The notes under the pieces are model-generated. The model did not search any database. It worked only from the letters and a program-made list of their open reading frames with translations, and had not been told where the DNA came from. A program made the position numbers and the translations under genes. Below are positions 1 to 64,000 of a DNA stretch of 64,000 nucleotides, one piece after another. Numbering within the stretch: the first letter of the stretch is position 1; every line of letters begins with the position of its first letter. Origin of the DNA: Spirochaetales bacterium (GTDB lineage Bacteria > Spirochaetota > Leptospiria > Leptospirales > Leptonemataceae). The stretch is from positions 620,001 to 684,000 of the forward strand of contig JABTUL010000001.1 in NCBI GenBank assembly GCA_015075425.1. Direction: 5' to 3'.

Positions 1-1021
1 TGAAGATTCTGGGAAAAATAGGACCGGGCCTGAAGGCCGGCGAAAAAAAAATGTCCTGAATGCGGAAGCCCGCAGAAATTCAGGAACTCGAGAGCGCAAA
101 CTAAATCTGGGCCGAACTGGTGTTATTGGAATTCATCGTGCATATTATACGTGCACTAACAAATCCTGCCGCTGCACAGAATTCCCACTGAGAAAATCCT
201 CGGACTGACACCTCATTCGGCGTCAGGAAAATTTGCTGAGCTATTGTGCTGGTTGGGCGCAGCCGTCCCTTTGATCAGGCGCGTCATTATCTCGGACGCT
301 TTGAAAAGTCGATATCACAGAGACTATGCTGCGCGAAACGGCCGAGGCGTATGGAGCATCATTCTGTGCTGCAGATGAATACAGAAGCAAAGAGTTCAGT
401 ACGGTGTGTCTGCTGAGAAGACAGAAATTCTCTATGTTCAGGCAGACGGTGGCATGGTGCCGATTCGGGAAAAACCCTGAAAATCGGCTCAAAACCGAGC
501 ATAAGGAGGTAAAAGTTGGAGTTGTTTTTCGTACAGAGGATATCATCAGGAGAAAGTCTGCAAAAGGAAAAGAAATATGCCGTATTACAAAAAAACGCTT
601 CGCAACATCAATCGGTAAGGGCGTAGAGCACTTCGCACAACTCCTGAAGCGAGTGGCTGCGGCAAGCCTCAGGGAATGGGTGGAGCCACATCGAGAAATG
701 TTATGGAACGGAATGGCCGAAGCGGTCTGCGAACGTCTACTCTTCGAAGCCAAGCGCCGGCCCCGAGTCCAGACCCCAATCATTGAATTACACAACTATT
801 ACAAAAGTCGCCTGGATAAGATGCGCTATCCGCATTTCCGCCGCATGGGATTCTTCATTGGGAGCGGTGCGGTCGAGAGCGCTCATAAGTACCTCGTCCA
901 ATCCCGGCTCAAGCAGGCCGGAATGAAATGGACCATCGACGGCGCATCCGCTATTATCCGGCTCCGCCAGATGCTCTACGACGGATCTTGGGACCAGCAA
1001 TGGGGCCGGTCGGCCGCCTGA
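1..1021 (+). pseudogene. ISKra4-family transposase remnant
   Basis: Decayed transposase gene. The N-terminal zinc-finger-like part (KCPECGS near base 50, later YYTCTNKSC) lies in one frame. The FPLRK and LGLTPHSASGKF region and then FDQARHYLGRFEKS each fall in different frames. The catalytic region resumes at about 326 in the frame that ends at 1021. DGGMVPIRE and ENRLKTEHKEVKVGVVF are also in different frames. The C-terminal block GSGAVESAHKYLVQSRLKQ near 860-930 is typical of ISKra4 transposases. At least four frameshifts are visible, and the stretch that normally carries the DGA-x-WIW motif, between EHFAQLLK and REWVEPHRE, is missing. The element is therefore dead. It may begin upstream of the window. 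No terminal inverted repeats were identified. Confidence 0.8.
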
Positions 1022-1102
1022 ACCCCGGCGCTACGATTGGCGGGTACGCCCGGATTCTGGGATTCTGTGAGATCACTGCATTTTCCTGCCGGGGCGGATC
1101 TC

Positions 1103-1987
1103 TTACTCGATTCCCTCTGCCTTTAACTCCTCCAGAGTGAGTCCAGTGTCTTCGGCAATAATCGTCAGGTCCAGACCACGTTTGTGCATGCGGCGCGCTG
1201 TTTCCAGCTTTGCTCTCCGTTCACCCTCAGCAACTCCCTCAAGCTTACCCTCAAGTTTGCCCCTGAGTTCGCTTTCCTCTCTGATTTTCTCCAGGTAGGG
1301 CATAACCAGGTCAGTGATGTCCGCTTCCATGGCTGTTGGCATGATACCCTCCCACAAATCCTCTGGCTCAAAACTCTTAATACGTATGTAGAGTGATTCC
1401 TTGAGTTTGTCGAGGATATTTTTTTCAAGTCCAGCTGGATCGGTGCGCTGGACTATTTTCGCCAGGTAAGGCAGGCGTTCCGGTGGTGCGTAGGCGGCGA
1501 GAAAGTAGGAGTCATAGCCAGAAAGGACAAGCTCTTTGAGATCAAGCACATGGATTTCCAGCAAATTCAATTCAAGGATCCAGTGTCCCGGACTCTGGTT
1601 TCTACAGAAGCGGGTGTAGGGCTCCATAGATTTGGGGGGCAGATTACCTGCGATCAGTGAGATCGTCGTATTGTCTGGACTGGCCCCGGTCGTCATGTTG
1701 ATGTAGCCTGCGTAGTAGCTCAGAAGTTCGATGATGTGATCCTGGCCAACCCTGTCCCCGAGTGACTTGAAACTAATAATATTGTGTTCTTTGAAGTAAT
1801 TGAGCACGCTGAAATAGCGCCGGATAGCCTCTGAATTGAGGTTTTCCGTAGAAATGACAATGACATCGGCCTTTTTGGGCAGTTTGAAGAGTTCGACTTC
1901 TGTTGTGACCCGAAACCCGAATAGCTCAAAAAAGGCCACAGCCATCCGCTTGAAGAATTCATCGAAGCGCAACTTGAAGCGGGGCAC
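1103..1987 (-). CDS. Rpn-family (PD-(D/E)XK) putative nuclease/transposase-like protein
   Basis: A 294-residue protein from a GTG start. The C-terminal quarter is typical of the Rpn/YhgA-like family: a charged helix with repeated GKLEG and AEGERRAKLETARRM segments, ending in a small helical tail (DLTIIAEDTGLTLEEL). The N-terminal half would hold the PD-(D/E)XK-like fold. PKKADVIVIST may contain the acidic active-site part, but I cannot assign every catalytic residue. Rpn proteins of E. coli promote RecA-independent recombination, and the family is often found beside mobile elements, as here next to the ISKra4 remnant. No good ribosome binding site precedes the start. Function in this organism is inferred from family only. 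Confidence 0.6.
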   Translation of the reverse strand: MPRFKLRFDEFFKRMAVAFFELFGFRVTTEVELFKLPKKADVIVISTENLNSEAIRRYFSVLNYFKEHNIISFKSLGDRVGQDHIIELLSYYAGYINMTTGASPDNTTISLIAGNLPPKSMEPYTRFCRNQSPGHWILELNLLEIHVLDLKELVLSGYDSYFLAAYAPPERLPYLAKIVQRTDPAGLEKNILDKLKESLYIRIKSFEPEDLWEGIMPTAMEADITDLVMPYLEKIREESELRGKLEGKLEGVAEGERRAKLETARRMHKRGLDLTIIAEDTGLTLEELKAEGIE

Positions 1988-2453
1988 GGGAAATGGGTCG
2001 CTGTAGAGTGACAGCGGTCAATGAGAATCTGCGAATATCCTGGACCGATCATTCCTTGCAGTAGGTGGTTTTTTCTCCGAGGGAATTCGGGTGACAGCAA
2101 TTGATTGCCAGCGGCGTGTGGCCGGAGTGGCTGGCTGAAGTTATCTTAAATGCTTTTCGTCTCATTTTCCTTCGCAGTATATTTCTTTTTTATCTATACC
2201 GGTGTTCGGGCCCTTCCTGTGCGCGGGAGGACCTTGTTCATCGTCCTGGCTTCGGCAGTGTTTTATCGGGGGAAGATCAGCATGTTCAATTCTTTTTGCT
2301 TTTCATTTTCTCTGTGTAACCGCGTCCCCAGGCCAAGAATTTAAGACCCGGGAAAGGCTTCGGTGGGAGGTAGGACCTGCTCTGGATCACCTGGAATTGT
2401 CTGGTCATGCGGCGGCCAAGAGATCGAGCTTCCTATTCGCACAGATAATGCCA
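1988..2453. other. 466-bp stretch without a recognisable gene
   Basis: Several overlapping short open frames occur on the + strand (2101-2545), but none has recognisable protein character and they overlap one another in different frames. Locally T-rich around 2155-2310. Possibly degraded accessory DNA between the Rpn-like gene and plsC. I see no RNA gene or clear terminator here. Confidence 0.4.
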
Positions 2454-3173
2454 TCATTCCGGAAAATTCTGAATTTCTTTATGAAATAGGGCTTCAACGC
2501 GCGCCGTCAGGGCATCGGCATCACGAAATTTCAAACCGGCCGTAGGAATGGCTGGCAGGATTCGTATGTAGTGTTTTCCACCACGGGCCTTGCGTTGCCG
2601 GGTATCAATCAGGTGTCCCATTGGTTGATTTACGATGGGAATGATGGGTGCCTGGGCTGCAATGGCCATGACAAAGGCTCCCTTTTTGAATTCTCCCAGA
2701 CCCTTGCCGTGGCTGCGCGTCCCTTCCGGAAAGATCCAGATGTTATTTTTGTCCTTCTGAATGGCCACAATAGCATCTTTGATAACTTTCTTCCCGCTGG
2801 CAGCATCTTCACGGTTTACGAAAATGTTGCGTGATGCCAGCAGAATCAGGCCAAAGAGCGGTACCTTGAGCATCTCTCTTTTGGCAATGACGACCGTGCC
2901 CCGGGGGAAAACCGGGGAAAGAATGTACGCGTCCAGATTCGACTGGTGGTTGACGAGCAGGATTGATGGCTCGACAGGCAGGTTTTCCCGTCCAAGGACT
3001 TCGATCTTCACACCCAGCAGTGGCAGCCCCAGGCCTCCCAGCATTCGTGCATACAGCCAGGCACTCCAGGTATGGCCCCAGGTCAAAAGACTCAGAAAGA
3101 AAACCAGGAGGGTGACAATTCCGGCCCACAGACCAATGAGTACCATCCGGGTGTAATAGGTAATGGATTGCAA
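2454..3173 (-). CDS. plsC: 1-acyl-sn-glycerol-3-phosphate acyltransferase (PlsC)
   Basis: 239-residue membrane-bound acyltransferase that adds the second acyl chain to lysophosphatidic acid to make phosphatidic acid in phospholipid synthesis. An N-terminal membrane segment is seen at about residues 8-32. The acyltransferase motif I (NHQSNLD, the HX4D catalytic pair) lies at about residues 75-81 and motif III (FPEGTRS) at about 148-154. The length matches the family. The start is a TTG at 3173, preceded by a G-rich stretch that could serve as a ribosome binding site; an ATG follows nine codons later. No coupled neighbour. Confidence 0.9.
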   Translation of the reverse strand: MQSITYYTRMVLIGLWAGIVTLLVFFLSLLTWGHTWSAWLYARMLGGLGLPLLGVKIEVLGRENLPVEPSILLVNHQSNLDAYILSPVFPRGTVVIAKREMLKVPLFGLILLASRNIFVNREDAASGKKVIKDAIVAIQKDKNNIWIFPEGTRSHGKGLGEFKKGAFVMAIAAQAPIIPIVNQPMGHLIDTRQRKARGGKHYIRILPAIPTAGLKFRDADALTARVEALFHKEIQNFPE

Positions 3174-3362
3174 TGATCGCCCCCGGGTAAGTTTTTTTTG
3201 CTTCAGGCATTGTCGAGGCTTTCCGCTCCTTTTCCATAAAATCTGGTCCGGGTGTGCGTCCGATGCGCCGGGTTAGACCACCGGCCAATTGGTGGCCAAT
3301 CTTACCGGGGCTGTGTCGCTTTTTTCTTGCCCCGTTAGCGGCCAGGTGGTCGCTAAGCTCCG

Positions 3363-4058
3363 GTGGCAGGTAAGTTCCTGGAAGATAAAATAGGTGTGGC
3401 CGGACCGGTCGCAGATGCACCTTTGCCGGAGTCGGTGCGGGGGGCTGTCGAGGTGCTGCGGGAATTTGGCCGTCGTGCGGCCAGAGAAGGTTTGGTTCTT
3501 TCGACCTGCGGAAATGCCAGCTGTCGGCTAAATGATGATAGCATCTTGATTTCCGGTTCCGGGACCGAACTGGGAATGCTGGAAGATTGTGGCCTTTCAC
3601 TCGTGCGCTTGAGCGATGGCAGCCATCTGTCCGGAACCCGCCCATCGTCTGAACATCCCTTGCATCGCTACACTTACGAGCAGCGTCCCGAAGCCCGGTT
3701 TCTGTTGCATTACCAGTCGCGATCTGCCACTGTGCTGGCCTGTATGGCCCACCCCCCTGCCAATCTGGATCTTATTCCAGAAATTCCGGCCTACGTGAAA
3801 GCCGTCGCTTATGTGCCTTATGCCACACCGGGATCGGATGAACTGGCCAGGTCTATAGGCCAGGCTTTTGCCGATCCGCTGGTCAATATTGTGCAAATGC
3901 AGAATCACGGTCAGGTCGTCCTGGCGCAGACTCCGGAGGCTGCTATCCAGAAGGCTCTCTTTTTCGAACTGGCCGCATGGATGCACCTAAAAAATCCTGA
4001 ACTGTTAAGAATTCCTGAAAAAGAGGCGAGCCTCCTGCGCGCCATGCAGGCTGTTTGA
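3363..4058 (+). CDS. class II aldolase/adducin-family protein with an altered metal site
   Basis: 231-residue AraD/FucA-like protein. Family members are zinc-dependent aldolases, dehydratases or epimerases acting on sugar phosphates or related substrates. Visible blocks are STCGNAS (residues 47-53), SGSGTELG (64-71), RPSSEHPLH (93-101, with the usual catalytic Glu97) and QNHGQVV (180-186, metal ligand His182). The usual HxH metal pair is HYQ here (His116, Gln118), so one of the three histidine zinc ligands is replaced. The start is uncertain: 3363 is a GTG, no ATG occurs in the N-terminal region, and another GTG lies eleven codons in. The substrate cannot be named from sequence. Confidence 0.75.
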   Translation: MAGKFLEDKIGVAGPVADAPLPESVRGAVEVLREFGRRAAREGLVLSTCGNASCRLNDDSILISGSGTELGMLEDCGLSLVRLSDGSHLSGTRPSSEHPLHRYTYEQRPEARFLLHYQSRSATVLACMAHPPANLDLIPEIPAYVKAVAYVPYATPGSDELARSIGQAFADPLVNIVQMQNHGQVVLAQTPEAAIQKALFFELAAWMHLKNPELLRIPEKEASLLRAMQAV

Positions 4059-4093
4059 ATAACAGCTGTCATTGCAGGTGTTGTCGGGGGCCG

Positions 4094-4483
4094 TTAATTG
4101 TAGCGGCCGCTCAAGTGCAGTCCCGGTACGTCCGCAAAATCTTTCGTGTTCCTGGTCAAAAGGATGCCTTCGTGGGCCAGGCAGATGCCGGCAATCAGGG
4201 CATCGGCCATGCCGATAGTCTTTCCCAGACGACGCAGTTCCTGAACGATACCTGCTGCCCGACCGGCCCTGTCAGCGTCAAGCGGCAGCACTGTCAGCGC
4301 CACCAGTACATCGCGCACAGCACGCTCTTCGCGACCGTTGCGGATGCCCACCTGCAATTCAAAGACTGAGATCACGGTTGTTGCCAGACGGCCCGTCCGC
4401 AGCTCCATTTCCACGCGATCAGCCAGCTCCGATCCTCGCAAAAAATCAATGATTACATCCGTGTCGGCAACAATTAGCGCCAT
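4094..4483 (-). CDS. vapC: PIN-domain ribonuclease toxin (VapC)
   Basis: 129-residue PIN-domain toxin. Family members cut specific RNAs, commonly tRNA or the rRNA sarcin-ricin loop, and are silenced by a partner antitoxin. The acidic metal site is present: Asp7 in VADTDVIIDF, Glu42 in SVFELQVG, Asp94 in GMADALIAG, and the later TRNTKDFADVPGL block. It sits directly downstream of the ribbon-helix-helix antitoxin gene and overlaps it by 10 bp, so the two are translated from one message. It looks intact. Confidence 0.9.
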   Translation of the reverse strand: MALIVADTDVIIDFLRGSELADRVEMELRTGRLATTVISVFELQVGIRNGREERAVRDVLVALTVLPLDADRAGRAAGIVQELRRLGKTIGMADALIAGICLAHEGILLTRNTKDFADVPGLHLSGRYN

Positions 4484-4713
4484 TTCTGCCTTGCAGCCAG
4501 TGCTTCCCTGGCAAAAGTATCATGATCGGGCCCGACCAGGGCCCCTTTGAGCAGAAGGGCCACGGAGGCTGGTTCCGCCCGCCTCGCTCTCTGTTCCAGA
4601 TAAAGCTGAATGGCCTGCTGGATAATGCCCGAATAGCCTTTCTGGCCCTCGAGAGCTGCTATCCGCAAAAGTTCTGCTCTCTGCTCCTCTGGGAGTTCGA
4701 TGGTCGTGCGCAT
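4474..4713 (-). CDS. vapB: ribbon-helix-helix antitoxin (VapB)
   Basis: 79-residue antitoxin that should bind the VapC toxin and repress its own operon. The N-terminus (MRTTIELPEEQRAELLRIA) is a ribbon-helix-helix DNA-binding segment. A C-terminal tail (DTFAREALAARQKWR) would wrap the toxin. I chose the ATG at 4713 rather than upstream codons of the same open frame, because RHH proteins begin at this strand and the upstream part encodes a repetitive sequence derived from the operator palindrome. The operator candidate lies at 4720-4748. Confidence 0.85.
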   Translation of the reverse strand: MRTTIELPEEQRAELLRIAALEGQKGYSGIIQQAIQLYLEQRARRAEPASVALLLKGALVGPDHDTFAREALAARQKWR

Positions 4714-4719
4714 ACGGAC

Positions 4720-4748
4720 ACATGCGCATGCATGCGTATGCATGTCAA
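4720..4748 (-). promoter_or_regulatory. vapBC promoter/operator with ATGC palindromes
   Basis: On the minus strand a perfect TTGACA (-35-like, bases 4743-4748) is followed by overlapping ATGC/GCAT palindromes from 4720 to 4745. The vapB ATG begins 30 bp downstream of the TTGACA. A 17-bp spacer would put the -10 at 4720-4725 (GCATGT, weak), giving a nearly leaderless mRNA. The same arrangement occurs at the second TA locus (59949-59977). Confidence 0.5.
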
Positions 4749-4886
4749 GAAAAAATCCTCCCCTGCGCCTCGGTTTTGCTTCTTCCTTGCCCCGCACGTG
4801 ACCCGGCGGCAGAAGTGACACAATCTCTGTGGTACAAGCAAGCAACGGGCTTGACCGTGGCTGCCACCACAGGCCAGTTGGGGCAC

Positions 4887-5876
4887 ATGCGTTCAGCGAT
4901 GCGTCGTTTGCTAAAGTATACTCTGGTGATCTTTGCCACTCTGGGACTCTACCGGGCCTGTCTGACCGCTCAGCATGGCTGCATGCGGTCCACCGCCCAG
5001 AAGATTGAGTCGGAACGATCCTTTGAGCCGGATCTGCTGTATCGCAAGGATGGGGGCGAACCCCTGATCCTGACGCGGCCCGATGCCAGAACTACGCTAC
5101 TCTTTCTGGAAGGATTTCGGGCGCAGGCCCCGGCAGGGATGTACGCCGATTATCTGCGTGAGCTGCAGGCCGCAGGAGTGAACATCATCGCACCGGTCTA
5201 TGGGTTGCAGAGCTCGCCCTTCGATCTGCGTAACCGCGACTGGCATATCCAGGAAGACATGCGCACGGTAACCCAGATCTATGATACGGCGGCCGCCCTG
5301 CTGCCGCGCAACGACCGCCTGGTGGTGCTGGGACAGAGTTTCGGGGCTTTACCTGCACTGGCTGTGGCGGCGAAGGCGAAGCGCAAACCGGACGCAATCA
5401 TTCTGCTCTCACCGCTCAACAGCGGTCTGGAATTCAAGGCCGCCGGTCCCGTTGTCTTCTGGCTTTCCCAACAAACCCGCTGGCTTCAGCACCTGCTCCT
5501 CTATACACGACCGGGGATTCCACCGGGGCGTGAATCGGAGTGGGATATTGTCAATGCGGAGATGAATCGGCGCATGGCTGCGACAGGCTGGGTCAACCCG
5601 GAGGACAGCGCTCGTTATGGTCACCAGGTCGAGCAGAGTGCGCAGTGGCTGGAAAGCGTTCTGCTCCCACAGGTAAAGGAACAGCGCATCTTGATGCGCT
5701 GGGGAGACAGCGATCTCTTTTTTTCGCAGAGTGGTTTCGCAAGATTTTGCGAAAAGCTCGGGCAGAATGCCAACCAGATCGACTGCGCGCCCCTCAGGGA
5801 TACCGGGCACATGGTCCTGCTCGACAACGGCGCCGCTCAGCTAAAAACAGAGATCCGCGCCACCTTGCAGCATTGA
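4887..5876 (+). CDS. alpha/beta hydrolase, membrane-anchored or exported
   Basis: 329-residue alpha/beta hydrolase. A hydrophobic segment near the N-terminus (LLKYTLVIFATLGLY) suggests a signal anchor. The nucleophile elbow is GQSFG, the acid is probably the Asp of GDSDLFF, and the histidine is in DTGHMVLL near the end, so the triad is complete. Lysophospholipase or carboxylesterase activity is likely, but the substrate is unknown. The open frame extends back to 4722 through the vapB operator. I chose ATG 4887, which follows a TTGGGG ribosome-binding-like stretch; another ATG is at 4899. Confidence 0.75.
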   Translation: MRSAMRRLLKYTLVIFATLGLYRACLTAQHGCMRSTAQKIESERSFEPDLLYRKDGGEPLILTRPDARTTLLFLEGFRAQAPAGMYADYLRELQAAGVNIIAPVYGLQSSPFDLRNRDWHIQEDMRTVTQIYDTAAALLPRNDRLVVLGQSFGALPALAVAAKAKRKPDAIILLSPLNSGLEFKAAGPVVFWLSQQTRWLQHLLLYTRPGIPPGRESEWDIVNAEMNRRMAATGWVNPEDSARYGHQVEQSAQWLESVLLPQVKEQRILMRWGDSDLFFSQSGFARFCEKLGQNANQIDCAPLRDTGHMVLLDNGAAQLKTEIRATLQH

Positions 5877-5947
5877 ATGGCGTCTCATCTTTTCCGGCGC
5901 CGGTCCTGCTGCTCTGCTGCTCTGCGGTCCTGCTGCAATGCCTGCAC

Positions 5948-7561
5948 TTAAAAAATATAATCTGTTGATAAAAAATTAGATTTATGATCGTGCACTATTT
6001 GCTTGAGCAGCGCCTTGTTTTCTGCATTTTCTTTGGTGGCAACCAGAGTGCGGATACTGAATTGATATAGAGCATCGCTTACGGAAAGAGTGCCCTCGGC
6101 TGATCCCTTGCGACCGGTGAATGGAAAAAGATCAGGACCGCGCTGGCACTGACTGTTGATGTTCACGCGACAGACCTGATTTACCATGGGATCAATCAGT
6201 ACACTCATTACATTGGCATCCGTGCCGAACAGACTGACCTGCTGGCCAAAATTGGATTCGCGGATCCAGTTGATCGGCAGGTCCAGGCTATCAAAAGGGA
6301 CAACGGGAACCACCGGACCGAATTGCTCTTCCTGACAGATACGCATCGTCAGGAGGGCCGGATAGAGGACCGCGGGCTGAAAAAAAGATCGGTTGCGAAC
6401 CAGTCCGGCGCTGGCAATGCGCGCTCCTTTTGCGGTCGCATCCGCAACCAGTTCTTCCATGTAGTCGCAATGTTCTTCATTCGGAAGGGGCGTGATCTGG
6501 ACCTTATCTTGCCAGGGCATGCCGCAGATCATCTGACTTAGCTCTGAAGTGAATTTTTCCACAAAGCGGTCGGCTATGCTCTTATGAACAAAAAGGATTT
6601 TTAGTGCGGTACAACGCTGTCCGTTGTAAGAGAGACTGCCGGTCAGACATTCCTTCACGGCCAGATTGAGATTTGCATCCGGTAATACGATTGCGGCATT
6701 TTTAGCGCCCATACCCAGAATGGCCCGCAGACGATGCGGATGAGGATGCGCTTTCTTGAGAACATCAGCGACACGACTGGAGCCGATGAATGCCAGCACA
6801 TCAATCTGGCCGGTCTGCATGATGGGGCCCACAATCGTTTGCCCGTCACCATAGATCACGTTTACAACGCCCGGTGGAAAGGCCTTCTGGAAGGCTTCGA
6901 GCATGGGTCCATAAAGCAGGACACCGAACCGCGGCGGCTTGAGCAAGCAGGTATTGCCCATTACCAGCGCAGGTATCAAAGTGGCAAAGGTTTCATTCAG
7001 CGGATAATTGTAAGGACCCATACAGAGGACCACGCCCAGAGGCGAGCGCCGGATCTGGGCTATGATGCCTTCTTTGATCTCAAAGCGCGATGCGGCACGA
7101 TCCAGTTCCTTCAGCGCTTCCAGTGTATCACGAATGTAGTCCATCGTCCGATCAAATTCTTTTGTAGCATCGGCCAGAGTCTTCGCAATTTCCCACATGA
7201 TGAGTCGAATCACCTCGTGACGCTTTTCCGTGACGAGTCGGGTAAAATGCTCCACGCAGGAAATACGCTCGGCTACGGCCATGGTTGGCCACGGGCCGCG
7301 CCCGGAATCATACGCGGCCACGGCCGCTTGCAATGCATCACCGGCAGCTTCAGCAGAAAGAGACGGGACACTGCCCAGCAAGCAGGGCTCTACACTATCA
7401 CCCGTGCGCAGATGGATGGGCGATAGTATCTTCTGGGCCGGACCGGACCAGCTGCGAATTTCTCCGTTCACCAGATAGGTGGTCTGATTCAAAGGCCACT
7501 CCAGACGCATATCCGGGGCTATGGATTGTAATTCAGGCCAGAAAGAAGTTTGAGCGGTCAT
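5948..7561 (-). CDS. gapN: GapN-like NADP-dependent glyceraldehyde-3-phosphate dehydrogenase (aldehyde dehydrogenase superfamily)
   Basis: 537-residue aldehyde dehydrogenase of the non-phosphorylating GAPDH type. That enzyme oxidises glyceraldehyde 3-phosphate directly to 3-phosphoglycerate and makes NADPH. Visible are the oxyanion-hole Asn in MGPYNYPLNE (residue 185), the catalytic Cys317 in YNGQRCTALK, and a C-terminal block (NINSQCQRGPDLFPFTGRKG, SVSDALYQFSIRTLVATK) typical of GapN enzymes. The usual general-base glutamate motif (ELGGKN) reads LGMGAKN at 282-288, so the Glu is absent from its normal place. It has a C-terminal extension of about 35 residues. It is transcribed alone, divergent from the NlpC/P60 gene. 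The substrate is inferred. Confidence 0.75.
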   Translation of the reverse strand: MTAQTSFWPELQSIAPDMRLEWPLNQTTYLVNGEIRSWSGPAQKILSPIHLRTGDSVEPCLLGSVPSLSAEAAGDALQAAVAAYDSGRGPWPTMAVAERISCVEHFTRLVTEKRHEVIRLIMWEIAKTLADATKEFDRTMDYIRDTLEALKELDRAASRFEIKEGIIAQIRRSPLGVVLCMGPYNYPLNETFATLIPALVMGNTCLLKPPRFGVLLYGPMLEAFQKAFPPGVVNVIYGDGQTIVGPIMQTGQIDVLAFIGSSRVADVLKKAHPHPHRLRAILGMGAKNAAIVLPDANLNLAVKECLTGSLSYNGQRCTALKILFVHKSIADRFVEKFTSELSQMICGMPWQDKVQITPLPNEEHCDYMEELVADATAKGARIASAGLVRNRSFFQPAVLYPALLTMRICQEEQFGPVVPVVPFDSLDLPINWIRESNFGQQVSLFGTDANVMSVLIDPMVNQVCRVNINSQCQRGPDLFPFTGRKGSAEGTLSVSDALYQFSIRTLVATKENAENKALLKQIVHDHKSNFLSTDYIF

Positions 7562-7694
7562 TGGATGACGGCGGCCGGAATACCCCTGAAAAGCAAGGGA
7601 AAATCGGTCCTTACAATTTCTGCCCCTTGCCAGGCCCTCAGCGCAGCGCTCATTTCCGGCTTGCCCCGGGGGCGCCTGGCCTTTTCATTGAAGC

Positions 7695-8165
7695 ATGGTT
7701 CGCTTGTTCCGCAAAGAGGGAGCACCAGGCTGGGTCTTAATTCTCGGGGCCATACCCTTGCTTCTTTTAGCAGAAGGACCCGGCGAGTCCCATGAAGAAC
7801 TGCGCGAGCAGATCGTAGCGGATGCCCGGGAACTCCTCGGAGTTCCTTATCGGTACGGCGGTACAAGCCGGGCCGGCCTTGATTGTTCCGGCCTGGTGCG
7901 CTACGTATACAATCGGGCCGGTTTTGACCTGCCCGTGGGTGCCCGTGCTCAATATGAAGGTCTGCGACCGGTCAAAGATCCGCTGCCAGGAGATCTTCTT
8001 TTTTTCCGGATTCGCAGCCAGCGTCCCGATCACGTGGGCCTGTACACCGGTGATGGCCGCTTCATCCACGCTCCCGTTCCCGGTCAGAGAGTCCGTTATG
8101 AAACGCTCTCCGGCGAGTACTGGCAAAAACGATTGCTGGGCGCCCGCTCTGTTCTGAAAGAATAA
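7695..8165 (+). CDS. NlpC/P60-family peptidoglycan hydrolase
   Basis: 156-residue exported cysteine peptidase. Family members cut the D-gamma-glutamyl to diaminopimelate bond in peptidoglycan stem peptides. Residues 10-27 form a hydrophobic signal sequence. The catalytic Cys64 is in LDCSGLVRYVY, the histidine (113) in PDHVGLYTGDG, and a polar third residue (His125) in RFIHAPVPG. GVPYRYGGTS before the Cys is the usual substrate-pocket block. The domain is single, without SH3 or LysM parts. Its stop lies next to that of the convergent ROK kinase gene. Confidence 0.9.
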   Translation: MVRLFRKEGAPGWVLILGAIPLLLLAEGPGESHEELREQIVADARELLGVPYRYGGTSRAGLDCSGLVRYVYNRAGFDLPVGARAQYEGLRPVKDPLPGDLLFFRIRSQRPDHVGLYTGDGRFIHAPVPGQRVRYETLSGEYWQKRLLGARSVLKE

Positions 8166-9080
8166 CTATAGCCGGCCAAGCCAGGCAGCGCCGATGACTC
8201 CGGCGGAGTCTCCCAGGTGATTGGCAAGCAGCGGAGTTTTCAGATCAATGCTAAAAGAATATCTATGAATTTTTTCCAGACCGGTGGTGTAAAGTTCTGG
8301 AATCTGCGACAGTCCACCGCCTAAAACCAGGCAATCGGGATCCAGGATGCTGATGAGTCCGCCCACGGCACGGCCAAAGTCTTCCAGAAACTGTTCCCAG
8401 ATGAAAAGCGCTGCTTTTTCTCCACCAAGAGCCCGCTTGCGCAATTCAGCCACGCCGATTGCCTCATTGGTTTGTTCCTGATAGATTTTTTGCAGAGCGC
8501 CACCGGAAATCTTTGTTTCAATGCAGCCCACATTGCCACAGTAGCACTTCCTCCCGGCCGGGTCGATACTCATGTGTCCCCATTCACCGGCGATGGAATG
8601 CGGCCCATCGCGTACCTGACCGCCAATGACCAGGCCGCCACCGCAGCCCGTTCCCATAATGATGCCAAAGACCAGATTGTAGCCGCGTCCGGCCCCGGAC
8701 AGGGCCTCCGCCAGGGCAAAGCAGTTGGCATCGTTTGCGATCACGATTTCATGCCCGGTCAGTTCCCGCAGATCACGGCCCAGGGGTTGACCGATGAGTT
8801 CCGTGGTATTGGCATTCTGGACCAGTCCGCTGCCTGGCCGCAGGGATCCGGGAATGCCCATACCCACCGGTGCATCGGGCCCGGCCACTGCAGTTGCCTC
8901 TTTTAGCAGCGCAGCAATGGCCTCCAGTATTGCCTGGTAGCGATCTTTTGCCTGGTGCATGGGAGGAGGTGTTGGCCGGCGTTCTCGAAGCAGGATCTTT
9001 CCATCACAGTCCAGGACAACGGCTTCGATTTTGGTCCCGCCCAGGTCTATGCCGATGCGCTTTTCTCTCTGCAGTTCCAC
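8166..9080 (-). CDS. ROK-family sugar kinase (Mak/fructokinase-like)
   Basis: 304-residue cytoplasmic hexose kinase of the ROK family. The phosphate-binding block IGIDLGGTKIE is at residues 10-20. The acidic catalytic region is VIANDANCFALAEA. GTGCGGG and the zinc-binding CYCGNVGCIE block (the ROK signature cysteines) are both intact. The order of blocks and spacing are closest to E. coli fructokinase Mak or NagK, so fructose, glucose or N-acetylglucosamine are all possible substrates. Only 5 bp separate it from the upstream gene at 9086, suggesting co-transcription with it. Confidence 0.88.
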   Translation of the reverse strand: MELQREKRIGIDLGGTKIEAVVLDCDGKILLRERRPTPPPMHQAKDRYQAILEAIAALLKEATAVAGPDAPVGMGIPGSLRPGSGLVQNANTTELIGQPLGRDLRELTGHEIVIANDANCFALAEALSGAGRGYNLVFGIIMGTGCGGGLVIGGQVRDGPHSIAGEWGHMSIDPAGRKCYCGNVGCIETKISGGALQKIYQEQTNEAIGVAELRKRALGGEKAALFIWEQFLEDFGRAVGGLISILDPDCLVLGGGLSQIPELYTTGLEKIHRYSFSIDLKTPLLANHLGDSAGVIGAAWLGRL

Positions 9081-9085
9081 CCCTC

Positions 9086-9691
9086 TTACGTGGTGCTCCC
9101 TGGTAGATGGAAATGGCGCTGCTGGCGATCAATGGCTTCAATTTTTTGCTCAATCTTCAGTAGCTCCGGCACTTTGCGGATCAAAAGCTGGTATTCCGGG
9201 GAAAATTCTTTCTCCATGGTGGTCTGGCCAAAAAGCTGCATGATATTGCATTCGTGGGAATCACGGATAGATTTGTTGATCCGTTGCGTCAGTTTATGAA
9301 ATAAGGTTTCCAGGTGTCCGCGGTAGGAGACCAGATTGTAGGCGGCCATCAGGGTGTTATTGATTTCCTGATACAGGGCTTTGCGATCCACCTGCCGTGC
9401 ATCCAGGTGCTGCTTGGCAAGTAACTTGAAAAGTTTAAGTTTGTCTTCCAGCGCGGGGACCCGGACTTCAATCTGTTCCATACGTTTGCGTAAGAATTCC
9501 AGAAAACGAAACAGGGCCAGATAGGAATTAGGGCAGGCCGCGTCGCGGATGGTCCCGGTTTTGGGTTCAATGTCCGCCAGAGTTACGGGCTTATCTCCAA
9601 AATAGCGCAGATCCTCGCCAAAATTATTGCGTAAAAAATCTTCCCAGGGATATTCTGTTTTTTCCGGAATGGGCATGTTGATCTTAAGCAT
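9086..9691 (-). CDS. conserved protein of unknown function
   Basis: 201-residue soluble protein, unrecognised. It is rich in charged helices: residues 60-110 (FLEFLRKRMEQIEVRVPALEDKLK region) and a second helical stretch after residue 120. No signal peptide or catalytic motif is visible. The frame is open back to 9787, but the block beginning MLKINMPIPEKTEYP looks like the true N-terminus, so I chose ATG 9691. With the longer start it would overlap the upstream lipoprotein gene by 25 bp. It forms the middle of a minus-strand gene string running from 10490 to 8166. Confidence 0.6.
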   Translation of the reverse strand: MLKINMPIPEKTEYPWEDFLRNNFGEDLRYFGDKPVTLADIEPKTGTIRDAACPNSYLALFRFLEFLRKRMEQIEVRVPALEDKLKLFKLLAKQHLDARQVDRKALYQEINNTLMAAYNLVSYRGHLETLFHKLTQRINKSIRDSHECNIMQLFGQTTMEKEFSPEYQLLIRKVPELLKIEQKIEAIDRQQRHFHLPGSTT

Positions 9692-9762
9692 ACTCGATTG
9701 CCGGGTGGAAATAGCCCGCGAGAGGTAGATATCGTAGTGATGTTCGCCGCGATCCAATCCGT

Positions 9763-10092
9763 TCAGCCTGGCGGACGGACCACGCAATCGGCTTGAATGA
9801 GCAGACGCGGAAAAGAAATCAAAATATATGAATGATTGAAGTATTCAAGCTCAATGTTTTTCAGTTCCTGACAGTTGTATTCTACAGCGGTGCGCAGGAG
9901 TGCTTCCTTAATGTCCGGTGTCGGGCCAACAGGAATGAGACCAAAAATGAGCAGGTCGCCTGAGATTTTATGAGCGATTTTCACGCTGCCGCCTGTGGCC
10001 GGGCTCTGTGATTCAAAGAGCAAAATCTTCTGCGACAACGGGGTAATGCAACTGCATAAAGAAAGAAGGCAGAGCGTAATCCAGGATTTCAC
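9763..10092 (-). CDS. small putative lipoprotein, paralogue of its upstream neighbour
   Basis: 109 residues from a GTG start at 10092, preceded by a strong GGAGG five bases away. A hydrophobic signal ends in a lipobox-like LCLLSLCSC. The mature part contains GDLLIFGLIPVG and ends CQELKNIELEYFNHSYILISF-PRLLIQADC. The upstream gene product has the matching CTELQNVDLELYDWNFYLFGF-PRLIIRADC, so the pair arose by tandem duplication. The GTG overlaps the TGA of that gene (GTGA). The short beta-rich repeat is reminiscent of TRL-type small lipoproteins, but that is only a guess. Confidence 0.7.
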   Translation of the reverse strand: MKSWITLCLLSLCSCITPLSQKILLFESQSPATGGSVKIAHKISGDLLIFGLIPVGPTPDIKEALLRTAVEYNCQELKNIELEYFNHSYILISFPRLLIQADCVVRPPG

Positions 10093-10490
10093 GGTCCACC
10101 TCCGGGTGCCGGTGCGCCCGGCTTTTCTCCGGCTGGCTTTTCCAGAGCGGGCTTTTCTGTGGCCGGCGTCTGGGAGCGCAAACAATCGGCACGAATGATG
10201 AGCCGGGGAAAGCCAAAGAGATAAAAATTCCAGTCATACAATTCCAGGTCCACGTTTTGTAGCTCCGTGCACTGGTGGATGGCCCGGGTAACATGCAAGG
10301 AGCGCCATACGTCGGGTGAACTGCCGGTGGCAATGCGCAAAATGAGGACATCACCGGTGAACGCCTGGGTAATCCTTTCCACACCGGGCGCTGCCTTCGG
10401 GTTGTAGCTATGGAAGCTCTTGTGGGCAAGAGGCAGGCGGCAGTAGAAAAGCATGAGACCGGCCGTAAAGATTGTGCAGACGATCCGCAT
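10089..10490 (-). CDS. small secreted protein, paralogue of the downstream lipoprotein
   Basis: 133 residues. The N-terminus (MRIVCTIFTAGLMLFYCRLPLA) is a signal sequence, possibly with a lipid-modified Cys. The core GDVLILRIATGSSPDVWRSL followed by the CTELQNVDLELYDWN block is homologous to the 9763 product. It adds a Pro/Glu/Lys-rich C-terminal tail (residues 110-133). It is first gene of a minus-strand operon with 9763, 9086 and perhaps the ROK kinase. Function unknown; an outer-surface or periplasmic location is likely from the signal. Confidence 0.65.
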   Translation of the reverse strand: MRIVCTIFTAGLMLFYCRLPLAHKSFHSYNPKAAPGVERITQAFTGDVLILRIATGSSPDVWRSLHVTRAIHQCTELQNVDLELYDWNFYLFGFPRLIIRADCLRSQTPATEKPALEKPAGEKPGAPAPGGGP

Positions 10491-10569
10491 GATGCATGCT
10501 TTACCACCCGGACGCGGCTACAAGCCCTTTTTGGCTTGCGGATGTCCAACAGGCTCAAAGCCTGCCCTG

Positions 10570-12663
10570 ATGGCAGAGGAGGCGAAAGCCGCGGCCCGTG
10601 CAGAAATCGTGGTGGACCATGCCCGTGCCCTGCGCGCCTTTGCTTCCCCTAATGTTGATTTTGGCATCGTTCATCCGGCGCCCTTCAAAACCCACATCCG
10701 GGTACTCGGCCAGATTTACGATACGATTCAGCGCTTCCTCATTGGGGAGACGCGCAAAACAGACAGCTTTTATCCAGAAACCGACGAACTTTACCGGGAT
10801 CTGCAACTGCTCAAACGCTCCATTAGCGACAAAACGCCCATGCCTTCTCCGGAACAGTTCCGCCAGTTACTCCGCCTTCTGGCCACGACAGAGCCGCCCT
10901 TTATTCATTTTGTCCGTGAGCTTACTTTTGGCGGCGCGGGCTTTGTTGCCGCTACCGTTTATGTTGCCCCCACAGAAAAGCATCCGGATAAGGTGCAGGT
11001 TGCCTACCAGGCCGCCCTGCGCAACTCCGCCAACGCTGTCAAGGACCTGATCAACAAGCACTACAACAACGACGATTTTGAAGAACAGTGCAAGACACTC
11101 AATCGAGTGGAAGATCTGCGTCCGGCCAGGTCGCGAGCCGATGCTGTTCTGCGCACCATTTTTCTGCGCGACGAGGCTATCGCTGCGGAAGACCGCGAAG
11201 AGCAGGAGCGTTTGCGTCGCATCAATGAGCAGATCAATCGCTTCCTGTATCGACCGCTCATGCAGCAGTTGTTTCGCGAAGGCCATCTGCTTTCTTTGAG
11301 CACCCAGGCTTACCGTCAGACAGGTATTCCCGGGGCGGATCGGCTTACAGACTTTATGTTCTTCAATGAACCGGAGCGATTGCAGAGTCGATTGCAACAA
11401 ATTGTAAATTTACTGGATTCCAACTTTTGCTGGCCCTACCTGCCCCGCGATCAGGTAGACGATCTGCGCTCCAGCTACAAGGCAGAAGAAAGGAGTATGG
11501 AGGATTTTGCCGAATCCCTGGGTGAGCTGGTGCTGCAGAGTTTGAAGTCGGCGGACCGGCCGGCGGTGCTCCTTGAACTGGGCTGTGAAGCCATACTCCT
11601 TTCGCGCTGGCAGAAGGATTATTTACAGAAAAAGGAGCAAACTGACGCTCAAGATGCCTGGCAGAAAATTCTGTCCCGATTGAAAAAGCATGGCAACATG
11701 GTGCGCGTCACACGAAGCCGGCTGGATCAATTTCTCCCCGATCAACTCAAGGAAATCATAGCCGGGCGGGTGGCCAGCATTCTCTGTCTGACGGATCCGG
11801 TGGACCGGGTGGATAATGCGGCAGCGGTGGATCTGCGTTCCTACAATGCCGTATTCTTGCTGCTAAAAGACAGGCAGTGTACTGCCGGAGCCATCGACAG
11901 CGCCGTTGAATTGTTTCGCAAAAGTGGGGACCCCTACCTCATCCGGGTGCTGGAGATGATCTTGAATCTGGATACTACCGCCGATGAAGTTCTCAAGAAC
12001 TATGTGGCTCCCGCTTACCTGCTCAAGCTGCGCGAAGCGGCTGCAGAGTCTTACTGGCCCATGCTACCCTGGTGGCAGCGGATCTACTATACGCTGACAG
12101 GCCGCGACGTGAGCCATATCAAGCTGGACCGGTTGAAGAAGGCCTTGCGTATCCAACAGGAAAAAACCAGAGAATCCCGCCAGGCCCGGCGTGACAAAGA
12201 GGCCCGGCAATCGGCGGAGCGTGAAATCAAATCCCGGGCCAGGTCCAATCTGCGACAGGTTGCGGCAGCGGATGCACCGCCGGATACCGGGCCACTGCGG
12301 CAAAGCATTGAAAGTAAACTCCGTCAGGGAATTTTCCCGGTGCGCCAGATGCTACTTGATGATGCCGGCCCGGAGCGCAAAACCTTTGAACAGCTCCTTG
12401 GTCTCATTGACGTGGGCGCTCAATCGGTGCGCAGCATCCGGCGGATAACTTTGCCGGTGAATGAGCCGGTTTATGTCACGGAAGAGATGCTGGAAAAAAA
12501 TCGGGATCTTTTACTGGATATCTGCGAGCGCGGCTCTACTGAAGTGACGGAGGTTCAGCTGGCCTCCGATGTTAAAGTAGCTTTAAGTGATCCGTCGCGG
12601 GGAAAACGTCAGCTCAGCCGGGAGGATTACCGGGCCCTGGCCCAGTTTATTGAGCGCTCTTAA
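10570..12663 (+). CDS. large cytoplasmic protein of unknown function
   Basis: 697 residues from ATG 10570. The open frame reaches back to 10453, but that part overlaps the divergent gene and is not protein-like. Mostly alpha-helical, with no signal or membrane segment. A long charged stretch (about residues 545-615, IQQEKTRESRQARRDKEARQ and neighbours) is probably coiled coil. The rest resembles no enzyme family I can name. It may belong to the large lineage-specific cytoplasmic proteins of Leptospirales. It lies 68 bp upstream of comEC in the same direction, so the two may be co-transcribed. Confidence 0.7.
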   Translation: MAEEAKAAARAEIVVDHARALRAFASPNVDFGIVHPAPFKTHIRVLGQIYDTIQRFLIGETRKTDSFYPETDELYRDLQLLKRSISDKTPMPSPEQFRQLLRLLATTEPPFIHFVRELTFGGAGFVAATVYVAPTEKHPDKVQVAYQAALRNSANAVKDLINKHYNNDDFEEQCKTLNRVEDLRPARSRADAVLRTIFLRDEAIAAEDREEQERLRRINEQINRFLYRPLMQQLFREGHLLSLSTQAYRQTGIPGADRLTDFMFFNEPERLQSRLQQIVNLLDSNFCWPYLPRDQVDDLRSSYKAEERSMEDFAESLGELVLQSLKSADRPAVLLELGCEAILLSRWQKDYLQKKEQTDAQDAWQKILSRLKKHGNMVRVTRSRLDQFLPDQLKEIIAGRVASILCLTDPVDRVDNAAAVDLRSYNAVFLLLKDRQCTAGAIDSAVELFRKSGDPYLIRVLEMILNLDTTADEVLKNYVAPAYLLKLREAAAESYWPMLPWWQRIYYTLTGRDVSHIKLDRLKKALRIQQEKTRESRQARRDKEARQSAEREIKSRARSNLRQVAAADAPPDTGPLRQSIESKLRQGIFPVRQMLLDDAGPERKTFEQLLGLIDVGAQSVRSIRRITLPVNEPVYVTEEMLEKNRDLLLDICERGSTEVTEVQLASDVKVALSDPSRGKRQLSREDYRALAQFIERS

Positions 12664-12731
12664 AAAGAGCCGCTCAGTAGAAAAGCACCGGTAAAAAAGC
12701 AACAAAAACGGAGCGGCAGACCTTTCCCGGT

Positions 12732-14342
12732 ATGCCCGTTCTGATTTCTAAACTCGCGCTGCTTGCTCTGTCTCTGCTGGCTTTTCAAGCAGGGGAGCCT
12801 TTCCACAACCTGATCCTTCTTTTGGGGTTTTCTCTGGCGGTCCTCTTCCTGTCTCTGTGCTTCCCCTGGCGGCGATTCCTGTACGTCTGGCCTTTCTTCC
12901 TGGGTCTTGTGGCCTATCATGAAGAGCCCTACCGCGCAAGAGACTATCTTCATCCGCTGCCCGTAGAACGTTATGGCGCCATACTCTATCGGGCCCGGGT
13001 GCAAAAAATGTACGGGGAGAAAGTCGCTCTTGTGGATCTAAAGCCGCTGGCGCGCGAAAAGCGATTTTTTCCCAAACGAATCCGGGGCAGTAAAAGGCGA
13101 CGGCCGCTGTTCCAGAGAGTGTCCACTCTGGATTTACCTGCCGTGCGCGATACGATCGTCCTGTCCGGATTTTCCTTGCGAGCGGGCTGCGAGATATCGT
13201 TTCGTCTGTACGGCCGGTCAGTGCCGGAGCCGCTGGGGGATTCATCGTTTCATCAATATTTGCGATCGCGGGGAGCAAAGACATTCATCCGGATTCATCA
13301 TTCCTTTCTTCTGGAAGAAAGTTGTCCGCCGCCGGATCTGCGCGACAGACTTCTGGCCGGTTTGAAAAACATGCTCGCTCAAAAACTCAGCAGGGATGCA
13401 GCGGCCATTGCCACCGGAATGCTGACGGGAAACTACCGCTTGCTTGACCCTCAGCTGCGCGAGCAGGCGCGAGCGAGCGGTGTGCTTCATCTTTTTGCGG
13501 CCAGCGGACTGCATGCGGGAATCGTATACGGTCTTTTCTTTTTTCCTATGGCCATGCTAATGGGGCGCAGGCGGCCGCTGGTGCTCTGTCTGGGGCTTAT
13601 TCCCCCTCTTTTCTACTTGTATCTTCTCTCTTTCCCGCTTTCACTCCTTCGTGCGTTTTCATTTCTTCTCCTGTACTCTTTTTCTGTGATCCAGGGTAGA
13701 CCTTTTTCCCGCGCGCACTTGCTTGCCGGAAGCGCATTGCTTTGTTTTGCCTTTGAGCCACGCTCCTTTGTTTCTGCCGGTGCGGCGCTATCCTTTGCTG
13801 CAGTCACGGGAATTCTGTACTTTTACAAACCGGTATTTGAACTGTGGAAGGTTCGCTCCAGCATTTTGCGCATCTGCTGGGCTCAATGTGCGCTCTCCAT
13901 CAGTGCCGGTCTATTCACTCTGCCGGTTCTGGCGCTTCTTTTTGGAAAAGTGGGGCAGTCGGGATTGTACTTCAATTCTGTGCTTGTGCCTTTAACGTCT
14001 CTGGCTCTACCCCTCCTTGTGATCGCTCTCTTACTGGAAATTCTGGCCGTGGAACTTTCCCTGGCAGATGGTCTTTTATCGCCGCTCTGGGAAATCCTGG
14101 ATTGGCTGTTCCTGATTTTTGTGAAGTTTCTGGACGCCGGCATAGCCTACAACGTGGAAAATACAGAAGTCTATCAGATCGTCATTCCCGGTCTCCTGCT
14201 TGCCGCTGTACTGCCTTTTTGTCGCAGGGGAAGGATCAAACTTCTGGCGGGCTTTCTGATTTTTTATCAGTATGCCCGCTTGAGCCTGCCGGCCCAGGAG
14301 CTGCTTGCGCGCCTCGGGCCCCTTGTTCCCGTGCCGCTTTAG
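12732..14342 (+). CDS. comEC: ComEC/Rec2-type DNA-uptake channel, core only
   Basis: 536-residue polytopic inner-membrane protein. ComEC carries single-stranded DNA across the membrane during natural transformation. Membrane segments open the protein (residues 5-55), followed by a soluble OB-like region (about 80-205) and the competence core with HLFAASGLHAGIVYG, then about eight further membrane helices to residue 505. The C-terminal metallo-beta-lactamase nuclease domain of long ComEC proteins is absent; the protein ends soon after the last helix. A prepilin peptidase gene occurs in the same window (44726). The ATG at 12732 has no strong ribosome binding site. Confidence 0.85.
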   Translation: MPVLISKLALLALSLLAFQAGEPFHNLILLLGFSLAVLFLSLCFPWRRFLYVWPFFLGLVAYHEEPYRARDYLHPLPVERYGAILYRARVQKMYGEKVALVDLKPLAREKRFFPKRIRGSKRRRPLFQRVSTLDLPAVRDTIVLSGFSLRAGCEISFRLYGRSVPEPLGDSSFHQYLRSRGAKTFIRIHHSFLLEESCPPPDLRDRLLAGLKNMLAQKLSRDAAAIATGMLTGNYRLLDPQLREQARASGVLHLFAASGLHAGIVYGLFFFPMAMLMGRRRPLVLCLGLIPPLFYLYLLSFPLSLLRAFSFLLLYSFSVIQGRPFSRAHLLAGSALLCFAFEPRSFVSAGAALSFAAVTGILYFYKPVFELWKVRSSILRICWAQCALSISAGLFTLPVLALLFGKVGQSGLYFNSVLVPLTSLALPLLVIALLLEILAVELSLADGLLSPLWEILDWLFLIFVKFLDAGIAYNVENTEVYQIVIPGLLLAAVLPFCRRGRIKLLAGFLIFYQYARLSLPAQELLARLGPLVPVPL

Positions 14343-14364
14343 CTCAAAAGGCAGGGAGCGATTT

Positions 14365-15834
14365 ATGCCCAACGGTGTGATGATGCAGTACTTTCACTGG
14401 TACAATCGGCCCGAAGATGAATTGTGGCAAACGTTACAGAAAGAGGCCGCAGTTCTTGCGAGTTGTGGCTTCACCGCACTCTGGTTGCCTCCGGCTTATA
14501 AAGGCATGAGTGGTCAGAGCGATGTGGGCTACGGTGTCTATGATCTGTACGATCTGGGTGAGTTCGCTCAGCGCGGCGCTGTGCGTACCCGTTATGGAAA
14601 TAGAGAGCAGTATCTGGCCGCGCTCAGCGCTTTGAAGCACCAGGGGATCCACCGTTACGCAGACGTGGTGCTCAATCATCGCATGGGCGGCGATTCCCTG
14701 GAGTCGGCCCGGGCCACGCCGTACCATCAGCATGATCGCATCCATCCGGCCGGGCCGCTGCGCGATGTGCGCACCTACACCCATTTTCATTTTCCGGGCC
14801 GCGGCGGGAAGCATTCGCGATTTGAATGGCATTACCGGCATTTTGACGCTGTCGATTACGATGACCTTTCTCGCGAAGAGGGCAAAGTATTCCTTTTTGA
14901 GGGAAAATCTTTTGATGATTTTGTGGCTCTGGAGAAAGGAAACTTTGCCTATCTTATGGGTGCCGATATCGACTTTCAAAATCCGGAAGTGCGTCAGGAA
15001 ATCCTGGATTGGGGCAAATGGTATCTGGATACAACCGGAGTGGAGGGCTTCCGCCTGGATGCCATCAAACACATCGCTGCCTGGTTTTTTCCCGAGTGGC
15101 TGGATGCCCTGGAGAAACACTGCGGTCGTGACCTTTTTGTCGTGGGCGAGTACTGGGTGCCGGATATCGCTACGCTGCACTGGTATCTGAACAGCATGGG
15201 TGGCCGGATGTCCGTTTTTGACGTGCCGCTGCATTTTAATTTTCACTATGCCAGTCGGGCCGGTGGAAGCTATGATATGCGTTACATACTTCATAACTCT
15301 TTGATGAAGGAAAGACCCACCCAGGCCGTGACCTTTGTGGACAATCATGATTCGCAGCCGCTTCAAGCGCTGGAATCCGTGGTGGAGCCCTGGTTTAAGC
15401 CTCTTGCTTATGCTCTGATTTTGTTGCGGGCAGAAGGCTATCCCTGCGTATTTTATCCCGACTATTACGGCGCAGAGTATGAGGACCGCGGCCGTGATGG
15501 TCAAAACCACAAGATTGTGATGCCCGCCCACAAATATTTGCTGGATGTATTTTTACAAGCAAGGCGTTTGTATGCTTATGGAGAGCAGTTGGATTACTTT
15601 GATCACTTTAATACCGTGGGCTGGACGCGCCTCGGTGATAAGGAGCATCCACGTGCCCTGGCTGTTCTTTTAAGCGATGGACCTGGTGGTAGCAAATGGA
15701 TGGAAGTGCGCCGGCCCCGGGGCCGATTCCGCGATCTCACCGGACATTGTCCGGAAGTTGTCGAGGCCAATGAATGGGGCTGGGCGGAGTTTCGCTGTCC
15801 GGGAGGATCGGTGTCGGTCTGGTTGCAGGAGTGA
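14365..15834 (+). CDS. cytoplasmic alpha-amylase (GH13)
   Basis: 489-residue GH13 enzyme hydrolysing alpha-1,4-glucans. It has no signal peptide. It begins MPNGVMMQYFHWY, typical of subfamily 5 cytoplasmic alpha-amylases such as AmyS. Conserved region I is DVVLNHRMGGD. The nucleophile Asp is in GFRLDAIKHIAAW, the acid/base Glu in VVGEYWVP and the third Asp in FVDNHDSQP. A short C-terminal beta domain follows. I chose ATG 14365 after a GGGAG-like site; it starts 22 bp past the comEC stop. Likely role is turnover of internal glycogen or maltodextrin. Confidence 0.92.
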   Translation: MPNGVMMQYFHWYNRPEDELWQTLQKEAAVLASCGFTALWLPPAYKGMSGQSDVGYGVYDLYDLGEFAQRGAVRTRYGNREQYLAALSALKHQGIHRYADVVLNHRMGGDSLESARATPYHQHDRIHPAGPLRDVRTYTHFHFPGRGGKHSRFEWHYRHFDAVDYDDLSREEGKVFLFEGKSFDDFVALEKGNFAYLMGADIDFQNPEVRQEILDWGKWYLDTTGVEGFRLDAIKHIAAWFFPEWLDALEKHCGRDLFVVGEYWVPDIATLHWYLNSMGGRMSVFDVPLHFNFHYASRAGGSYDMRYILHNSLMKERPTQAVTFVDNHDSQPLQALESVVEPWFKPLAYALILLRAEGYPCVFYPDYYGAEYEDRGRDGQNHKIVMPAHKYLLDVFLQARRLYAYGEQLDYFDHFNTVGWTRLGDKEHPRALAVLLSDGPGGSKWMEVRRPRGRFRDLTGHCPEVVEANEWGWAEFRCPGGSVSVWLQE

Positions 15835-15849
15835 GGGGCGGCGGTTAAA

Positions 15850-16113
15850 TCACGCGAAGGCCACAGCGCCGCGCGCCCGATCCTCGAGCAACAGCGTAAC
15901 AGGATCGATGGACAAATCGAGCTGCAATCGATTCTTCAATGGTCCCACCGGCCTACTGGGCGGTGTGAAATGCATCCGTGAATCCGGGGGAACGGGACCT
16001 ATCCGGGCAATTGGATGCTCACGATCCGTAACAACGATTTGCTCTCCCTGTTCTGCAAGTCGTAACTCCTGACTCAGATGTGCCTTGAGTTTGGATACGG
16101 AAATGGTCCTCAT
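15850..16113 (-). CDS. Phd/YefM-type antitoxin without an adjacent toxin
   Basis: 87-residue protein. The N-terminus MRTISVSKLKAHLSQELRLA is the Phd/YefM DNA-binding fold, followed by GEQIVVTDREHPIARIGPV, the usual dimerisation strand. The C-terminal tail (LDLSIDPVTLLLEDRARG) resembles a toxin-binding segment. Two in-frame ATGs lie in duplicated sequence, at 16134 and 16113; the second begins the conserved fold. No PIN, Doc or RelE toxin gene is adjacent on either side, so it is an orphan here. Confidence 0.75.
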   Translation of the reverse strand: MRTISVSKLKAHLSQELRLAEQGEQIVVTDREHPIARIGPVPPDSRMHFTPPSRPVGPLKNRLQLDLSIDPVTLLLEDRARGAVAFA

Positions 16114-16131
16114 AGGACCATCCGAGGTCCT
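16105..16131 (-). promoter_or_regulatory. candidate Phd autoregulatory operator
   Basis: GGTCCT at 16105-16110, AGGACC at 16114-16119 and GGTCCT at 16126-16131 make an exact 6-3-6 inverted repeat plus a direct copy, overlapping the start codon. Phd/YefM proteins bind short palindromes in their own promoter, so this is a natural operator candidate. Protein binding is inferred. Confidence 0.45.
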
Positions 16132-16242
16132 CATTGCAGATGGTCAAGCGGAAGGGCGGGAGCCCGAAACCTGAAAAGTGCGGCGCTCCGGGCCAACCCA
16201 TTTTGAGTTGCAATTCGCCGGCCGCGTTGGTACTTTCCCTTC

Positions 16243-17157
16243 ATGATGCGTTTGATGGCCCTTTTACTGAGTTTCCTTCTCCTGGCGGGATGCCAGCAGC
16301 CCGCCGAGGATGGGAATTCCGGCCTGTTACTGGCCAGCCTCTTGGTTCTGGGGCAGAAAAAATCGTCATCCTCCCGCGACGTGCCCATCGTGGCCTATGC
16401 TGGCGACAGCACCTATCTGAGTCGGGCCCAGACTGCATTGAATGCCTGGAGTATTGATCTGGCCACTAACTACATTACCAATACCCGTTACATGGGAAAT
16501 TCCAGTACGGCACACCACCCCAATACCTGGATTACCACAGCAACGAATGCCAGTTGCAGCCGCAAGGGCGTGGACACTTCCACCCTGGGAACAACTTGCC
16601 TGTCCGGCGCCGTCATTGGCGTTTGTGAAACCCGCTACACCAGTTCCGGTCAAATAGTGGATATTACCGCCGTCATGGAGGAGGATTTTCAAGACGGAGG
16701 GGACACGGCCGCGCTGAAGCAGGCTGTTTTCTCACATGAAATTGGTCATTGCCTGGGTCTCAAGCACGTCGATGGAGCCGGGACTTTGATCATGCATCCG
16801 GACACTACGGGTGCCACCACGCCGCATGCCAATGAGCTGGCAGCCGTCTCTGCCACCTATGAACCCTGCTGTACTGCGCCCACCACGCATATCAATCGTT
16901 TTACCGGAACAGGGAATCCTTCGGCCAACGGCAGTACCAATCCTACGGGAAACTCGATCTACTGGCGGAGCTTTCCTGTTTTCTATATTTACTACGACAT
17001 GGGCAACACCATGACTTTTGCTGAATCCATGGATGAGGCGCCACGCGGTGAAGTCTTTGATGAAGAACTGATCACGGTGCACCACTATCTCATGGAAGAT
17101 GGCACGGAAAAAAGCTATCGTGTTTATGCCGATGGGCGGCGGGTTTTGTTGCGCTGA
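16243..17157 (+). CDS. metzincin-type zinc metalloprotease lipoprotein
   Basis: 304 residues. A signal sequence ends in the lipobox LLAGC (Cys17), so the protein is lipid-anchored at the cell envelope. The zinc site is a full HExxHxxGxxH: HEIGHCLGLKH at residues 165-175. A downstream Met at about 184 (LIMHPD) is positioned as the metzincin Met-turn. Several cysteines (105, 119, 128, 170, and a Cys pair near 213) could form disulfides. It is closest in style to matrixin-like or M12-type bacterial proteases. Substrate unknown. It is transcribed alone. Confidence 0.85.
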   Translation: MMRLMALLLSFLLLAGCQQPAEDGNSGLLLASLLVLGQKKSSSSRDVPIVAYAGDSTYLSRAQTALNAWSIDLATNYITNTRYMGNSSTAHHPNTWITTATNASCSRKGVDTSTLGTTCLSGAVIGVCETRYTSSGQIVDITAVMEEDFQDGGDTAALKQAVFSHEIGHCLGLKHVDGAGTLIMHPDTTGATTPHANELAAVSATYEPCCTAPTTHINRFTGTGNPSANGSTNPTGNSIYWRSFPVFYIYYDMGNTMTFAESMDEAPRGEVFDEELITVHHYLMEDGTEKSYRVYADGRRVLLR

Positions 17158-17187
17158 AGATCGCTCGCCGCGCGTCCCAAGCTTGCA

Positions 17188-17225
17188 ATTCTTTGCTTGA
17201 CCCGCAAAGAATGCCAGAGTACATT
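17188..17225 (+). promoter_or_regulatory. candidate promoter overlapped by an inverted repeat, upstream of the Uma2 gene
   Basis: TTGACC (17197-17202), a 17-bp spacer and TACATT (17220-17225) make a sigma-70-like promoter 5 bp ahead of the GTG at 17231, implying an almost leaderless mRNA. A perfect 9-bp inverted repeat, ATTCTTTGC (17188-17196) and GCAAAGAAT (17204-17212), flanks the -35 box. It could be an operator. It lacks a T-run, so a terminator is less likely. Confidence 0.45.
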
Positions 17226-17230
17226 TATTC

Positions 17231-17782
17231 GTGTCCGTTCCCATTCTGGAAGAGCCTGAAATCCGGCGTCTTGCTACTCCCATTACTCTGAACCAGTATA
17301 CTTTACTCTACAGAGCGGGCCAGCTACCCCGTCGTGCCGAGCTCATCGAAGGAGCTATCATAGAAAAAATGCCCCAGGATTCTGACCATGCTGCCTATAT
17401 TACTCACATCGCTGAGTTGTTGAAGAATCTGCTGCCGGAACATTCTCACATTCGCCAGGAAAAACCGTTCCTCATTCCTCCATCGCAGCCTGAACCAGAC
17501 CTGGCCGTCGTGCCCGGTCGCCCCCTTGATTATGCTACGGAGCATCCCACGAATGCTCATCTGGTGATTGAAGTTTCCGGATCCTCTGCAAAGCTGGACC
17601 GCACCAAGGCGCAGCTCTATGCCAGGGCCGGCGTGCAAACATACTGGATCGTATTGCTAAAAGAAGGGGAGGTTGAGGTGCGCAGCAGGCCTTCTCCTGA
17701 TGGGTATGAGACGGTGGATCGGTTTGCCCTTCAAGATGAAATCTCTCTTCCATGGGGTGGTGGAAACATCCGACTCATTTAG
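17231..17782 (+). CDS. Uma2-family (DUF820) putative endonuclease
   Basis: 183-residue protein of the Uma2 family, a restriction-endonuclease-like (PD-(D/E)XK) fold. AELIEGAIIEKMP is the N-terminal block. PEPDLAVVPG and HLVIEVSGSS hold the probable catalytic Asp and Glu, with Lys in KLDRTKAQLYARAGV. Uma2 proteins are common in cyanobacteria and some spirochaetes, often in many copies; their role is not established. GTG start. A promoter candidate with an inverted repeat lies immediately upstream. Confidence 0.85.
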   Translation: MSVPILEEPEIRRLATPITLNQYTLLYRAGQLPRRAELIEGAIIEKMPQDSDHAAYITHIAELLKNLLPEHSHIRQEKPFLIPPSQPEPDLAVVPGRPLDYATEHPTNAHLVIEVSGSSAKLDRTKAQLYARAGVQTYWIVLLKEGEVEVRSRPSPDGYETVDRFALQDEISLPWGGGNIRLI

Positions 17783-17904
17783 CCCGGATTATTCGTGAAA
17801 ACAGTGGGTGCCGCACGCGATCTTACCCTGGCCGCGCGCGCCACACTAACTTTCCGGTTGACCGGGTGATGACTTCAGGCAAAGGTTCAAGAAGGAGACC
17901 CGAT

Positions 17905-18240
17905 ATGGCTGAAAAAGAGTACACCAATCTTAAAGAATTCTTTCCGTTCTACCTGCGCGAGCATTCGCATCCGGTCAATCGGCTGCTGCATTTCATTGGG
18001 ACGACTCTGGCATTGGGCCAGCTTGTGGCTGCCGCTCTTTTCCTGCAGCCCTGGTTTGTGCTGGGGGCTCTGTTGAGCGGCTACGCTTTTGCCTGGGTGG
18101 GCCATTTTTTCATAGAGAAAAATCGTCCGGCCACTTTTACCTATCCTCTGCTTTCCTTTGTCAGCGATTGGGTGATGTGGTTTTACATTCTGACCGGCCA
18201 GATCGGGCGTAAGCTGGAAGAAGCCAAAAAAGCGGCCTGA
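17905..18240 (+). CDS. DUF962/Mpo1-like membrane protein
   Basis: 111-residue membrane protein. The histidine-bearing block HPVNRLLHFIGTT and the later GYAFAWVGHFFIEKNRPATF are characteristic of the DUF962/Mpo1 family. Yeast Mpo1 is an iron-dependent dioxygenase in alpha-oxidation of 2-hydroxy fatty acids; whether the bacterial protein does this is inferred. Two to three membrane segments are visible. I chose ATG 17905 because AAGGAGA lies seven bases before it; the frame is open back to 17752. The last codons overlap the probable start of the next gene (CTGA). Confidence 0.8.
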   Translation: MAEKEYTNLKEFFPFYLREHSHPVNRLLHFIGTTLALGQLVAAALFLQPWFVLGALLSGYAFAWVGHFFIEKNRPATFTYPLLSFVSDWVMWFYILTGQIGRKLEEAKKAA

Positions 18241-19484
18241 AGAGAACCGTTCCCTTTCTCCTGGCCTGCTTCGTCGCTCTGCAGGCGGGGCTGGCCCTGA
18301 CTGCTCGAAGCAGCTATCTTCTTATTTTTTTCTATACGATTTCCTTTGTTATTTATCTTTACCTGAACTGGCAATGGAAGCTTTCCGGTTTCTCCGAGGC
18401 CTGGCTTCCGCGACTTTTCTATGGCGGTATTCTGGCCCGGCTCATGTATTTCTTTGTTCTGCCGGCCGGTAGCGATGATTTCTATCGCTTCTTGTGGGAC
18501 GGCCGGCTTTTGCTTCTCGGGGAAAATCCCTTTCTTGAGCTTCCGGTTACGCTCCGGGCGGTAGATCATCTCAAAACCGACGATTTTTTAGCCTCTCTGT
18601 ATCCCGGACTCAATTCCACCCATTACTTCAGCGTGTATCCACCGCTCATGCAGGGCTTCTTTCTACTGGCGGCTCTGGCCGGGAGTGTGAATGGCGGTGT
18701 GCTCATCCTCAGAAGTCTTGTTCTTGTTTTTGATCTTTTTCTTTTTTTCTGGTGTCGCCGGCGCGGCAAGTGGTCGGTTCTGGCTGCCTTCTGGCTCTGC
18801 CCGCTGTGGATCTATGAAGGCGTGGGCAACCTGCACCTGGAAGTGTTTGCCGCCACTTTTCTTCTGCTGGCTCTGCATTCTCCACGGGAGGGCAGCCGAA
18901 TCGCGGCTTTAGCGGCTGCTGTCCAGAGCAAGCTCTGGCCGATCCTTCTTTTGCCGCTTTTTCTTTTCCGAAGGCCGCGCTGGAAGCTCTGGATTCTGGC
19001 TTTTGTTTTACAGATCCCTCTGGTTTTCTGGATGGGAGGAGGGGGCTGGCCCTATCCATTCCTGGCGGGACTCTCTCTGTACAGCGAGCATTTTCTATTC
19101 AACCCCGGTCCGCTGCAGATTCTACGTTCTTTGTTTGATCTGCCGCGCGCAGTCCTTGCTGGCGTTGCCGGGATCCTTGTGCTGTCCTTCACTTTTTTTA
19201 CGGCCTTGTGGGGCAAAGCGCCCCCTGATCGCAAGGCCGGTAATATCTATTTTTTTTATATATTTTTATCTTTTTGTATCCACCCCTGGTACATCCTGCC
19301 ACTGATCGTTTTGCAACCCCTGCGGCCGGCCGTCCTTGCCTGGACCTATCTGATTTTTCTTAGCTATTCGGGTTACAGAACAGTTCCGGCCACAGTACCT
19401 GACGTCATCCTTTTTATGGAGTTCGGGCTCTTGACGATTTTCTTATTCCTGGAGAGATTGGGAGGGCGTACCCGGATACGGTGA
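18237..19484 (+). CDS. GT-C-type polytopic glycosyltransferase (probable mannosyltransferase-like)
   Basis: About 415 residues if translation starts at the CTG at 18237, which overlaps the stop of the previous gene. The first in-frame ATG is at 18444, but the 68 preceding codons encode two convincing membrane helices (VPFLLACFVALQAGLAL; SYLLIFFYTISFVIYLYLN) that this family needs. The hallmark loop ARLMYFFVLPAGSDDFYRFLW with DGRLLLLGENPF is the lipid-phosphate-sugar-dependent GT-C active-site loop (Asp-Asp pair). About ten membrane helices follow. Role is probably addition of a sugar to a lipid or envelope glycan; donor and acceptor unknown. A frameshift near the start is an alternative explanation. 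Confidence 0.7.
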   Translation: MKRTVPFLLACFVALQAGLALTARSSYLLIFFYTISFVIYLYLNWQWKLSGFSEAWLPRLFYGGILARLMYFFVLPAGSDDFYRFLWDGRLLLLGENPFLELPVTLRAVDHLKTDDFLASLYPGLNSTHYFSVYPPLMQGFFLLAALAGSVNGGVLILRSLVLVFDLFLFFWCRRRGKWSVLAAFWLCPLWIYEGVGNLHLEVFAATFLLLALHSPREGSRIAALAAAVQSKLWPILLLPLFLFRRPRWKLWILAFVLQIPLVFWMGGGGWPYPFLAGLSLYSEHFLFNPGPLQILRSLFDLPRAVLAGVAGILVLSFTFFTALWGKAPPDRKAGNIYFFYIFLSFCIHPWYILPLIVLQPLRPAVLAWTYLIFLSYSGYRTVPATVPDVILFMEFGLLTIFLFLERLGGRTRIR

Positions 19485-19519
19485 GAAAATAAAAAAAATC
19501 CGAAGCCTTAGCCCGGCAA

Positions 19520-20671
19520 TCAGATTTGTCCGGCCGCCAGATGGTCCAGGAAAGTCGCGAAAGGCAAGACCTCAATGTTTTCGACTTTAAGCTGCTGGTT
19601 TCCCCTGTAGATCAGAATTCGTTTCTTGAGTCCCTTGAGAGGCTCGATGGCCTGCAACCCGCGCAGGTCTTCCGGGCGCAGACGATTCGAAGACTTAACT
19701 TCCAGAGCGACAAATTCCTTGCCTCGCTTGAGCAAAAAATCGACCTCCAGTTGTCCACCTGACGGTGCCCAGTAGTACAGATCATCGTAGAGATTCTTTT
19801 GATGCCCGTAGTAGCGCAGAAGCATGGCCACGTAGCCTTCCAGGAGGACACCTTTCTCCTCATGAGTAACACTGCCGCGCTCTTTCTTGATGGCCCGCAC
19901 AATGCCTGGATCAATCCAGTACAGTTTGGGATGTGCGCGTTCACGAACCCTGAGGCGCGCTTCAAAGGCCTGTAACCGGTAAGCAAGCATTGTATCTTCG
20001 AGAATCGTAACGTAATCATGGATTGTGGTGCGCGCAGTCCCGGCATCGCGAGCCAGAGAAGCGATGTTCAAACGCTGGCCGTGAAATAGAGCAGCGATGG
20101 GTAGAAAGCGGGCAAAGCCGGGCAGATTGCGGACCAGCGCTTCAGCCTGAATTTCTTCTTTGAGGTAGGTCAGAGCATAAGCCGCAAGCGTTGCTTCGCG
20201 ATCCGTGGACGCCCAGACGATGGGCAAACTTCCATACCTTAAAGTGTCATCGAGGGAGAAATGCCCACCGAGCTCCTCTGGCACAAAGGGAAACATCTGA
20301 CAGACCTGGGCCCGACCGGCCAGGAGATTCACTCCGGCCCGTCGCAATTTACGTGCGCTCGATCCGGTCAGAATAAAGCGCAGCCCCAGTTTTTCAATAT
20401 AGCGGTGAACTTCATTGAGCAAAGAGGGCAGGCGCTGGATTTCATCGATGCAAACCCGGCTTCCCTTGTTGAGCGCCGCCAGTTCCAGTCCCGGAAGAGA
20501 CGGATCGGCCAGGTAGCGCTGGAACAGCCCCTCGTCCAGAAGATCAATCCAGTGAGCATTCGGGAAGAGCGAACGAATCCAGGTGGTTTTTCCGCTGCCG
20601 CGTGGTCCAAAAAGGAAGAAGGAAGATTCCGGGGCTTTTTGAATTCTGTCCACCATGTCGTCACAATGCAA
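19520..20671 (-). CDS. AAA ATPase with DUF4143 domain
   Basis: 383 residues. Walker A is FLFGPRGSGKTT (residues 20-31). Walker B-like SRVCIDEIQRLP is followed by sensor-type FILTGSSARKLRR. The C-terminal half, from about residue 200, is the DUF4143 domain, with a restriction-fold-like LEVDFLLKRGKEFVALEVKSS (Asp, Glu-x-Lys) near residue 310. Such proteins are widespread in bacteria and archaea. They are often linked to mobile or defence contexts, but no partner is evident here. It is convergent with the GT-C gene. Confidence 0.88.
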   Translation of the reverse strand: MHCDDMVDRIQKAPESSFFLFGPRGSGKTTWIRSLFPNAHWIDLLDEGLFQRYLADPSLPGLELAALNKGSRVCIDEIQRLPSLLNEVHRYIEKLGLRFILTGSSARKLRRAGVNLLAGRAQVCQMFPFVPEELGGHFSLDDTLRYGSLPIVWASTDREATLAAYALTYLKEEIQAEALVRNLPGFARFLPIAALFHGQRLNIASLARDAGTARTTIHDYVTILEDTMLAYRLQAFEARLRVRERAHPKLYWIDPGIVRAIKKERGSVTHEEKGVLLEGYVAMLLRYYGHQKNLYDDLYYWAPSGGQLEVDFLLKRGKEFVALEVKSSNRLRPEDLRGLQAIEPLKGLKKRILIYRGNQQLKVENIEVLPFATFLDHLAAGQI

Positions 20672-20764
20672 CGCAATACGACGATATGCAAGCCATTTTA
20701 CCGGGAGCGACTCAGTTAGCTTCCATAACCAAAGGCAAGGACGGGTTGCTGCTCAGAAAATAAA

Positions 20765-20792
20765 GAAACCCGGAAGCAAGCTTCCGGGTTTC
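20765..20792 (-). terminator. rho-independent terminator of hsp20
   Basis: Perfect inverted repeat: arms GAAACCCGGAAGC and GCTTCCGGGTTTC of 13 bp with a 2-bp centre, 18 bp past the hsp20 stop codon. On the minus strand it is followed by TTTATTTT, a typical termination signal. Confidence 0.85.
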
Positions 20793-20809
20793 ATCAGGTG
20801 AAGAGCTTT

Positions 20810-21205
20810 TTAGCCTTCGACTTTAACGGCAATCTGCCGCGGTTTCTTTTGTTCGGCCAGAGGCAGACGAACCTCCAGGATACCGTCGTTCAGGCGGGCA
20901 TCGATGCGATCGAGATCAAAGTCTTCCTCGCGGATCCGCAGTGCACGCCGGAACTCGGAAAAGTCCACGATTTCAGAGCGTACGGTTTCATAGCCCTGAT
21001 CGCTTACATTTCTTTTTCCGCCGATAACCAGGGAGCCTTCCTCGACTTTGATTTCCAGATCCTCTTTCTTTACGCCTGGCAGCAGCATGGAAATTTTGTA
21101 TTCCTCGGTGTTTTTTTGAATCTTCACGCCGGGCACATGCGCAGCAGACGGGAAGTAGTCGGAGAGGTCTCCAAACAAACGGGCAATTTCTTTTGTAGCA
21201 GTCAT
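20810..21205 (-). CDS. small heat-shock protein (Hsp20/alpha-crystallin)
   Basis: 131-residue ATP-independent chaperone that holds unfolding proteins. The alpha-crystallin domain spans about residues 25-118, with LPGVKKEDLEIKVEEGSLVI and the terminal GILEVRLPLAE strand (the G-x-L motif). The start is well supported: AGGAGG lies seven bases ahead of ATG 21205. A strong terminator follows, so it is a single-gene unit. No CIRCE element is seen upstream. A short interrupted repeat CTTGC...GCAAG is present about 30 bp before the start; its meaning is unclear. Confidence 0.95.
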   Translation of the reverse strand: MTATKEIARLFGDLSDYFPSAAHVPGVKIQKNTEEYKISMLLPGVKKEDLEIKVEEGSLVIGGKRNVSDQGYETVRSEIVDFSEFRRALRIREEDFDLDRIDARLNDGILEVRLPLAEQKKPRQIAVKVEG

Positions 21206-21383
21206 TTTCGTCCTCCTATTTGACTTCGTTGTCTTGCCCTGAATATTGCAAGCTCCGTGCCAGGCCGGAGACAGGTGGTACCAGCCCGGCCGCTAAATTC
21301 CTGCACGACTTCCTGACAATCTGGCAGAGCGACTGCCAGAAAAAAATGCTTGCCCGGTTTCTGCGGCCGCGCAAGCCCCTGGT

Positions 21384-22073
21384 GTGAAGCAGAACCTCAG
21401 TGTCAGGGCAGCCCTGTGGCTTGGCGTCCTTTCTATGATAACTGTCCCTGTTCTCACCTATCTCATGCTCAAACGGGCAATGGCTGCCGGGGTGGGCCCT
21501 CTGGAAATTCTGGCCCTGCTTCTATTAGCCTTTCCGGCGGCGGATCTTGCTTCCGGAATGGTGCACTGGTTTTTCGATACCTATGGTCAGGTGAATACGC
21601 CCATTTTTGGGGCTGCGGTGATCAGTCCCTTTCGTGAGCACCATCGCGATCAAAAAGCGATTCTGAGCCATGGCTTTGTAGAAACCAATTGCAACAGTTT
21701 TACACTCGGGCTTCTGACCTGCCTGCCGCTCTATTACTTTACGGAGAACGTGACCGCACCCTGGTTTCATCGCGGTATCGCTTTTTTTCTCTTAACGTTC
21801 TGGCAGGCCATCCTGGCCAACCAGGTGCACAAATACGCCCATGCGGATGCCAACAATAGAATGGTGCGGACATTGCAGCGCCTGCACCTTTTTTTACCTC
21901 CTGAGCATCATGCGGTCCATCATGCTGCTCCCTATGACCGGCACTACTGCATTGCCAGCGGTTGTATGAATCGATTGCTGGACTTTTTGCATTTCTGGCG
22001 GGGTCTGGAAGCCGCCTTACGGTGGGTTGGTATGCGCCCGGCCGGCTCCGGGCCTACTCCCGTCCAGGTCTAA
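21384..22073 (+). CDS. CarF/TMEM189-type lipid desaturase (plasmanylethanolamine desaturase-like)
   Basis: 229-residue membrane protein of the family of animal PEDS1/TMEM189 and Myxococcus CarF, which insert the vinyl-ether bond that defines plasmalogens. The histidine-rich metal site is visible: His61 in GMVHWFFDTYG, REHHRDQKAILSHGF (86, 87, 96), NQVHKYAHA (149, 153) and PEHHAVHHAAP (175, 176, 179, 180). About four hydrophobic segments. The length and end (LDFLHFWRGLE) match the family. GTG start. If functional it implies ether lipids in the membrane. No ether-lipid synthesis gene is adjacent; the activity is inferred from family. Confidence 0.85.
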   Translation: MKQNLSVRAALWLGVLSMITVPVLTYLMLKRAMAAGVGPLEILALLLLAFPAADLASGMVHWFFDTYGQVNTPIFGAAVISPFREHHRDQKAILSHGFVETNCNSFTLGLLTCLPLYYFTENVTAPWFHRGIAFFLLTFWQAILANQVHKYAHADANNRMVRTLQRLHLFLPPEHHAVHHAAPYDRHYCIASGCMNRLLDFLHFWRGLEAALRWVGMRPAGSGPTPVQV

Positions 22074-22112
22074 AAAACTTTACATCCTGAGCGGGTCATT
22101 TAAGCTCCCAGC

Positions 22113-23177
22113 ATGTCCCGGAATCTGGCTTTTCTCCTGAGCTGTGTGCTCTTTTGGGCCTGCAGCGCCACACCGCAACCCACCGATGATCTTCTGGCCA
22201 ATCAGATGCTGGCCACTTTGCTCAAATCGGAGTTCCGCACGGCCGTGGTTCAAACCGGTCAGATCAGTGTCAACGGAGTGAGCCTGGACTATGCGAGCTT
22301 TGGTACGGGGCGGCCGGTCGTTGTGCTGCATGGAGGGCCGGGGCTTGAGTACAACTATTTACTGGATCAGTTTTTTGACCTGGCCCAGGACCATCGGCTC
22401 ATTTTTTACAACCGGCGGGCTCTGGGAAATTCCGGCGGCACCACCGCCTCCGCGACCGTAACCAATTCCGTTGCCGACCTCGAGGCCCTGCGCCAGGCCT
22501 TTGGGCTGGGTAAGATCAATTTGCTGGGCCATTCTTTTGGCGGAATTCTGGCCATGAAGTACGGCATTGCTCATCCGGCCAATCTGAACATGCTTATGCT
22601 GGTGGATTCCACCGGTCCTGTGTACACAACTTACAATACGTTTGTGGGCAATCTGGCGGGGAAGGCGGGTTTTAGCCTCGCAACTTACAGTACCTATTCA
22701 ACGGACGCATCAACCAAAGCCAGCACAGCGTCTTCGAGTCCCACGGCAGCCAACTTGCAGGCGGCCCGCGACGCCATCAAAACGCTCAATGATTATCTAT
22801 TTAAGTTTTACTTTGTCGATCAGTCCAAATATGCGCAACTGAATTTTACCTACAGTGATCAATCGGTCAAGAATACCTATACAGAAAGCAATGCTATGTG
22901 GGGCAGTCTGCCACTCATTGACGCCGGTGCTGATGGCCTGGCCGACGCCGGTTCCTGGGATTTTACCGCAAATCTGTCTGCCATCACTGCACCTTCTTTC
23001 CTCTTTCACTGCGAAGAGGATGTGGTTCCCCACAGTAATGTGGACACCATCGCTGGCGGGCTGACCAATGCCGCTTCCAAAACCACCAAAAAGGTAAGCG
23101 GTTGCGGGCATTTCCCGTATATTGAAAAACCAACGGAGCTTTTCAGCTCTTTAAGAAGTTTTATCGCCGCTAATTAG
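22113..23177 (+). CDS. alpha/beta hydrolase lipoprotein (proline-iminopeptidase-like)
   Basis: 354 residues. The signal ends in a lipobox-like LLSCVLFWAC, so the enzyme is probably lipid-anchored outside the cytoplasm. The hydrolase core has VVVLHGGPGLEYN (oxyanion hole, typical of proline iminopeptidases and related hydrolases), the nucleophile elbow LLGHSFGG, an acid in FHCEEDVVPHS and the histidine in VSGCGHFPYIE. A Ser/Thr/Ala-rich insertion (STYSTDASTKASTASSSPTA) lies in the lid region. Substrate unknown. It starts 39 bp after the desaturase gene and may be co-transcribed with it. Confidence 0.85.
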   Translation: MSRNLAFLLSCVLFWACSATPQPTDDLLANQMLATLLKSEFRTAVVQTGQISVNGVSLDYASFGTGRPVVVLHGGPGLEYNYLLDQFFDLAQDHRLIFYNRRALGNSGGTTASATVTNSVADLEALRQAFGLGKINLLGHSFGGILAMKYGIAHPANLNMLMLVDSTGPVYTTYNTFVGNLAGKAGFSLATYSTYSTDASTKASTASSSPTAANLQAARDAIKTLNDYLFKFYFVDQSKYAQLNFTYSDQSVKNTYTESNAMWGSLPLIDAGADGLADAGSWDFTANLSAITAPSFLFHCEEDVVPHSNVDTIAGGLTNAASKTTKKVSGCGHFPYIEKPTELFSSLRSFIAAN

Positions 23178-23286
23178 GCTGTAACGCGACAGCGGTTTGG
23201 CAAGACGGCGAGCCCCCGTATTCTCCAGGGCGTTGCTGGCACTAATTGGCTGTATCTTCTTGGGTGCTTTTCATCGTCGGCATCCC

Positions 23287-24797
23287 CTATACCTTGAACA
23301 CCTTCATCCCCGGCGCCCAGAAAGTAGGCGTGGCGCACAAAGAAACTTTCTTCATTATAATCTGTATCAATGAACCAGAGGGCAATGCTGTCCGGGCCGC
23401 CGGAGACGATTTCGCCGGACGGGGTTTGAATACATCGATGCCGCTGATTTTTACCTGAATGAGGTCGTTCTTGCCCGGGATGATGCTGATGTCCGGTTCG
23501 CCAAAGACCACGAATAGATTGCCGTGGCCCGTGTTTTTGAGGTCCCCCGCCATGTGCAGATCGGGGTTCATACGGGCTTTGAGGACGGGGATGCGGCCCA
23601 GTTTGCTGAATTCCGCAGAATGCGCATCATAATTGAATGCGCAACTGATTAGCACGTCAAAGCCAGCGTCGCCGGCTTCGCGCGCGGCAGCCACGAGGTC
23701 CGGACGGGCCACCGTGCCAAATTCCGGGCCAATGAAAATGCCGGCGCGGCGGGTGGCCTTGCCCTCCTGGTAGATGCCCTCGGCGCAGACGTAGTGACCG
23801 GGCCAGGCGGTCAGAGCCGTAAATTCGAGGCGATCGGCTTTGTCGGCCTGCTGCACACCGGAGGTGCGCAGGTTTTCGAGAACCATGGCGGCAAAATCGG
23901 CCGGGTCCGCGTAGGTATCATAGTGGGCCTTGCGGCTGAGAGGATCGATGATCCCGCCCGCTTCATCCACACCCGGCACGCGGTGGGGCGAGATGCTTTC
24001 CACGGTGAAGGACCGGCCACGCGCACGCGGGAGTTTTCGTTATAAGGGCGATCATAAAGATATTCATACTCTGCTCTGGCGGCAATCGAAGCGTCGATGG
24101 CCTTCTGGCGGGCAATGCGGGCCTGCCACCACTTTGCATGCAGGTCGGTCGCGGCCTTGTTCAATTTGGTGTCGGCCTCGCGTGGGATTTCCCATTCCTC
24201 CCATTTTGTCTTGAGGGCCTGGTTGAGCTCTGTGCGCAGGGGTTCGAGGGTCTTCTGCCATTCTTCCCAGATGACATCGATCTCAGGGTTGTTAGCGATG
24301 GAACCGGATGTGATGCGGGGGCAACGCCGCACGACAAAGCCGTGGCGGATGTCGCCAGCCGTGGGGCGGTCTTTGGGAAGAGAGCCGGTGAGGTCGGCTT
24401 CTTTTTTCAGGCCTTCGGGGCTGTCTGCCAGCAGGTAGTATGGATAGCGGGCACCCATGAGGCGTGAGCGAGCCAGGGCCAGAGCCACGCGCGATGTGTC
24501 GATGGTGATGAAGCGTCGGCCCCACTCTTCGGCCACGTAGGCCGTGGTGCCGGAGCCGCAAGTGGGGTCGAGGACCAGGTCGCCGGGATCAGTGGCCATG
24601 AGGATGCAGCACTCAATAATTTTTGTCCCAGTTTGAACCACGTAGATTTTGTCGCCGCCCAAAGACCAGCCTGTGTCCGCCCAAAAATTGGAAATTGGTA
24701 AAGCTGAAAAATCTCCTGCATAGCGGACATAGCTACTGTAGCGCTGCAAGAAATATATTCCGGGATTGGTGAATTTGCCCGACTGCCAATTCACCAA
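23287..24797 (-). pseudogene. C-terminal part of a type III-like DNA methyltransferase, frameshifted
   Basis: Site-specific DNA (adenine) methyltransferase remnant. The SAM-binding motif LVLDPTCGSGTTAYVA is intact in the first segment (from 24797), with the conserved GWSLGGDKIYVVQTG block before it. The frame breaks near 24013: RVRVAGP continues as FTVESISPHRVPGVDEAG only after one base is restored. It breaks again near 23420, where the natural continuation GEIVSGGPDSIALWFIDTDYN lies in a third frame. The typical C-terminal end is missing. The matching N-terminal part lies 1.3 kb upstream at 26081-26716. The gene is not functional as read. Confidence 0.85.
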
Positions 24798-24852
24798 TCA
24801 CCATCGGATGGGTCACAATCTCATCCTCGGTGGCGGAATCAGAAAATGTCAG

Positions 24853-25499
<647 letters not shown>

Positions 25500-25637
25500 A
25501 CCGCTATCCAAAATTCCCCTCAAAGCCTGCCATCTGGAGCATATTTGATGACAATCATGTCTCTCCCACCTGTATAAGACCGCAGCGGGCTCTGTCCATG
25601 CAATGAAACTATATCACCTTCTGCATAGCCAAGGACG

Positions 25638-26090
25638 ATGAGCGTATTCCCGTTTGCGCGAACCGTTCTCTTGAAAGCAAATAATTACATGTGTTTTCGA
25701 TCACGGCTGGACCTATGGATGGGCCAGAGGATCGAAATCGAAATGACTACCTGGGAAATGTACCTACTTGACATGTGCAATCTGGAGACAGAGCGGTTTA
25801 ATCAGCGCAAGATGCTAAAAATGCTGAGGGCCATGTCAAATTCTCTCCATCCATTTTTCGCAGCGCACGAGGGTGAAGAATGCTGCGCAAGGGAATCCTA
25901 TGAAATGGTGCTACGAGGAAAATGGCCGGTGGAATGTCCGTTTGTAGTCATCGGCCCGCCATTGTTAAGAAAATTGCGCCGATTCAGACTGCCGGATAGC
26001 CCCTATTGCATTGCCGGGATGAATGCTGGAAGAGTTTTGCTGCGAAACTCACGCTCAGAAAAGGAAATCCCAGAGCAATATTATTTGTAA
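25638..26090 (+). CDS. hypothetical protein in the insertion segment
   Basis: 150 residues, unrecognised. It has charged and aromatic residues with several cysteines (two adjacent, EECCARES), no signal and no membrane helix. Codon use looks less G+C-rich than surrounding genes, consistent with acquired DNA. It ends over the last ten bases of the convergent methyltransferase fragment, so its C-terminus may be fortuitous. Could be a real accessory gene or a remnant. Confidence 0.4.
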   Translation: MSVFPFARTVLLKANNYMCFRSRLDLWMGQRIEIEMTTWEMYLLDMCNLETERFNQRKMLKMLRAMSNSLHPFFAAHEGEECCARESYEMVLRGKWPVECPFVVIGPPLLRKLRRFRLPDSPYCIAGMNAGRVLLRNSRSEKEIPEQYYL

Positions 26091-26716
26091 GTGGCCGCGC
26101 TGCGCACACGATGCACGTTCTCATCGCCGATCTGCACAAAAATGGAGCCTGATTCGCTCAAAAGATCACGGGCCACGGTCAGCCGATCACGCGGCGCGGC
26201 TGTGGACCACTGGAAATTGGAGTTGAACTTGATGCCGTAGGGCGGGTCGATGTAGATGCACTGCACCTGGCCGCGCAGGCCTTCGCGCTCCGCCAGAGAG
26301 GCCATGACTTGCAGCGAGTCGCCCAGGATCATGCGGTTGGTCCAGTTCTGCTGGTGGCTGTAGAATTCCGTGGATTTGCTTTTGTCTGCGAGGCCATTGA
26401 AATCGCCAAAGAGCGAAGGGGCGGCCTCTTCCTCGCGCGCGCGGCTCTGACGCAGAAGATCGTCGATCAGGACCTTGGGGTGGATTTTTTCCTGAATGTA
26501 GAGCGGCGGGGCCTGAACCACCAGATCGGCTGCGTCCTGCTCGTCCTTGCCGCGCCAGACCAGCTGCGGGTCAAGGTCGCGGTTGCGGCGGGCGTACTGG
26601 AGCTGGATGGGTGGGGGGGGCCGGGGTGTCCATGATCGATTCCAGTTCAGCCTGATATTGGTGCGGCTGGCCGTGGTATGGCGCAGGGTTTCGACGGATT
26701 TACGGGATTTGGACAA
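26081..26716 (-). pseudogene. N-terminal part of the type III-like DNA methyltransferase
   Basis: It starts MSKSRKSVETLRH and carries DLDPQLVWRGKDEQD, VVQAPPLYIQEKIHPK and NRMILGDSLQVMASL, all typical of the N-terminus of this methyltransferase group. The catalytic motif IYIDPPYGIKFNSNFQWS follows. After it a segment is deleted: QWSTAAP runs straight into RDRLTVARDLLSESGSIFVQIGDENVH. A frame change around residues 28-45 also seems likely (proline-rich run). The protein then ends. It corresponds to the first third of the gene completed at 23287-24797. Confidence 0.85.
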
Positions 26717-27143
26717 GGGAGCCTCCGGGTGGCAAGATTACAGGGCGCTGTTGTCAGGGCCAGTATTTATGGTAGCAGATGGGTGGGACAGGGGCCGGGG
26801 GAATGGGAAAAACCACATCGCGCGGTGCGCGGAGGCGGGAGCTACGCGGACGGTGGAGAATGGCTTGGGAAGCGGTCGCGACTGTGCTCGCTGGCTTGAT
26901 GGAGAAGGACGGACGGGTGGAGCTGGCGGGAAAGGAGCTGGGAGGCGTTGTGGCTTTCCGATGGGTAAGTGCGGGAATGGTCTGGAGGCGTCCAGGGCTG
27001 CGCTCGCGCGTTCCAGTGGAGATGGTGCGCACGGCCGCGATGTGGTTAATCGAACGATGCTACAGAGAGCCAGTCTGGGTCCGGAAGCATGCGGGGAACC
27101 GGCTTACCCTCAGTTCTCCGGAGACCGGCTGATTGGGGATTTC
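26717..27143. other. 427-bp gap in the defence island, one copy of a duplicated segment
   Basis: Strongly G-biased on the + strand. Open frames on both strands here (26754-27132) have skewed, low-complexity composition and no family resemblance, so I do not call genes. The part nearest the methyltransferase start contains one copy of a repeated segment (26729-26787). Confidence 0.4.
26729..26787 (-). repeat. copy A of a duplicated upstream segment
   Basis: About 60 bp, roughly 80% identical by eye to 27751-27810. Both include GGTGGCAAG, GGGCCAG and the exact run TATGGTAGCAGATGG. Each copy sits just upstream of a minus-strand start codon (methyltransferase fragment here, MntA for copy B), so the promoter region appears duplicated. 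The -35 box of copy B is not conserved in this copy. Confidence 0.7.
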
Positions 27144-27447
27144 TTAGATTTCGCCATGTTCTCCTTCCGTGTTTAAAAGATAGAGGACTGCTTCCTTTAA
27201 TTTGGGCACATCGCGCATACCCGCATTCCACACACCCTCCAGATTGACTGTGAAGTATCCATGAATCAAACGATCGCGCATTCCGGCAATTTGTCGCCAC
27301 GGAATCTCAGGCCTCTGCGACTTCGTATTTTCAGAAAGCTGCTTCACGGCTTCCCCAATGACTTCCAGCGAGCGAATCAAAGCTTTTTGATTTTTTCGGG
27401 TCAAATCAAAGGCTTATAATGTGCGATAAATATAAAGTATCTCTCAT
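27144..27447 (-). pseudogene. hepT: HepT-like toxin gene with internal deletion
   Basis: The start ATG at 27447 overlaps the mntA stop (ATGA), as is usual for MntA-HepT pairs. It encodes MRDTLYLSHIISL, then hits a stop. The remainder resumes in another frame as ALIRSLEVIGEAVKQLSE and keeps the toxin motif RDRLIHGYF (R-x4-H-x-Y) through to 27144. About 25-30 residues between the two parts are missing. The free-standing frame from ATG 27404 (86 residues) keeps the RNase motif but lacks the N-terminal helix. HEPN-type HepT toxins are ribonucleases; this copy is probably inactive. Confidence 0.8.
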
Positions 27448-27722
27448 AATGGCTGGGCTGTGCGCAAGATAGCATCCTTGATGTAGGGGGATAGACCCTG
27501 CTCTGAAACAAGATCCACTTTTATCTTCAGTAAACTGGATAGCTCATCTTGAAGAGCGATTTCATCCAGAAGTGAGGCGTCCGGATTCATTTCTACAAGA
27601 ATATCTACATCTCCGGGATCGTCTCTGGTTAAAGCAGATCCAAAGATGCGGACGTTTCTGGCGTGGTAGACTCCGGCTACCTCAATGATGGAGTGCTTCA
27701 ACGTCTTTAGTTTTGCCAACAT
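27444..27722 (-). CDS. mntA: MntA-like minimal nucleotidyltransferase antitoxin
   Basis: 92 residues. The polymerase-beta-like motif is GSALTRDDPGDVDILVE (Gly-Ser followed by Asp-x-Asp), with a later acidic strand KVDLVSE that supplies the third carboxylate. MntA antitoxins AMPylate the tyrosine of HepT's R-x4-H-x-Y motif and so block the toxin. The gene looks intact. AGGAGG lies seven bases before ATG 27722, and a good promoter lies about 70 bp upstream. The downstream hepT gene is broken, so the antitoxin is left without its target here. Confidence 0.85.
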   Translation of the reverse strand: MLAKLKTLKHSIIEVAGVYHARNVRIFGSALTRDDPGDVDILVEMNPDASLLDEIALQDELSSLLKIKVDLVSEQGLSPYIKDAILRTAQPL

Positions 27723-27750
27723 TAGGAGGTCTCCATTATTCTAACGTCCA

Positions 27751-27810
27751 GGTGGCAAGGATAGAGGGCGGCCTCATCCGGGCCAGCTTTTATGGTAGCA
27801 GATGGATGGG
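27751..27810 (-). repeat. copy B of a duplicated upstream segment
   Basis: Partner of 26729-26787. It lies in the mntA leader and overlaps the mntA -10 box. Confidence 0.7.
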
Positions 27811-27817
27811 TTGTCAA
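27789..27817 (-). promoter_or_regulatory. mntA promoter
   Basis: On the minus strand a perfect TTGACA (27812-27817), a 17-bp spacer and CATAAA (27789-27794, 4 of 6 consensus bases) form a strong sigma-70-like promoter about 70 bp ahead of the mntA ATG. The spacer and -10 are shared with the duplicated segment at 26729-26787. Confidence 0.6.
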
Positions 27818-28080
27818 ACCAGCAACTTAATCACATGAGCGGCAAGATCGACCCGGCTGGAATCGAAAGCTTTGTAGCGCTCCGCGACCGGATCAAAAGC
27901 CAGTTCCAGTGGGATGTCAATACCCAGGAAGAGGTTTTGATCCGGTAAGGCGATTCTTTGAGGGCCGCCAGGAAGGCTTTTTCTGCGGCCGGGCCGCCAG
28001 CAGCGCTTCGAGCTTCTGCTCTTTGATCCGGCTCACGTTCAGCGCGTGGCCAGGGGTTCTTTCTCAATTTTTTGCAGAAA
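27814..28080 (-). pseudogene. C-terminal remnant of an unidentified island gene
   Basis: Protein-like sequence in shifted frames on the minus strand: SRIKEQKLEALLAARP in one, then LFLGIDIPLELAFDPV and ERYKAFDSSRVDLAAHVIKLLV ending at the TGA at 27814-27816. It looks like the end of a larger gene, plausibly another component of the restriction-modification island, but I cannot name it. Region 28081-28253 beyond it holds nothing recognisable. Confidence 0.5.
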
Positions 28081-28253
28081 TGTCAATCGCTGGTTACGGG
28101 AAGGCGATAGCCTGACATTTGCCTCACTACTGGTTTCACTGTTTCTTGAAAATCGAGCAGCTTTCTGTTCAGGAGATCAAGGCCAATCCGACTGAGCTCG
28201 TCCGGAGCATGCTTTTTTCTTGCCGCGCCCGCCGTCCGGGCCATTCCGTCGGC

Positions 28254-28646
28254 ATGTCAACCGTTCCCTGGAAACGCTATCTACTCTATCTGATGGCCTT
28301 CTTTTACACGGGTGCTGGTCTGATGCATTTCATCCAGCCGGACTATTACGCCCGCATCATGCCGCCATTCTTCCCGCCTGCCTGGGTGGGCCCGCTCGTC
28401 ATTCTCAGTGGTCTGGCGGAAATCGTTCTGGGACTTGCTCTCCTCTTCAAGCGGACGCGGCGGCTGGCCGCGTGGGGAATCATCGCTCTCCTCTTGGCGG
28501 TATTTCCGGCCAACATCTACCATTATACTTCCGGTGGAGCGGGCATGGATATACCCGGCTGGGTTCTGTTGATTCGACTGCCCCTGCAGGGACTTTTGAT
28601 CTACTGGGCGTATGTGTACACCCGCCCGGATTGCTGCAAATCGTGA
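28254..28646 (+). CDS. DoxX-like small membrane protein
   Basis: 130 residues with four membrane helices (about 5-25, 48-68, 74-94 and 104-124). The first helix and loop, FFYTGAGLMHFIQPDYYARIMP with PPFFPPAW after it, are typical of the DoxX/DoxD-like family. GLAEIVLGLALLF and FPANIYHY are also characteristic. Proposed roles include quinone-linked or redox functions at the membrane, but none is established. I chose ATG 28254 because the protein family starts here; the frame is open from 28119. It is convergent with the fusion gene at 28683. Confidence 0.8.
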   Translation: MSTVPWKRYLLYLMAFFYTGAGLMHFIQPDYYARIMPPFFPPAWVGPLVILSGLAEIVLGLALLFKRTRRLAAWGIIALLLAVFPANIYHYTSGGAGMDIPGWVLLIRLPLQGLLIYWAYVYTRPDCCKS

Positions 28647-28682
28647 AATTCACGGTTTTTCTTTTCCACAGGCTGTGCGCCG

Positions 28683-30680
28683 CTAATGAGGCTTCTTGCC
28701 AGAAGCAAAGAAGACCAGAAGCATCCCGTAGGCCTCCGGCTGATCGGTCAGCGCATAAAAATTGCTCCGGATTTCCTCGACTTCCTGTTCAGAGGCTCCT
28801 GCTCTTTTTAGATGGTCGAACTTAAAGCCAAAGGCCAGATCAATGAAGGCTTTCATGCCAATCAGTTTTGAAGTAACGGAAAGGACTTTGAGACTGACCC
28901 CGGTAAGGCCACCCGAGACCAGAAGAGAGCGCAGCTCCCTACCGATTCGGCGGTTGCCTCCCAGGCTTTCCTGGATCCGTTCCGCATTTTCCTGCAAACG
29001 TTCGTATCCGTCAGGAGCCGGTTCCAGAAAGAGCATACCATCATCAATATCTTCAATGACTATAGTGCCACCGGGTCGGACTTTATCCTTCATGCTCTGC
29101 AAAGCCCGGGCCGGTTTTTCCAGATGCTGGAAGACAAAACGGGAGTAGGCCAGATCATAAAAGTCATTCTCAAGAGGCAGATCATAGATGCTGCCGGTTT
29201 GAAACAAAAGTCCTGTCGATTCCGGAGGACGGTGTTCGCGCAGAGCGATTTCGATGAGCGTTTCACTCAAATCGACTCCGTGCAAAAGCTCGGGCTGATA
29301 CGCGTTTGCCACTTCCATAGCCACGAACCCCGGCCCGCAGCCGGCATCGAGGATTCGCCTGGCACTGGCAAAGCCAAGGCGATCGTAGATGGATTTTTCC
29401 AGGGCAAAGCCTCCCCGGGCCTGCAGCCGGAGCCGTTCGATTTCTGCCGCACCATCGGCATATTCTTCTACAGTATAGGATCCTTTTGATGATTCCGTCA
29501 CGGGCACGTCCTCCTTTAGCATGGTTTGCTTCTCTATCATTCGATCAAGCAGTGTTCGCAGTTCCAGATAAGCGTTTGATTTGTCCAGAAATCGTTTTAC
29601 CAGAATGCTAAAAAGATTGATCAAGAGTTTCACGGCCAGATGAGGTGAATTGCGCTCCAGTTTACGAAATTCATTGGGCGTCAGGATCAAAAGCCTCGAT
29701 GGCTGGCGTACCTTAATCGTTGCGTTGCGTTCTCCCTGGGCGATGAATCCCAGCTCTCCAAAGATTTCTCCCTGGTTGAGAATAGAGACGGGTAAGGGTC
29801 CCTGAGGGGAATCGACCAGAGCTTCTGCCTGACCTTCAAGAATACAGAACATTCCCGAGCTTTCATCCCCCTGCTTGAAAACTATGTCACCTGGATCATA
29901 AGGAATCAGGTCCAGCTGATTGAGCAGTTGTTTGCATTCATCTTCAGAAAAATCTTTGAGAAATGTAAGCACTTCCCGGGGGTTTTTGTGCAGATCATTG
30001 CTGAAATCTTCCCAGAGCTGATCCACTTTGATGGAAAACAGAGGTTTGATATAGGCATATTCGCGGAAGTGCTGCCGGAAGTATTCCCAGGATTCGCGCG
30101 TATTGTTGTAGTTACGCGCGTAGCGCTGGAAGGGTGAGCCGATCAGTTTGAGATATTCTACATCGTCCAGTAAAAAGACCATGGGAATGACATTGCCATA
30201 GTCGGGATGGTTGATGTTTTCTTTGTAAATTCGGTAGCCCATCTGTTGATAGAGCCGGACAAGATGCGGGTTGGTATCGATAAAATCCAGTTTGATGCCC
30301 GTTTCCCGCATGAGCTTGTAGGCACTGACAGCCAGGTAACTGGCCGCCACGGAATTGCGGTGGCTGTGCTTGACCATGAGTTTGGTAGTCATGGAAATTC
30401 TGTCGGGGTAAAAGGGAGAAAATCTTTCCAGATTGTACAGGTCTTCACATTCCAGGGGACCGTCCTGGCGGAAGTTGGTCCGGATGGTGCCGATAATCTC
30501 TCCGTCTTCCTCAGCCAGGAAAAGGTGAGCTGTTTCATCGTAGGGCTCGCGAATCTTTTTATTTTCATGATCCGCAAAGGATTGTTTGCGGCCCATTTCC
30601 TCAACATACACCTGATAGCGCAAGCGGTAGATCCGCTCCCGGTCCTCCGGCGTGAGTGCTTCTTTGACGGTGAGACCCAT
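28683..30680 (-). CDS. three-domain fusion: FeeM-like N-acyltransferase, cyclic-nucleotide-binding domain, SAM methyltransferase
   Basis: 665 residues, apparently cytoplasmic. Residues 1-195 are a GNAT fold of the N-acyl amino acid synthase (FeeM)/LuxI-like type: RLRYQVYVEEMGR, EIIGTIR, RISMTTKLMVKHSHR and FIDTNPHLVRLYQQMGYR. Family members join an acyl chain from acyl-ACP to an amino acid. Residues 240-370 are a cyclic-nucleotide-binding domain with the phosphate cassette EIFGELGFIAQGERNATI (Glu309, Arg318). From about 425 a class I methyltransferase follows, with motif I ILDAGCGPGFVAMEVA (443-458) and acidic motif II HGVDLSETLIE. I chose ATG 30680; a TTG at 30758 is less likely. It is divergent from the adenylate cyclase at 30786. 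Inference: cAMP gates synthesis and methylation of an N-acyl product. Confidence 0.85.
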   Translation of the reverse strand: MGLTVKEALTPEDRERIYRLRYQVYVEEMGRKQSFADHENKKIREPYDETAHLFLAEEDGEIIGTIRTNFRQDGPLECEDLYNLERFSPFYPDRISMTTKLMVKHSHRNSVAASYLAVSAYKLMRETGIKLDFIDTNPHLVRLYQQMGYRIYKENINHPDYGNVIPMVFLLDDVEYLKLIGSPFQRYARNYNNTRESWEYFRQHFREYAYIKPLFSIKVDQLWEDFSNDLHKNPREVLTFLKDFSEDECKQLLNQLDLIPYDPGDIVFKQGDESSGMFCILEGQAEALVDSPQGPLPVSILNQGEIFGELGFIAQGERNATIKVRQPSRLLILTPNEFRKLERNSPHLAVKLLINLFSILVKRFLDKSNAYLELRTLLDRMIEKQTMLKEDVPVTESSKGSYTVEEYADGAAEIERLRLQARGGFALEKSIYDRLGFASARRILDAGCGPGFVAMEVANAYQPELLHGVDLSETLIEIALREHRPPESTGLLFQTGSIYDLPLENDFYDLAYSRFVFQHLEKPARALQSMKDKVRPGGTIVIEDIDDGMLFLEPAPDGYERLQENAERIQESLGGNRRIGRELRSLLVSGGLTGVSLKVLSVTSKLIGMKAFIDLAFGFKFDHLKRAGASEQEVEEIRSNFYALTDQPEAYGMLLVFFASGKKPH

Positions 30681-30785
30681 GCTGTATTTTCGGCCACGCT
30701 GTCCCCCGTCTGAAAAGCCGGTAGCGCTCTCTCTTTTGCATGAAACTGCTTTACACAATTCTCCTTGCTCTGTGGTATGTGGTTC

Positions 30786-32336
30786 ATGGATGTACTCAAA
30801 GAGCTAAGTTCCGTAAAGGCTTCCGGTCCGGCTATCCGTGAGGTAGATGCTGCCGAAGCGGGAGATGCCCGGCAGTTCAGCCTTTCTGAATACTACCGTG
30901 AGCGACTGCGAGAAATTGCCCGCCAGGGGGAAATGCGTGCCGAACGCTTTGCCACCGGCTTCCGCTTCGGACTGTACGGACTTCTCGAGCTTTTTGCTGT
31001 TCTTTCATACCTGGGCGGTCGTCCCATCTTTGAGTTCATCACCCTGAGCGGGGCAGTTGGCGTCCTGTTGTTCTACAATCTCATCGCCTATCTGGTGCTC
31101 CGTCGCCCGCAGGGTTATTATCCGTTCTTGAAATATTTTTCAACGTTTCTGGAAATCGGCGTGTTAACATTCATCATTGGCTTTTTGACCTACTCGCAGA
31201 AAAATCCCACCATGCCCTACACGGGCGCCATAACCTTGATTTACTTTATTTTCATTGCTCTGGCCTCTATCCGCAACGATCGTAACGTAATCCTTTTTGC
31301 TCTGGGTTTAACTCTTGTGCAGTACGGATTTCTGTGTTTCTATTTTCTGCCGGAGATGAATGTCATCCAGGGCCGCCTGGCGGACCTGACCGATTCCATT
31401 GTCCCGCAGCTGGTTGGTTCCGGGGAAAAATTCACCATTGTATCCATTGCCACCATGGGTGTCATCCTCAAGCTTCTCTATATGCTCAGTACCGGGGCAC
31501 TCATCGTTTATGCCTTGATCAATTCGCGCCGCACGTCCGCGCGCCAGGCTTCATTGATCTTTGATACAGAGAAGGAAGCTATCTTAAAAGAAAAACAAAA
31601 ATCAGATTATCTGTTGCTGAATATTTTACCCGAACAGATCGCCGCAGAACTCAAAGAATCGGGCCGTGCAGATCCGCGGCACTTCAAGGAAATCACTGTT
31701 CTTTTTACAGATTTTAAAGGTTTTACCCAGCTGGCGGAGCAGATGACACCCGAGCAACTGGTGCATGAACTCGATGTGTGTTTCCGCTATTTTGATGATA
31801 TCATGGGCAAATACGGACTGGAAAAAATCAAAACGATTGGCGATGCCTACATGTGTGCTGGCGGGCTGCCCCGGAAGAATGTGACCCATGCTGTCGATTG
31901 TGTTCTGGCTGCTCTCGAGATTCAATCTTTCATGGAAGAGCAAAAGAATGCCAAAGAAGCGGCTGGCGAACCCTACTGGGAGCTGCGCCTGGGCATCCAC
32001 ACCGGTAATGTTGTGGCCGGTATTGTGGGTAAGAAGAAGTTTGCTTACGATATCTGGGGTGATACGGTCAATCTGGCCAGCCGGATGGAGTCTTCCGGAG
32101 CTCCCGGCCGGATCAATATTTCCAGCAGCACCTATGAGCTGGTAAAGGAATTTTTTGTCTGCCAGTACAGAGGGGAGATTGAAGCCAAAAATAAGGGGAA
32201 AGTAAAGATGTACTTTGTGCACAGTATCATTGCCGAACTATCCGTGGACGGGCTTGGAATTCTGCCCAATCAGTACTTTCTGGAGAAGCTGGGTGCCCTG
32301 CGGGCCAGCAAATCAGAGCACAGGGAAAGCGCCTGA
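30786..32336 (+). CDS. membrane class III adenylate cyclase
   Basis: 516 residues. About six membrane helices lie between residues 45 and 250, then a short coiled linker (FDTEKEAILKEKQKSDYLLLNILPEQIA) and the class III cyclase domain (about 295-490). The metal-binding Asp is in VLFTDFKGFTQ and a second in IKTIGDAYMC. The adenine-selecting Lys (EKIKTIGD) and Asp (YDIWGDTVN), plus Asn and Arg in TVNLASRMES, indicate ATP rather than GTP. All catalytic residues look present. I chose ATG 30786; alternatives are at 30765 and 30777. It is divergent, about 105 bp apart, from a gene with a CNB domain, and its stop overlaps the next start (TGATG). Confidence 0.92.
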   Translation: MDVLKELSSVKASGPAIREVDAAEAGDARQFSLSEYYRERLREIARQGEMRAERFATGFRFGLYGLLELFAVLSYLGGRPIFEFITLSGAVGVLLFYNLIAYLVLRRPQGYYPFLKYFSTFLEIGVLTFIIGFLTYSQKNPTMPYTGAITLIYFIFIALASIRNDRNVILFALGLTLVQYGFLCFYFLPEMNVIQGRLADLTDSIVPQLVGSGEKFTIVSIATMGVILKLLYMLSTGALIVYALINSRRTSARQASLIFDTEKEAILKEKQKSDYLLLNILPEQIAAELKESGRADPRHFKEITVLFTDFKGFTQLAEQMTPEQLVHELDVCFRYFDDIMGKYGLEKIKTIGDAYMCAGGLPRKNVTHAVDCVLAALEIQSFMEEQKNAKEAAGEPYWELRLGIHTGNVVAGIVGKKKFAYDIWGDTVNLASRMESSGAPGRINISSSTYELVKEFFVCQYRGEIEAKNKGKVKMYFVHSIIAELSVDGLGILPNQYFLEKLGALRASKSEHRESA

Positions 32337-32830
32337 TGCGCGCACCGACATTCTTGCTCTGTTTTGCCCTGACCTGCTGTCAGATCGGTGACTCCCTGGA
32401 TATTCAGTTACCGGATTCCTTGAAGGGTAAGCAGGCAGGCGATCTCCTGGAAAACACCATCGCCGTACATTTTTTAGCGGGCGGCCGGCTTTTTTGCGAT
32501 CAGTTCACGACCAGCATCTGTCATGACAATCTGGGAAGCTCTCTGGCAGAAGCGGCCATTCTTGCCGGCCAGGAGAGTCGCAAGCGTCTTGGCCTGGAAG
32601 CTACTCGTTCTTATCCTGTGCCGGCCATCAAAGGCTGCCAGGACCGGCTGGGACTACTCGCCCAGGTGATTGCGCTCACGCATCTGGATTCTCGTAAGAC
32701 CTGTAATGCGGTGGGTTGTTCGCCGCCGCCAGCGGGCGAGCCGGGAGTGGCTGCTCTTTCCCTGGCGGCTCTGTCCGTGACGCAATGTCGGCTGGAGCCG
32801 GGGGCGCTTTTCTCAGCCGGATTCTTATAG
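32336..32830 (+). CDS. exported protein of unknown function, cysteine-rich
   Basis: 164 residues. The N-terminal stretch MRAPTFLLCFALTCCQIG is a short signal with a lipobox-like cysteine (Cys14 or Cys15). The mature protein has several further cysteines (in FCDQF, SICHDN, KGCQD, KTCNAVGC and TQC) that could pair as disulfides. No family recognised. Its start overlaps the cyclase stop by one base, so it is translationally coupled to the cyclase and may be related to sensing. It ends one base before the transporter start. Confidence 0.65.
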   Translation: MRAPTFLLCFALTCCQIGDSLDIQLPDSLKGKQAGDLLENTIAVHFLAGGRLFCDQFTTSICHDNLGSSLAEAAILAGQESRKRLGLEATRSYPVPAIKGCQDRLGLLAQVIALTHLDSRKTCNAVGCSPPPAGEPGVAALSLAALSVTQCRLEPGALFSAGFL

Positions 32831-32831
32831 T

Positions 32832-33761
32832 TTGTTTATCAGACTTTTTCCGCTGTGGCTTCTCTTTTGCACTGGCCTTGCTCTGTACCATCCCCCGCTG
32901 GTCGTCTGGTTCAAAGGAGATCTGATTCCTCTGGGGCTTGGCATGATCATGCTGGGCATGGGACTTACCCTGACCTTCGCCGATTTTGAACGCATCTTCC
33001 GATTGCCCACGAGAGTTCTGGCTGGCTTCGTCATCCAGTACACGGTGATGCCACTGTGCGGCTTTCTTCTGGCCCATGCCATTTCCCTGCCGCTACCGCT
33101 GGCTACGGGTCTCATACTGGTTGCCTGTTGCCCGGGCGGGACGGCCTCCAATGTAATTGCCTTCCTGGCCCGCGCCGATGTCCCGCTATCGGTCACTCTC
33201 ACTGCCCTTTCTACTTTACTTGCGGCTCTCATCACACCTGCCTGGACCTATGTACTGACAGACACACAGATTGATGTCTCTTTTACACAGATGTCCCTTT
33301 CTACTGCCACGGTCGTGGTGCTGCCCGTGCTGCTTGGCCTTCTCTGCAATGCATTCCTCCCGGCATTGGGTGCCCATCTGCAGAAAATTGCCGGACCCGT
33401 GGCTGTTGTTTTTATCTGTCTGATCGTTGCCTCGATTACAGCCCAGAACCAGGATGCCATTTTTCAGGCTGCCCTGCCGATTTTCTTTGCAGCCCTTTGT
33501 TTGCATGCTCTGGGTTTTGCCGCAGGCTATGCTCTTATGTGGCTCCTCTTTCGCAATCATGCCGATGGAGCGATCGTTGCCCGCACTGTATCCATAGAAA
33601 CGGGCATGCAAAATTCAGGACTGGCTGTCTTTCTGGCGCTCAAACATTTTTCCGATCCATTGACTGCCTTACCCGGTGCGCTTTCGAGTGTGATTCATTC
33701 TTTAATCGGCAGTGCTCTTGCCTGGCACTGGTCCCGCAAAACGGTTTACGGATCGGGCTAA
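32832..33761 (+). CDS. bile acid:sodium symporter (BASS) family transporter
   Basis: 309 residues with about ten membrane helices. The sodium-binding and family motifs are present: GLGMIMLGMGLTLTF, VACCPGGTASNVIAFLARAD (crossover motif) and ETGMQNSGLAVFLALKHF. Bacterial BASS proteins carry organic acids such as pantoate, pyruvate or bile acids in a Na+-dependent manner; the substrate here cannot be told. TTG start two bases after the preceding stop, consistent with one operon 30786-33761. Confidence 0.9.
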   Translation: MFIRLFPLWLLFCTGLALYHPPLVVWFKGDLIPLGLGMIMLGMGLTLTFADFERIFRLPTRVLAGFVIQYTVMPLCGFLLAHAISLPLPLATGLILVACCPGGTASNVIAFLARADVPLSVTLTALSTLLAALITPAWTYVLTDTQIDVSFTQMSLSTATVVVLPVLLGLLCNAFLPALGAHLQKIAGPVAVVFICLIVASITAQNQDAIFQAALPIFFAALCLHALGFAAGYALMWLLFRNHADGAIVARTVSIETGMQNSGLAVFLALKHFSDPLTALPGALSSVIHSLIGSALAWHWSRKTVYGSG

Positions 33762-33778
33762 AATGAGATTTGTGCCAC

Positions 33779-35998
33779 ATGTCAGAGGAGGCGCCATTTC
33801 GGCGGTTGATCCTTGTCTCCAACCGGCTGCCATTCAGTCTGGTGGAGCGGGAGGGGAAGATTGAACTCACCCGCAGCGATGGTGGCCTGGTTTCAGCGCT
33901 GCAGAGCTATTTTTCCGGGGATAGCGGTCGCTTCCGTTTCTCTGAGCGTTTCTGGTTGGGATCGGCAGATTTTCCGGAACGGCGCTGGCAGCGGTTCCAG
34001 CAAGAAGGCGGGTCTGGTGAGGATTTTCAAATCCTGCCCCTTTTTATAGAATCAAGAACCTACAATAAATTCTACAACGGATTTTCCAACGCTACCATCT
34101 GGCCGCTTTTTCACTACTTCCCGGGTTTTGCCGTTTATGATGAGGATACCTTCCGCAGTTACAGGGAAGTGAACGAGCTATTTGCTGCCCGCATTCATGC
34201 CCTGCTTGAGCCGGGAGATGTACTCTGGATCCATGACTATCAGCTGATGTTGCTTCCCCAGCTCGTCCGGGAAAAGAATCGTAACGCGAACATAGGCTTC
34301 TTTTTACACATCCCTTTCCCGTCCTATGAGATCTTCCGCATGCTGCACCGGCACTGGAAGGAAGCGATCATCCAGGGATTGCTGGGAGCTGATTTGATTG
34401 GCTTTCATACACATGAATATGTAGAACATTTTCTGAAATCTGTGCGCATGGTAGCCGGCCACAGCCACCACTACCGTTCCATTGTTTTTGAGGATCGAGT
34501 GGTAAAAATCGATCTCTTCCCTCTGGGAATCGATTTTCAGAAATTTTACAATTCTGCGAGAGAACCGGCCATCCGTCGGCTCAAAGAAGAAATTGAACAG
34601 GAATTTCGCGATAAAAAGATCATCTTCTCTGTGGATCGTCTGGATTATACCAAGGGCATCACCCACCGGTTGCTGGGATTTGAGAAGTTCCTTGAGCGAT
34701 TCGTGGAATGGCGGGAAAAAGTGATTTTCACCATCGTCATTGTTCCCTCTCGCGAGATTATCTCGCGTTACAATGAGCGGAAGCGGGAAATAGAGGAAAT
34801 CATTGGTCGCATAAACGGACAGTATTCTACATTGCGCTGGCAACCGATCATCTACCGCTACAGTCGGCTGGATTTTACGGAACTGTCGGCTATGTACCAG
34901 GTAGCGGACATTGCCCTGATCACACCGCTGCGTGATGGTATGAATCTGGTGGCCAAAGAGTATGTTGCCAGCCGGACCCAGGGAACGGGTGTCCTGATCC
35001 TGAGTGAGCTGGCCGGTGCTGCCAACGATCTGGTCGAAGCTTCTTCCATCAATCCCCTGGACGGAACAGAAATGGCGGTCTGCATTGACCAGGCGCTGCA
35101 AATGCCTCTGGAAATGCAAAAAGAGAAGATGCTGGCCATGCAGGATCGGTTGCGTACTTACGACGTCATCCACTGGGTGAATTATTTCCTCGAGCAACTC
35201 TCTGAGGTCCACAGTCAAAAACAGGGGCGTCGGCGCAAAGTGCTCGATGATTCCACAGCGGTCCGAATGGTCCGGGAGTTCCGTCTGGCCGGCAATCGTG
35301 CCATGTTCCTTGATTACGACGGAACGCTTGTCCCCTTTGCGCGCCTGCCCCAGGAGGCCCGTCCCACAGATGCTTTGCGTGAGCTATTACAGCAACTGGC
35401 CGCGCTTGTGAACAATCAGGTGATTATCATATCCGGCCGCGATGCACGAATCTTAAGTGAATGGTTTGGAGAATTGCCACTGACTCTTGTTGCCGAGCAT
35501 GGCGCATCCATCAGGCTTGCCGGTAGCGATTGGGAACATCTTCCCGATTTTGATCAAACCTGGAAAGATAACATCCTCCCCGCTCTGCAGTTATTTGTGG
35601 AACGGATCCCCGGCTCTTTTATAGAAGAAAAGAGTCATACGATTGCCTGGCACTACCGCAATGTGAAGGCCGATTTTGGCTTCACCCGTTCCCGCGAACT
35701 TTTGGACAATCTGTACCAACTCATTCACAATGCCCAGCTTCAGGTCATTGATGGTAATAAGGTGATCGAAGTCCGTATGACCGGTGTGGATAAAGGGCAC
35801 GCAGCCCGACGACTGGTGGAACACTTCCGGCCGGAGTACATATTAGCCATTGGCGATGACAAAACCGATGAAGATATGTTCCAGGCCATTGGCGCACTGG
35901 CTCACACGGTAAAGGTTGGCTCCGGAGTCACCCAGGCCCAGTTTGTTGTGCCATCTCAGGAAGAAGTGACCCGTCTGCTTGGAAAATTCGTTTCATGA
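33779..35998 (+). CDS. bifunctional trehalose-6-phosphate synthase/phosphatase (OtsA-OtsB fusion)
   Basis: 739 residues. Residues 1-480 are a GT20 trehalose-6-phosphate synthase: LILVSNRLPFS, the GGLVSAL donor loop, WIHDYQLMLLPQ, FFLHIPFPSYE, RLDYTKGI and TPLRDGMNLVAKEY. The C-terminal 240 residues are a HAD-type trehalose-6-phosphate phosphatase: FLDYDGTLVPFA (nucleophile Asp), ISGRDAR, EHGASIR and AIGDDKTDEDMF. Together they turn UDP-glucose (or ADP-glucose) and glucose-6-phosphate into trehalose. The fusion is known from eukaryotes and some bacteria. I chose ATG 33779; a TTG is three codons upstream. The stop overlaps the next start by four bases (ATGA). Confidence 0.93.
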   Translation: MSEEAPFRRLILVSNRLPFSLVEREGKIELTRSDGGLVSALQSYFSGDSGRFRFSERFWLGSADFPERRWQRFQQEGGSGEDFQILPLFIESRTYNKFYNGFSNATIWPLFHYFPGFAVYDEDTFRSYREVNELFAARIHALLEPGDVLWIHDYQLMLLPQLVREKNRNANIGFFLHIPFPSYEIFRMLHRHWKEAIIQGLLGADLIGFHTHEYVEHFLKSVRMVAGHSHHYRSIVFEDRVVKIDLFPLGIDFQKFYNSAREPAIRRLKEEIEQEFRDKKIIFSVDRLDYTKGITHRLLGFEKFLERFVEWREKVIFTIVIVPSREIISRYNERKREIEEIIGRINGQYSTLRWQPIIYRYSRLDFTELSAMYQVADIALITPLRDGMNLVAKEYVASRTQGTGVLILSELAGAANDLVEASSINPLDGTEMAVCIDQALQMPLEMQKEKMLAMQDRLRTYDVIHWVNYFLEQLSEVHSQKQGRRRKVLDDSTAVRMVREFRLAGNRAMFLDYDGTLVPFARLPQEARPTDALRELLQQLAALVNNQVIIISGRDARILSEWFGELPLTLVAEHGASIRLAGSDWEHLPDFDQTWKDNILPALQLFVERIPGSFIEEKSHTIAWHYRNVKADFGFTRSRELLDNLYQLIHNAQLQVIDGNKVIEVRMTGVDKGHAARRLVEHFRPEYILAIGDDKTDEDMFQAIGALAHTVKVGSGVTQAQFVVPSQEEVTRLLGKFVS

Positions 35999-37776
35999 AT
36001 CAAATTCATCGCTACAAAATGGGCGTGGTGGGCAACTGTTCGTTCATTGCCTACGTAGATGAAAGCGCCTCTATACGCTGGCTATGCTGGCCCAGGTTTG
36101 ACAGTGCATCGGTTTTTGGCTCTTTGCTTGATGAGGAACGCGGCGGCACCTGTGCCATTATTCCCGCTGGCGACTTTCATTCACGCCAGTACTACATACC
36201 GAATACAAACGTTTTATGCACAGAATTTGAAACGGTTCGTGGCTGCTTTCGAGTCGTGGATATGGCCCCGCGGTTTTTGCATTTTGAAAGGATGTACAGG
36301 CCGCTGATGCTTGTGCGTAAAATTGAGATCCTTACCGGTAGCCCTGTCTTTCGCGTTCTGTGTCAGCCACGGTTCGAGTACGGTCAAAAGGAACCGATGG
36401 TGCGCATGGGTAGCAATCACATCGAATATACGGGATCGCAGATGCCGCTGCGCCTCACCACCGATTTGCCGCTGACGCACATTCTGGAGGGCAGAGAGAT
36501 TGTGGGCGCTCACGATCGCTATCTGGTATTGACCTACGGGCCACCGCTGGAGGCACCGCTACAGTCCACCGCAGAAGAATTTCTGCGCAAGACCAGTCTT
36601 TACTGGCAGCAATGGATCAAGAGCAGTTATATTCCCGATCTGTACCAGGAGGAAGTGATACGTTCCGCACTGGTTTTGAAGATGCACCAGTATGAGGACA
36701 CCGGCGGGATCATAGCCTCCGGAACGACAAGCTTGCCGGAACACCACGGAAGTGAACGCACCTGGGATTATCGCTATTGCTGGTTCCGGGACGCCTATTA
36801 CACTCTCAAGGCATTCAATGAAATCGGCCATTTTGAAGAACTGGAAAAGTATTTTGAATATATACAAAATATTTTAGCGGTGAATGAGGACCGGATTCAG
36901 CCGCTCTATTCTATCAGCGGTCGCGCAGACCTTCCAGAAGAGCATCTGCCACTCAGTGGCTATCTGGGCAATCAGCCGGTGAGGGTGGGCAATAATGCCT
37001 GCATCCAGATTCAAAACGATGTCTACGGTCAGCTTCTGGTCAGCCTTTTGCCGCTTTTTGCTGATCGACGACTGATGTTCAAGCGCAATGGCTCAAGGGA
37101 TATGATTCTACGGCTTCTTTTCTGGATCGAGCGCACCATGGAGGAACCGGATGCCGGTCTCTGGGAATTTCGCAACATCAAGGCTGTACATGCCTACACC
37201 ATGCTCTTTCACTGGGCCGGGAGTAAGGCGGCCATCAAAATGGGTGCAGCTCTGGCAGATCTGGAAATTCAAAACAGGGCCAGCGCTCTGGCCGAACGAG
37301 CCAGCCAGCAGTTGGAACAATGCTATAACCCCCGGACGGGTGCCTACATGCAGGCTATTGGCTCGGAAAATTTTGATGCCAGTACACTCAAGCTCATCAC
37401 CATGAATTACCTGGATCCTTCTTCTGAGCGGGCGCGAAGGCACCTCCAGCACCTGGAAGAACATCTGCGCACGGATCAGGGGCTTTTCTACCGTTATGTG
37501 CATCCCGACGATTTTGGCACGCCGCGCTCCACATTTTTGATCTGCGCCTTCTGGTACACCGATGCTCTGGCGGCCGTGGGGCGTATCGCTGACGCACGAC
37601 GTACGCTGGACGGGATCCTGACCTTTCGCAATGAGCTCGGTATCTTTTCTGAAGATATTGGACTGGATGGTTCACAGTGGGGCAACTATCCGCAAACCTA
37701 CAGCCACGTGGGCCTGATCAATGCTGCCTTTCGCATTGCGCGTCGGCTGGACCTTCCTGCCTATCAATCCCCTTGA
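35995..37776 (+). CDS. GH15 glucoamylase/trehalase-like glycoside hydrolase
   Basis: 593 residues without a signal peptide, so cytoplasmic. The N-terminal beta domain (1-215) opens GVVGNCSFIAYVDESASIRWL and CWPRFDSASVF, typical of the cytoplasmic GH15 group. The (alpha/alpha)6 barrel contains WDYRYCWFRDAYYTLKAF with the acid residue region, NQPVRVGNNA and the C-terminal block SEDIGLDGSQWGNYPQTYSH with the likely catalytic base. Related cytoplasmic enzymes are glucoamylases, or trehalases such as the mycobacterial GH15 trehalase. Coupling to otsAB makes trehalase the favoured guess. Confidence 0.82.
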   Translation: MNQIHRYKMGVVGNCSFIAYVDESASIRWLCWPRFDSASVFGSLLDEERGGTCAIIPAGDFHSRQYYIPNTNVLCTEFETVRGCFRVVDMAPRFLHFERMYRPLMLVRKIEILTGSPVFRVLCQPRFEYGQKEPMVRMGSNHIEYTGSQMPLRLTTDLPLTHILEGREIVGAHDRYLVLTYGPPLEAPLQSTAEEFLRKTSLYWQQWIKSSYIPDLYQEEVIRSALVLKMHQYEDTGGIIASGTTSLPEHHGSERTWDYRYCWFRDAYYTLKAFNEIGHFEELEKYFEYIQNILAVNEDRIQPLYSISGRADLPEEHLPLSGYLGNQPVRVGNNACIQIQNDVYGQLLVSLLPLFADRRLMFKRNGSRDMILRLLFWIERTMEEPDAGLWEFRNIKAVHAYTMLFHWAGSKAAIKMGAALADLEIQNRASALAERASQQLEQCYNPRTGAYMQAIGSENFDASTLKLITMNYLDPSSERARRHLQHLEEHLRTDQGLFYRYVHPDDFGTPRSTFLICAFWYTDALAAVGRIADARRTLDGILTFRNELGIFSEDIGLDGSQWGNYPQTYSHVGLINAAFRIARRLDLPAYQSP

Positions 37777-37827
37777 CCTCCTGAGCCTTCCTCTGGCAGT
37801 GTCACACCCCTCCGGTATAGTGAAACT

Positions 37828-39201
37828 ATGGAAGTAACAGTTTTTTCAGGAATTGTGGCCCTTGCCCTTCTGGCCGGGATATTTTTGGGACGGAAGTTGT
37901 TTTTCCGTTCCGGGCCGGAACTGGCCCGTTTGCAGGCAGAGCTGGCCGCGGAAGAAAGTCGTCGGGTTTCCCTGCAAAAAGAGCTGCTTGCGGCCCGAGA
38001 GCAGATCGAAACCATGCAGCGGCAGATTCTTGACGCGCACGCTGAAGCGGCGCGTCGCAGCCAGGAAGTGCAGGATCTGAAAGAGCGGCTTGCCGAGTGG
38101 CGCACGGAAGAAGACACACGTCGCGAACAATTTCGCGGGGAATTCCAGCAGATGGCGCAAGAAATCCTGCTTTCCAATTCCAAACAGCTGACGGAAAATT
38201 CGCAAATGCAACTGGGAAGCTTGCTTCAGCCTTTCTCCGACCACCTGCAGATCTTTGCCCGTCGTCTGGATGAGAACCGCGAAAAACAGCTGGCAGAAAC
38301 TTCATCCTTAAAGGAACAGATACAACAACTTTCCCAGCTCAATCAAACCATTACGGCAGAAGCACGCAACCTGGCCACGGCCATTAAAGGGGAAAGCAAG
38401 ACCATGGGTGATTGGGGGGAGATGCAGCTTTCACGTATTCTGGAATTGTCCGGACTCGTTCGCGGTCGGGACTATGAGACACAGAAGGTTTTTAAGAAGC
38501 AGGGCTCTCTCGAACGTTTCATTCCGGATGTCATCGTCTATCTGCCGGAAGAAAAGAATATCATCATTGATGCCAAGGTGTCGCTGACGGCCTTCACCCG
38601 CTACGCAAGTGCAGACAATGAAGAAAGTCGTGCGCTGGCCCTGCGCGACCATCTGCTTTCTGTCAAGAGGCATGTGGATGAGTTGTCCAGGCGCAGCTAT
38701 CAGGATCTGGAAGGACTCTCCTCCCCGGATTTTGTGCTTCTTTTCATTCCGGTAGAGCCGGCCTTTACGGTCGTGACTCGCGAGCAGCCGCATTTCTTTC
38801 ATGAAACACTGGAGAAGAATATCATCGTAGTCACAGCCTCCACGCTGGTCGCCACTTTAAGGGTGGTTGCGGGAATCTGGCGGCAGGAGAACCAGGAACG
38901 CAACGCCCGCAGTATTGCCGCTATGGGTGGCAAGCTATACGATAAACTGGTGGGGGTGGCGGAAGAATTTGAAAAGCTGGGCGCCCACCTGCGGCAGGTC
39001 CAGGATAGTTACGATTCTTCCTTAAAGCGATTGGCCACAGGGAAAGGAAATGCCGTGGCCGCAGCGGAGAAATTGCGGAAATTGGGGGCTTCCAGCAGGA
39101 AACGGATGCCTCGTCGGCTGGTGGATCTAACCGAGGAAGCCCAACTTTTTTCTGACCTGGAGACAGAAAAAGAGTTTGCTGATACTGAGTCTCAGTTTTG
39201 A
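37828..39201 (+). CDS. rmuC: DNA recombination protein RmuC
   Basis: 457 residues. An N-terminal membrane helix (residues 5-22) is followed by a long coiled coil (30-185) and the RmuC nuclease-like domain: GDWGEMQLSRILELSGL, IPDVIVYLPEEKNIIIDAKVS (the PD-(D/E)XK signature) and ARSIAAMGGKLYDKLV. RmuC limits inversion at short inverted repeats and has been linked to defence against foreign DNA. Length is in the family range. TATAGT lies six bases before the ATG and could be a -10 box of a leaderless message, but no -35 is evident. Confidence 0.93.
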   Translation: MEVTVFSGIVALALLAGIFLGRKLFFRSGPELARLQAELAAEESRRVSLQKELLAAREQIETMQRQILDAHAEAARRSQEVQDLKERLAEWRTEEDTRREQFRGEFQQMAQEILLSNSKQLTENSQMQLGSLLQPFSDHLQIFARRLDENREKQLAETSSLKEQIQQLSQLNQTITAEARNLATAIKGESKTMGDWGEMQLSRILELSGLVRGRDYETQKVFKKQGSLERFIPDVIVYLPEEKNIIIDAKVSLTAFTRYASADNEESRALALRDHLLSVKRHVDELSRRSYQDLEGLSSPDFVLLFIPVEPAFTVVTREQPHFFHETLEKNIIVVTASTLVATLRVVAGIWRQENQERNARSIAAMGGKLYDKLVGVAEEFEKLGAHLRQVQDSYDSSLKRLATGKGNAVAAAEKLRKLGASSRKRMPRRLVDLTEEAQLFSDLETEKEFADTESQF

Positions 39202-39209
39202 TTGGTCCT

Positions 39210-39419
39210 ATGTATGTCTGCATTTGCCAGGGTGTGAATGAGAAAACCATTCGGTCTGCAATGGAGCAGGGTGCCACGACGGTGGGTGACCTGAAGCGCT
39301 GCGCCGGAGTGGGTACCGCTTGCGGACAGTGTCTACCGCGACTCGATGAAATGGTCCGTTCCTGCCAGGAGTCCAGGCGCAGCTTTCGCTTTACAGATAC
39401 AGTGGCTACCCCTGTGTAG
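39210..39419 (+). CDS. bfd: bacterioferritin-associated ferredoxin (Bfd)
   Basis: 69-residue [2Fe-2S] protein. The ligand cysteines are CICQG near the start and ACGQC at about residue 33. Bfd docks on bacterioferritin and passes electrons that release stored iron. It lies five bases upstream of bfr, which supports the assignment. I chose ATG 39210, since MYVCICQ is the family N-terminus; a further in-frame start is at 39198. Confidence 0.93.
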   Translation: MYVCICQGVNEKTIRSAMEQGATTVGDLKRCAGVGTACGQCLPRLDEMVRSCQESRRSFRFTDTVATPV

Positions 39420-39423
39420 CTTC

Positions 39424-39888
39424 ATGCACGGCAACACCGCTATCATTGAACGACTGAACCAGGTTCTGACGAACGAACTCACGGCCATCAACCAGTACTT
39501 TTTGCACGCCAAGATTTTATCCAATCAGGGACTCACGAAACTGGCCGCAAAAGAACGGCAGGAATCTCTGGATGAAATGCGGCATGCCGAGCAGCTCATG
39601 GATAGAATCCTGTTTCTCGAGGGACTGCCCAACCTGCAGCGTCTGGGGGACTTAAGAATTGGTGAAAATGCTCGTGAAATCCTCCAGAGCGATCTGGATC
39701 TTGAAATGGCCGGGCATCCGGTCCTCAAAGAGGCCATTGCATTCTGTGAAACAGAGAAGGACTATGTAAGTCGCGATCTTTTCAACGCAATCCTTGCCAG
39801 TGAGGAGGAGCACATTGATTTCCTGGAGACCCAGCTGGAGCTCATCAAGCAGGTGGGTCTTGAGAATTACTTACAGAGTCAGATGTAA
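39424..39888 (+). CDS. bfr: bacterioferritin
   Basis: 154-residue iron-storage protein forming 24-subunit shells. The di-iron site is intact: Glu in NELTAINQYFLHA, Glu and His in DEMRHAEQLMDRILFLEG, and Glu and His in EEEHIDFLETQLELI. The methionine in DEMRH is where the bis-Met haem ligand (Met52) sits in E. coli Bfr, so haem binding is likely. Resemblance to E. coli Bfr is strong throughout, including LPNLQRLGDLRIGE. It forms an operon with bfd. Confidence 0.96.
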   Translation: MHGNTAIIERLNQVLTNELTAINQYFLHAKILSNQGLTKLAAKERQESLDEMRHAEQLMDRILFLEGLPNLQRLGDLRIGENAREILQSDLDLEMAGHPVLKEAIAFCETEKDYVSRDLFNAILASEEEHIDFLETQLELIKQVGLENYLQSQM

Positions 39889-39897
39889 ACGATCCCT

Positions 39898-40656
39898 TTA
39901 TCTTTTGCGCACTCTTTCTATTACATAAACAATCACCAGGGAAATGCCGTAGAGCAAAACCAGAAGGCTACCCATTATGATCTGGCTTAAGGGATCGGGT
40001 GGTGTTACTATTGCGGCTATAATAAAAATACCCACAATGACATAGCGATAGGAGCGGACGTGCCAGGCAAAGGGGATGATATCGAGAGCCCCCAGAAGAA
40101 CAATGATGAGCGGCAGCTGGAAAAAAAGCCCGCAGCCTGTATGCAGCAAAAATAAAAAACTGTAGTATTTCTCCATTGTCAATTGCGGCAGTACACCTTC
40201 TGGCAGCATATCCACGAAAAGAAATTGCAACGATATGGGGAAAATGTAGTACCAGCAAAATACGAGTCCGGCCCAGAAGAGCAGAGCGGAACTCAGGATG
40301 ACCGCGTAGCCGGTGCGGGCAGCGCGGGGACTGACTGCGGGTGTAATAAATCCCCAGAGAATCGCAAAAAGTAGCGGTAAAGCCAGGGTGAAGCCGGACA
40401 TGATGGAAAGCTTCACAATGATTTCTAAAGGGCCGTATGCATTGCCCAGGAAGAGATCCAGTCCGGTCAGAGTACGGTAGGGGGAAGTCAGGAAAGCATG
40501 CAGCCGGAAACTGAAGATCCCGCAAAGAGTGGCAAAAAGAACCAGAATACCGATACTCAGAAAAAGCCGGATTCGCAACTCCTCAAGGTGATCGCCCAGG
40601 GACATGAATTTTTCTCGCTCTTCATGCTCCTCATCCTCAGCAACGAAGCGCTCCAC
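39898..40656 (-). CDS. tatC: twin-arginine translocase subunit TatC
   Basis: 252 residues with six membrane helices. TatC is the receptor for twin-arginine signal peptides on folded exported proteins. Hallmarks are GDHLEELRIRLFLSI at the first helix and the conserved acidic residue in the FHTGCGLFFQLPLI helix region (here Gly-rich rather than the usual FxxGxxFxxE form, without the Glu). The C-terminus is basic (VIERVRKR). Start: GTG 40656 is used here; ATG 40605 directly before GDHLEELR is an alternative. It follows tatA on the same strand. Confidence 0.93.
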   Translation of the reverse strand: MERFVAEDEEHEEREKFMSLGDHLEELRIRLFLSIGILVLFATLCGIFSFRLHAFLTSPYRTLTGLDLFLGNAYGPLEIIVKLSIMSGFTLALPLLFAILWGFITPAVSPRAARTGYAVILSSALLFWAGLVFCWYYIFPISLQFLFVDMLPEGVLPQLTMEKYYSFLFLLHTGCGLFFQLPLIIVLLGALDIIPFAWHVRSYRYVIVGIFIIAAIVTPPDPLSQIIMGSLLVLLYGISLVIVYVIERVRKR

Positions 40657-40716
40657 GCCTGTGGGAGCTTTGCGAACGATCTTTCTTTGTTTCAGCCGGA
40701 TACCCTGAGGGGGGAA

Positions 40717-40953
40717 TTAGCTTTTACGGGATGCTTTCTTGCGGGCCGGCCGCTCCGTCTCATCCGGTTCTTCCTCCCGGACATCAGCAATCTGGCCCTG
40801 GCCGGAAATAGACTTGCGGAATTCCCGGATTCCTGAGCCCAGATCCCGCGCCAGTTGCGGAATTTTGCGGCCACCAAAGAGCAAAAGCACAAGCAGAAAT
40901 ATGATTACCAGTTCCATGGGACCGATGTTGGGGATAAAAAGAAGGTTGTGCAT
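40717..40953 (-). CDS. tatA: twin-arginine translocase subunit TatA
   Basis: 78 residues. NIGPMELVIIFLLVLLLFGGRKIPQLARDLGSGIREFRK is the textbook TatA layout: a short periplasmic N-terminus, one membrane helix, the FGG-x-K/R-(I/L)P hinge and an amphipathic helix. A charged tail follows (ADVREEEPDETERPARKK). With tatC 60 bp downstream it makes a minimal TatAC translocase. The tatC frame is the same as that of tatA, separated only by the tatA TAA. Confidence 0.94.
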   Translation of the reverse strand: MHNLLFIPNIGPMELVIIFLLVLLLFGGRKIPQLARDLGSGIREFRKSISGQGQIADVREEEPDETERPARKKASRKS

Positions 40954-41035
40954 GGCTCTCTGTGGACGAAAATAATCCTGAAAGACTGTCTTTTTTGTCT
41001 GTCTGGAATGTCATGCAATTTTTGGGAGTGTAAGC

Positions 41036-41848
41036 TTGGCCGTAACGAAGGAACAGAAGCTTCTCTACAATCAAAAGATTCGGGTTTACAAGAGCACCCT
41101 TGATGATCTCAAAAAGGAGATATCGACCGTACGCGGGGCGGGCAAGAAACGGCCGGATCTGGAGCCCTATTTTTTAGTGAAGTGTGCCATCCTCGGCATT
41201 CAGGCTGCCAATACCATGGTGGCTATGTCTCAGCTCTCTATGGAGATCCAGAATCTCAAGCAGGATGGAGTCCTCAATGACGCCCGCAAAGAAATATCCT
41301 CACGCATCAGTGATCTGACGCGGATTGTTGGCGAGGACATCGACGGCTCTCTGACGGAGAATCGCGATGGCCTTTTGAAACTTTCTGCTATGACGCCGCC
41401 CCAGAAGATGCATCTGGAGAAAGCTTTTTCTGAGTCCATCGGTGAAATCAAAGAAACGATGGGCAATTCCAAATGGCGCTGGTACTTTCCCGATCTGCAC
41501 TACAAGCTGGTCGTGCTGACCCGGAACCTTTTTGATTTTAAGGAATTTGATAGAATCAAAGATCCCAATCACCAGTACTATCGGGTGTATCAGGAGAATC
41601 TGCGCTTTTTAATAGAAGAAACCCGAATCGCAGCTCAGGAGTACCGTAGCAAATATGAACTGAGTACCAAAGAAGTCTCCGACCTGCTTTTTATCCGCCG
41701 ATTGTTTGAAATGGAAAAAATGATCCACATTCTGACCGGCCAGCGTGACGAGCTGGAAAAATGCAGCACGGCGCTCGATAGCATCAATGAGAAAATTGAA
41801 TCCATTATGGCGGAAAAGTCGGGTGGAGCAAAAAAGAAAAAGAAATAA
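41036..41848 (+). CDS. conserved helical protein of unknown function
   Basis: 270 residues, TTG start. Mostly alpha-helical and charged, without signal or membrane segments. Lys-rich tail (GGAKKKKK). No enzyme motif is visible. Blocks such as KWRWYFPDLHYKLVVLTRNLFDFKEFD look constrained. I believe similar proteins occur in other Leptospirales, but that is from memory and not tested. The stop overlaps the start of the thioredoxin-like gene (TAATG), so the two are coupled. Confidence 0.65.
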   Translation: MAVTKEQKLLYNQKIRVYKSTLDDLKKEISTVRGAGKKRPDLEPYFLVKCAILGIQAANTMVAMSQLSMEIQNLKQDGVLNDARKEISSRISDLTRIVGEDIDGSLTENRDGLLKLSAMTPPQKMHLEKAFSESIGEIKETMGNSKWRWYFPDLHYKLVVLTRNLFDFKEFDRIKDPNHQYYRVYQENLRFLIEETRIAAQEYRSKYELSTKEVSDLLFIRRLFEMEKMIHILTGQRDELEKCSTALDSINEKIESIMAEKSGGAKKKKK

Positions 41849-42168
41849 TGCGGGCACTGGATTCCCAATCCTTTGCTGCCGCTCTTGCCACGGGGCGAAG
41901 CGTCGTCCTTTTTCATGCCCCTTTCAGCACAGCATCGCAAAACTTACTGCTCCTGATTGGTGAGCTGTCGCATTCTTACCCGGCTCTTTCCTTTTATTCG
42001 GTGGATTTTGAACAAGAAAAGGAAGTTTCCATTAGAGCCGGCGTGTCACTTCTGCCTACCCTGCAAGCCTACGATCACGGAGCCCTTACCCGGCAGCATG
42101 AAGGTCTGATACCAAAGGATTACGTGGAACGCTGGCTTCTTCTGGCCAGTGCTGGCCAGGACATTTAG
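41848..42168 (+). CDS. thioredoxin-fold protein lacking the CxxC redox pair
   Basis: 106 residues with the thioredoxin layout: VVLFHAPFSTASQN where thioredoxin has WAPWCGPCK, then FYSVDFEQEKEVSIRAGVSLLPTLQAYDHG with the cis-proline (LLPT) and a terminal helix. Both active-site cysteines are replaced (STAS), so it cannot do dithiol chemistry; a binding or scaffold role is more likely. Coupled to the 41036 gene. Its end overlaps that of the convergent lipoprotein gene by four bases. Confidence 0.75.
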   Translation: MRALDSQSFAAALATGRSVVLFHAPFSTASQNLLLLIGELSHSYPALSFYSVDFEQEKEVSIRAGVSLLPTLQAYDHGALTRQHEGLIPKDYVERWLLLASAGQDI

Positions 42169-42506
42169 AGCTGAAACTTTTGTAGCATTACCTGATGGCT
42201 GTGCAGGGCATTGGTGGAAGATTCGACAATCACGGGAAAGCCGAGCTCCAGGAGGCCAGCGTCTTCCAGAGTCAGTTCGATAATGTGGTTGTGTCCGGCG
42301 TTCTCTTCCAGTAAAAACGTGCGCAGTCCGCTCTGAAGCTGTCGGTAACGGATGGCCACCACGTGGCGGTGAGCGTATTCTGCCGTCATGCTGCTCTGGA
42401 TACGCGGATCATCCCCGGAGCCTGTGCAGGTAGAAAAAAGGAGGCCGCTTATGCAAAGGGCCAGGCAAGTGGCCGATCTTATTGCATGCAACGGCTGAAA
42501 AAGCAT
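42165..42506 (-). CDS. small lipoprotein of unknown function
   Basis: 113 residues from ATG 42506. The signal LALCISGLLFSTC ends in a lipobox-like FSTC. The mature domain is a small beta-rich unit with several histidines (AEYAHRHVVAIRY, GHNHIIELTL, ALHSHQVMLQ). No family recognised; metal binding is possible from the histidines. The frame is open back to 42548, but the shorter start gives the better signal peptide. It is divergent from the 42555 gene, only 48 bp away. Confidence 0.65.
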   Translation of the reverse strand: MLFQPLHAIRSATCLALCISGLLFSTCTGSGDDPRIQSSMTAEYAHRHVVAIRYRQLQSGLRTFLLEENAGHNHIIELTLEDAGLLELGFPVIVESSTNALHSHQVMLQKFQL

Positions 42507-42554
42507 TGGCAGGAAAATCTTCCCATTACACCTTTGAGGTAAAGTCAAAAAAAC

Positions 42555-44729
42555 ATGCCCGTTCCACAGATAGAGCTCAGAGATCCCTACACTACACTGC
42601 CGCGGGGAGGTTACCTGGTGCAGACCTCGGCAGGCTATGTACAGTTTGGCTCACCTCCAGAAACGATTAAAGACACCATGTTTTTGCCCCGCAGCACACC
42701 GCAGATCTTTGTCCTGCCCAATACATTCTTTCATGTGAATAAGGGCATTTCCGTTGCCGAGCTGGAATTTCCCATCTACTACAATCATTTTTTGCGCAAA
42801 AAGAAGACGTACATTGTGTGCAGTCATGAGCAGCGCAATCAACTGCTGGTGGTTTTGCAGGAGTCTGTTTTTGGTCCGGCAGAAGTGGACCTGCGTTCAG
42901 AGTACGTAAATGGTGAACACAGTTTTGGCTTTCCAGATATCAGGAAAGAAATCGCTCATTTTCGCGGTGACCGCAAACTCGAAGATCTGGTCCGTTTTGT
43001 AATCTTCAAAGAAGGTAAGGTTGACATCAATTCTGTTACCATTTTCCAGGACCAGAACGAATTCCGGGTTGTGGATCGTTCCTGGCAAAAAGAGACGGCG
43101 GTCCCGGCGGACATTGGCTTCAATATCATTTTCGATACGGGAGAACGCCTTCCCGAACCTTATCAGCCCCCGCTGCTGGCCATTACCTGTCTTGGGCCCA
43201 GTCATGGTTTTGATCCGGAAGAGAATACCTCTGGATTTATTTTATGGATCAATCATAAGGGAATCATGGTGGATCCACCGGTCAATTCGACGGAGTGGTT
43301 GCGTAAATCCAACGTAAATCCAAAATATATCCATAGCATTATTCTGACCCACTGCCATGCGGATCATGATGCCGGGACTTTCCAGAAAATTCTGGAAGAA
43401 GGAAGGATCACCATCTATTCCACGGAGACGGTCATGGACAGCTTTATACGTAAGTATCATGCCCTGACCCGTATCCCGGTGCGGGAGCTCTACAGTCTTT
43501 TTGATTTTGTTCCGGTAATGATTGGTCGCAGCTATGTGATCAATGATGCCGAATTCAGTTTTACTTATGCCTTACACTCTATACCCAGTCTGAGCTTTCA
43601 GTTTGTTTACAAAGATCAATCTTTTGTGTATTCCAGTGATCATTTGAATGACCCGGAAAAATTTCTCGAGCTGTATCGCAAGGGTGTGCTCACCAAAACC
43701 CGTCTGCGTGATCTGATGGAGTTTCCCTGGCAGCATAAGATCATTTACCATGAAGCCGGCATTCCGCCCCTGCACACCCGCATTGATTTTCTGAGTTCCC
43801 TGCCGGAAGATATCCAGAAGCGAATCACGGTTTATCACATTGCCCGCAAAGATATGCCACCGGGAAGTCTCCTGACGCTGGCGCGCTTTGGTATGGAGAA
43901 CACGCTGAATGTTTCGATTCAGCCGCTTCGCTATGAAAAAGCTAACAAGCTGCTGGATGTTCTGGCCAGCATCGACATTTTTGCGGACTTCCCCATTGCC
44001 CGGGCCAGAGAATTCATCAACATCGTAAAGGAAGAATTTTTCCCGCGTGGCTCACTGATTGTGGCCAAGGACACACCCGGAGACAAGTTTTTTATCATTA
44101 TGAGCGGCAATGTCGTGGTAGAGGGAATGGAGAATGAGAACGTAGAAAATCGCTCCGGGAAAAGATACGGTACCTATGAGTATTTTGGCGAAGCATCGCT
44201 CATTTTAGATCAGCCCCGGGGGGCCAATGTGCGCGCAGAAACGGATGTTGCAGCTCTGACCATTGACAAAATCTACTTTTTGAATTTCATAAAAGGATCG
44301 GATCTGCACGCGCGCTTCAAGCGGCTTTCGGAAATTCGTTCCACCGGATCATGGGAGCTCCTGGAGCAGAGTCGCTTTTTTAGAACATTGACTTCTGCGC
44401 AAAAAACCCAGCTTGAATTGATCATGACACGCAAAACGTTTGAACCAGGGACCGTTCTCATCCGGGAAGATGAACGCTTTGAAAACTCCTATATCATCCA
44501 GAGTGGGGAGGTGCGCGTGGAAAAGAGCGGTCGATTTCTGGAAACCCTGGGCCCCGGTGATTTTGTGGGTGAGATCTTCAAGTTGCAGAAGCAAACCAAT
44601 GCTACTTATACATTTACAGTGGTCAGTGAAGCCAGGCTGTACGAAATCGTTCGTCAGGATATGATCCACTACATTGCCCGCAATCCCGGCGTTTATATGC
44701 GGCTCAATTACGTCTACAGCGCTGATTAG
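42555..44729 (+). CDS. metallo-beta-lactamase-fold hydrolase with two cyclic-nucleotide-binding domains
   Basis: 724 residues, cytoplasmic. An unassigned N-terminal region (1-200) precedes an MBL-fold domain (about 205-450) with the metal motif LTHCHADHDAG (266-274), a further His in LHSIPS (341), Asp in YSSDHLND and His in YHEAG. Two cyclic-nucleotide-binding domains follow. The first has cassette YFGEASLILDQPRGANV (Glu546, Arg555) and should bind cNMP. The second has VGEIFKLQKQTNATY, where the Arg is replaced, so it may not bind. A cAMP-regulated hydrolase or phosphodiesterase is a reasonable inference. Substrate unknown. It is a single gene, and its stop overlaps that of convergent pilD. 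Confidence 0.85.
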   Translation: MPVPQIELRDPYTTLPRGGYLVQTSAGYVQFGSPPETIKDTMFLPRSTPQIFVLPNTFFHVNKGISVAELEFPIYYNHFLRKKKTYIVCSHEQRNQLLVVLQESVFGPAEVDLRSEYVNGEHSFGFPDIRKEIAHFRGDRKLEDLVRFVIFKEGKVDINSVTIFQDQNEFRVVDRSWQKETAVPADIGFNIIFDTGERLPEPYQPPLLAITCLGPSHGFDPEENTSGFILWINHKGIMVDPPVNSTEWLRKSNVNPKYIHSIILTHCHADHDAGTFQKILEEGRITIYSTETVMDSFIRKYHALTRIPVRELYSLFDFVPVMIGRSYVINDAEFSFTYALHSIPSLSFQFVYKDQSFVYSSDHLNDPEKFLELYRKGVLTKTRLRDLMEFPWQHKIIYHEAGIPPLHTRIDFLSSLPEDIQKRITVYHIARKDMPPGSLLTLARFGMENTLNVSIQPLRYEKANKLLDVLASIDIFADFPIARAREFINIVKEEFFPRGSLIVAKDTPGDKFFIIMSGNVVVEGMENENVENRSGKRYGTYEYFGEASLILDQPRGANVRAETDVAALTIDKIYFLNFIKGSDLHARFKRLSEIRSTGSWELLEQSRFFRTLTSAQKTQLELIMTRKTFEPGTVLIREDERFENSYIIQSGEVRVEKSGRFLETLGPGDFVGEIFKLQKQTNATYTFTVVSEARLYEIVRQDMIHYIARNPGVYMRLNYVYSAD

Positions 44730-45475
44730 TAGATCGCCTCGGCAAGCAGGGCCACAAAAAATCCGAGCACCAGGTAAGAGCCAAAGGGCGCCGGTGCTTT
44801 ACGGTCTTTTAGAATCCAGTAGATGTGGATGATGCTTCCTGCGGCCGCGACTTCAAAAATCACAATCGTCCAGGGCAGCCCGGCATACAGAGCAAGAGAG
44901 CTGCCCAGCAGCACATCGCCAAAACCAAAACCATCGGGAAAGAATAAGTTCAGGACCCAGAGAATTACGCCCACGCCGGCGCTTGTGGCCAGCAGCGGCC
45001 AGAAAGCACTGAAGCTGAGTGCAGACTTTTCGAGTCCCGCAGCCAGAGCAAAAAGACCCACAAAGATGGTGTTCTCATGATCCAGGGAGTAGTGCTTCCA
45101 GTCGGTGGCAAAGGCGATCAGTAGATGCCCGCTCAGGAGAACCAGAAAAAAAGCCTGGGCCACTGAATAATTAAAATAAATCAAATAAGCAAGAAGAAAG
45201 CCTGGCCAGAGCTCACCCAGCAGAGTGACAATGCCTATGGGGTAGTGGCAATGGCGACAGCGTCCTCTGTTTCTTAAGTATCCCATCAGGGGGATAAGAT
45301 CCAGTGGCGGAATTTTCTCTTTGCAATGAAAGCAAAATGAGGGTCTAAAAAAGATCTGTTTCCAGCGGTCCGGAGTTTTGCGGCCTTCACCGTAAAAAAA
45401 ATAAAGAATACGACTGGCTGTTGCCGTGTAGAAGCTCCCGATCAGGGTACCCAGAAAAAAAGCAAAAAGGATCAC
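44726..45475 (-). CDS. pilD: type IV prepilin peptidase (A24 family)
   Basis: 249 residues from a GTG at 45475 that overlaps the preceding stop (GTGA). Inner-membrane aspartyl protease that trims prepilin-like leaders. The zinc-type cysteines are present (CFHCKEKIPPLDLIP and RCRHCHYPI). The catalytic aspartates are in FATDWKHYSLDHEN and GFGFGDVLLG (the GxGD motif). N-terminal LIGSFYTATASRI matches the family. About seven membrane helices. Pilus or competence pseudopilus genes are not in this window apart from comEC. Confidence 0.9.
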   Translation of the reverse strand: MILFAFFLGTLIGSFYTATASRILYFFYGEGRKTPDRWKQIFFRPSFCFHCKEKIPPLDLIPLMGYLRNRGRCRHCHYPIGIVTLLGELWPGFLLAYLIYFNYSVAQAFFLVLLSGHLLIAFATDWKHYSLDHENTIFVGLFALAAGLEKSALSFSAFWPLLATSAGVGVILWVLNLFFPDGFGFGDVLLGSSLALYAGLPWTIVIFEVAAAGSIIHIYWILKDRKAPAPFGSYLVLGFFVALLAEAIY

Positions 45476-46407
45476 TCGCCCGTTCCGGGTAGAAAAACCA
45501 GGCTCTCTAAAGGAGCCCAGCCACTCTCTCCGTGGTAGTCCATAACCTGGGCCCAGCGGCAATCGCTTTTCTGGCAGAAGCCAGGATCGCTCAGATTCAA
45601 AATGTCAAGGATGCTGCCCTCTTTTAAAGCCGAAGTGATCCGGCTTCCTCCATCTGCCCTTTCATGTAGCGATTGCGTCCTTACAAGCATCGCAGCGCGA
45701 CTTTTTGCCGGTTCTTTGAGGAGTCCCGCGTAGTAGGCGCGCTGCAGAATGGTAACACTTTCCCGGCTTGCCAGATGGAGGAGATAGGCCCGGGACTTCC
45801 GCTTTAACTCAGGATCACTTCCAGAAAGACCTTCCTCTGCCAGGCTGAGTCCCGCCGGATCGCGAAAAACGGTCAGGGCATAGAGCAGGGCAGCACGCTC
45901 GGCCAGGGAGAGCGGTTCCTCAGTCAGCCGGCGCAACTGGACTTGAGACTGCCGGGCATCGATCCGGGCGACACCCAGCAAAGCAGCCTCAAGGGCGGGG
46001 TCACGGGCTATCAGGTGTTGCCGAAACACTGCATACAGATCTTCCCTGTGGGCAACCGTTGCCAGCTGGCTCAGGTTTTGGACCAACCGCGTGCGCAGGT
46101 CTTTTTCCTCATAGTAAAGGGAAAGAAGTGTGGGGATGGCTTCTGGCAAAAGGAAAGTCCGTTTCTGGACAAGAGCGCGCTGTTCTGCTCGGGAGGCGAT
46201 GGCGAATCTTTCTGTCAGGGGCAACTCCATATCTGCGGGCAGGGGACAATCCGTGGCCAGATAGGCGGGCCTGAAAAGCAGCCCGGTTCTCAAGTAGCTC
46301 TGCCAGTGTTCGCCCGGGTCCGTGCAGGGCCAGATGGCAGCGGGTGTTATCAGAAGAAAGCCGGCCAGCAGGCTCTGGATCGCTCTGTTTAACGGTCTGG
46401 CGTTCAT
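45472..46407 (-). CDS. exported helical-repeat protein with SH3-like C-terminus
   Basis: 311 residues. A signal peptide (AIQSLLAGFLLITPAAIW) is followed by a cysteine-containing mature N-terminus. Residues about 85-240 are repeated amphipathic helix pairs resembling HEAT repeats. The end (SALKEGSILDILNLS, CRWAQVMDYHGESGWAPLESL) looks like a bacterial SH3 domain. A periplasmic protein-protein or peptidoglycan-binding role is suggested. Coupled by GTGA overlap to pilD, so the pair is expressed together. Confidence 0.65.
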   Translation of the reverse strand: MNARPLNRAIQSLLAGFLLITPAAIWPCTDPGEHWQSYLRTGLLFRPAYLATDCPLPADMELPLTERFAIASRAEQRALVQKRTFLLPEAIPTLLSLYYEEKDLRTRLVQNLSQLATVAHREDLYAVFRQHLIARDPALEAALLGVARIDARQSQVQLRRLTEEPLSLAERAALLYALTVFRDPAGLSLAEEGLSGSDPELKRKSRAYLLHLASRESVTILQRAYYAGLLKEPAKSRAAMLVRTQSLHERADGGSRITSALKEGSILDILNLSDPGFCQKSDCRWAQVMDYHGESGWAPLESLVFLPGTGE

Positions 46408-46513
46408 GAGCTGAGCTTACCGGTAGTAGCGGCGTGGCAACAAACTTCTTTGCGCTTTTATTGGTTGCAGGGCTATGGTTGCCGTAAAGTATGGATTCAC
46501 TCTGACTCTGATG

Positions 46514-47089
46514 ATGAAGCATGCCTTGATTCTGATGATCCTGCTCTTCCTGGCCTTTGCCTGTAAGGAACAGGTCACGATTTCTGATGCCGGCGGTCCC
46601 CTGGGGGCTGCGGAAAAACGGGTGCTCTCTGTGGTGGAATCGGCTCTACAGAATGCCAGGGATGGAGCGCATGAAAGGCTGGAGACTCAGGTTGGCGCGC
46701 CGGAGATCTGTCGCTTTCTTTTGGACCAGGAATATGAGAAGGCTGCTGCAGCAGAAAGAGAACGCTTCTGTTCGCTGATTAAAGAATACCTGGTGGTGAA
46801 TGCCCTGCCTAAAACAATGAGTATACTACAAAAGGCAGATCTGTCCCAGGTGAGCTACGGCCGCCCGGTTCTTTCCGGGAACCAGGCGCAGATCGATTCA
46901 GCCTATAAGAGTTTCCGGTTGACCTGGGTGCTGACCCGCCGCAAGGCCGGCGACTGGGTTATCACGGATTACTTGCGCGACGGCACCTCGGGGATGGAGA
47001 CCAATCGGGATAAACAAATCCAGCCAGGGCTCAAGCGCTACGGACTTCCGGGCCTCAATGACAGGCTGGAAAAATCTATAAAAAAATAA
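46514..47089 (+). CDS. MlaC/Ttg2-like lipid-binding lipoprotein
   Basis: 191 residues. The signal MKHALILMILLFLAFAC ends in a lipobox. The body resembles the MlaC/HpnM family: FLLDQEYEKAAAAERERFCSL, EYLVVNALPKTM, a strand with SAYKSFRLTWVLTRRKAGDWVITDY and a C-terminal helix. MlaC-type proteins carry phospholipids or hopanoids across the periplasm. It lies five bases upstream of an HpnN-like exporter, the classic pairing. ATG 46511 or 46514 are adjacent alternatives. Confidence 0.75.
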   Translation: MKHALILMILLFLAFACKEQVTISDAGGPLGAAEKRVLSVVESALQNARDGAHERLETQVGAPEICRFLLDQEYEKAAAAERERFCSLIKEYLVVNALPKTMSILQKADLSQVSYGRPVLSGNQAQIDSAYKSFRLTWVLTRRKAGDWVITDYLRDGTSGMETNRDKQIQPGLKRYGLPGLNDRLEKSIKK

Positions 47090-47094
47090 TTTTA

Positions 47095-49929
47095 ATGCTT
47101 CGTCGTCTCACGGAACGCTTCTTCCATCTCTATTTGCGCCATTATAAGATCAGCGCCGGTGTGGCTGTACTGGTGCTCATCGCCTCATTGTTCAGTGCCT
47201 CCTTTCTGACCATTGACAGCAACCAGCTGGATCTATTACCCGATGATTTGCCCCATCTAAAGGAATTGCGCCGTATTGAAAAGATGCTCGGTGGCACCGG
47301 CTACATCATACTCACGCTAAAGCATGAAGGAGATAGTGAAGGTGACCGGTTACTCAAACAGGCCCTGGATATCTATCATGGTGGCGATGAGAATCTGGCG
47401 GATAAATACTTTGAGAAAGCCCGGCTGGCCGATGAAAAAGAACGCCCGGATAATTTGAAGCGCAAGCAAAGTCTTAAAGATGCCGCCGACGCGCTTTACA
47501 AAGAACTTTCTAACCTCAAGGAGGTGCAGTATATACAGTACCGCCTGCCGCTGGATTTCATAAAGAGAAAGTTTTTATTCTTCTGGCGAACGGAAGATTT
47601 GCGGGAAGCCATCCGACGCATCAATCTAAAAAAACAAGATCTCATCGATTCCGCTGATCCACTGGGCATAAACATCATTGAGGAAGAGAAGCGGACACCG
47701 TATCGCCTGGATCTTTCTGATTTGCTGGCTAACTATACCTCAGTGGGCCAGAAAGATCTTAGCGATGATTACTTTATTTCCGCCGATGGAAAGATGCTGA
47801 TCATGCTGATCAAGCCCAATTTCGGGTTAAACGATATTGGCGCGACAGAGACCCTGCTTAAGACTGTTGAGGACATCGTTCTCAAATACGATCTGCGCAA
47901 GAAAGCCGTGCAGGTCGGTGTTACCGGGACTTACATCCAGTACATTGAAAATTATGAATCGGTACGGGCCAGCCTGAAGCCGGCGATGGTGGTCAGTCTC
48001 GTGGGCATTTCCCTCGTGCTCGTATTCTTTGTCCGGCGCAAGCGCTTCATCTTCATTTTGTTGGTCAGTCTGGTATATTCCGTTATAGTCACTTATGGCG
48101 CGACCTATCTGATTCTGGGGCGGCTGAACATCATCACCTCCCTTTTTGGTGGCGTACTCGCAGGCCTTGGCATTGATTTTGGCATTCATTTTATATTCCG
48201 CTTCCGCGACGAATTCTGGGCCTCCCGGGATGTGGAAAAGTCCATCATGGGAGCGCTCTTCACCACGGGCTGGGCAGCCATATTTTCAGCGGCGACAACG
48301 GCTGCGGCTTTTGTTGTTTTGATGTTTTCTGAGTTCAAAGGATTCAGCCACACGGGCATGCTCTCTACATACGGCATCGTTCTGACCGCCCTGGCCATGT
48401 TTCTTCTGACACCTTTACAGATTGTCATTCTCGATAAGATTTCGCCCCGATTCTTAAGGGACCTGGAACCGAGGCCCTATGAACTGGCCCATGCTGACCG
48501 CGTGCATCGGTTTCGTTTGCTGCCTTCCCTTTCTCCGGTCATCCTGTCGCTTTCCCTGCTGGCTGTTGCCTTCGCTCTGTACTTCACTGGCAATGTGCGT
48601 TTTGAAAACGATTCACGCAAAATGATCAAGACGGTCGATTCGCGTATCCTTTCTGAAGAGCTGGCCTACCGTTTTGATCTGGCCGGCGATCCATTGATCC
48701 TTGCCGCCGATTCTCTGGAAGAAGCGTACCTTCTCTGGCAGCACATTCATCCGGTACCCGAGGAATGGAAAGAATACATCAGCCGTACGGTCAGTATTTT
48801 TTCTTTTGTTCCACCACTGCGCCAGCAGGAGGCCAACCACCGTTTGATTCAGAACTTCCAGGCAGAAAATCAGGATCTGGATGCATCAATCATTCCGCCG
48901 CGTTTCCGCCAGTACTGGGATCTCTGGCGAATCGCGTCGCAGGAACGCCCGTACACGCCAGAGGATCTGCCGGAGTACATACGCAATCAGTTTCGCAGCT
49001 TACCGGAAAGTTCGGAAGAAGGCTGGATTGTTTTTATCTATCCCCGTGTAAAAAAAATGATCTACACGGAAGATTTGCACAAGCTGGAAGGGATGATTGC
49101 GGATCTGAAAGTCCCGATCATTAACCGGCAACTGCAGAAAGATCTATTGCTTAAAAGCCCCACTGTCCTGCCGGGCAGCGGCGTCCCCATCGGCGGCAGC
49201 AAAGAAAAGGGATCCGGCGAGCTGCCCGGGATGTCTGAATACGAAACCAATCGAATTCTGGCTGCGGCGAATACTTTACCGGAAAACATCCTGGACAGCA
49301 TTGTCACCTTTCCGGTTGAGAAAGAGACGATCCTGAAGGGCAGGCCCTTTGCCAGTGCAGCGGATCTCCTGGAAAGCAAACGCGAATTTCTGGCCACCGG
49401 GGCGACGATTCTTGTAGCCCAGTTCACCCATATAGTTCACAGTGAGGTGGCTACCATTCTCTGGGAGACAATAGGTCTGGTCCTGATTATTCTTTTTATC
49501 AGCTTTCGCAATCCCTTGCATGTTTTCCTGGCCAGCGTGCCACTGATAACCGGGATGGTGCTCACCCTGGGAGTTATGGGTCTATTTGATATTAAATTTA
49601 ATTATTTTAATATATGCGTTATCCCTATTATTATAGGCTACGGCATCAATAATGCGATCTTTATCTTTCACCGCTACCTGGAAAATCGTGACATCCTGGA
49701 GACAGTGTTGAAAACCGGTGCCGCAGTGATGGCTTCCAGTCTGACGACCCTTGCCGGTTGGGGCTCGCTCGCCGTAGCTGACCATCCGGGGCTGATCAGC
49801 ATGGGATTTCTGGCCAGTATCGGGATCACCATCATGCTTGGCGTTTCTCTGGCTTTGCTACCGGCTTTGCTATATTTCCTGACCCGCTATGAAAACTGGC
49901 GGAAAAACAGGTCACCGGCCGGCACTTGA
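47095..49929 (+). CDS. RND-superfamily (MMPL/HpnN-like) lipid exporter
   Basis: 944 residues. Twelve membrane helices in two sets with two large periplasmic loops (about 35-285 and 500-760). GGVLAGLGIDFGIHFIFRFRDE is the RND proton-relay helix of the first half; FNYFNICVIPIIIGYGINNAIFIFHRY is the equivalent in the second. An internal TPR-like charged segment (LADKYFEKARLADEKERPDN) lies in the first loop, an unusual feature. HpnN-type exporters move hopanoids or other lipids to the outer membrane. It is coupled to the MlaC-like lipoprotein. The end overlaps the convergent receptor gene by 18 bp. Confidence 0.85.
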   Translation: MLRRLTERFFHLYLRHYKISAGVAVLVLIASLFSASFLTIDSNQLDLLPDDLPHLKELRRIEKMLGGTGYIILTLKHEGDSEGDRLLKQALDIYHGGDENLADKYFEKARLADEKERPDNLKRKQSLKDAADALYKELSNLKEVQYIQYRLPLDFIKRKFLFFWRTEDLREAIRRINLKKQDLIDSADPLGINIIEEEKRTPYRLDLSDLLANYTSVGQKDLSDDYFISADGKMLIMLIKPNFGLNDIGATETLLKTVEDIVLKYDLRKKAVQVGVTGTYIQYIENYESVRASLKPAMVVSLVGISLVLVFFVRRKRFIFILLVSLVYSVIVTYGATYLILGRLNIITSLFGGVLAGLGIDFGIHFIFRFRDEFWASRDVEKSIMGALFTTGWAAIFSAATTAAAFVVLMFSEFKGFSHTGMLSTYGIVLTALAMFLLTPLQIVILDKISPRFLRDLEPRPYELAHADRVHRFRLLPSLSPVILSLSLLAVAFALYFTGNVRFENDSRKMIKTVDSRILSEELAYRFDLAGDPLILAADSLEEAYLLWQHIHPVPEEWKEYISRTVSIFSFVPPLRQQEANHRLIQNFQAENQDLDASIIPPRFRQYWDLWRIASQERPYTPEDLPEYIRNQFRSLPESSEEGWIVFIYPRVKKMIYTEDLHKLEGMIADLKVPIINRQLQKDLLLKSPTVLPGSGVPIGGSKEKGSGELPGMSEYETNRILAAANTLPENILDSIVTFPVEKETILKGRPFASAADLLESKREFLATGATILVAQFTHIVHSEVATILWETIGLVLIILFISFRNPLHVFLASVPLITGMVLTLGVMGLFDIKFNYFNICVIPIIIGYGINNAIFIFHRYLENRDILETVLKTGAAVMASSLTTLAGWGSLAVADHPGLISMGFLASIGITIMLGVSLALLPALLYFLTRYENWRKNRSPAGT

Positions 49930-51753
49930 AGTTCGCTCTTCGCGGTCTGCTTGCCTGGTCCTGCCAATTTCCCTGAGAAAGGCGATATGACGTTTCTGAA
50001 AACGGTCCGTCTGCGGAAGCACAATCTGGAATCCATCGGCTAACCAGGAAAAAATCCAGCCCTGCCGGTCCGTGAGCCGTTCAAGGAGGATCCGCTGGAG
50101 GGCGCGCAGGTGCGGTGGCGCTCCTGGATTTTGCGCCTGAACGCGCACAACGGCATCGGAACTGTATGTAAACTGAAATTGTGAACAGAGCCATTGCCGC
50201 TGACAGACGTGGATGATCTGAAAGAGAACGGCGCGCAAAGAAGCCGGCAGAAGGGACGTATCCCGAGCATCGTAAGAGAGGTCGATTCCATCAGGGGAGA
50301 GCTCTGCAGCCAGACGTTCCAGGAGGAGCGGTAACTTTTCCTGACCTTCCGGGGGATGTCCGCTATCCTGAATCACAAGGTCTGCATCCTTCATCCAGCC
50401 CTGCAGCGGATCCAGGGCTTGCAGAAACGGTTTGTGCTGCGCTGCTGGAATTTTAACAAAAAGATTCTGTAAGGTTTCGTTCATTCGTCCAAGGCCGCCG
50501 CGCAACTCGCGGGCCGCTTCCTGCAAGAACTGTTCCCTGTATCTGTCCTGCTCTGTGAGGCGGGCATGTGCTTTTTGCAACTCCTCATGCGATTGCCGGA
50601 TCTTTTCCGTCATTCGCCGCAGGCTTCTGCCCATAACAAAACACAAACTCGCAATGAGTGCGAGCATGCCCGCAGGCACGTAAAAAGGTCCGGCGGCTCC
50701 ACGGATCGTAATCACACCATCATGGAAAACGGCCAGGGCCAGTAAAAGATAACCGATGAGCGTGAGGCGAGCATCTGAATTTCCCCGCAAGGCAAGTGCA
50801 ATCTGCAAAAGCAGAAGAAACAATGCACAGGGTAGAAGGAGGCCCCGGACCATTAGAGGCTGATACCTTCCGTAGATGCTGGCATCCGCGCTGAAGAGTA
50901 AAAAGGCAAAAATGCTAACGCTTCCCAGGCTGATCAGGTAGAGGCAGGAACGGTGCAAAAGTGAGAGCACCACTCCCAGGTAGGTTTCCGGTCGCAAAAG
51001 AAAGTGAAAATACCAGCTAAAAGTGAGTGGTAGCAGGGAGACGGCTGTTGCGTATTCGAGGAAAAATCGAAGATCGGTTACGTCCCGATCCACGAAATAC
51101 AATTCCAGGTAACTGCTGGAGCTGAAGACCCGCAGATTGATAAGCAAACAGGCCAGGCTGAAGAGCAGGTGGGCTACTTCTTTTCTACTGAAATAATAAA
51201 TAAAAAAAATAAATCCTGCAAGACCGATGACGCCCATATAAAGGCCCTGCTCAAGGTGGGCAAGGCGCTGCTCCCGTTCCAGGGCGTCCAGTCGTCCTAT
51301 CTTCAGCGACAGGATTCCTCCAGAACGGGTGTGATAGTTGGTAACTTCTACATGCAGTTCGTTTTCTGTCTGTAGCACCCCGGGAGGGAGGATGCAGATC
51401 AGCGGATAGATGCGAGATTTTTCCGTTATGCGGGAAATCCCCGGTTTCCCGGTCCTGCAAATAACGATGCCATTCAGGCGAATTACACTGGCCGCATGGA
51501 TTTCGGTCGCTTCGATAGCGTCATAGGGAAAAGTTTCTTTAAGTTTGAATCTGAGTCGGTAGTTAAGCTGTCCTGTGGGTGGAAGTCCCGGATCATGCAC
51601 CCAGTAGCCGGGCACAGCAATGGGTCTCCATCCCCCGGAATAGTCTGCCTCCCATTGCAGGGGTTCCTGAAACCCGCTGGCCTGGCCGTTTCTCAGTTCT
51701 ACCTGCGCAAAGAGAAATACCGGCCAGAGGAGGCCAGAGATCGCCCACTTCAT
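49912..51753 (-). CDS. 7TMR-DISM receptor with a degenerate histidine-kinase-like tail
   Basis: 613 residues. A signal peptide (1-16) is followed by a beta-sandwich extracellular domain (about 20-155, galactose-binding-like DISMED fold with RPIAVPGYWVHDPGLPP). Seven membrane helices lie between about 168 and 374, the 7TMR-DISM module. A coiled coil (375-405) leads into FLQEAARELRGGLGRM, which aligns with the dimerisation/phosphoacceptor helix of histidine kinases (FL-x4-H-ELR), but the His is Arg415. The C-terminal part lacks recognisable N and G boxes. It probably signals without phosphorylation. It is coupled (ATGA) to the upstream SppA-like gene. Confidence 0.8.
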   Translation of the reverse strand: MKWAISGLLWPVFLFAQVELRNGQASGFQEPLQWEADYSGGWRPIAVPGYWVHDPGLPPTGQLNYRLRFKLKETFPYDAIEATEIHAASVIRLNGIVICRTGKPGISRITEKSRIYPLICILPPGVLQTENELHVEVTNYHTRSGGILSLKIGRLDALEREQRLAHLEQGLYMGVIGLAGFIFFIYYFSRKEVAHLLFSLACLLINLRVFSSSSYLELYFVDRDVTDLRFFLEYATAVSLLPLTFSWYFHFLLRPETYLGVVLSLLHRSCLYLISLGSVSIFAFLLFSADASIYGRYQPLMVRGLLLPCALFLLLLQIALALRGNSDARLTLIGYLLLALAVFHDGVITIRGAAGPFYVPAGMLALIASLCFVMGRSLRRMTEKIRQSHEELQKAHARLTEQDRYREQFLQEAARELRGGLGRMNETLQNLFVKIPAAQHKPFLQALDPLQGWMKDADLVIQDSGHPPEGQEKLPLLLERLAAELSPDGIDLSYDARDTSLLPASLRAVLFQIIHVCQRQWLCSQFQFTYSSDAVVRVQAQNPGAPPHLRALQRILLERLTDRQGWIFSWLADGFQIVLPQTDRFQKRHIAFLREIGRTRQADREERTSSAGR

Positions 51754-53522
51754 TCGATGCGTAAGGGGAAATAGTAGAGCGGTTCGATTTTCCGGGCCCA
51801 GAGAGATATCATGGCAAGCCCCGGGATGCCAGGCATGTGTTCACCGATCACGGTACGCAGATTGGTTTTTACCTGAGGATAGAAGTTTACGCCAACGGAT
51901 GTCCTTTCCGCTATGCCCAGACGTTTCTTGGTTTCTTCCATGATGGTTAAAAAATCTGTACAATCATCAAGCATTTTGTGGGCGGCAAACTGTTTCCCGG
52001 TCCAGATTCTTCCTTCTGCAAGTTCCCTGAGGGCGGCAGGCTTTACTTTGCGCGCTGACCCGACCCGGTCCAGGAATCTTTGATAGGTACTGCGAATCGT
52101 GTCGACAAGCAGTTTGCGACTGGCGGAGGACAGAGGTCGACTTTCTGAAAAAAGATCGCGTGTTTTTTGAAAATGGACACGTTCCCGTTTGATGCCCAAC
52201 CGACGGTACAGCTTCTCAAGCTGTGGTCTTATCGTGACAACGCCAATGGAACCCGTGATCGTCAGAGGTGAAGCGTATATGACATGGGCAGCACAGGCCA
52301 GGTAGTAACCACCCGACGCGGCAACGGAACCCATGAAGGCCAGCACAGGTTTTTTGCGGCCCAGACGCCGCAAAGCCTGGTAAAGAATTTCTGAAGCCTG
52401 GGCTGATCCGCCGGGGCTGTTGATGTAAACGATAACGGCAGCTTCCGGACTCTCACCCAGGGCGTCGATCGTTGCACAGAGCGCCAGCGCTTCAATGCCG
52501 GCCGCGTGTGGCTCCTGCCCGCTACGTCCCATGGTGATGGGTCCTTCCAGTGCCAGAACGGCGAATGACGGTCTGCGGCGCAATTGCAGAGGCCGGAATT
52601 CGCGACGCCGGTAACGTCGGGCCAGGGCCAGTTCCGTTGTTAATTTCCATTTGACGGTTGTTGTTGTTGTTGTTTCTTCTTCTTCTTCTTCTTCTTCTTC
52701 TTCACCGTTGGTCGTTGTGCCCGCCGACTCTTCCTGGTCCGACAGGCTTTCCAGGTAGGGGTGCTCCCTTCCGCCATCCGCTTCCTGACCGCAGAGTCTT
52801 ACTTTGATTTCTCCTTCTTCCAGATAATCCTCAAGAAATCCCGCGCGCTTCAAATCTGATGCTTCAATAAGGAGCTGATCTTTGAGCAGCTGTCGCACCT
52901 TCTTATCGGGAAACATGGCTTCGATCTGGCTGCTCAGATCCGAGAGGACATGGGTCAGTGCACGGCGCGCTTCCTGGCTATAGGAATGGCGAGTGAACAT
53001 TTCCGCCGCGCTTTTATACTTTCCTGCTGTAAACGATTCAACTTTTACGCCCAATTTATCCAGCAGTCCGCGGAGAAAGAAAGGCTCGGCAGAAGGGAAA
53101 GCAGAGGTGAAGGCGGCTGATTCGGGAGCCAATCGCCGGTCCGCCGCAGTCATGAGGTACAGAGACTTGAGGTTGCCGCCATCGCTATAGGCGATGATTT
53201 CTTTGCCGCTTTCCTTGATGCGCCGGAGCATACCGTGGATTTCCGCTACTTGATTCCAGGGCGCATCCATCTCCGGAATCATCAGAACAAGCCGCCTGAC
53301 CTGCTTCGACTGCCGGATGACATGCAACAGGCCCAGGTATTCCATGAAATGCAACTCCGTTGCCGGGATGAAGTAGCTCAAAAGCCCGGTCGGGCGGACC
53401 ATGACAAACCGGTCTGGCAGGCGATGCAACAGTACGTTACCTCCCGGGAAGCGATCCCTTATGTAATAAAGGAAATAAAATAATAAGCGCAGTGGCAAAA
53501 GCAGGATTCGAAAAACAATCAC
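51750..53522 (-). CDS. sppA: SppA-like signal-peptide peptidase with a triplet-repeat linker
   Basis: 590 residues from GTG 53522. An N-terminal membrane helix (VFRILLLPLRLLFYFLYYI) is followed by two ClpP/crotonase-fold halves. The lysine of the Ser-Lys dyad is in FTAGKYKSAAEMF (N-terminal half) and the serine in MGSVAASGGYYLACAA (C-terminal half), so the site is complete. The joining linker includes ten Glu and six Thr codons in a row, encoded by GAA and ACA triplet tracts. SppA degrades cleaved signal peptides in the membrane. The open frame reaches 53684 but would run into ilvH, so the GTG is preferred. Confidence 0.85.
   Translation of the reverse strand: MIVFRILLLPLRLLFYFLYYIRDRFPGGNVLLHRLPDRFVMVRPTGLLSYFIPATELHFMEYLGLLHVIRQSKQVRRLVLMIPEMDAPWNQVAEIHGMLRRIKESGKEIIAYSDGGNLKSLYLMTAADRRLAPESAAFTSAFPSAEPFFLRGLLDKLGVKVESFTAGKYKSAAEMFTRHSYSQEARRALTHVLSDLSSQIEAMFPDKKVRQLLKDQLLIEASDLKRAGFLEDYLEEGEIKVRLCGQEADGGREHPYLESLSDQEESAGTTTNGEEEEEEEEEETTTTTTVKWKLTTELALARRYRRREFRPLQLRRRPSFAVLALEGPITMGRSGQEPHAAGIEALALCATIDALGESPEAAVIVYINSPGGSAQASEILYQALRRLGRKKPVLAFMGSVAASGGYYLACAAHVIYASPLTITGSIGVVTIRPQLEKLYRRLGIKRERVHFQKTRDLFSESRPLSSASRKLLVDTIRSTYQRFLDRVGSARKVKPAALRELAEGRIWTGKQFAAHKMLDDCTDFLTIMEETKKRLGIAERTSVGVNFYPQVKTNLRTVIGEHMPGIPGLAMISLWARKIEPLYYFPLRIE
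52657..52704 (-). repeat. triplet microsatellite inside sppA
   Basis: On the + strand six GTT units are followed by ten TTC-type units, 48 bp in all. In the sppA frame this reads as ten Glu (GAA) then six Thr (ACA) codons. Slippage by whole units would change linker length but not frame. Confidence 0.9.
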
Positions 53523-53621
53523 GAATGGCAGGGCAGGACATTGGCCTGTGGAGTCAGTATTTTTTCCCCCTGGCCCCAAATACTCAGTTGCCCGGCTTCT
53601 GGCAGCAGGAGATCTGGCCCT

Positions 53622-54140
53622 GTGCAAAATGAGAGACATATTTTGTCCATTCTGGTGCGGAACCGGGCTGGAGTGATGAGCCATGTTTCCGGCCTCTTTA
53701 CTCGCCGCGGGTACAACATCGATAGCATTGCAGTGGGTGTAACAGACCGGCCGGAAGTATCCATTGTCACGATCGTCTTTCGCGGAGATGAAAATACTCT
53801 ACAACAATTTCATGGGCAACTGCTCAAACTTGCCGATGTTGTGAAGGTTGAGATCCTCTCTTACCACGACTCGATCGTGCGGGAGCTGATCCTTGTCCGC
53901 ATTCAGGCGCGCCCTGCGGATCGCACGGAAATCTTCGGGATTGTGGAGGTTTTTCATGGCCGGATTGCAGAAATCACTGAAGACAGCATGCTCATCGAAG
54001 TTCATGGCTCCTCCCGCCAGATGGCAGGTTTTTTGCGCATGATGCAGAAATTCGGCATCCGTGAAATGGCCCGAACCGGTCAGGTGGCGCTTTCCTACCT
54101 TGCTGACCCGGCTCCGCCGCCCGGAGATTCATCTCCGTAA
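53622..54140 (+). CDS. ilvH: acetolactate synthase small (regulatory) subunit
   Basis: 172 residues from GTG 53622, after GGAGA ten bases upstream. An N-terminal ACT domain (HILSILVRNRAGVMSHVSGLF and RRGYNIDSIAVGVTD) is followed by the usual C-terminal domain (RELILVRIQARPADRTEIFGI, RIAEITEDSMLIEVHGS). This subunit gives valine feedback control to acetolactate synthase in branched-chain amino acid synthesis. The large subunit gene (ilvB) is not adjacent. It lies six bases upstream of an amino acid permease gene, so a shared operon is likely. Confidence 0.92.
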   Translation: MQNERHILSILVRNRAGVMSHVSGLFTRRGYNIDSIAVGVTDRPEVSIVTIVFRGDENTLQQFHGQLLKLADVVKVEILSYHDSIVRELILVRIQARPADRTEIFGIVEVFHGRIAEITEDSMLIEVHGSSRQMAGFLRMMQKFGIREMARTGQVALSYLADPAPPPGDSSP

Positions 54141-54145
54141 CATTC

Positions 54146-55507
54146 ATGCAAACCGTTTTGCAGAGAGATCTGGGGGTCCGTTCCGCGGCTTTGCTCGTGG
54201 TGGCCAGCATGCTGGGCACGGGAATTTTTGGTACGACAGGCATCATTCAGGCAGAAGTGGGCAGCGCTTTCTTTGTAATTCTTCTGTGGATCGTTGGCGG
54301 GCTGGTGGCCCTTTCCGGGGCGCTGTGCTATGCAGACCTGGCTGTGCAGATGCCCCATGCCGGTGGTGACTACATTTACATCAATCGCATATTTGGCCCG
54401 TTACCCTCTTTTTTGAATGGTTGGGTTTCTTTTATTGCCGGTTTCTCTGCTCCCATTGCATCGTCAGCCCTGCTCACCGGAGAGTATGCCAGTGAATTCT
54501 TTCGCGCCATATGGCCAGACTCTCCCCTTGCGATTTTTTTTTCCGGGATGTGGAATCGGAAATTTCTGGCGGCCGGCTTAATCATCCTGTTGACTCTTGT
54601 GCATACAAGGGGAGTGCGCCGTGGTAGTCTGATCCAGAATTTTCTATCACTGCTCAATATTTTCATTGTCCTGGGCTTCGCGCTGGTTGGCCTCTATCTG
54701 GCTGTACAAAAGAGTGACATCCCGCAGGTATTTACCACGGAGTCGCCGCGTAGCTTCTGGGGCCTGGGAATTGGACTCATGTGGGTGATGTTTGCCTACA
54801 CGGGGTACAATGGAGCAACGTATCTGGCGGAGGAGGTCAAGGATCCCCGGCGTAATCTCCCCCGCGCCCTCATCCTTGGCACCATCGGGACAACGGGCCT
54901 CTACTTGATACTGAATCTTCTATATTTTTTATCCACACCCGTGGCCGAACTCTCCGGGGAAAAGGCGGTGGCCGCGCTTGCCGCGCGACACCTGTTTGGC
55001 CCTGGGCTGGCGAGCCTGCTGAATTTCATGTTCTGTTTGATCTTGATTGCTTCCATTTCTGCGCAGATCATGATCGGTCCGCGGGTTTATTTTGCCATGG
55101 CCCGCGATCATCTATTCTTCAAGATGGCCGCAGAGATCCATCCACATTCCGGTACCCCGGTTAAAGCGATTGTCCTGCAGAGTACGCTTTCCATTTTTTA
55201 CGTGATCACCGGTACATTTGAAGAAATCATAACTTTCATGATCTTTGCCCTTTCTATCTTTCCGGTCCTTGCCGTTAGCGGCCTCCTTCTGCGCCGCAGA
55301 CAGTCTCCTGGCGAAAGTATCTATCCGCATGCCAGTTTTATTTTCTTCCCTGTTTTCTTTATTTTCTTCTCCATTTTAATGATTGTTGCTGCGTTCATAA
55401 CCTGGACGGCGACAAGCCTGGTAGCGCTCGGTGCTGTGGCCTGCGGCGTGCCGGTTTTCTATCTATGGACCCACTTTGCCGGGCGACGGCAGAAGCATGC
55501 GCATTGA
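54146..55507 (+). CDS. APC-family amino acid permease
   Basis: 453 residues with twelve membrane helices. The first helix block VVASMLGTGIFGTTGIIQAEVGS is the broken TM1 with the G-x-G-(I/V)F substrate-backbone motif. QMPHAGGDYIYINRIFGPLPSFLNGW and VMFAYTGYNGATYLAEEVKDPRRNLPRA (TM6 and following) are hallmark APC segments. Substrate could be a branched-chain or other amino acid; linkage with ilvH suggests branched-chain but is not proof. The stop overlaps the Nudix start by one base. Confidence 0.9.
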   Translation: MQTVLQRDLGVRSAALLVVASMLGTGIFGTTGIIQAEVGSAFFVILLWIVGGLVALSGALCYADLAVQMPHAGGDYIYINRIFGPLPSFLNGWVSFIAGFSAPIASSALLTGEYASEFFRAIWPDSPLAIFFSGMWNRKFLAAGLIILLTLVHTRGVRRGSLIQNFLSLLNIFIVLGFALVGLYLAVQKSDIPQVFTTESPRSFWGLGIGLMWVMFAYTGYNGATYLAEEVKDPRRNLPRALILGTIGTTGLYLILNLLYFLSTPVAELSGEKAVAALAARHLFGPGLASLLNFMFCLILIASISAQIMIGPRVYFAMARDHLFFKMAAEIHPHSGTPVKAIVLQSTLSIFYVITGTFEEIITFMIFALSIFPVLAVSGLLLRRRQSPGESIYPHASFIFFPVFFIFFSILMIVAAFITWTATSLVALGAVACGVPVFYLWTHFAGRRQKHAH

Positions 55508-55959
55508 TGGAACCGGGCTGGTTTCAAATCACGCTCAAGGCCCTTCTGTATGACCCTGGCGGGCGCCTGCTCATCTTAAAAGATACGGAGAGTCAGGCTG
55601 GAGACTTTCCTGGTGGTCGTCTGGGCACAGAGGAGTTGTATGGATCCTGGGAAGAGGCGCTCCGCCGTGAGATAAAAGAAGAGCTCGGTCATCACCTTGT
55701 TCTCGATCTGGAAACGGAGCCCTTCTTCTTTTTTCCCCATCGGATAATCAATGGAGGTTACGCAGCCCTGTGCTTTTGCTACCGGGGCCTGCTACAAAGC
55801 GGCAGCATTGTTCTTTCCGCAGAGCACGACTCTTTCGACGGGGTAGATCCGCAGCAGTATGATCCTTCCGGGCTTTTTCGGGGCACTTTGCTTTCTTTCT
55901 GGCCAGCAGTCATGCGCGAGGCGATGCAATCCGGGCCAGGCGAGCGCACCCGCTTGTAG
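55507..55959 (+). CDS. Nudix hydrolase
   Basis: 150 residues from ATG 55507 (TGATG overlap with the permease). The Nudix box is GGRLGTEELYGSWEEALRRE followed by IKEELG, with the REUxEExGU core intact; the loop is slightly longer than the textbook spacing. Family members cut nucleoside diphosphates linked to another group. The order ITLKALLYDPGGRLLILKD at the start is typical. Substrate unknown. Confidence 0.87.
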   Translation: MEPGWFQITLKALLYDPGGRLLILKDTESQAGDFPGGRLGTEELYGSWEEALRREIKEELGHHLVLDLETEPFFFFPHRIINGGYAALCFCYRGLLQSGSIVLSAEHDSFDGVDPQQYDPSGLFRGTLLSFWPAVMREAMQSGPGERTRL

Positions 55960-56043
55960 GTTTCCGGGAAGCTGCCCCTTTCGGGCCAGGCTGCCGCCTG
56001 GAAAAATGGCAGACATGCCCTTATAGAATGGCAGGATGGCCCG

Positions 56044-56664
56044 ATGAGCGGTTCTCCGGCTTTGCGGATTCAAACCTTTGCTCTGGACAGGGGACTGCAC
56101 GACCGGATCCGGGAGTATCTGACCTTTCTGGGACCTCATGCGGATTGTGCTACCTGTGTTGCGGTAATCATGCTGCGCGATGCCTTGAAGTCCAATGTCA
56201 TAAGAGTGATCGCCCGTGAAGAAGATCTTCATCCTGAACAGACAATGGAATACTATGTAAGTCTTCTGGAATACCGCAGCCAGTACCGGCCGGACATGCA
56301 GAATCTCTTTCGGGAGAAATTTCGTAAGTATAATTTAACGGTTCAGCTGGATCTTGAGCCCGGTCCGGCGGGCCTGCGCATCCAGGTGCTGAATGCATTT
56401 TCCATGGTTGGCGAGGAGCAGGCCCTTCTTTCCCGCAAACTGAAATCTGCGAGCGGCTTTGCGGATATTTTCACTTTTTTTGAGGAAAGAGATCTGATTC
56501 GCGAAGATCCGCTGCGGGAAGAAGCTGTCCGTTGCCTTTCCGGGTGGGGGGTTTCCCACAAGGACTATGAATTAAACTTTCTGGGACAGGAAACCAGGGC
56601 CAGCCTCCTGCTACCGTTGCCGCTCCCGCCAGCAGACGGGCTTCAGGTTTTTGATCTAACCTGA
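56044..56664 (+). CDS. conserved protein of unknown function
   Basis: 206 residues, no signal or membrane segment. N-terminal region RIQTFALDRGLHDRIREYLTF and HADCATCVAVIMLRDAL; C-terminal mixed alpha/beta. No family recognised. Its last 22 bases overlap the end of the convergent nth gene. The 84 bp before it contain no clear promoter. Confidence 0.6.
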   Translation: MSGSPALRIQTFALDRGLHDRIREYLTFLGPHADCATCVAVIMLRDALKSNVIRVIAREEDLHPEQTMEYYVSLLEYRSQYRPDMQNLFREKFRKYNLTVQLDLEPGPAGLRIQVLNAFSMVGEEQALLSRKLKSASGFADIFTFFEERDLIREDPLREEAVRCLSGWGVSHKDYELNFLGQETRASLLLPLPLPPADGLQVFDLT

Positions 56665-57323
56665 GCGGTGGAAGAAGGGCAGATTTGATTTAGAACGCAA
56701 TCGTCGCAGATGCGCTGCCGGGCCCGGCAGCGATCGCGGCCTAAAAAGATCAAGTAGAGCGACCAGTCCACCCAGTAGGTCTGTGGAACACTTTCCATCA
56801 AGTCACGTTCGATTTGCAGGGGATTTGCGCTGCGGGTAAAGCCCAGAAGTTTACTGATTCGCTTAACATGAGTGTCCACGACAATTCCTTCTGCTTTCCC
56901 GTAAATTTCACCAAGTATGACATTGGCCGTTTTGCGTCCAATTCCCGGCATCGCTGTTAGCTCTGCAATGGTTTGCGGCAGAACGCCGCCGTAGCGTTCG
57001 ACCAGGATTCGGGCAAAGCCCGCAATACTACGCGCTTTATTGCGAAAGAATCCCGTGGAATGAATCAGTCTTTCCAGCACAGCCAGCGGTGCACGAGCAT
57101 AGTCGATCGCTTCCGGGAAGCGCTCAAATAACGCCGGTGTTACGCGATTCACCTGCTCATCCGTGCACTGAGCGCTCAGAATTACCGCAATGGCAAGCTC
57201 GTGTGGTTTTTTGTAATGCAGAGGGCAACGTGCTGGCCCGTAGCGCTTTTTTAAGAGTGTATAGACCTGGCGGGCAAGAGCCGTCTTATCGCGAATCTCA
57301 GGCTTTTCGAAGGATCCCGGCAT
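56643..57323 (-). CDS. nth: endonuclease III
   Basis: 226-residue base-excision-repair glycosylase/AP lyase that removes oxidised pyrimidines. The helix-hairpin-helix is LTAMPGIGRKTANVIL with the catalytic Lys in GRKT, and the catalytic Asp is in VVDTHVKRISKLLGF. The [4Fe-4S] cluster ligands follow as C-x6-C-x2-C-x5-C near the C-terminus (CRARQRICDDCVLNQIC). ILSAQCTDEQVNRVTP is the usual N-terminal block. The start at 57323 lies inside the last codons of rpmB (26-bp overlap), so expression is probably coupled to rpmB. Confidence 0.95.
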   Translation of the reverse strand: MPGSFEKPEIRDKTALARQVYTLLKKRYGPARCPLHYKKPHELAIAVILSAQCTDEQVNRVTPALFERFPEAIDYARAPLAVLERLIHSTGFFRNKARSIAGFARILVERYGGVLPQTIAELTAMPGIGRKTANVILGEIYGKAEGIVVDTHVKRISKLLGFTRSANPLQIERDLMESVPQTYWVDWSLYLIFLGRDRCRARQRICDDCVLNQICPSSTAQVRSKT

Positions 57324-57543
57324 CCTGTCCGTGTTTTTTCAGAAGAGCCTTCACTCCGGTACGATTGAGACTTTTCAGCATACGAGCCGAGATGCGCAGC
57401 GTTACAGTTCTGTTCTCATCTGGCAGGAAGATCTTCTTCTTCACCAGGTTGATTTTGAACTTTCTTTTGGTCCGGATGTGCGAGTGACTCAGGCTGTTGC
57501 CTGCTGTGGTACCTTTTCCGGAAATCTGACATCTACGAGCCAT
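57298..57543 (-). CDS. rpmB: 50S ribosomal protein bL28
   Basis: 81 residues. It begins MARRCQISGKGTTAGNSLSH and continues RTKRKFKINLVKKKIFLPDE, the standard bL28 sequence, and ends with the LKSLNRTGVKALLKKHG helix. ATG 57543 is the family start; the frame is open to 57576. The GAA-rich end overlaps the nth start. Only one of the two cysteines of zinc-binding L28 forms is seen, so it looks like a zinc-free form. Confidence 0.95.
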   Translation of the reverse strand: MARRCQISGKGTTAGNSLSHSHIRTKRKFKINLVKKKIFLPDENRTVTLRISARMLKSLNRTGVKALLKKHGQDAGILRKA

Positions 57544-57581
57544 GGGGCAACCTTTCGTGGGCCTGATGATGGTCAACCCAT

Positions 57582-58140
57582 TTAGCCAGAAAATAACCCA
57601 TCAAAGACGCACAGGCTAATGGTGCCTTTGGTCAGGCGGCCCATGTATTTTTCCGTAACTGTCACGGGCAGCGGCGTACCCGGTGCACCGTAGAGCTTTT
57701 TGGCTCCATCCTTGTCCAGCTGGGTGAGCTTTAGATTGTTACCCTTGCCATTGCACTGCGGATAATGCATAACAGAGTAGGCATCGTACGCGGTTACGGC
57801 GGGCCATTCGTTATCCTCAAAACAAGTCTTTGACTCAGGCCGGGTGTGCTCATGCCGAAATCCCAGAGCATGGCCGAGCTCATGCAATAAGGTTCCGAGC
57901 AGTGTGCTGTATTCGTCCTCGACAAAAGCCAGGGCAATTTTGTCCCGGTGACCAGCAAGAAGGATGCCACATTGCGCAGGCCATCCGGACCGGCCGCATC
58001 CACCTCTGAATCCTCTGCGCGACCCGACTTTCCCGTCAGCCCGTTTTCGAGCACCGAGCGCAACTTTATTCGCGGCCACCACCTTACATGTTGAGGCCCA
58101 TCCATCTACATCCGCGCCAAAGATTCTGCGGCCCCGCCAT
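57582..58140 (-). pseudogene. astacin-like (M12A) zinc metalloprotease, 5'-truncated
   Basis: The zinc motif HELGHALGFRHEH (HExxHxxGxxHE, as in astacins) and the Met-turn region DAYSVMHYPQCN are intact, as is the end QLDKDGAKKLYG. The N-terminal half is damaged. Sequence upstream of LLAGHRDKIALAFVEDE continues more convincingly in another frame (EVDAAGPDGLRNVASFLLV), and at about 58140 it meets IS91-like sequence on the opposite strand. No signal peptide remains. It is probably an inactivated secreted protease. Confidence 0.7.
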
Positions 58141-58164
58141 ACAGGCCAGGGCTTGAGCGCTGGA

Positions 58165-59020
58165 CGCTGTACAAGGACATCTGGCGCCGTTACTGGCCAG
58201 AATTTCAGGCAGAGCATGCGGCCCAATACGCAGCGCGCTACGGATCGGTGAGTTCTACCAGGGGTCGTCCCCTTTTCTTGTAAAAGCCGACTCTGCCTGT
58301 CGTGCTACCCTGCATTTCTTTGCGCCCCGGATGGGGCGCCACCGCTCAGGGCAACGCAGGGCATGGATGCCCGGAGTTATCGCAAGAAGTTATTCGGCTG
58401 GTCCATCAACCTTTCGCAGATCTTGAATACGGCTCTGCGCCATACACATGTCACCTTTACCTTGCCCGGGTGGCTCCGGCATTTGCTTTTTCAACGCGGA
58501 TTTCGCTCGGAAGACCTGAGCAAGCTGGCCGGGCTTCTTTACTCAGGCCTCATCTGCCGCAACCGCGAACTGGGTCCGGAGTGGAAGGCCGGGATGCTCA
58601 CCACAGTTCACAAATGCGGCAATGGCCTCAATTTCAATCCGCACGTGCACATGATTGCCACGAGGGATCTGGTGAACGTAGCGACCGGTGAGATTCGGGA
58701 AATTAATTTCATCGAGTCCCGCTCTTTCTTTATTCAATGGCGAGAAGCGGTCCTCCGCCACCTGGTCCGCAAGAAGATCCTCAGCCCGACAGAGTCTTCA
58801 TCCTTTCGCAAAGCCTACCGCAAGGGTTTCCACTGCTACTTCCAGCCCATCAACGGTAAAGAAAATGATGTACTCGGGAGGCGCCGGACAAAGAGTCTTG
58901 CTCCTGGTCAGCCGGAATCCAGCATTCCTTTGAACACAAACCGGAAAACTGCCCCGATTGCACGTCCCCCATGGAAAGGAGCGTTGTCTTTTCTCACGCG
59001 GCCCGCCATATAATCCGCTA
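58165..59020 (+). pseudogene. IS91-family transposase remnant
   Basis: Pieces in several frames. LYKDIWRRYWPEFQAEHA (about 58170-58225) is a possible N-terminal part. The main frame from 58363 contains HVTFTLPGWLRHLLFQRGF and LTTVHKCGNGLNFNPHVHMI, which is the IS91/ISCR HUH-type motif (HVH). A C-terminal zinc-like block, FEHKPENCPDCTSPMERSVV, lies in another frame at about 58920-58985. The segment with the catalytic tyrosine is missing. The remnant abuts the truncated astacin gene. Confidence 0.75.
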
Positions 59021-59324
59021 TTTCCGGCCGATCCGCCCTGAGAGGCCGGGAATTCCAGATTTTTTCTCCCCCCCCCCGCCGATTTTTTTCTTGCCTGTCT
59101 TTCAGGAGGGGCGAGAAACACCCGTGGATCCGATGGTTATGCGCAATCCACGCCGATTTCTGGGGGGGCGCGAATTTAAGGGGCTCCAAATCGGGGGTTT
59201 TGCCGTGCCAGTACTACCGATAAGAACCAGTAGTCCCGTTTTGCGGTGGACCGGGGATGAATAAACCGGCGGATCGGTAACACATTAAACCGGCCGGACA
59301 GGTAGGCAGCGAGTTCCTAAAAGA
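59021..59324. other. 304-bp low-complexity gap
   Basis: It contains a run of ten C (59068-59077), T-runs and a run of seven G near 59162. No gene or family resemblance is seen. Two AAACCGGC-type motifs occur near 59262-59300. It may include the end of the IS91 element, but no boundary is evident. Confidence 0.4.
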
Positions 59325-59711
59325 TTATATTACAATAACTTTTTGTTTCAATCCCTGAACCTTATTCAAGGCTGCATCGCCTGTTAGAAGTGAAACACTA
59401 AGGGATTCTGCCAGTGCCAGATATAGAGCGTCATAAAAGGTGCAATTGTCACGTAATTGCCACGCCCTTCTTAGTAGAGGAGCATGCTCATACCGGCGCA
59501 CAGGTAGATGTTGTAGATCGGCAAGGGCCATTTCAGCCCTGCTTTTACGCAGCTTGCCACTCCATACAAAGCGCCGCAAAACCTGACCCACTTCAGCATC
59601 GAGCAGATGCGGTGCTGCGAACAGGCGGACGTGGCCGGCTTTGGTCAGAATAAAGCGCGCCCGTGGCAAATCCAGGAGCCAGTCTATTGCAATAGATGCG
59701 TCCAGAACCAT
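59325..59711 (-). CDS. vapC: PIN-domain toxin (VapC/FitB-like)
   Basis: 128 residues. PIN acidic site: Asp4 in VLDASIAIDWLL, Glu40 in LLDAEVGQVL, Asp94 in TFYDALYLALA and Asp112 in LLTGDAAL. Predicted RNA endonuclease. Its ATG overlaps the antitoxin stop by one base (TAATG), so the two are coupled. It appears intact despite lying in a decayed region. Confidence 0.9.
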   Translation of the reverse strand: MVLDASIAIDWLLDLPRARFILTKAGHVRLFAAPHLLDAEVGQVLRRFVWSGKLRKSRAEMALADLQHLPVRRYEHAPLLRRAWQLRDNCTFYDALYLALAESLSVSLLTGDAALNKVQGLKQKVIVI

Positions 59712-59941
59712 TATGAGCGTGAGCTTCTTTCTGCACGCAGGGTGGCGACACTATCCAGGGGTAATTCCGGTGGTTCCCGTGATTGCATGCGCCTGCTGAA
59801 TTCAGCTGGTGTCAGCAATTCGCTGACTTCCCGCAACTCATTCAGCACAAATTCTGATAAAGATACTCCTGAGCGCAGCGCACGCTCCTTCAGTTTGCGG
59901 TGCATGGCATCTGGCACATTTCGGATCTGAAGAGTCTTCAT
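59711..59941 (-). CDS. FitA/VapB-like ribbon-helix-helix antitoxin
   Basis: 76 residues. MKTLQIRNVPDAMHRKLKERA followed by SGVSLSEFVLNELREV is the FitA-type ribbon-helix-helix DNA-binding fold. A C-terminal toxin-binding tail follows (PLDSVATLRAERSSRS). I chose ATG 59941, at the first strand of the fold; the frame is open to 59977 through the operator. It is partner of the PIN toxin immediately downstream. Confidence 0.88.
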   Translation of the reverse strand: MKTLQIRNVPDAMHRKLKERALRSGVSLSEFVLNELREVSELLTPAEFSRRMQSREPPELPLDSVATLRAERSSRS

Positions 59942-59948
59942 GTATATA

Positions 59949-59977
59949 GCATGTCGCACATGCAATTTGCATGTCAA
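59949..59977 (-). promoter_or_regulatory. promoter/operator of the second vapBC-type locus
   Basis: A perfect inverted repeat GCATGT-CGC-ACATGC (59949-59963) lies just upstream of the antitoxin ATG, and TTGACA on the minus strand lies at 59972-59977, 30 bp from the start. The outer sequence TGCATGTCAAGAA (+ strand) is identical to that at the first vapBC locus (4739-4751). Confidence 0.5.
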
Positions 59978-60136
59978 GAACTAAATCTCGAAAAATGGCA
60001 GGAGCTTGGTTCCAATAGTTGCCGCGCCATTGGCCAACAAGGATTGAACGGCACTCCGCCCGGGATTCCATCGATTTCATGAAGGTACTTTTTGATAGTT
60101 TGCCCACGGCTTCCTATGTCTGTCGAATAACGGTCT

Positions 60137-60409
60137 TGATGAACGAAGAAGAGCCCGGGTCATCCCCTCTGGGATCTACGAATTGGCGTCCACCCCGGGC
60201 CCGTAGTCGGTGGCGTGATCGGCACCAACAAGTTTGCCTACGTTATCTCAGGGGACACTGTGAACACGGCCAGCAGAATGGAGTCCGCGGGTGTTCCAGG
60301 GAAGATAAACATATCCGGGGATACCTTCCAGCTCGTGCAAGATTTCTTTGAGTGCCAATACCGCGGCAAGGTTGGACGCGGCTGGATGGAGCGTATCAAC
60401 TCCTCTTGA
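60137..60409 (+). pseudogene. class III nucleotidyl cyclase fragment
   Basis: Only the C-terminal part of a cyclase catalytic domain remains. MNEEEPGSSPL is in one frame. After a frameshift near 60170, DLRIGVHPGPVVGGVIGTNKFAY and SGDTVNTASRMESAG-VPGKINIS follow to a stop at 60409. The last part resembles the cyclase at 30786 (DTVNLASRMESSGAPGRINIS), so it may be debris of a paralogue. The N-terminal two thirds, with the first metal-binding Asp, is missing. Confidence 0.8.
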
Positions 60410-60530
60410 ATGGCATCTATTTCCCGGCGCAAAAATGCAGGGTTCAACTCTGAGTAGGTTGCCTTCAATTGTTTTTTCGTTTGCGCAGAGAGCTCAGGAT
60501 GCGCCAGCGCCCTCTGGACAGGTGAAAAAG
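60408..60530 (-). pseudogene. C-terminal fragment of an integrase-core transposase
   Basis: Minus-strand reading gives VQRALAHPELSAQTKKQLKA then TYSELNPAFLRREIDAIQEEL. This has the style of the C-terminal tail after the integrase domain of several transposase groups. It stops being protein-like where the cyclase fragment begins. Region 59978-60136 on the other side holds nothing recognisable. Confidence 0.5.
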
Positions 60531-60559
60531 TCCGGGTTTATGTCCAGTTTCAATCGGAC

Positions 60560-60623
60560 ATAAATGGATATTGTACTTGCTATTGGGCGTGGAAATGGAT
60601 ACAATTGGGTATAAATGGATATT
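60560..60623 (+). repeat. direct repeats upstream of the Fic gene
   Basis: An exact 13-bp repeat ATAAATGGATATT occurs at 60560-60572 and 60611-60623, with a related GGAAATGGATAC at 60591-60602 between them. They lie 12-75 bp before the Fic start, where binding sites for a regulator are expected. Confidence 0.55.
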
Positions 60624-60634
60624 TGAGGCCGCCC

Positions 60635-61696
60635 ATGCTACAGATCAGAAACATAGCCATTACTGCGGAAATTCTAAAATTTATCAGTGATATAGATGAA
60701 TTCAAGGGGAAATGGCAAGCCACGCAGAACCTCGCTCCTGATCGCCTCAGCAGCCTGAAGCGGGTTGCCACAATTGAAAGCGTTGGTTCGTCCACGCGGA
60801 TCGAAGGTGCCAGGTTCACTGATGAGGAAGTGGAAAAATTGCTCTCCAAACTGGAACAGAAGTCTTTCACCACTCGTGATGAGCAGGAGGTGGCCGGATA
60901 TGCTGATGCGATGGACATGGTGTTCGAGAGCCATGAATCCATCACCTTAACGGAAAATCATATCAAGCAGCTGCACAGTGTATTGCTGAAATACAGCACC
61001 AGGGACGAGGAACATCGCGGCCAGTACAAAACCGTGGATAATCACGTCGAAGCATTTGATGCCGATGGTAAAAGCATCGGCATGGTATTCCAGACGGCCA
61101 CGCCGTTTGAAACACCCGGCATGATGAAAGCTTTGCTGGAGTGGACGAACGAACAGATTTCAGAGGAAGCATTGCACCCGCTGCTGGTGATTGCGGTGTT
61201 CATCGTGGTCTTTCTTGCCATTCATCCGTTCAAGGATGGCAACGGCAGGCTTTCGCGCATACTGACGTCGCTGCTCCTGCTGCGTGCAGGGTACTCTTAT
61301 GTGCCTTACAGCTCGATGGAAACAGTAATCGAAGCGAATAAGGACAATTATTATCTGGCGCTGCGCCGGACGCAGCAGACGATCCGCACCGCTGTTCAGA
61401 ACTGGGAGCCGTGGCTTTCCTTCTATCTGAAAACTATGGTGAAGCAGAAAGATAATCTTGCCTTAAAGGTCAAGGAGGAACGCTCCCTGCGAGAAGCTTT
61501 GCCTGCCCTTTCACGCACCATACTGGAAATGGCCGACAGGCGCGGTGAAATCACCGTGCGCGAAATAGAGGATGCGACACAGGCCAACCGCAATACGATC
61601 AAGGCACACCTGAAAAAGCTGAACGAGCAGGAATATCTGATCGCGGTCGGCAAGGGGCGCGGCGCTCGCTATATGCAAAAAACCGGCCGCCGGTAA
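60635..61696 (+). CDS. fic: Fic-family adenylyltransferase (class II, with winged helix)
   Basis: 353 residues. The Fic motif is complete: HPFKDGNGRLSR (catalytic His197, with the Asp/Asn-Gly-Asn-Gly-Arg phosphate loop). An inhibitory helix motif precedes it (SSTRIEG, Ser53 to Glu57-Gly58), so the glutamate should block ATP until relieved. The C-terminal 70 residues form a winged helix (EITVREIEDATQANRNTIKAHLKKL). Such proteins AMPylate target proteins, and the winged helix suggests DNA binding or self-regulation. Start ATG 60635 is chosen over 60605. Direct repeats lie immediately upstream. Probably horizontally acquired, judging by its position at the edge of the junk region. Confidence 0.92.
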   Translation: MLQIRNIAITAEILKFISDIDEFKGKWQATQNLAPDRLSSLKRVATIESVGSSTRIEGARFTDEEVEKLLSKLEQKSFTTRDEQEVAGYADAMDMVFESHESITLTENHIKQLHSVLLKYSTRDEEHRGQYKTVDNHVEAFDADGKSIGMVFQTATPFETPGMMKALLEWTNEQISEEALHPLLVIAVFIVVFLAIHPFKDGNGRLSRILTSLLLLRAGYSYVPYSSMETVIEANKDNYYLALRRTQQTIRTAVQNWEPWLSFYLKTMVKQKDNLALKVKEERSLREALPALSRTILEMADRRGEITVREIEDATQANRNTIKAHLKKLNEQEYLIAVGKGRGARYMQKTGRR

Positions 61697-61754
61697 TTGA
61701 GACTGATTCTTGATTTTAATTGTCTGTACAGGGGAAAAGGTTTTTCTGACCCCC

Positions 61755-62279
61755 ATGCGGAGTCTCTGGGTGTTCTCTCTGCTTCTTCTGGCCGGGGTCA
61801 TTGGTAGCCATGTTTACCATGAGCCGCAGCGGCTGCTGGAGTCCTACTTTCCGGAGGCTCAGGTGGTGCGCCGCAGCGTCTACCTGAGCGAGGCTGAACA
61901 GGCGCAAATGGCCCGCACGCTGGGTTTTATGCCCTCCAATCGGCTGTATTCCCTCTACGAAGCAAGAAAGGGTGGTCAGATGGTGGGATACGGCTTCTTT
62001 GATACGAGAAATGTGCGCACCAAAGACGAAACGGTTTTTATAGCTTTTGATGTCCGTGGGATTGTTCAGGGTGTTGAGGTGGTCTCCTTTTTTGAACCGG
62101 AAGACTACCTGCCTCCGGGGCGCTGGCTCTCTCTTTTCAAGGGCAAAAGTAGCGGTGCCGGACTGATTCCGGGGCGCGACCTGCCAGGGATCAGCGGGGC
62201 GACGCTCACGGCCCGTGCTGTTTCACACTCTGTTCGTCTGGGTCTTGCTCTGCATGCATTGCATCAGGATGCCCCTTAG
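61755..62279 (+). CDS. exported FMN-binding-domain protein
   Basis: 174 residues. An N-terminal signal/anchor helix (LWVFSLLLLAGVIGSHVY) is followed by an FMN_bind domain. The flavinylation motif is PGISGATLTARA near residue 150; in RnfG, NqrC and NosR the threonine of SGATxT is covalently linked to FMN by ApbE. EPEDYLPPGRW and KGKSSGAGLIPGRDL fit the family. It probably takes part in electron transfer outside the cytoplasmic membrane. Its stop overlaps the next GTG start. I chose ATG 61755 for the signal; the frame opens at 61710. Confidence 0.85.
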   Translation: MRSLWVFSLLLLAGVIGSHVYHEPQRLLESYFPEAQVVRRSVYLSEAEQAQMARTLGFMPSNRLYSLYEARKGGQMVGYGFFDTRNVRTKDETVFIAFDVRGIVQGVEVVSFFEPEDYLPPGRWLSLFKGKSSGAGLIPGRDLPGISGATLTARAVSHSVRLGLALHALHQDAP

Positions 62280-62692
62280 TGCGATTTCTGGCAACAGGCA
62301 GCCTGCAATCAGCCCGGGGCCCGCGACGACTGGTTACTCTGGGTCTGGTATTTTTTGCGGTATTTCTCCTCTTGCAATGGGTGCGTCTGCACCTCGAAGA
62401 AATTCCGCCGGAAGGTTTGCCTTCTGCCGCTTTGCTTGAGGCGCTTCACCTGGATGCCTTTTTCTTCGGTACGTTTTTCTTATTTGTGGAAGCGGTTCGC
62501 CTGCGACTCCCAGGCGGAAACGAACTTTTCTTCTGGCTGGATCTTTTGTCGATCGCTCTGATAATGATTCTCAGATTCGTTGCGGGCAATTATCCTTTCC
62601 TGCATTCTATGGTCCTCTGGTTTTTTGTTCCAGCTTTTCTCTGGTTGTTCCTGAGTCTGGGCCGACTGACGACCTTTATGTATCGTTCCTGA
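62279..62692 (+). CDS. small membrane protein in the FMN operon
   Basis: 137 residues, GTG start overlapping the FMN-protein stop. Four membrane helices (about 20-38, 55-72, 82-98 and 105-128). Few polar residues lie in the helices; histidines occur at ALHLDAFF and PFLHSMVL. No family recognised. Five bases separate it from the next membrane protein gene. From context it may anchor or pass electrons to the flavoprotein; that is inference. Confidence 0.7.
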   Translation: MRFLATGSLQSARGPRRLVTLGLVFFAVFLLLQWVRLHLEEIPPEGLPSAALLEALHLDAFFFGTFFLFVEAVRLRLPGGNELFFWLDLLSIALIMILRFVAGNYPFLHSMVLWFFVPAFLWLFLSLGRLTTFMYRS

Positions 62693-62696
62693 AAAC

Positions 62697-63161
62697 ATGC
62701 GCCGGCTCCTTCTGGTTTATTCGATTTTCTTTGCTCTGCAACTTGCTTCAGCTGCTCTGCTTTACCTGGAAAAAGTGGGCTTTCATCCGGCGCAGGTGAT
62801 GGAAGCCTACCGGGGGTCTGAGGCCATGCTTGTGGCCTTCCCGGATCGCGAAGACCGATTCCGCAGCCCGCGCACCTTTTCCGCTTTGCTCGGCCTTGCC
62901 AGCGGACATTTCCTGGCATTTGGTTTATGCGGTTTTGTTTTTCTGCACTGGTTTAAGTCCAGCCCCCGTCCACAGCCACTGTGGCCCGGCCAGTTTTTTT
63001 TGCTGCTGGCCTTTATGGAGGCAGCTTTTCCCCTCCTTGTGCGCTATGGATTCCATTTTTTCATTTACTTGCGGCCTGTTGTCTTTCTTTCTTTCATGGT
63101 CATGGCCACGGCCCTTTTGTTCCAGATGATTTATATACTTTATCGGGATCGTAAGGATTGA
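62697..63161 (+). CDS. membrane protein in the FMN operon, possible haem or quinone protein
   Basis: 154 residues with four membrane helices. The second helix region LLGLASGHFLAFGLCGFVFLHWF carries two histidines that could bind haem. It is reminiscent of small His-containing membrane proteins found beside flavinylated proteins in other bacteria, but the match is by eye. A first-loop segment (YRGSEAMLVAFPDREDRFRS) is periplasmic or cytoplasmic. Its stop overlaps the TTG start of the next gene. Confidence 0.65.
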   Translation: MRRLLLVYSIFFALQLASAALLYLEKVGFHPAQVMEAYRGSEAMLVAFPDREDRFRSPRTFSALLGLASGHFLAFGLCGFVFLHWFKSSPRPQPLWPGQFFLLLAFMEAAFPLLVRYGFHFFIYLRPVVFLSFMVMATALLFQMIYILYRDRKD

Positions 63162-64000
63162 GCGCCATTTACGTTGCTCTATCCGGTCACGGGTTTGGCC
63201 ATGCAGCCCGGACGGGAGGCATACTCAAGTATCTCAAACAAAAAAGACCGGACCTTGATTTTCACGTGGCCAGCAGGGCTCCCGCTGCCTTCTTTCCGAA
63301 ATCGGTTGTCATCCGTCCGGTTGCCCTGGATGTGGGCCTTGTTCAAAGCGATGCACTTACCATCGATGTGCGGGCCACGCTTGCAGCGTTACAGGAGAGG
63401 GGGGAAGATAGCCGGCTCCTTGAAGAGGAGGTGCGCTACATCAAGGAGCATGATATCCGATTGATGCTCGCAGATATTCCCCCGCTTGCGGCCCGCATCG
63501 CCCGGGCAGCGGACATTCCCTGCCTTATGATCGGCAATTTTGGCTGGGATTTTGTGTACGGCAGCATGGGCCCCGATTTTGCTCCAGCCGCCCGGCAGGC
63601 CAGAGCAGACTATGAACTGGCAGAACTGGTGTTTCGTTTACCGTTCCATGAAGAGATGAAAGCCTTTCGTCTACGAATGGATACGCCGCTTACCGGACAA
63701 AAGAGCCAGAGAGATAGCGAAGAGTTGCGCCAGTATTTCCATCGCGATCGATTTGAACGCTGCATTCTCTGCGCTTTTGGCGGGCTGGGTCTCTCCATTC
63801 CCCTGGAAAAAGCCCGGGAGTTCCCTGAAATTCTTTTTTTAACTTTTGAGAAGTCTCCTCTACCCAACGTACGGACGATTCCGGCAGACTGGCCGGCCCG
63901 CGACCTATTGCCTCTGGTGGATGCTGTGTTTACCAAGCCAGGCTACGGTATGTTTAGCGATATTTTGCAGGCCGGTGGCAGGACGGTTTACTGTCTCGAG
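63158..64000 (+). CDS. glycosyltransferase-like protein (GT28/MurG-type fold), cut by window end
   Basis: An open frame from TTG 63158 (TTGA overlap with the preceding stop, GTAAGGA just before it) runs to the window end with no stop, 281 codons so far. N-terminal YVALSGHGFGHAARTGGILKYL, then PCLMIGNFGWDFVYG and FTKPGYGMFSDILQAGGR are characteristic of a GT-B protein group related to the N-terminal part of arabinokinase and to MurG. The last block is the nucleotide-sugar-binding region. Donor and acceptor unknown. Co-transcribed with the FMN operon. Confidence 0.75.
   Translation, partial: MSAIYVALSGHGFGHAARTGGILKYLKQKRPDLDFHVASRAPAAFFPKSVVIRPVALDVGLVQSDALTIDVRATLAALQERGEDSRLLEEEVRYIKEHDIRLMLADIPPLAARIARAADIPCLMIGNFGWDFVYGSMGPDFAPAARQARADYELAELVFRLPFHEEMKAFRLRMDTPLTGQKSQRDSEELRQYFHRDRFERCILCAFGGLGLSIPLEKAREFPEILFLTFEKSPLPNVRTIPADWPARDLLPLVDAVFTKPGYGMFSDILQAGGRTVYCLE

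Follow-up and report, generated by a model that had tools for sequence, protein, structure and literature searches.

The locus lies within a 64,000-nucleotide stretch (the window; contig JABTUL010000001.1) of a 4.13-Mb Spirochaetales genome. It comprises a gene fusion (P0001), a divergent gene for a membrane sensor with an adenylate cyclase domain (P0002), and two further ORFs downstream of the latter. Its features are as follows.

28683..30680, minus strand: GNAT-CNB-methyltransferase fusion gene (P0001), a 665-aa ORF, supported by Pfam and an orthologue in genome G024
28692..29471, minus strand: SAM methyltransferase, residues about 404-663 (Methyltransf_11, 3mgg; motif I LDAGCGPG; family motif EDIDDG)
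29658..29903, minus strand: cyclic-nucleotide-binding (CNB) domain, residues 260-341 (PF00027, CAP fold match, motif table)
30192..30632, minus strand: FeeM-type GNAT domain, residues 17-163 (PF21926, AF2 fold, conservation)
30681..30785, no strand: divergent intergenic region of 105 bp, scanned for promoters and CRP sites
30786..32336, plus strand: membrane sensor with class III adenylate cyclase (P0002; PF00211; ATG at 30786)
30786..31610, plus strand: sensor half of P0002, likely with six helices (P0003), related to the G024 partner
31677..32222, plus strand: cyclase catalytic domain (PF00211; D310, K350, D354, D423, N430, R434)
32336..32830, plus strand: short Cys-rich ORF, overlapping the cyclase stop codon (ATGA)
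32832..33761, plus strand: BASS-type transporter (PF01758)

The preliminary description of this DNA had read P0001 as one chain joining a FeeM/LuxI-like GNAT, a CNB domain and a SAM methyltransferase, and all three domains indeed scored above their Pfam cut-offs. The AF2 model of the protein is mostly confident over residues 1-350 (pLDDT 80-97), declines beyond them and is poor in the methyltransferase part. Two comparisons support likening the GNAT domain to FeeM and not to ordinary acetyltransferases. PF21926 (FeeM) was the top Pfam GNAT model on P0001 (48.3 bits versus a cut-off of 27), and FeeM (2g0b) ranked first among solved structures matched to the AF2 GNAT domain (Z 19.4, rmsd 2.1 Å, 168 residues), ahead of ordinary GNATs (Z ≤17.7) and the AHL synthases LasI and TofI (Z 16.6-16.7). 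A sequence-profile search with the GNAT domain alone gave weak matches, to ordinary GNATs and AHL synthases, and FeeM's own chain was absent from the list of these matches; the FeeM assignment thus rests on the Pfam model and the fold. The autoinducer-synthase (LuxI) Pfam model was not among the 19 families matching P0001 at E ≤1, and the modelled likeness to LuxI-type AHL synthases (LasI, TofI) is one of fold only. Across the 48 GNAT-CNB members compared, R21, E28, D48, R67 and R108 are conserved, with R21 (47 members), D48 (47) and R67 (44) near-invariant; a simple pattern scan, not taken as proof, found the canonical (Q/R)xxGx(G/A) loop to be missing in most members.

The CNB domain matched PF00027 (cNMP_binding) with 57.6 bits (cut-off, 27.5), and its model aligned with the CAP protein of T. 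thermophilus (Z 18.2, 134 residues). The phosphate-cassette Glu and Arg that had been reported as intact are present as E309 (codon 29754-29756) and R318 (codon 29727-29729). Family-wide, the phosphate-binding Arg is kept in 35 members (one locus entered twice, L041/L186), but it is replaced by Ser in all five cyanobacterial members and by His, Gln or Asp in the Bacillota (Sporomusa-type) members, indicating that the domain can be kept without nucleotide binding. Judged from these motifs, nucleotide binding is plausible for P0001 and is not universal to the GNAT-CNB architecture. Residue 319, immediately after the Arg, is Asn in P0001 and Thr or Ser in most members, so the predicted ligand is not fixed as cAMP.

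Methyltransf_11 matched residues 444-542 (63.1 bits; cut-off, 21.2) and structure 3mgg matched the methyltransferase part with an E value of 1.1e-20. This part is a class I methyltransferase carrying motif I and is generic by family models; its separate AF2 model, built on an alignment of 2 sequences, reached a pLDDT of 37.5.

P0002 matched PF00211 with 189 bits. The catalytic residues of class III cyclases are established, and alignment to solved mammalian cyclases placed all six in P0002 (numbered one above the protein's own numbering): the metal-binding Asp residues D310 and D354, the Lys/Asp pair K350 and D423, and N430/R434. The complete adenylate cyclase described as divergent from the fusion by about 105 bp is thus confirmed. 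The six helices also ascribed to it are less plain here, where hydropathy gives five clear peaks, but they are likely, since the homologous domain in G024 gives six. Neither a sigma-70-like nor a CRP-like site was found in the 105-bp gap, and CRP-like sites with 2 mismatches occur within the window at near chance frequency. Cyclase matches number 56 in the whole genome, about 9% of which lies within 3 kb of one; an adjacent cyclase alone is therefore weak evidence of a functional link.

Downstream of the cyclase, the ORF proposed to encode a coupled Cys-rich exported protein does show the ATGA overlap, but it has no Pfam match and its codon-usage support is confined to the first half; in its present reading it is possibly not a complete gene. 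The BASS transporter, also part of the earlier reading of this gene run, is present (153 bits). No BASS gene lies beside the fusion orthologue in G024 (neighbourhood of L042), and hence nothing ties the transporter to the system.

Occurrence of the GNAT-CNB core and its partner enzymes

A full-length orthologue of P0001 occurs in G024, a genome of the same order and a different family, with 50% identity over residues 1-661; no further full-length fusion was found among 393 genomes of the phylum. The two proteins group with full support in the tree, in which the deeper branching order is unsure. The GNAT-CNB core is more widespread and patchy: of 48 genomes sampled from the class (a set in which G000 is the sole genome of its family), 4 have it, as do 25 of the 385 from the alphaproteobacterial class of relative L030. 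Several cyanobacteria also carry it; in the Acanthopleuribacter phylum it is present in few genomes, and in the Sporomusa phylum a single genome out of 299 has it. This patchy occurrence over several phyla suggests horizontal spread or repeated loss. In the roughly 46 GNAT-CNB loci that were examined, an immediately neighbouring cyclase occurs only at P0001 and, convergently, at the distant locus L179.

The genes accompanying the core vary. In two class relatives it lies within a run of SiaA-like SpoIIE, slr1658-superfamily and slr1659-superfamily genes. A PF14518-like gene follows the cyanobacterial members, and PF14518-type partners also accompany L129, L151 and L171 as well as the verrucomicrobial GNATs L034 and L037, in the last of which the two are fused. 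Sporomusa-type members are accompanied by a PAS histidine kinase and mostly also by a B12 radical-SAM gene, and many alphaproteobacterial members sit among housekeeping genes. The core is thus paired with interchangeable tailoring enzymes, namely a methyltransferase, a P450, haem-oxygenase-like oxidases and a B12 radical-SAM protein.

The methyltransferase partner was traced by searching residues 381-665 of P0001 in seven genomes. In two other spirochaetes (G033 and G043), the sole match at E ≤1e-6 adjoins the SpoIIE gene within the run that holds GNAT-CNB. Acanthopleuribacter has a free-standing methyltransferase (37-38% identity, E 1.5e-51) whose gene runs divergently from that of a GNAT-CNB-P450 fusion; this genome holds two strong matches, and the second (C103) is not near any acyltransferase, so that the link there rests on one of two copies. 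A D(I/V)DD motif is common to these methyltransferases. Altogether, the methyltransferase is fused to or adjoins GNAT-CNB in three lineages and is fused in two genera, a pattern of fusion here and adjacency elsewhere which supports both enzymes acting on one product. Viral contigs scanned with the methyltransferase gave no match; plasmid searches returned just methyltransferases of a generic kind or CNB matches standing alone, and no acyltransferase was listed as a neighbour of the annotated plasmid matches examined.

Sensor and output of the divergent gene

The G024 fusion likewise has a divergent neighbour, across a gap of 134 bp. The first ~260 residues of this partner match P0003 (47% identity over 253 aa), and in a search of 61 genomes with the sensor half it was the only strong match (49%, E 1e-68); next came a paralogue in G000 at 29%, which is a 6TM protein ending in a cyclase-like tail. 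The C-terminal half of the G024 partner is a SiaA-like SpoIIE/PP2C phosphatase (99.6 bits), with no cyclase domain. Because the only strong homologue of the sensor adjoins the only orthologue of the fusion, receptor and synthase seem to stay together even as the output chemistry differs. Judged from these sequences, the regulatory wiring thus appears to have been swapped between the two loci: the shared partner sensor ends in a different signalling enzyme in each.

These comparisons bear directly on the circuit of the preliminary description, in which membrane sensing sets cAMP and which was to fail if gene and cyclase were neighbours in no relative. As a conserved circuit it is not supported, since the G024 sensor carries a SpoIIE/PP2C domain and relatives with the core lack a divergent cyclase. 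For the cyclase, this is the outcome that was to make the circuit fail; for the sensor it is not, as the sensor is retained beside the orthologue.

Candidate function of the locus

Our leading interpretation, held tentatively and with a little less than even confidence, is that P0001 is a cytosolic, regulated synthase-methyltransferase that is switched by a cyclic nucleotide and tied to a divergent six-helix receptor. The FeeM-like GNAT domain would N-acylate an amino acid or a comparable amine, with acyl carrier protein as the probable donor of the acyl chain. The C-terminal methyltransferase would then methylate the acylated product, which might become a carboxyl methyl ester. Between the two enzymes, the CNB domain would bind a cyclic nucleotide and set activity; cAMP is the most likely ligand in a genome with so many cyclase-domain matches. 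The divergent receptor would signal when to work, through an adenylate cyclase here and through a PP2C/SpoIIE phosphatase in G024. We infer what the substrates are, where methylation occurs, which ligand binds, in which direction control runs, and that the cAMP comes from the neighbouring cyclase. Gating of P0001 by cAMP from this cyclase is plausible, although the pairing is not conserved; methyl ester formation and BASS transport, as suggested earlier, would be conjectural steps. The more specific proposal of a second-messenger-switched acyl amino acid synthase-methyltransferase, with cyclase and PP2C outputs exchanged on one receptor that is kept with the synthase, is possible but on the doubtful side.

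The strongest competitor, which we consider possible though rather unlikely, keeps the same enzyme and has the divergent gene act by a route other than cAMP made next door. The receptor would work through transcription or a partner-switching phosphatase cascade, and the CNB domain would sense cAMP pooled from many cyclases or another cyclic nucleotide. The SiaA-like SpoIIE phosphatase that stands in G024 where P0002 has its cyclase, the SiaA-like SpoIIE, slr1658- and slr1659-superfamily regulators beside GNAT-CNB in class relatives, and the 56 cyclase matches all speak for such control. However, a complete cyclase on the sensor together with a complete CNB motif makes a direct link the simplest reading at P0001.

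In a reading that we judge unlikely, the product would not be a diffusible signal but a membrane aminolipid whose head group is methylated, of the OlsB-like N-acyl ornithine type. The broader acyltransferase model PF13444 also matches P0001 (33.4 bits) and relative L030 weakly matches the OlsB model; however, the FeeM model outscores PF13444 and the neighbourhood showed no O-acyltransferase resembling OlsA or OlsF. The OlsB NCBIfam model was not among the best 25 of 44 families matching P0001. Slightly less probable still is that P0001 acylates proteins in dependence on cAMP, as mycobacterial Pat does, and that its methyltransferase also acts on proteins. A CNB and a GNAT domain in one chain have a precedent in Rv0998, and the GNAT profile also matches ordinary GNATs, but the domain order is reversed and the NCBIfam Pat model NF058543, with its cut-off of 460 bits, reaches 25.8 bits, on the CNB domain only. 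FeeM being the best GNAT model and structure, and the small-molecule tailoring enzymes paired with relatives (P450, PF14518, B12 radical SAM), likewise argue against protein acylation. That cyclase and fusion are chance neighbours with no functional link, as the abundance of cyclase matches would allow, is highly improbable given that the sensor half recurs next to the sole orthologue of the fusion, which belongs to another family of the order, and that the 61 genomes hold no further strong match to it.

Comparison with known systems

Most descriptions of acyl-amide signal synthases place them under transcriptional control. Our literature search, which covered few subscription papers, returned none linking an N-acyl amino acid or autoinducer synthase with cyclic nucleotide binding. 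A synthase carrying its own second-messenger pocket would permit instant control, and the exchangeable tailoring enzymes on one broad-family core point to unexplored lipids in several phyla.

P0001 shares with FeeM (2g0b) the GNAT fold, a matching size and the conserved RxxVYxxE, D48 and R67 positions, but the solved FeeM chain is a single domain of 184 residues whereas the GNAT domain of P0001 is fused to CNB and methyltransferase domains. Direct control by cAMP has its precedent in mycobacterial Pat, which likewise combines CNB and GNAT in one chain: cAMP directly activates Rv0998 and MSMEG_5458 (PMC5861322). In Pat, however, the CNB domain comes first, the substrate is protein lysine and there is no methyltransferase, whereas P0001 begins with GNAT and falls below the Pat model. 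In Leptospira kobayashii, motility is controlled by cAMP from a light-activated cyclase (PMC9043183), an instance of cAMP signalling in that group.

The pairing of an acyl amino acid synthase with a methyltransferase is reminiscent of stieleriacine-type loci, as in Stieleria, where an N-acyl amino acid synthase gene lies near a methyltransferase gene (PMC12479983). Those loci have separate genes, with no CNB domain reported, and their ThiF and nitroreductase partners were not seen at P0001. The N-acyl alanine methyl esters made by Roseovarius, for which the synthase gene is not given (PMC11580390), are the kind of product that the P0001 pair could make. Finally, the locus recalls SiaA/slr1658/slr1659 partner-switching operons, given that GNAT-CNB lies in such a run in two class relatives and that the G024 sensor carries a SiaA-like phosphatase; it differs from them in that an adenylate cyclase replaces the phosphatase output at the P0001 locus.

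Genes surrounding GNAT-CNB acyltransferases

Single gene runs at two loci from class relatives (L043 and L044) join a SiaA-like phosphatase and regulators of the slr1658 and slr1659 superfamilies to a GNAT-CNB gene, i.e., a FeeM-type acyltransferase with a cyclic-nucleotide-binding domain. This shared arrangement suggests that a partner-switching module controls the acyltransferase at both loci. In the genome that carries the only full-length orthologue found of the GNAT-CNB-methyltransferase fusion (G024), an amino acid permease is encoded at the 3' end of the orthologue (L042, 6473-7822) and could supply the amino acid substrate of the fusion enzyme. One of the surveyed alphaproteobacterial genomes carries a tandem pair of GNAT-CNB genes (L161, 1628-4189).

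Other genes of the window and its genome

Three further features were recorded in the window:

23287-26716, minus strand: DNA methyltransferase-like gene, apparently broken across several reading frames
27144-27722, minus strand: adjoining HepT-like RNase and MntA-type nucleotidyltransferase genes
60170-60373, plus strand: 88-aa short ORF with an incomplete class III cyclase domain

The first, judged by eye only, looks like a decayed restriction-modification gene, the second is likely a toxin-antitoxin pair, and the third is probably a gene remnant. Elsewhere in the same genome (L051; contig C2, 54000-66000), a further divergent pair encodes a 6TM cyclase and a 6TM protein with a cyclase-like tail, the latter a distant paralogue (29%) of the sensor, the six-helix membrane half of the cyclase divergent from the fusion gene.
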